DNA of 14,431 nt from Burkholderiales bacterium. Its GTDB lineage: Bacteria > Pseudomonadota > Gammaproteobacteria > Burkholderiales > Burkholderiaceae_C. The translations under genes and the position numbers were made by a program. Location: contig SBFU01000156.1 in assembly GCA_006227785.1 (NCBI GenBank), positions 1 to 14,431 of the forward strand, given 5' to 3'. Within the stretch, counting starts at the first letter, position 1. Each line of letters opens with the position of its first letter. This document shows positions 1 to 14,431 of this stretch, one piece after another. The notes beneath the pieces were generated by a model. It had not been told where the DNA came from. It made no database searches and saw only the letters and a list, made by a program, of their open reading frames with translations.

Positions 1-210
1 CAGTGTGGCGGGGACCGTGTGGTTGCCGAGTGCCTGGACAAAGGGGTGGTCATCCTGCCAGCAGGCCTCACCGGTGAAGGTGCTGTCGCCATGCACGGTC
101 AGACGGCGGAGCATGAGCATGCAGCCCCGATGGGGCAGCAGATCGAGGAGCGCCACCACATCAAAGCTGCGGTCAGACATTGCAGCGGCTGAGACCGAGG
201 AGGCTGTCAT
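1..210 (-). CDS. Hotdog-fold 3-hydroxyacyl-ACP dehydratase-like protein (N-terminal part, runs off window)
   Basis: The reading frame opens with ATG at 210 and stays open to the window edge, giving 70 residues with the C-terminus missing. A second in-frame ATG at 180 is an equally possible start, as neither has a clear ribosome-binding site. The visible part contains LLPHRGCMLML (about residues 19-29). This resembles the LLPHR...LLLDR opening of FabZ and ApeP-type beta-hydroxyacyl-ACP dehydratases. The expected reaction is removal of water from 3-hydroxyacyl-ACP during acyl-chain elongation. The start lies 8 bp after the stop of the ketosynthase and on the same strand, so the two are surely co-transcribed. 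The region holding the catalytic residues is outside the window, so activity cannot be judged. Confidence in the gene is high; the family call is moderate and rests on one motif plus context. Confidence 0.7.
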   Translation of the reverse strand, partial: MTASSVSAAAMSDRSFDVVALLDLLPHRGCMLMLRRLTVHGDSTFTGEACWQDDHPFVQALGNHTVPATL

Positions 211-218
211 AGGGTGCT

Positions 219-1502
219 TCAGGGCACCCGTCGCGCGATCAGGCACGCATTGCTTCCGCCAAAGGCAAACGAGTTGCTCATGACGGCATTCAGTCCAGGC
301 GCGGGACGCGCCGACTTGAGGATATGGAGCAGGTCACACGACGGGTCCGGTTCCACCAGACCGGCCGTCGCAGGCAGTGCACCCCGGTGCAGGGCCATGA
401 CTGACAGAGCCAATTCCAGCGCACCGGCTGCTCCGATCAGGTGCCCATGAAGTCCCTTGGTCGAACTGACAGGCAGGTGGTCGGTGTGGGAGCCGAAGAC
501 GCTGCGGATCGACTGGGCCTCGATGGTGTCGCCCGCTTCGGTGGCCGTTCCATGCGCATTGAGGTAGCCGATGTCCTCCGGCAGCAGGCCGGCATCGGCA
601 AGGGCGTCCCGCATGGCCCTTTCTTGTCCCTCACGTGAGGGCGCCGTCAGGTGGGTCGCATCGCTGCTGGTGCCATAACCACAGAGTTCGGCCAACGGCT
701 TGGCCATTCGTTCACCCGCGAGGTCGGCCCGTTCGAGCACCAGACAGGCGGCGCCTTCACCCAGCACAAAACCGCTTCTCTGCCGGTCGAAGGGTCTGCA
801 GCTCATGAACGCATCCGTTCCGTCGTTGGTGGCTAGCACACGAAGGGCGTTCCAGGCCATGTAGGCCCCCGGATTGATCATGGCTTCCGTGCCGAATACA
901 ACCGCAGCGTCCATCCAGCCCTGCCGAAGCGCACGCATCGCTTCTCCCAATGCCACGGCTGAAGACGCGCAGGCCACGCTGTAGGTGTAGCTGCTGCCGC
1001 GCAAGCCATGCTTCATGGAAACCGCGGCCACGGGGGCATTGGGCATCATGCGGGGCACCGACAAGGGGTGCATCAGGGTCGGATTGCGCCCTGTCTGTGC
1101 ATGGTTCGCCACGGCCTCGTGGTAACGCGTGTACAGCGCATCGATCGTCTGGGCTCCACCGAAACCAATGCCACCGTAAATCCCGATCCGGTTGCGGTCC
1201 ACCGGCACCGGCTCTTTCAAGAGACCGGATTGCGACAGAGCTTCGCCACAGGCCACCAGGGCCAGCTGGGTGGCCCGGTCCAGGGACTGGCCTTGACGAT
1301 CCAGCCAGGGCAGGGGGTCCGGCGCCTGTGCGGCCAGGCTGCCTGGCATCCACTCGCAGACGCTGGCCGGCGCAGATCCGATGGCGCCATGGCCAGCCAA
1401 CGCCCGGTCCATGCTGGAGGCGGCATCGGCTCCCAATGGGCAGAAGGCCCCTATGCCGGTGATCCAGACGGCATTGGCCTTGTCAGTTCGTGGCACGTCC
1501 AT
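219..1502 (-). CDS. Beta-ketoacyl-ACP synthase (KAS I/II, FabF-like)
   Basis: This condensing enzyme joins malonyl-ACP to a growing acyl-ACP. With the start at 1502 it has 427 residues, a normal length for the family. The complete Cys-His-His triad is visible: Cys178 in YSVACASSA, His317 in NAHGTATEAGD and His354 in HGHLIGAAGALEL. The C-terminal FGGSNACL glycine motif is also present. Start choice is uncertain. ATG at 1523 overlaps the ACP gene by 41 bp and ATG at 1502 by 20 bp. A GTG at 1496 has the best-spaced Shine-Dalgarno (GAGG, 6 nt away). All three overlap the upstream ACP gene, implying translational coupling. Position between an ACP and a dehydratase suggests a dedicated acyl pathway, such as an aryl-polyene-like or special lipid pathway, rather than the housekeeping fabF. 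The product is not determinable here. Confidence 0.93.
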   Translation of the reverse strand: MDVPRTDKANAVWITGIGAFCPLGADAASSMDRALAGHGAIGSAPASVCEWMPGSLAAQAPDPLPWLDRQGQSLDRATQLALVACGEALSQSGLLKEPVPVDRNRIGIYGGIGFGGAQTIDALYTRYHEAVANHAQTGRNPTLMHPLSVPRMMPNAPVAAVSMKHGLRGSSYTYSVACASSAVALGEAMRALRQGWMDAAVVFGTEAMINPGAYMAWNALRVLATNDGTDAFMSCRPFDRQRSGFVLGEGAACLVLERADLAGERMAKPLAELCGYGTSSDATHLTAPSREGQERAMRDALADAGLLPEDIGYLNAHGTATEAGDTIEAQSIRSVFGSHTDHLPVSSTKGLHGHLIGAAGALELALSVMALHRGALPATAGLVEPDPSCDLLHILKSARPAPGLNAVMSNSFAFGGSNACLIARRVP

Positions 1503-1758
1503 CCTCGGGCAGCCTGCCTCCATGGTGGTCGCGAACGGCCTGCTCGATGTCCGACACCATCTCGTCGAATGTCATGTCCATGTACCGCATGGGCTCCTTG
1601 ATCTGAAAGCCATAGCGATCCTCCACCTCGAAGAGCATCTCCACCAGCCCCAGCGAATCGAGGTCGAGGTCGGCCACACGGAGTCCGGGTTGTTGGAACT
1701 TGGCCGGATCGACCTGGGCGGAGTCGACAAGAAAGCGCTGAATCGTGTCTCGAAGCAT
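1483..1758 (-). CDS. Acyl carrier protein
   Basis: This 91-residue protein has the acidic, helical make-up of an acyl carrier protein. The phosphopantetheine attachment site is Ser35 in DLDLDSLGLVEML, the classic DSL motif at the start of helix II. A phosphopantetheinyl transferase would load it, and it would carry intermediates for the ketosynthase and dehydratase encoded just downstream. Its 3' end overlaps the ketosynthase start, the mark of a coupled operon. The N-terminus (RDTIQRFLVDSAQVDP) and an extended C-terminal tail after the third helix differ from housekeeping AcpP, supporting a specialised carrier. No convincing Shine-Dalgarno precedes the ATG at 1758. On the minus strand a weak TACAAT -10-like element lies at 1788-1793, without a good -35. 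Confidence 0.92.
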   Translation of the reverse strand: MLRDTIQRFLVDSAQVDPAKFQQPGLRVADLDLDSLGLVEMLFEVEDRYGFQIKEPMRYMDMTFDEMVSDIEQAVRDHHGGRLPEDGRATN

Positions 1759-1853
1759 GCGAAGGCAAACTGGAATGGAACCGGACGATTGTATGTCCGC
1801 GCGCCTGCGCCTTCGTCGCTGCTTGTGACAGCAAATCGGCCCGTCCGACTACC

Positions 1854-1865
1854 TATAATTGGAGG
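1854..1865 (+). promoter_or_regulatory. Perfect TATAAT followed directly by GGAGG before the PAP2 gene
   Basis: A consensus -10 hexamer TATAAT lies at 1854-1859 and a Shine-Dalgarno-like GGAGG at 1861-1865, only 3 nt before the ATG at 1869. No good -35 is found at the usual distance; GTGACA at 1825-1830 is 23 bp away. If the -10 is real, transcription would begin near 1866 and would exclude the GGAGG, giving an almost leaderless message. One of the two elements is therefore probably not used as it appears, or translation begins at the later ATG at 1899. Confidence 0.4.
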
Positions 1866-1868
1866 TCC

Positions 1869-2540
1869 ATGTCGCCATCAACCCCCTTGACCCGCCTTAT
1901 GCAGCGCTTTCGGACGTGGTGGTGGCTCAAGGCGATCGGCACGACCGCCTTCATGTGGGGCTTCTTCCTCTTCTATTTCCACTTGCTGGAACATCCTCGG
2001 GTGGCGCCGGTCGAAATGCCCCTGCTGACCTGGGACGGCATGCTGCCTTTTCATCCTGTTGCATGGGTGTTCTATGCATCTTTGTGGATTTACACCAGCC
2101 TGCCCGCCGCCTTGCAGCCTTCGTTTGCTCATCTCCTGTATTACGGGCTGGCCATCGCACTCGTGTGTGCGCTGGGGCTGAGCTTTTTCTATTGGTGGCC
2201 CACCATGGTGCCAGCCGGATACGGCCTTCCGGCCAGCCACCCGTGGAACCTGCTCTCCGGTGTCGATGCGCCGGGGAACGCATTCCCTTCTTTGCATGTG
2301 GCGACCGGTGTTTTCAGTGCTGCCTGGCTGGATGCACAGATCCGGGCCATGGCACTGGGCCAGCGCTGGCGCTGGGGCAATGCCATCTGGTGCGTGGCCA
2401 TCGTCTTGTCGACATTGTCGACCCGCCAGCATGTCTTGCTTGATGCGATCGGAGGCATTGCCCTGGGCGCCTTCACGGCCTGGCTGACGCTGGCCATCCA
2501 CGCCCGCTGCCGTCCCAAACTGCTTCCCATGACTGCCTGA
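1869..2540 (+). CDS. PAP2-family membrane phosphatase/phosphotransferase (PAP2_3/Aur1-like)
   Basis: This is a 223-residue polytopic membrane protein. Hydrophobic segments lie near residues 19-40, 63-80, 89-109, 171-185 and 193-210. Motif 2 of the PAP2 superfamily is clear as FPSLHVA with His143. Motif 3 appears as TRQHVLLDAIGG with His188 as the probable phosphate-accepting histidine and Asp192. Canonical PAP2 enzymes have SRx5HxxxD and an upstream KX6RP. Here the serine-arginine pair is replaced by Ser-Thr and KX6RP is not seen. That pattern resembles the PAP2_3 branch, which includes inositol-phosphotransferases of the Aur1 type. The likely role is transfer or removal of a lipid-linked phosphate head group at the membrane. 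It is divergent from the acyl module at 1-1758, so a shared lipid role is possible but inferred. Substrate is unknown. Confidence 0.85.
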   Translation: MSPSTPLTRLMQRFRTWWWLKAIGTTAFMWGFFLFYFHLLEHPRVAPVEMPLLTWDGMLPFHPVAWVFYASLWIYTSLPAALQPSFAHLLYYGLAIALVCALGLSFFYWWPTMVPAGYGLPASHPWNLLSGVDAPGNAFPSLHVATGVFSAAWLDAQIRAMALGQRWRWGNAIWCVAIVLSTLSTRQHVLLDAIGGIALGAFTAWLTLAIHARCRPKLLPMTA

Positions 2541-2585
2541 TGGCGCTCAATGAGGCCGTGCAAGCTGCCGCTACCGAACCGACCG

Positions 2586-2650
2586 GCAGGTGCAACTTTT
2601 CACAGCAGGTCCGGATAGGAAACCTGCGACAACCGGCACCTGTGGGTGCC
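2586..2650 (+). promoter_or_regulatory. Structured guaA leader with alternative hairpins
   Basis: Three pairings are visible in the 118-bp gap before guaA. GCAGGT 2605-2610 pairs with ACCTGC 2622-2627. GGCACC 2635-2640 pairs with GGTGCC 2645-2650 around a TGTG loop. CAGGTGC 2587-2593 pairs with GCACCTG 2636-2642 and encloses the first hairpin. The second and third pairings share bases and exclude each other. The terminal hairpin ends 8 nt before the ATG, where a Shine-Dalgarno would sit. No T-run follows it. The stems are only 6-7 bp, so chance is possible in GC-rich DNA. Confidence 0.35.
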
Positions 2651-2658
2651 CGAAACAC

Positions 2659-4275
2659 ATGAAACACGCCAAGATCCTCATCCTCGATTTCGGGTCCCAG
2701 GTGACCCAGCTCATTGCGCGGCGCGTGCGCGAGGCCCATGTTTATTGCGAGGTCCATCCATGTGACGTCAGCGATGAATGGATCAGGCAGTACGCCTCGG
2801 ATGGCATGCTCAAGGGTGTCATCCTCTCCGGCAGCCACGCCAGTGTTTACGAAGTCGACGACAAGGCGCCCGACGAGGTGTTCCGTCTCGGCGTGCCGGT
2901 TCTGGGCATCTGTTACGGCATGCAGACCATGGCCCAGCAGCTGGGCGGAAAGGTGGAGGGCTCCAACACCCGCGAGTTCGGCTACGCGGAGGTCAGGGCA
3001 CGCGGCCACACCGCCCTGCTCAAGGACATCGCCGACTTCCACACCCCAGAGGGCCACGGGATGCTCAAGGTCTGGATGAGCCATGGCGACAAGGTGACGG
3101 AAATGCCGCCGGGATTCAAGCTCATGGCCAGCACCGACAGCTGCCCGATCGCCGGTATGGCTGACGAGGCGAGGGGCTTCTATGCCGTGCAATTCCATCC
3201 GGAAGTGACCCATACGGTGCATGGCCGAGCGATCCTGGAGCGGTTCGTTCTGGAAATCTGCGCGGCCAACCCGGACTGGGTGATGCGTGACCACATTGCC
3301 GAAGCGGTCGATCGCATCCGCGAGCAGGTGGGCGACGAAGAGGTGATCCTGGGTCTGTCGGGTGGCGTCGACTCATCGGTGGCGGCAGCCCTGATCCACC
3401 GGGCCATCGGAGACCAGCTGACCTGTGTCTTTGTCGACCACGGACTGCTGCGCCTGAACGAGGGCGACATGGTGATGGAGATGTTCGTCGGCAAGCTGCA
3501 CGCCAAGGTGATCCGTGTGGACGCGGCCGACCAATTTCTGGGCCACCTGGCGGGTGTGAACGATCCGGAAGCCAAGCGCAAGATCATCGGCCGCGAGTTC
3601 GTGGAGGTCTTCAAGGCCGAGGCGGCCAAACTGACTTCAAGTGATGCATCAAAAAAAGGCGCCAAGTGGTTGGCACAAGGGACAATTTACCCAGATGTGA
3701 TCGAATCTGGCGGTGCCAAGAGCAAGAAGGCGGTGACCATCAAGAGCCATCACAACGTCGGGGGTCTGCCCGAGCAATTGGGCCTGAAGCTGCTGGAGCC
3801 GCTGCGTGACCTGTTCAAGGATGAGGTTCGGGAGCTCGGTGTGGCACTTGGACTGCCCCACGACATGGTTTACCGGCACCCGTTCCCTGGGCCTGGCCTG
3901 GGCGTGCGCATCCTGGGCGAGGTGAAGAAGGAATACGCGGACCTGCTGCGCCGGGCCGATGCCATCTTCATCGAAGAATTGCGTTCCACCATCGAACCCC
4001 ACAGCGGCAAGAGCTGGTATGAACTGACCAGCCAGGCATTCACTGTCTTCCTGCCAGTCAAAAGTGTGGGGGTGATGGGAGACGGCCGAACCTATGACTA
4101 CGTTGTGGCCCTGCGTGCCGTGCAGACCAGCGACTTCATGACCGCCGACTGGGCCGAGTTGCCGTACAGCCTGCTCAAGCGGGTGTCCGGACGCATCATC
4201 AACGAAGTCCGTGGCATCAACCGGGTGACCTACGATGTCAGCTCCAAGCCACCGGCCACCATCGAGTGGGAATGA
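2659..4275 (+). CDS. guaA: GMP synthase (glutamine-hydrolysing)
   Basis: This enzyme converts XMP to GMP with ATP and glutamine, the last step of guanine nucleotide synthesis in the cytosol. The N-terminal class I glutamine amidotransferase domain (about 1-205) has DFGSQ at 10-14, nucleophile Cys85 in GICYGMQ and the His180/Glu182 pair in QFHPEVTH. The ATP-pyrophosphatase domain starts near 210, with the PP-loop LSGGVDSS at 233-240. The C-terminal dimerisation domain ends in the canonical PPATIEWE. At 538 residues it is slightly longer than E. coli GuaA (525); the extra length is an insertion around [15 protein letters not shown], which I associate with betaproteobacterial enzymes. The ATG at 2659 begins at the conserved [17 protein letters not shown] at 2590 would add 23 unconserved residues and is unlikely. 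guaB, its frequent upstream partner, is not adjacent. Confidence 0.98.
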
Positions 4276-4381
4276 GGCCATCCGGGACGGGGCGATCTCC
4301 GGGCTGTTCGGTAGGCCATGTGGAGCCCAGGCCATCACCCTATGAAGCCGTGCAGCGCCACGGCGGTCTGTTGGAGGCGCC

Positions 4382-5773
4382 ATGAATACGGTTCTGCCAG
4401 CCTGCGAAGATGATGTGCGATGGATGCGCGAGGCTCTGGAGCAGGCGCAGCTGGCGGCCAACCTTGGCGAGGTGCCAGTGGGTGCGGTCGTGGTCAGGGA
4501 CGGCGTGGTGCTGGGTCGAGGCCACAACAGGCCTGTGAAGTCACATGACCCGACCGCGCATGCTGAAATCGTGGCCTTGCGTGAGGCGGCGGCGACCCTG
4601 GGCAACTACCGTTTGGATGGTTGCAGCCTTTACGTGACGCTGGAACCCTGCGCCATGTGCAGTGGCGCCATGTTGCATGCCCGTCTGGACAGGGTGGTGT
4701 TCGGCGCACCCGATCCCAAGACTGGATCCGCTGGCTCGGTGACCGACCTGTTCGCGCAGGTCGCCCTCAACCACCAGACGCGCGTGACCGGCGGCGTGCT
4801 GGCAGAAGAGGGCGGGGCACTTCTGAAAGCCTTCTTCCAGCATCGACGCGGCAACCCCCAACCGCTGCGCGAAGATGCCGTGCGCTGTCCTGAATCGGCC
4901 TTTGAGGACTTGCCAGGCTACCCCTGGGAACCCCACTACCTCAGCCACCTGCCATCCCTTGATGGATTGCGCATGCACTATCTGGACGAGGGGCCCGTGA
5001 CGGCGGCGCGCACCTGGCTGCTGCTGCACGGCAACCCGGCCTGGAGCTATCTGTACCGAAAGATCATCCCGCCCTTGCTCGCGGCAGGTGACCGCGTGGT
5101 GGCCCCCGATCTGATCGGCTTTGGACGCAGCGACAAACCCAAGAAAGTCCAGGTACACCGGTTCGAGTGGCATCGTCAGATCCTGCTCGAATTCATCGAG
5201 CACCTGGATCTGCGGCGGGTGATTCTCGCGGTGCAGGACTGGGGGGGGCTGCTGGGGCTCACCTTGCCCATGGCTGCACCGCACCGCTACGAAGGTCTGC
5301 TGGTGATGAACACCCTGCTGGCGACCGGAGAGGTACCTCTTTCACCCGGGTTCCTGGACTGGCGCGCCATGTGCCGACAGAAGCCCGATTTCGATGTCGG
5401 CCGCCTGTTTCGTCGGGGCAACCCCCAGCTCAGCGATGCTGAATGCGCGGCGTACAACGCCCCTTTTCCTGATCGTGGCCATCGGGCAGCCCTGCGGGCC
5501 TTTCCGGACATGGTGCCGGAATTTCCTGACAGCGAGGGCGCCGCTGTCTCTCGTGCGGCGCGAGAATTCTGGCGCCGGCAATGGCAGGGAAAAAGCCTGA
5601 TGCTGATCGGCCAGCGCGATCCGGTGCTGGGCGAGCCGGTGATGCGAGGTCTGCATGCCGACATTCGGGGGTGCCCCGAACCCGTGCTCCTGCCGGAGGC
5701 TGGCCATTTTGTCCAGGAGCAGGGAGAAAGCATCGCCCGGCTTGCCATCGAGCATTTCAAGGACCTAGCATGA
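4382..5773 (+). CDS. tadA: Fusion: tRNA adenosine(34) deaminase TadA + DhlA-like haloalkane dehalogenase
   Basis: One uninterrupted 463-residue frame holds two complete enzymes. Residues 1-155 are TadA, which deaminates A34 to inosine in the tRNA-Arg(ACG) anticodon. Zinc ligands are His60 with catalytic Glu62 (TAHAEIVAL) and the PCAMC pair Cys90/Cys93. Residues about 162-463 form an alpha/beta hydrolase of the haloalkane dehalogenase I type. It has HGNPAWSYLYRK (216-227), nucleophile Asp286 in VQDWGG, acid Asp413 in GQRDPVLG and base His442 in EAGHFVQEQG. Trp287 and cap Trp327 occupy the two halide-holding positions of Xanthobacter DhlA (from memory). Resemblance to DhlA runs over its whole length, including the DLPGYPWEPHYL opening. 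A GGAGG lies 4 nt before the ATG. No internal start with a ribosome site was found for the second domain, so it is a genuine fusion. The dehalogenase substrate is unknown. Confidence 0.95.
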   Translation: MNTVLPACEDDVRWMREALEQAQLAANLGEVPVGAVVVRDGVVLGRGHNRPVKSHDPTAHAEIVALREAAATLGNYRLDGCSLYVTLEPCAMCSGAMLHARLDRVVFGAPDPKTGSAGSVTDLFAQVALNHQTRVTGGVLAEEGGALLKAFFQHRRGNPQPLREDAVRCPESAFEDLPGYPWEPHYLSHLPSLDGLRMHYLDEGPVTAARTWLLLHGNPAWSYLYRKIIPPLLAAGDRVVAPDLIGFGRSDKPKKVQVHRFEWHRQILLEFIEHLDLRRVILAVQDWGGLLGLTLPMAAPHRYEGLLVMNTLLATGEVPLSPGFLDWRAMCRQKPDFDVGRLFRRGNPQLSDAECAAYNAPFPDRGHRAALRAFPDMVPEFPDSEGAAVSRAAREFWRRQWQGKSLMLIGQRDPVLGEPVMRGLHADIRGCPEPVLLPEAGHFVQEQGESIARLAIEHFKDLA

Positions 5774-6699
5774 GCCACATCTACATCTTTTCCCCCTCAA
5801 GCGCCGTGCGCGACAAGGCGGCTTTCCGACGCGGTGTACGCCACCTGAAGGCCTTGGGTCATGAGGTTGAAGTCGACGAGGCGGCCCTGAGCAGCCACCT
5901 GCGATTTGCCGGTGATGATGCCACCCGGGTGGCTGCGATCGGTCGCGCGGCGGCCAGCAAGGCCGATGTCGCCCTGATATCGCGTGGCGGATACGGCCTG
6001 ACACGCATCCTGCCCGCATTACCCTACCGGCCCCTGGCCCAAGCGATTGAACGGGGCACCCGTTTTGTCGGTCTGAGCGACTTCACAGCCTTTCAGTGTG
6101 CCTTGCTGGCGCGCACAGGCGCCGTGACCTGGGCTGGACCCGCCCTGGGCGAGGACTTCGGCGCCGAGCAACCGGATGACATCATGCAGGCGTGTTTTGA
6201 TGATCTGCTGTGTGGGCAAGGCGAGGGCAGCGGCTGGCGTTTGCCGTCAAGAGATGTCGGCGCTCTGCCAGTGGACCGCCGCACAGGGCAGCCGTCCATG
6301 CGGGTCAGCAAGGCCGTGCTCTGGGGAGGCAATCTGTCGGTGATCGGGTCACTGGTGGGCACACCCTACCTGCCGGCGGTCGAAGGGGGGGTGCTGTTCC
6401 TGGAGGATGTCAACGAGCATCCGTACCGGATCGAACGCCAACTGACGCAACTGCTGCATGCCGGCGTGCTCGGCAAGCAGAAAGCCATCCTGCTCGGCGC
6501 TTTCACCCGCTACAAGACGGTGCCACACGATCGGGGGTTCAAGTTGCAGTCCGTGGTGGACTGGCTGCGGTCGCAGGTGAAAGTGCCCGTGTTGACCGGC
6601 CTGCCCTTTGGTCACGTGCCGACCAAGGTGCTGCTGCCGGTGGGAGAGCGGGTGTCGCTGATGCTGGAGGGCAGGGATGCCCTGCTTTATTGGGGCTGA
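5770..6699 (+). CDS. ldcA: LD-carboxypeptidase (peptidase family S66, LdcA-like)
   Basis: This 309-residue protein belongs to family S66, which cuts the L-Lys/mDAP-D-Ala bond of murein tetrapeptides during peptidoglycan recycling in the cytosol. The Ser-Glu-His triad is present: Ser103 in the nucleophile elbow GLSDFTA, Glu212 in FLEDVNEHPYR and His282 in GLPFGHVP. The length matches the family (about 300-310). The start ATG at 5770 overlaps the stop of the TadA fusion as ATGA, so translation is coupled. An open frame continues upstream to 5581 but lies inside the fusion gene and lacks conservation. No signal peptide is seen, as expected for a cytosolic recycling enzyme. A terminator-like hairpin lies within its last codons (6671-6690). 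Confidence 0.95.
   Translation: MSHIYIFSPSSAVRDKAAFRRGVRHLKALGHEVEVDEAALSSHLRFAGDDATRVAAIGRAAASKADVALISRGGYGLTRILPALPYRPLAQAIERGTRFVGLSDFTAFQCALLARTGAVTWAGPALGEDFGAEQPDDIMQACFDDLLCGQGEGSGWRLPSRDVGALPVDRRTGQPSMRVSKAVLWGGNLSVIGSLVGTPYLPAVEGGVLFLEDVNEHPYRIERQLTQLLHAGVLGKQKAILLGAFTRYKTVPHDRGFKLQSVVDWLRSQVKVPVLTGLPFGHVPTKVLLPVGERVSLMLEGRDALLYWG
6671..6691 (+). terminator. Terminator-like hairpin inside the end of ldcA
   Basis: GCAGGG at 6671-6676 pairs perfectly with CCCTGC at 6680-6685 around a 3-nt ATG loop, followed by TTTATT at 6686-6691. G-U pairs could extend the base. This has the form of a short intrinsic terminator, but it lies within the coding sequence, ending 5 nt before the TGA at 6697-6699. 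The T-tract is short, interrupted by A, and followed by GGGG. No better terminator is seen in the 21-bp convergent gap that follows. Confidence 0.4.
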
Positions 6700-6720
6700 T
6701 GCGGCCGAACCGCCAAAGGG

Positions 6721-7056
6721 TCAATGACGCTGGCGGCTCGAGGCGTCCATCAGGCTCTTGGGGACCAGACCCTTGAACACCGGGGTCAGTGACTGCACCA
6801 TGGTGACCGCCTTGGCCTCGCCGTGCATGGCGCTCAGCGCGGCCACCATCTCGGCCCGGGCGTACCAGAGGGCATGGGCGTCGTGCAGGTAGCGCAGCTT
6901 GCGGCTGAGCTGCGGATAGAGCCTGGAACCCTCGTCTCCCAACACACCGAGCATGGCCTGGCGCACCGGTTCCAATGCTTCGGGCGAAGCCTTCCGGACT
7001 TCGGTTCCTAGCAGAGCCGAGATGCTGTTGCGCAAGCCTGGCTTGATGAGACGCAT
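6721..7056 (-). CDS. Small protein of unknown function (111 aa)
   Basis: I do not recognise this protein. It has 111 residues, is basic and mostly helical by composition, and lacks a signal peptide, membrane segment or known motif. The N-terminus MRLIKPGLRNSISALLG is amphipathic. The middle (QLSRKLRYLHDAHALWYARAEM) is rich in aromatic and charged residues and could form a long helix. Coding is supported by a well-placed Shine-Dalgarno (GAGGA, about 7 nt before the ATG at 7056), by codon use like its neighbours, and by its filling the space between ldcA and a non-coding divergent region. It converges on ldcA with 21 bp between stops. A possible promoter on the minus strand is TTGCCA (7119-7114) and TATATC (7098-7093), with a short 15-bp spacer. 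Confidence 0.8.
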   Translation of the reverse strand: MRLIKPGLRNSISALLGTEVRKASPEALEPVRQAMLGVLGDEGSRLYPQLSRKLRYLHDAHALWYARAEMVAALSAMHGEAKAVTMVQSLTPVFKGLVPKSLMDASSRQRH

Positions 7057-7120
7057 GGTGGATTCCTCAACGACACTGTTTTATGGCTGAACGATATACG
7101 GGCGGACGCCGGCTGGCAAG

Positions 7121-7132
7121 CGCGTAAACGCG
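7121..7132. repeat. Palindrome CGCGTAAACGCG next to an A-rich tract
   Basis: CGCGT (7121-7125) and ACGCG (7128-7132) form a 12-bp inverted repeat with a 2-bp centre. It lies directly upstream of the -35-like TTGCCA of the minus-strand gene, a place where an operator could act. On the plus strand an A-rich tract follows it. On the minus strand the T-run comes before the hairpin, so it is not a terminator in either direction. Confidence 0.35.
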
Positions 7133-7392
7133 ACAAAAACCAAAAAAAACAACAGATGAATCATGGATTTACCGGGCGAGGTTCACTTGTTCCTTGAAAC
7201 ATCTGTATACCTTTGAAATAGAAACCGCCATTTGGGCCACTCGCCCCCTGTTCCTGTTAATGCCATCGGATGCCAGACCAAAGGCAAGAAATGCAAGCTG
7301 GACGGCCGACCGGCGGTGTCACACGCAGGACTTCCGTGACATAGTTCTCAGTGTTTTGATGCGGTAGCAGCGCGGCAGAAACCCGCTGGAGC

Positions 7393-7410
7393 ATGTGATG
7401 TAATGCACAT
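7393..7410 (+). promoter_or_regulatory. CRP-like palindrome over an extended -10 element
   Basis: ATGTG (7393-7397) and CACAT (7406-7410) are perfect inverted arms. Read as TGTGA-N6-GCACA this matches the E. coli-type CRP core TGTGA-N6-TCACA at 9 of 10 positions. The six central bases, TGTAAT (7399-7404), match the -10 consensus at 5 of 6 and are preceded by TG at the extended -10 position. Transcription would begin near 7411, about 17 nt before the cyclase ATG at 7428. A protein bound here would cover the -10 and should repress. Confidence 0.45.
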
Positions 7411-7427
7411 CTACCCGCTTTCCCCTC

Positions 7428-8369
7428 ATGGCTGAACTGACCATCGCCTTTGTCGACCTGACCGGCAGCGTCTCCGTGTTCGAGACGTTGGGCAATGACC
7501 GGGCAACGAGGGCGGTGACCAAGCTCACGCAGTGGATCGGGGCCAAAGGGCTGGAAAATGGCGGCAAGGTGGTCAAGATGCTGGGCGATGGCGTTTTGCT
7601 GTCCTTCACCAACAACCGGCTGGCCGTCGAGACGATGTCGCAAATACAGCAGGAGCACTCTCAGCGGGTGGCCCAATGGCCGAAGCGGTTGAAGCTACAG
7701 ATGCAGATCGGCATGGCCCGTGGGCAGGTGGTTCAGGTGGATGGCGATTGCTTTGGTGATGCTGTCAACGTGGCCTCTCGCCTGAGTGACCTCGCCGGTC
7801 CGGAGCAGATTCTGGTGACCGACACGGTCATCCGAAAGCTCGGGGCGCGCCACGGCGTGCGAAGCCGCAGCCTGGGGCCCATGCGCATCAAGGGTCGGGC
7901 AGAGCCCTGCGAGGTGTTCCGGATCGAGTGGCAGCCCGAGATGCTGTCGGAGTTCCTGACACTGCCTTCCGATCTGCACTCGATGGCCATGACCCCGGAG
8001 TCGGTGTTCGGAGGAATTCAACTGGGCTGGCTGGATGCCAGCCGGGCCTTCGACATCACCGATCTGCCGGTCAAGATCGGCCGCATCCCGGAGGCCGATT
8101 TCGTGGTGAATGACCCGCGCGTTTCCCGCATCCATGCCACCCTGGACATCCGCTCGGGCAACTATGTGCTTGAAGACGTCAGCAGTTACGGAACTTGGGT
8201 CCGCTTTGCCGGAACCGACAATGTGATCTCACTGCGCAGGCAGGAGTGCCTGCTGCACAGTGACGGTGAAATCGCGATGGGAACCGCCTTCACCGACTAC
8301 AGCGCACCCACCGTGACCTTCCGGCTGGTGGATGGCGCCATGGTGCTCGGCCACTCGCGGCTGCCTTGA
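7428..8369 (+). CDS. Class III adenylate cyclase with C-terminal FHA domain
   Basis: This 313-residue soluble protein has an N-terminal class III nucleotide cyclase domain (about 1-168). Metal-binding Asp10 lies in AFVDLTGS and Asp54 in MLGDGVLLSF. Lys50 and Asp111 occupy the base-selecting positions expected for ATP. Asn114 and Arg118 in DAVNVASRL stabilise the transition state. The set is complete, so it should make cAMP. Residues about 215-295 form an FHA domain with KIGR, VSRIHA and SSYGTW, a phosphothreonine-binding fold. The cyclase may thus be tethered to, or controlled by, a phosphorylated partner (inference). No membrane segment is seen. The ATG at 7428 is the first start after an in-frame stop at 7401. 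It has no Shine-Dalgarno, only a pyrimidine-rich leader. The penicillin-acylase gene follows after 41 bp and is probably in the same transcript. Confidence 0.95.
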   Translation: MAELTIAFVDLTGSVSVFETLGNDRATRAVTKLTQWIGAKGLENGGKVVKMLGDGVLLSFTNNRLAVETMSQIQQEHSQRVAQWPKRLKLQMQIGMARGQVVQVDGDCFGDAVNVASRLSDLAGPEQILVTDTVIRKLGARHGVRSRSLGPMRIKGRAEPCEVFRIEWQPEMLSEFLTLPSDLHSMAMTPESVFGGIQLGWLDASRAFDITDLPVKIGRIPEADFVVNDPRVSRIHATLDIRSGNYVLEDVSSYGTWVRFAGTDNVISLRRQECLLHSDGEIAMGTAFTDYSAPTVTFRLVDGAMVLGHSRLP

Positions 8370-8395
8370 ATGCCCAAGTGCCAACGTCCTGAACC

Positions 8396-8403
8396 TGAGG
8401 AGG
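8396..8403 (+). promoter_or_regulatory. Near-perfect ribosome-binding site of the acylase gene
   Basis: TGAGGAGG lies 7 nt before the ATG at 8411 and matches the anti-Shine-Dalgarno closely. It fixes the start of the acylase and contrasts with the cyclase upstream, which has none. If the two genes share a transcript, the acylase should be translated much more strongly than the cyclase. Confidence 0.8.
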
Positions 8404-8410
8404 CCAAGCC

Positions 8411-10870
8411 ATGCGTTGGGTTTTCCGGGTCCTGACGCTGCTTCTGTCCGTTGCACTGCTGCTGGTGGTCGCTCTGTCGGTCTACGGCTGGCGCAGCCTG
8501 CCCCGACTGGACGGGCGCCTGGCCTTGGCGGGGCTGCAGCATGAGGTTCAGGTCAATCGAGACGCCAGCGATGTGACCCATATCCTGGCCCGGGACCCCA
8601 GGGATGCCTGGATGGCGCTGGGCTATGTGCATGCCCAGGAGCGCGCATGGCAGCTCGAATTCAACCGGCGTCTGATGCGCGGTGAGCTGTCCGCCGTGTT
8701 TGGTTCCACCACACTCGAAACCGACAAGCTGATGCGGACACTGGGCATTCACCGCGCCGCCAGTCGACAGCTCCAGGGACTCAGCCAGGATACCCAGGTC
8801 GCGCTGCGGGCCTACGCCGATGGGGTCAACGCGTTTTTTGCCGGTCAGGAGCAGGCCCTGCCGCTGGAGTTCCTCGTTCTGGGCGCAGACCCGACTGACG
8901 AGGCGCGAAGCGGGCAATACTGGACGCCCGAAGACAGCGTCGGCTGGTCCTTGATGATGGCCCTTGACCTGGGCGGCAACTGGGGCAACGAATTCGCACG
9001 GCTGACAGCCCTGGAGGTCATCGACACAGAAGCGCTGTGGACATTGTTTCCTCCCTATCCGGGTGAGCGGCCAGCGGCTACCGCCGATCTGGCCACGCTG
9101 TACCAGGATCTTGATGTGTACCGACGAGGTGCGCCCACCGAGCAGCGCTCCCAGAGCCAAGGTGGTGTGCTGGCCTGGCTGGATGATCCGGGCAGCAATG
9201 AAGGAAAAGGCTCAAACAACTGGGTGGTCTCTGGTGAGCGGAGCGAAAGCGGCGCACCGCTGCTGGCGAACGATCCCCATCTGGGCCTGAGCGCGCCAGC
9301 GCTCTGGTATTTCGCCCGTTTGCAGGCGCCCGATGTCGCATCGCACAAGGGTCTGGATGTGGTGGGCGCCACATTGCCCGGCGCCCCCGTGGTCGTCCTC
9401 GGGCGCACGCGTGAGGCAGCCTGGGCATTCACCAACACCGGCCCTGACGTGCAGGACCTGTATCTGGAGCAGCTCCATCCGGATGACCCGTCGCTTTACC
9501 GCGTTCCGTCGGATGACGGCCTGCCGCGCTGGATGCCCTTCGACGAGCGGGTCGAACGCATAGCGGTCAAGGGCGCGGCAGATGTTGAGCATCGGGTCCG
9601 ACACACACGTCATGGTCCGGTCATCAGCGACGCGCAGTCTCGCTACGCAGATGTCATCGATACCTCGCGCCATGTACTGGCCTTGCGTTGGACCGCTCTC
9701 GACGACGATGTGCGCAACATCGATGCCAGTCTGGCCGCGAACAGGGCCCGCTCTGTCGAGGACCTGATCGGTGCGTTTGCAAACATGCATGCACCCATGC
9801 AGAGTGTGCTGATGGCGGACAGGGCTGGCCGCATCGCCTTCAAGGCAGCTGGCAGGGTACCCTTGCGCCACGTCGACAACGACATTCAGGGTGTTGCGCC
9901 GTCCCCCGGATGGGATGCCCGTTACGACTGGATCGGTTGGTTGCCCTATGACGAGACGCCTTTCGATGACGGTTCAAGAGGCTGGATCGCGACCGCCAAC
10001 CAACGGGTGCATGGGCCTGACTATCCGCACTTTCTGACGCAGGACTGGGTGATGCCCTACCGGCAGCAGCGCATCGAACAACTGCTGCAGGCTCGGGACC
10101 GCCACTCGCCCGAGAGCTTCCGGCTGATGCAGGCTGACCTGCACGCCGAATCGACCCGGCGCCTGCTGCCCTATTTGCGGGCGGCCAAGCCCGCGCACGA
10201 GCTGGGTGAAGCCGCGTTGCGGGTGCTGGCGGACTTTGATGGTGTGATGCGCGGTGACGCGGCCGGCCCGCTGATCTACAGCGTCTGGGTTGACGAATTC
10301 ACCCGGGACGTGATTGGCGGGCGTCTGGGCAAGGCGCGCTTTGAAAAGCTGTACGGCAAGCGTCTGTTCCGCTCGGCGGTGGAGCTCATCCTGGAGCGTA
10401 ACGATGCCCACTGGTGTGGCGAGGGAGGATGTGCCGCCGCAGTGACCACCGCCCTGGACCGCGCCCTGGAGCGGATCGCAAAGGAGCAAGGGCGCGACCC
10501 GCGTTCATGGCGATGGGACAGGGCACACCCGGCGATCTCAGTGCACCGGCCGTTCAGCAACGTGCCTTACCTGGCGCCCTGGTTTGAGGTGCGCGCGCCC
10601 ACCGGTGGCGATCCTTTCACCCTCAATGTGGGCCAGTACCACCTGGACAAAGCCGATGCGCCGTTCGCCAACCGCCATGCAGCCAGCCTCAGGGCCATCT
10701 ACGACCTGTCGGACGCCGGGCAGGACCTGTTCATCTACCAGACCGGGCAGAGTGGTCACGTGATGTCCCGGCGCTATCGGGACATGAGCCCATCGTGGGC
10801 CGATGTTCGCCTGCGACCGTTGCGCATGCAACCGGAAGGCTGGGAAAGGCAGCTGACGCTGCATCCCTGA
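8411..10870 (+). CDS. Penicillin acylase family Ntn-hydrolase (membrane-anchored or exported precursor)
   Basis: This 819-residue precursor belongs to the N-terminal nucleophile hydrolases that cleave amide bonds of penicillins, acyl-homoserine lactones or other N-acyl compounds. Residues 1-25 form a hydrophobic signal or anchor with Arg at 2 and 6. The alpha-chain region follows, with GYVHAQERAWQLEFNRR (71-87) typical of the family. Autocatalytic cleavage is expected before Ser268 in EGKGSNNWVVSG, which becomes the beta-chain nucleophile. Asn342 in FTNTGPDVQDLY fits an oxyanion-hole role. The beta chain ends with the family motif around GQSGHVMSRRYRD. The length suits the family (about 780-850). 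It sits 41 bp after the cyclase-FHA gene and has a strong ribosome site. It converges on the EF-hand gene with only 10 bp between stops. Substrate is undetermined; quorum-signal hydrolysis is possible but not shown by the sequence. Confidence 0.95.
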   Translation: MRWVFRVLTLLLSVALLLVVALSVYGWRSLPRLDGRLALAGLQHEVQVNRDASDVTHILARDPRDAWMALGYVHAQERAWQLEFNRRLMRGELSAVFGSTTLETDKLMRTLGIHRAASRQLQGLSQDTQVALRAYADGVNAFFAGQEQALPLEFLVLGADPTDEARSGQYWTPEDSVGWSLMMALDLGGNWGNEFARLTALEVIDTEALWTLFPPYPGERPAATADLATLYQDLDVYRRGAPTEQRSQSQGGVLAWLDDPGSNEGKGSNNWVVSGERSESGAPLLANDPHLGLSAPALWYFARLQAPDVASHKGLDVVGATLPGAPVVVLGRTREAAWAFTNTGPDVQDLYLEQLHPDDPSLYRVPSDDGLPRWMPFDERVERIAVKGAADVEHRVRHTRHGPVISDAQSRYADVIDTSRHVLALRWTALDDDVRNIDASLAANRARSVEDLIGAFANMHAPMQSVLMADRAGRIAFKAAGRVPLRHVDNDIQGVAPSPGWDARYDWIGWLPYDETPFDDGSRGWIATANQRVHGPDYPHFLTQDWVMPYRQQRIEQLLQARDRHSPESFRLMQADLHAESTRRLLPYLRAAKPAHELGEAALRVLADFDGVMRGDAAGPLIYSVWVDEFTRDVIGGRLGKARFEKLYGKRLFRSAVELILERNDAHWCGEGGCAAAVTTALDRALERIAKEQGRDPRSWRWDRAHPAISVHRPFSNVPYLAPWFEVRAPTGGDPFTLNVGQYHLDKADAPFANRHAASLRAIYDLSDAGQDLFIYQTGQSGHVMSRRYRDMSPSWADVRLRPLRMQPEGWERQLTLHP

Positions 10871-10880
10871 CCGCGAAGGC

Positions 10881-11744
10881 TCAGGCCTGGGCGTTCTGGC
10901 TGTTGTCGCTCAAGGGAGACATGCGGTTGGTCAGCTGTGCGGCCGCTTCCAGTTGTGAGCCCAGCTGCGACACCAGCGCCGACAACTCGGTTGGACTGAT
11001 CTGCCCGTCCTGGTTGCTGTCGGCGCCATTGAGCAAGGCGTTGAGCGCGTCGGCAGGCTTGATCGCCTCTGGCGCAGGGGACGCGGATGCCGATGTCGGT
11101 GCGGCAGCCACCGGCGACGCAGGTGCGGCAGAGCCGTGGGCGGCGGGAGTCACTTGCCAGCCGGGCATGACGGGCGCCCATCCCATGGGCATCCAGCCGG
11201 GCATCATGCCGCCAGGAGCCAGACCACCCATATCGAAGGTGGTGTATGTGCTGAAGCTGGCAAATCGATGGACAACAGGGGCGTGACCGACGGCCATGCC
11301 TGCACCGGCCTGGTTGACGCCTTCCGTGAACTCGGCCCGGGACAGATGGCCGTCGCCATTGCCGTCCAGTCGGGCAAACAGTCCGCCCTCAGAACCGGGT
11401 GTCCGGGCAGATTTGGCGCCGAAGCTGGCCATGGTGCCCTCGCCGCTGACCGATTGCAGCAGGCCCGAGACCATATTGACCAGTTCCCCGCCATTGAGCG
11501 AACCGTCGCCGTCGGTGTCGACGCCACCAAACAGCGTGTTCGGATCCTCGGTCACGGGCATGCCCATTTTTTCAGACAGCTTGTCCAGTGCGGCCTTGAA
11601 CTCGCCCTGATCCACACCACCGCTGCCGTCGGTGTCCAGTTTGCTCACCAGTTTGCCCTGCATCTGGGCGGCCAGTGCCGTCAGGGCCGAGGCCCCCAGT
11701 CCGTTGCGGGCGGTGTTCGACAAGATGGATTCCAGCGTGCTCAT
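10881..11744 (-). CDS. Four-EF-hand calcium-binding protein with Met/Pro/Gly/Trp-rich linker
   Basis: This 287-residue protein has four canonical 12-residue calcium loops. They are Asp37-Glu48 (DTDGSGGVDQGE), Asp76-Glu87 (DTDGDGSLNGGE), Asp127-Glu138 (DGNGDGHLSRAE) and Asp242-Glu253 (DSNQDGQISPTE). Each keeps Asp at position 1, Gly at 6 and Glu at 12, so all should bind calcium. Loops 1-2 form a likely pair, loop 3 is followed by a long spacer, and loop 4 is near the C-terminus. The spacer holds MPGW-MPMGW-MPGW repeats (181-196) and an Ala/Pro/Ser-rich stretch (197-226). No classical signal peptide or membrane segment is seen, so location is open. The ATG at 11744 has an AAAGGA Shine-Dalgarno about 7 nt upstream. 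It lies downstream of the aot-like genes on the same strand but 156 bp away, probably with its own promoter. Function is unknown beyond calcium binding. Confidence 0.92.
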   Translation of the reverse strand: MSTLESILSNTARNGLGASALTALAAQMQGKLVSKLDTDGSGGVDQGEFKAALDKLSEKMGMPVTEDPNTLFGGVDTDGDGSLNGGELVNMVSGLLQSVSGEGTMASFGAKSARTPGSEGGLFARLDGNGDGHLSRAEFTEGVNQAGAGMAVGHAPVVHRFASFSTYTTFDMGGLAPGGMMPGWMPMGWAPVMPGWQVTPAAHGSAAPASPVAAAPTSASASPAPEAIKPADALNALLNGADSNQDGQISPTELSALVSQLGSQLEAAAQLTNRMSPLSDNSQNAQA

Positions 11745-11829
11745 CGCATTTCCTTTGCTCGTGTTGGAACCGGCATGGGCCAGGCGCCTTGCCGTGCATG
11801 CGATGGTCGCGCGGAATCAGGTCAGCCGA

Positions 11830-11859
11830 ATGGCGCAATTGCACACCCTTGATGGCGCA
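11830..11859. repeat. Direct repeat ATGGCGCA, two copies 22 bp apart
   Basis: ATGGCGCA occurs at 11830-11837 and 11852-11859, a spacing of about two helical turns. The first copy runs into the palindrome GCAATTGC (11835-11842). Both lie in the 156-bp gap between the ATPase gene and the EF-hand gene, upstream of the latter on the minus strand. This could be a tandem operator, but the units are short and chance is not excluded. Confidence 0.3.
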
Positions 11860-11900
11860 TTTCTTCGCATCAGAGTGCAGCCCGTGTGGGCAGGCAAGCG

Positions 11901-12710
11901 CTACTTGAGGTTGCCCGACAAAAACTGGGCCAGACGTTCGCTGCGCGGGCGCGCCAGCACGTCGGCTGGAGCGCCTTCCTCCTCGATCCTGCCCTGGTGC
12001 AGGAAGATCAGGTGATTGGACACCTCGCGCGCGAAGCCCATCTCGTGCGTGACCACCAGCATGGTCCGACCTTCTTCAGCGAGCAGCTTCATGACACGCA
12101 ACACTTCACCGACCAGCTCCGGATCCAGTGCGCTGGTCGGTTCGTCGAACAGCATGACCGCCGGCTCGACCGCCAGCGCCCTGGCGATCGCCACCCTTTG
12201 TTGCTGGCCGCCGCTCATGTGGGCCGGGTAGCGGTCCTCCACGCCCCTCAGTCCGACACGATCCAGGTAGCGTCGGGCTGTCTCGACGGCCTGATCGCGC
12301 GGAATGCCCAGGACATGCACAGGTGCCTCGATGATGTTCTGCAACACCGTCATGTGGGCCCACAGATTGAAGTGCTGGAACACCATCGCCAGGCGGGTAC
12401 GCAACCGTTGCAGCTGCGCCGGCTGGACGGCCTGGAGTTCGCCGTGACGGTCTGGTCGGAGCTGGAGTTCTTCGCCCCCGAGGACGATCCGACCGCTGTT
12501 GGGTTTCTCAAGCAGGTTGATACAGCGCAAAAACGTGCTCTTGCCCGAACCGGAGCTTCCGATCAGGCTGATGACATCACCGGCGCGGGCTGTCAGCGAC
12601 ACACCTTTGAGCACTTCGTTGCTGCCGAAGCGCTTGTGGATATCCGTCACTTCCAGCAGGGGAGCGGTGGCCATGGTTTCATCAGCGGATGGGTTCGAGG
12701 TGGGTGTCAT
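11901..12710 (-). CDS. aotP: Basic amino-acid ABC transporter ATP-binding protein (HisP/AotP type)
   Basis: This 269-residue ATPase powers uptake of a polar amino acid, most likely arginine, ornithine or histidine. All ABC motifs are present: Walker [10 protein letters not shown] (51-59), Q-loop Gln112 in MVFQHFNLW, signature MSGGQQQR (165-172), Walker B VMLFDEP (185-191) with Glu190, and switch His222 in VTHEMGF. The insertion RPDRHGELQ before RLRTRL and the ending [11 protein letters not shown] follow HisP closely over the whole length, from memory. The start at 12710 leaves 27 bp after the hydrolase gene; a second ATG at 12674 is possible, and neither has a clear ribosome site. It is third in a permease-hydrolase-ATPase row equal to aotM-aotO-aotP of Pseudomonas. 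No argR follows, unlike in P. aeruginosa. Confidence 0.95.
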
Positions 12711-12737
12711 GGGCGGTTGTGGAACAACAGGGCAACA

Positions 12738-13871
12738 TCAGGCGCCCAGCAGGTCACCGGTTCGAAAGGGAATGGCGCCGGCGATCTTTCCCAGTTCGCC
12801 ACCGGCATGCACGTAGCGATCCCGGACACGCGCATACAGGACGCCGTCGACGCTGGAGCAGACCCGGTGAACGCGGGACGCGTCGGCTGCGGTCGGGTCA
12901 ATGACCTCGGCGACGGCCTCACCGGCGGCCACCTTCTGCCCAGGCTCGGCCAGAAAGGCAACCAGGCCAGCCAGCGGGGAGCGCAGCGTCTGGGAGCCGG
13001 CCAGCGGCGTCGGGGCACAGGGCAGGTCGGGCAAGGAGGGCGTCGGGCCACCGAGGACACCGACGTGCACGAGGTAGTCCATCAGGGCCGCGGCGTCGCG
13101 ACGGGCCAGCGCGTGGTCCACGTCGCCTTCGCCCCTGAGCTCGACCGTGGTGCTTGCACAGGCCTGGACGAGCGGGTGATGCAAGCCCTCCGCCTGCAAC
13201 CGCTGCGCCAGCTGCCACCACAGGCCGGACAACCTCTCGTCGAAGGGGCCGCCCCCCGAATCCTGTGCAAGCAGGACGGCTTGGCAGCCCAACAAACGGG
13301 CCAGTGGCTCCATGGCCGGCCAGCAGGGCTCCTCGGTGTACAGGTGCATCACCGCTTCGCAATCGCAGTGCAGGTCGATCACCACATCGGCGTCGTGGGC
13401 CAGTCGCAGCAGGGTGCGTCGCTGGGCGTCCAGTTCTGTCGCAGGCGCCCACGCGTCCAGCCAACGGCCGACCAGCGCGCGAACAGCGCGTGTGTTTTCG
13501 GCCGGATTCGGCCCGAGCGCCGAGCGCGCCTGCTCCAGGATGGCGTCCGCCAGATCCGGGTAGTGGCGATTGAAGTTCTGCGCGGTGTCCAGTTCAAAGC
13601 GACCGGTGGGTTTGTGGTTGACGCGCTGGGAGAGACCGATCGGGTTGGCCACGGGCACCAGAACGACCTCGCCCTGCAGGTGACCCGAAGACTCGGCCGT
13701 TCGAAGGAGCTCCCGAAGGTGGTGCAAAACCAGCATGCCCGGCAGCTCCTCAGCATGCAGGCTGGCCTGAAGGTAGACTTTGCGTGCGCCTGGCGCGCCG
13801 AAATGCAGGCTCACCAGTTGCCGCTGCTGGCCGATACTGCCGCCTGTCAACAGGTGTTCCCGGCGTTCCAT
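12738..13871 (-). CDS. aotO: AstE/AspA-family zinc hydrolase of amino-acid ABC operon (AotO-like)
   Basis: This 377-residue protein belongs to the succinylglutamate desuccinylase/aspartoacylase (M14-like) family of N-acyl amino-acid hydrolases. Zinc ligands are His39 and Glu42 in SLHAEELPG and His168 in VIDLHCD. Catalytic Glu244 lies in TVELRG, and the substrate-site motif NFNR is at 99-102. A C-terminal beta domain (about 292-365, SPLAGLVAFLAEPGQKVAAGE) has a barrel-sandwich look typical of the family. The gene sits between permease and ATPase genes with gaps of 9 and 27 bp, the place of aotO in the Pseudomonas arginine/ornithine operon. AotO was, as I recall, not needed for uptake, so its role is open. 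Releasing amino acids from N-acyl or similar conjugates after import is a reasonable inference. No signal peptide is seen. Confidence 0.9.
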   Translation of the reverse strand: MERREHLLTGGSIGQQRQLVSLHFGAPGARKVYLQASLHAEELPGMLVLHHLRELLRTAESSGHLQGEVVLVPVANPIGLSQRVNHKPTGRFELDTAQNFNRHYPDLADAILEQARSALGPNPAENTRAVRALVGRWLDAWAPATELDAQRRTLLRLAHDADVVIDLHCDCEAVMHLYTEEPCWPAMEPLARLLGCQAVLLAQDSGGGPFDERLSGLWWQLAQRLQAEGLHHPLVQACASTTVELRGEGDVDHALARRDAAALMDYLVHVGVLGGPTPSLPDLPCAPTPLAGSQTLRSPLAGLVAFLAEPGQKVAAGEAVAEVIDPTAADASRVHRVCSSVDGVLYARVRDRYVHAGGELGKIAGAIPFRTGDLLGA

Positions 13872-13880
13872 CTCAGGGAC

Positions 13881-14431
13881 TCAATGCACCCGGGGCGCCA
13901 GGTGGCCCAGGAAGCGCTTTTCGGCCAACCGGAAAACACCGACCAGCATGAAGGTGATGACCAGGTAGATGGCCGCGGCAAACAGATACGCTTCGAAGGG
14001 CAGGTAGTAGTCCGAGTAGATGCGGCTGGCCGCGGCAGTGATGTCCAGCATGCCTGGCACCGTGCTGGCCAGACTGGTGCTGTGCAGCATCATCACCACC
14101 TCATTCGAGTAGGCGGGCAGGGTTCGTCGCATGGCACTGGGCATCACGATGCGGCGCATGGCCTGCCAGCGGCTCATGCCCATGGCATGGGCCGCTTCTA
14201 TTTCGCCAGCCGCGGTTTCGCGGATGGAGCCCGCCAGCAGCTCGGCCGTGTAACCGGCCGTGTTCAGACTGAAGGCCAGCAACGCACAGAAAAAGGCGTC
14301 CTTGAAGTGGGTCCAGGGCCAGACGGTGTCCCACCGCGCCTGTATCCATTCCAGCTGGGCGACGCCGTAGTAGATCAGATAGACCTGGATCAGCAGTGGC
14401 GTGCCGCGGATGACATAGGTGAAGCTTCCGA
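13881..14431 (-). CDS. aotM: Basic amino-acid ABC transporter permease (HisM/AotM type), N-terminus beyond window
   Basis: The frame is open from the TGA at 13881-13883 to the window edge, giving about 182 C-terminal residues of a normally 230-240-residue inner-membrane permease. It begins within FTYVIRGTPLLIQVYLIYYG, the HisM-type stretch before the fourth helix. The EAA loop that docks the ATPase is GEIEAAHAMGMSRWQAMRR. The region PAYSNEVVMMLHSTSLAS and the ending FRLAEKRFLGHLAPRVH follow HisM. Membrane segments flank these. Leucine codons near 14282 could be mistaken for a TTG start, but the conserved coding upstream rules that out. The missing N-terminus and probably aotQ- and aotJ-like genes lie past 14431. 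The stop is 9 bp before the hydrolase start. Confidence 0.94.
   Translation of the reverse strand, partial: GSFTYVIRGTPLLIQVYLIYYGVAQLEWIQARWDTVWPWTHFKDAFFCALLAFSLNTAGYTAELLAGSIRETAAGEIEAAHAMGMSRWQAMRRIVMPSAMRRTLPAYSNEVVMMLHSTSLASTVPGMLDITAAASRIYSDYYLPFEAYLFAAAIYLVITFMLVGVFRLAEKRFLGHLAPRVH

Follow-up and report, generated by a model that had tools for sequence, protein, structure and literature searches.

What does a haloalkane dehalogenase (HLD) do at the end of an essential tRNA-editing enzyme? The question is raised by one gene of the window (the whole 14,431-nucleotide stretch of Burkholderiales DNA that we analysed), in which TadA and an HLD share a single frame, as the sequence-only reading had described. 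The gene is one ATG-to-TGA open frame without an internal stop (Table 1). A point in favour of an assembly or sequencing artefact is that the source assembly consists of 506 contigs and is 67.6% complete. However, full-length relatives with 84-88% identity to the window protein (P0002-P0005) come from other contigs, and complete genomes as well as named isolates carry the same fusion. This rules out, as had been claimed, a missed stop or frameshift between the domains, and we rejected an artefact as practically inconceivable. The absence of a second ribosome site, also claimed, needs some tempering. GGAGG lies directly 5' of the ATG of the fusion; inside the gene there are in-frame ATG, GTG or TTG codons at residues 167, 177, 196, 198 and 206, two of them preceded by a purine-rich stretch. 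Since the spacing of these stretches is merely 2-3 nt, an internal start is unlikely.

By sequence, each half belongs to its family. The TadA half passes the curated NF008113 cut-off and has H60, E62, C90 and C93; the second half passes the NF002043 cut-off, with D286, H442, D413, W287 and W327 in register with 1b6g and 2xt0. All catalytic residues named in the earlier reading (H60, C90, C93, D286, W287, W327, D413, and H442) are as it stated. The catalytic pentad of HLD-I enzymes consists of Asp, His, Asp, Trp, and Trp. Among PDB chains, the second half matches 2xt0 best (347.7 bits) and then DhlA (1b6g; 295.4 bits); among the best 60 of 279 PDB matches, each covers one half only in its best stretch. 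Solved TadA chains (PDB 1z3a and others) share with the window protein the curated cut-off, the zinc site and the active-site Glu; the matched chains measure 144-227 aa, whereas the window protein continues into a hydrolase of ~300 residues. 2xt0 and DhlA align nearly end to end with the window HLD and have the Asp nucleophile, the acid, the base, and the two Trp at corresponding positions, but they are free-standing and have a Glu where the window HLD has N218. The TadA half would, as its family suggests, perform A34-to-I34 editing of tRNA-Arg, and the hydrolase half is probably active on some halogenated compound. The window's copy may both dehalogenate and fill a second role.

Table 1. Features of the tadA-HLD fusion gene and its neighbours, in window coordinates
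Feature	Position	Strand	Basis or remark
guaA (GMP synthase) ORF, upstream neighbour	2590..4275	+	PF00958, PF00117
tadA-HLD fusion gene	4382..5773	+	463 aa; single frame and both profile matches
TadA domain, tRNA adenosine(34) deaminase, residues 10-163	4409..4870	+	NF008113 195.7 bits, cut-off 150
H60-A61-E62, zinc ligand and catalytic Glu	4559..4567	+	Kept in 100% of fused family loci, whether intact or dead
C90..C93, zinc ligands	4649..4660	+	Kept in 100% of the family's fused loci
Linker and HLD start, motif PLRxDA[LV]RxP, residues 161-170	4862..4891	+	R168 in 75/75 dead and 99/99 intact family loci
Haloalkane dehalogenase (HLD-I-type alpha/beta hydrolase), residues 166-461	4877..5764	+	NF002043 320.3 bits, cut-off 265; 2xt0 and 1b6g best PDB matches
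K254-K255, lysines after SDKP, marks of the family's fusion	5141..5146	+	Conservation counts
D286, nucleophile, and W287, halide-binding Trp	5237..5242	+	Both in 103/103 intact loci, together in 0/75 dead
W327, second halide-binding Trp	5360..5362	+	103/103 intact loci
Cap motif PFPDxG with G366, residues 361-366	5462..5479	+	Conservation counts
D413, catalytic acid	5618..5620	+	In register with 1b6g and 2xt0
H442, catalytic base	5705..5707	+	In register with 1b6g and 2xt0
ldcA (LD-carboxypeptidase)	5770..6699	+	PF17676, PF02016; ATG overlaps the fusion's TGA (ATGA)

Whether the fusion is frequent in relatives had been left as a question, and the answer is that it is. In an even sample of 200 genomes of the family, with fusion states assigned by hand and by position, 108 carry the fusion (46 intact, 59 without the dehalogenase site, and 3 cut by contig ends), and the remaining 92 have an ordinary unfused TadA. 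The fusion occurs in one or more genomes of 76 of the 141 genera. When these 200 genomes were searched with A3, a profile built on the C-terminal domain, fused and free HLDs stood apart from the rest: the scores of the matches listed form an upper group (140 bits or more) and a lower one (84 bits or less), and the upper group is made up of the fusions and 13 free dehalogenases. Beyond the family, an order-level sample of 250 genomes (243 outside the family) yielded further fusions only in four of the five genomes of another Burkholderiales family, f3, and among the matches listed from 299 genomes of the phylum there was no further family with the fusion. The best 120 database relatives, window protein included, all have deaminase and hydrolase Pfam domains; where names are given, they are mostly TadA, with one "CMP deaminase." Intact carriers include Acidovorax facilis, Acidovorax radicis, Limnohabitans, Polaromonas, Ramlibacter albus, and Hydrogenophaga. 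The form without the site occurs in Diaphorobacter nitroreducens (L163), Acidovorax sp. MR-S7 (L164), Acidovorax soli DSM 25157 (L175), Ramlibacter paludis (L177), Paracidovorax cattleyae (L194), and Alicycliphilus denitrificans (P0138). In the titles and abstract openings searched, with subscription papers outside the scope, we found no description of a TadA-HLD fusion, and PMC11862945 gave no match to the terms sought.

To follow the dehalogenase site, we used 178 non-redundant fused loci, an uneven sample found by similarity to the window or to P0138, or by place; a duplicate (L001), four loci cut by contig ends (L123, L203, L223, and L227) and eight identical copies were left out. We classed a locus as intact if D286, W287, D413, and H442 were present, which gave 103 intact loci (four of them f3) and 75 without the site, hereafter called dead. 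W327, which is no part of this definition, is also present in 103/103 intact loci. No dead locus (0/75) keeps DWGG, the nucleophile Asp and halide-binding Trp, and an Asp aligned with D286 occurs in five of the 75. The catalytic positions survive in 7% (D286 and W287), 29% (W327) and 17% (D413 and H442) of dead loci, residue positions in strongly shortened domains being dependent on the alignment. Besides L042 (see below), nine dead loci (L097, L098, L187, L192, L194, L197, L228, L230, and L240) have W327, D413, and H442 by alignment. N218 is present in 1% of dead loci, and in 8/55 dead proteins of an overlapping, mostly metagenomic database set. The stretch after TadA measures 172-380 aa in the dead loci, with a median of 229. 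These remnants are still HLD-derived: all 45 A3 members, of which 41 are dead, give an NF002043 match at E ≤0.001. We considered another hydrolase family behind the partial matches and rejected it; the partial matches are eroded copies of the same domain. One of the five loci with an Asp aligned to D286 (L042, genome G330) also keeps the acid, the base, and W327, with W287 replaced by Asp; it is perhaps a hydrolase of another kind. Of 32 free HLDs, chosen by similarity, 31 are intact, and the other one has an Asn instead of the nucleophile Asp.

How did the dehalogenase come to be there? Of 186 fused loci whose sequence extends far enough (eight of them duplicates), 169 have ldcA on the same strand no more than 300 nt beyond the TadA frame; it lies further downstream in 11 and was not found in 6. 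Unfused tadA also adjoins ldcA in 13 of 17 loci, among them all eight unfused family loci of the set, so the dehalogenase appears to have entered a standing tadA-ldcA pair. The slot was probably filled twice, because on a tree of HLD domains the four f3 domains sit among other free dehalogenases, apart from the family clade. The family's intact domains form one clade of 99 (support 0.82), which is adjoined by a free HLD (L037; support 0.945). The f3 fusion (L033-L036, and P0241-P0280 assigned by an identity gap) has the same domain order, the same slot, and an intact site, and is apparently independent of the family fusion. On a tree of TadA plus LdcA, which holds only loci with LdcA, 156 of the 157 fused family loci (86 intact and 71 dead) form one clade without an unfused member at a support of 0.56; all supports are FastTree local supports, and the deep ones are modest. 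The remaining fused locus, L134, groups as the sister of 24 unfused loci that form a clade (support 0.996), and this placement makes an early fusion, followed by domain loss in the large unfused clade, also possible. L134 (genome G126) has a dead fused domain; its TadA is nearest to fused relatives and its LdcA to unfused ones. Its placement is unsafe because the two proteins point to different relatives, and a recombination at this operon is possible.

On the maximum-likelihood tree, catalysis was lost 24 times, a count that assumes loss only and no regain; it falls to 20 with branches below 0.9 support collapsed, to 10 at 0.95, and to 7 at 0.98. For the whole domain, a single loss is likely in the 30 unfused family TadA that we compared, drawn from the 92 unfused family genomes. 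Of the other 29, 27 fall outside the fused clade and two (L157 and L274) are absent from the tree. The likely case, L256 (G157:C15), is an unfused TadA; the other sampled member of its genus (L093) carries an intact fusion. By its TadA, L256 lies closest to fused lineages (78% to L111), and there is no LdcA in the stretch examined; the tree places L256 elsewhere, with weak support. A free HLD standing in for the lost activity found no support: of the 13 family genomes with a strong free HLD, nine have an unfused TadA, three an intact fusion, and one (G041) a dead fusion.

The dead domain shows the signature of a pseudoenzyme under purifying selection, with loss of activity judged from its residues. 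In 12/12 dead pairs, which do not overlap but of which several stem from the same dead clade, dN/dS (Nei-Gojobori) ranges from 0.13 to 0.41, and all upper 95% bootstrap limits are below 1 (highest 0.75); in two pairs (L187/L228 and L041/L211), catalysis may have gone after the split. For intact domains, dN/dS is 0.06-0.35 in 44 pairs, two of which are f3. The TadA active site is kept in 100% of the family's fused loci, those with a catalytically dead HLD included, and each of 24 chosen fused genomes has no strong TadA besides the fused protein (188-239 bits; the next at most 77.5). We looked for matching changes on the TadA side. V38 and G95 alone differ from the eight unfused family TadA, and they are not fusion-specific because both equal the outgroup state.

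Which residues outlive catalysis? R168, H216, D243, G246, G248, S250, D251, and P253 are kept in 75/75 dead loci, and K252, K254, H259, H264, P361, P363, D364, and G366 in 92-99%. Most of these are shared by HLDs at large and may be purely structural. A few have a different distribution. K254 is found in 99/99 intact family loci and 73/75 dead ones (the other two have Arg), but in 0/32 free HLDs (one Arg); in the database set, it is present in 261/262 intact and 55/55 dead proteins. A Lys or Arg at position 255 occurs in 99/99 intact family loci, 73/75 dead loci, and 3/32 free HLDs (one Lys and two Arg), and G366 in 99/99, 74/75, and 1/32, respectively. Unlike the family fusion, f3 is without K254, K255, and H259: among the 40 f3-type clusters listed, K254 and K255 occur in none and G366 in three. 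By these counts, K254 and G366 arrived with the fusion of this family and have persisted beyond the loss of catalysis. H259 was tried as a fusion-specific residue and rejected, since the nearest free HLDs have it and it is thus older than the fusion. Overall charge gave weak support as a sign of RNA binding. The domain is not clearly basic, with a median pI of 6.63 (intact), 7.34 (dead), 5.93 (near free HLDs), and 6.46 (far free HLDs), and 6.3 in the window.

We suggest that the HLD domain has a role that needs no dehalogenation and that probably serves TadA, a reading that we regard as likely, if by no means secure. Several points speak for it: the fusion in 108/200 genomes, a sole TadA that is fused in 24/24, dN/dS below 1 in 12/12 dead pairs, the survival of K254 and G366 in dead loci, the 31/32 free HLDs that are intact, and at least 20 losses of catalysis at 0.9 support versus one likely loss of the whole domain in the 30 unfused TadA compared. 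In this scheme, an HLD-I gene would have entered the tadA-ldcA pair in an ancestor within the family and been joined in frame to tadA, and from then on, the only TadA of these fused bacteria would have carried an HLD domain. The second role would have been gained before the family's fused lineages diverged, independently of the dehalogenase site. It might be that of a docking, stabilising, or tRNA-contact module for TadA; we favour docking or stabilisation, possibly with a touch on tRNA through K254/K255. Its conserved pieces would be the N-terminal segment around R168, the SDKPKK..H...H stretch, and the PFPDxG cap, whose residues are observed and which may make up one face. Because this role would have persisted, catalytic residues could go again and again while the domain was kept. 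TadA in general does not need it, since 92 of the 200 family genomes have an ordinary TadA. Nor are K254/K255 needed in every TadA-HLD fusion, because f3, without both, has intact catalytic residues in 40/40 clusters listed, with no dead member among them. A fuller version, in which the dehalogenase was recruited by fusion as an accessory module, its surface changed to contact TadA or tRNA, and catalysis shed in ~20 lineages, with the window's protein as a bifunctional intermediate, we put forward tentatively.

Other explanations bear on the same data. The dead domain might have no positive function, with selection only keeping the tail foldable, given that misfolding would poison an essential TadA. 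Retained residues do lie mostly in the N-terminal half of the fold, and the domain has repeatedly shrunk and shed its active site. However, a stop codon after TadA would be a simple escape from such a tail, an unfused TadA serving so many relatives, yet only one likely whole-domain loss turned up. The near-invariance of the fusion-new K254 and G366 in dead loci is also left unexplained, and we consider this explanation unlikely, though deserving of attention.

The sequence-only reading had offered two ideas of its own. Fusion might tie the dehalogenase to constitutive expression from tadA; if this were all, dehalogenation would be the function and dead copies would decay neutrally. Such coupling could explain the intact copies, whose dN/dS is low and which all keep W327 although it played no part in their definition. 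It does not explain the purifying selection on dead copies in every pair compared, or why dead copies outnumber intact ones in the family sample (59 versus 46); as the sole explanation, it is improbable. The other idea was a different substrate, linked to RNA or translation, on which the hydrolase acts enzymatically. The fusion to TadA and the lysines that came with it would suit this, and a role other than dehalogenation is indeed apparent. An enzymatic substrate is nevertheless unlikely as the shared function, because the dehalogenase site is gone in 59 of the 105 classifiable fused genomes, and we give it very little credence.

A catalytically dead partner that helps a tRNA A34 deaminase is known from eukaryotic ADAT2/ADAT3. 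There the dead part is a deaminase subunit, whereas in the TadA-HLD fusion it is a hydrolase domain. The fusion offers living intermediates, from a free HLD with a plain TadA, through an intact fusion and one in which little besides the nucleophile and its Trp is missing, to a shrunken remnant. It would thus be a natural replicate series for the passage from an enzyme to a non-enzymatic part of another enzyme, on a tRNA-editing gene. In Comamonas-like bacteria, a dehalogenase domain that may or may not work is concealed in many entries named "TadA." In one use case of EnzymeMiner 2.0, proteins with additional Pfam domains were dropped in dehalogenase mining, and mining of that kind would drop intact TadA-HLD fusions (PMC13355053).

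The rest of the window holds further genes. Positions 7428-8369 (+) encode a 313-aa protein with an adenylate/guanylate cyclase domain and an FHA domain, and positions 8411-10870 (+) an 819-aa protein of the penicillin amidase family (PF01804, 667 bits). By eye, minus-strand ORFs at 219-2540 are ketosynthase-like and acyl-carrier-protein-like and lie beside a PAP2 phosphatase, and a 287-aa ORF at 10881-11744 (-) has several DxDxDG-type, EF-hand-like loops.
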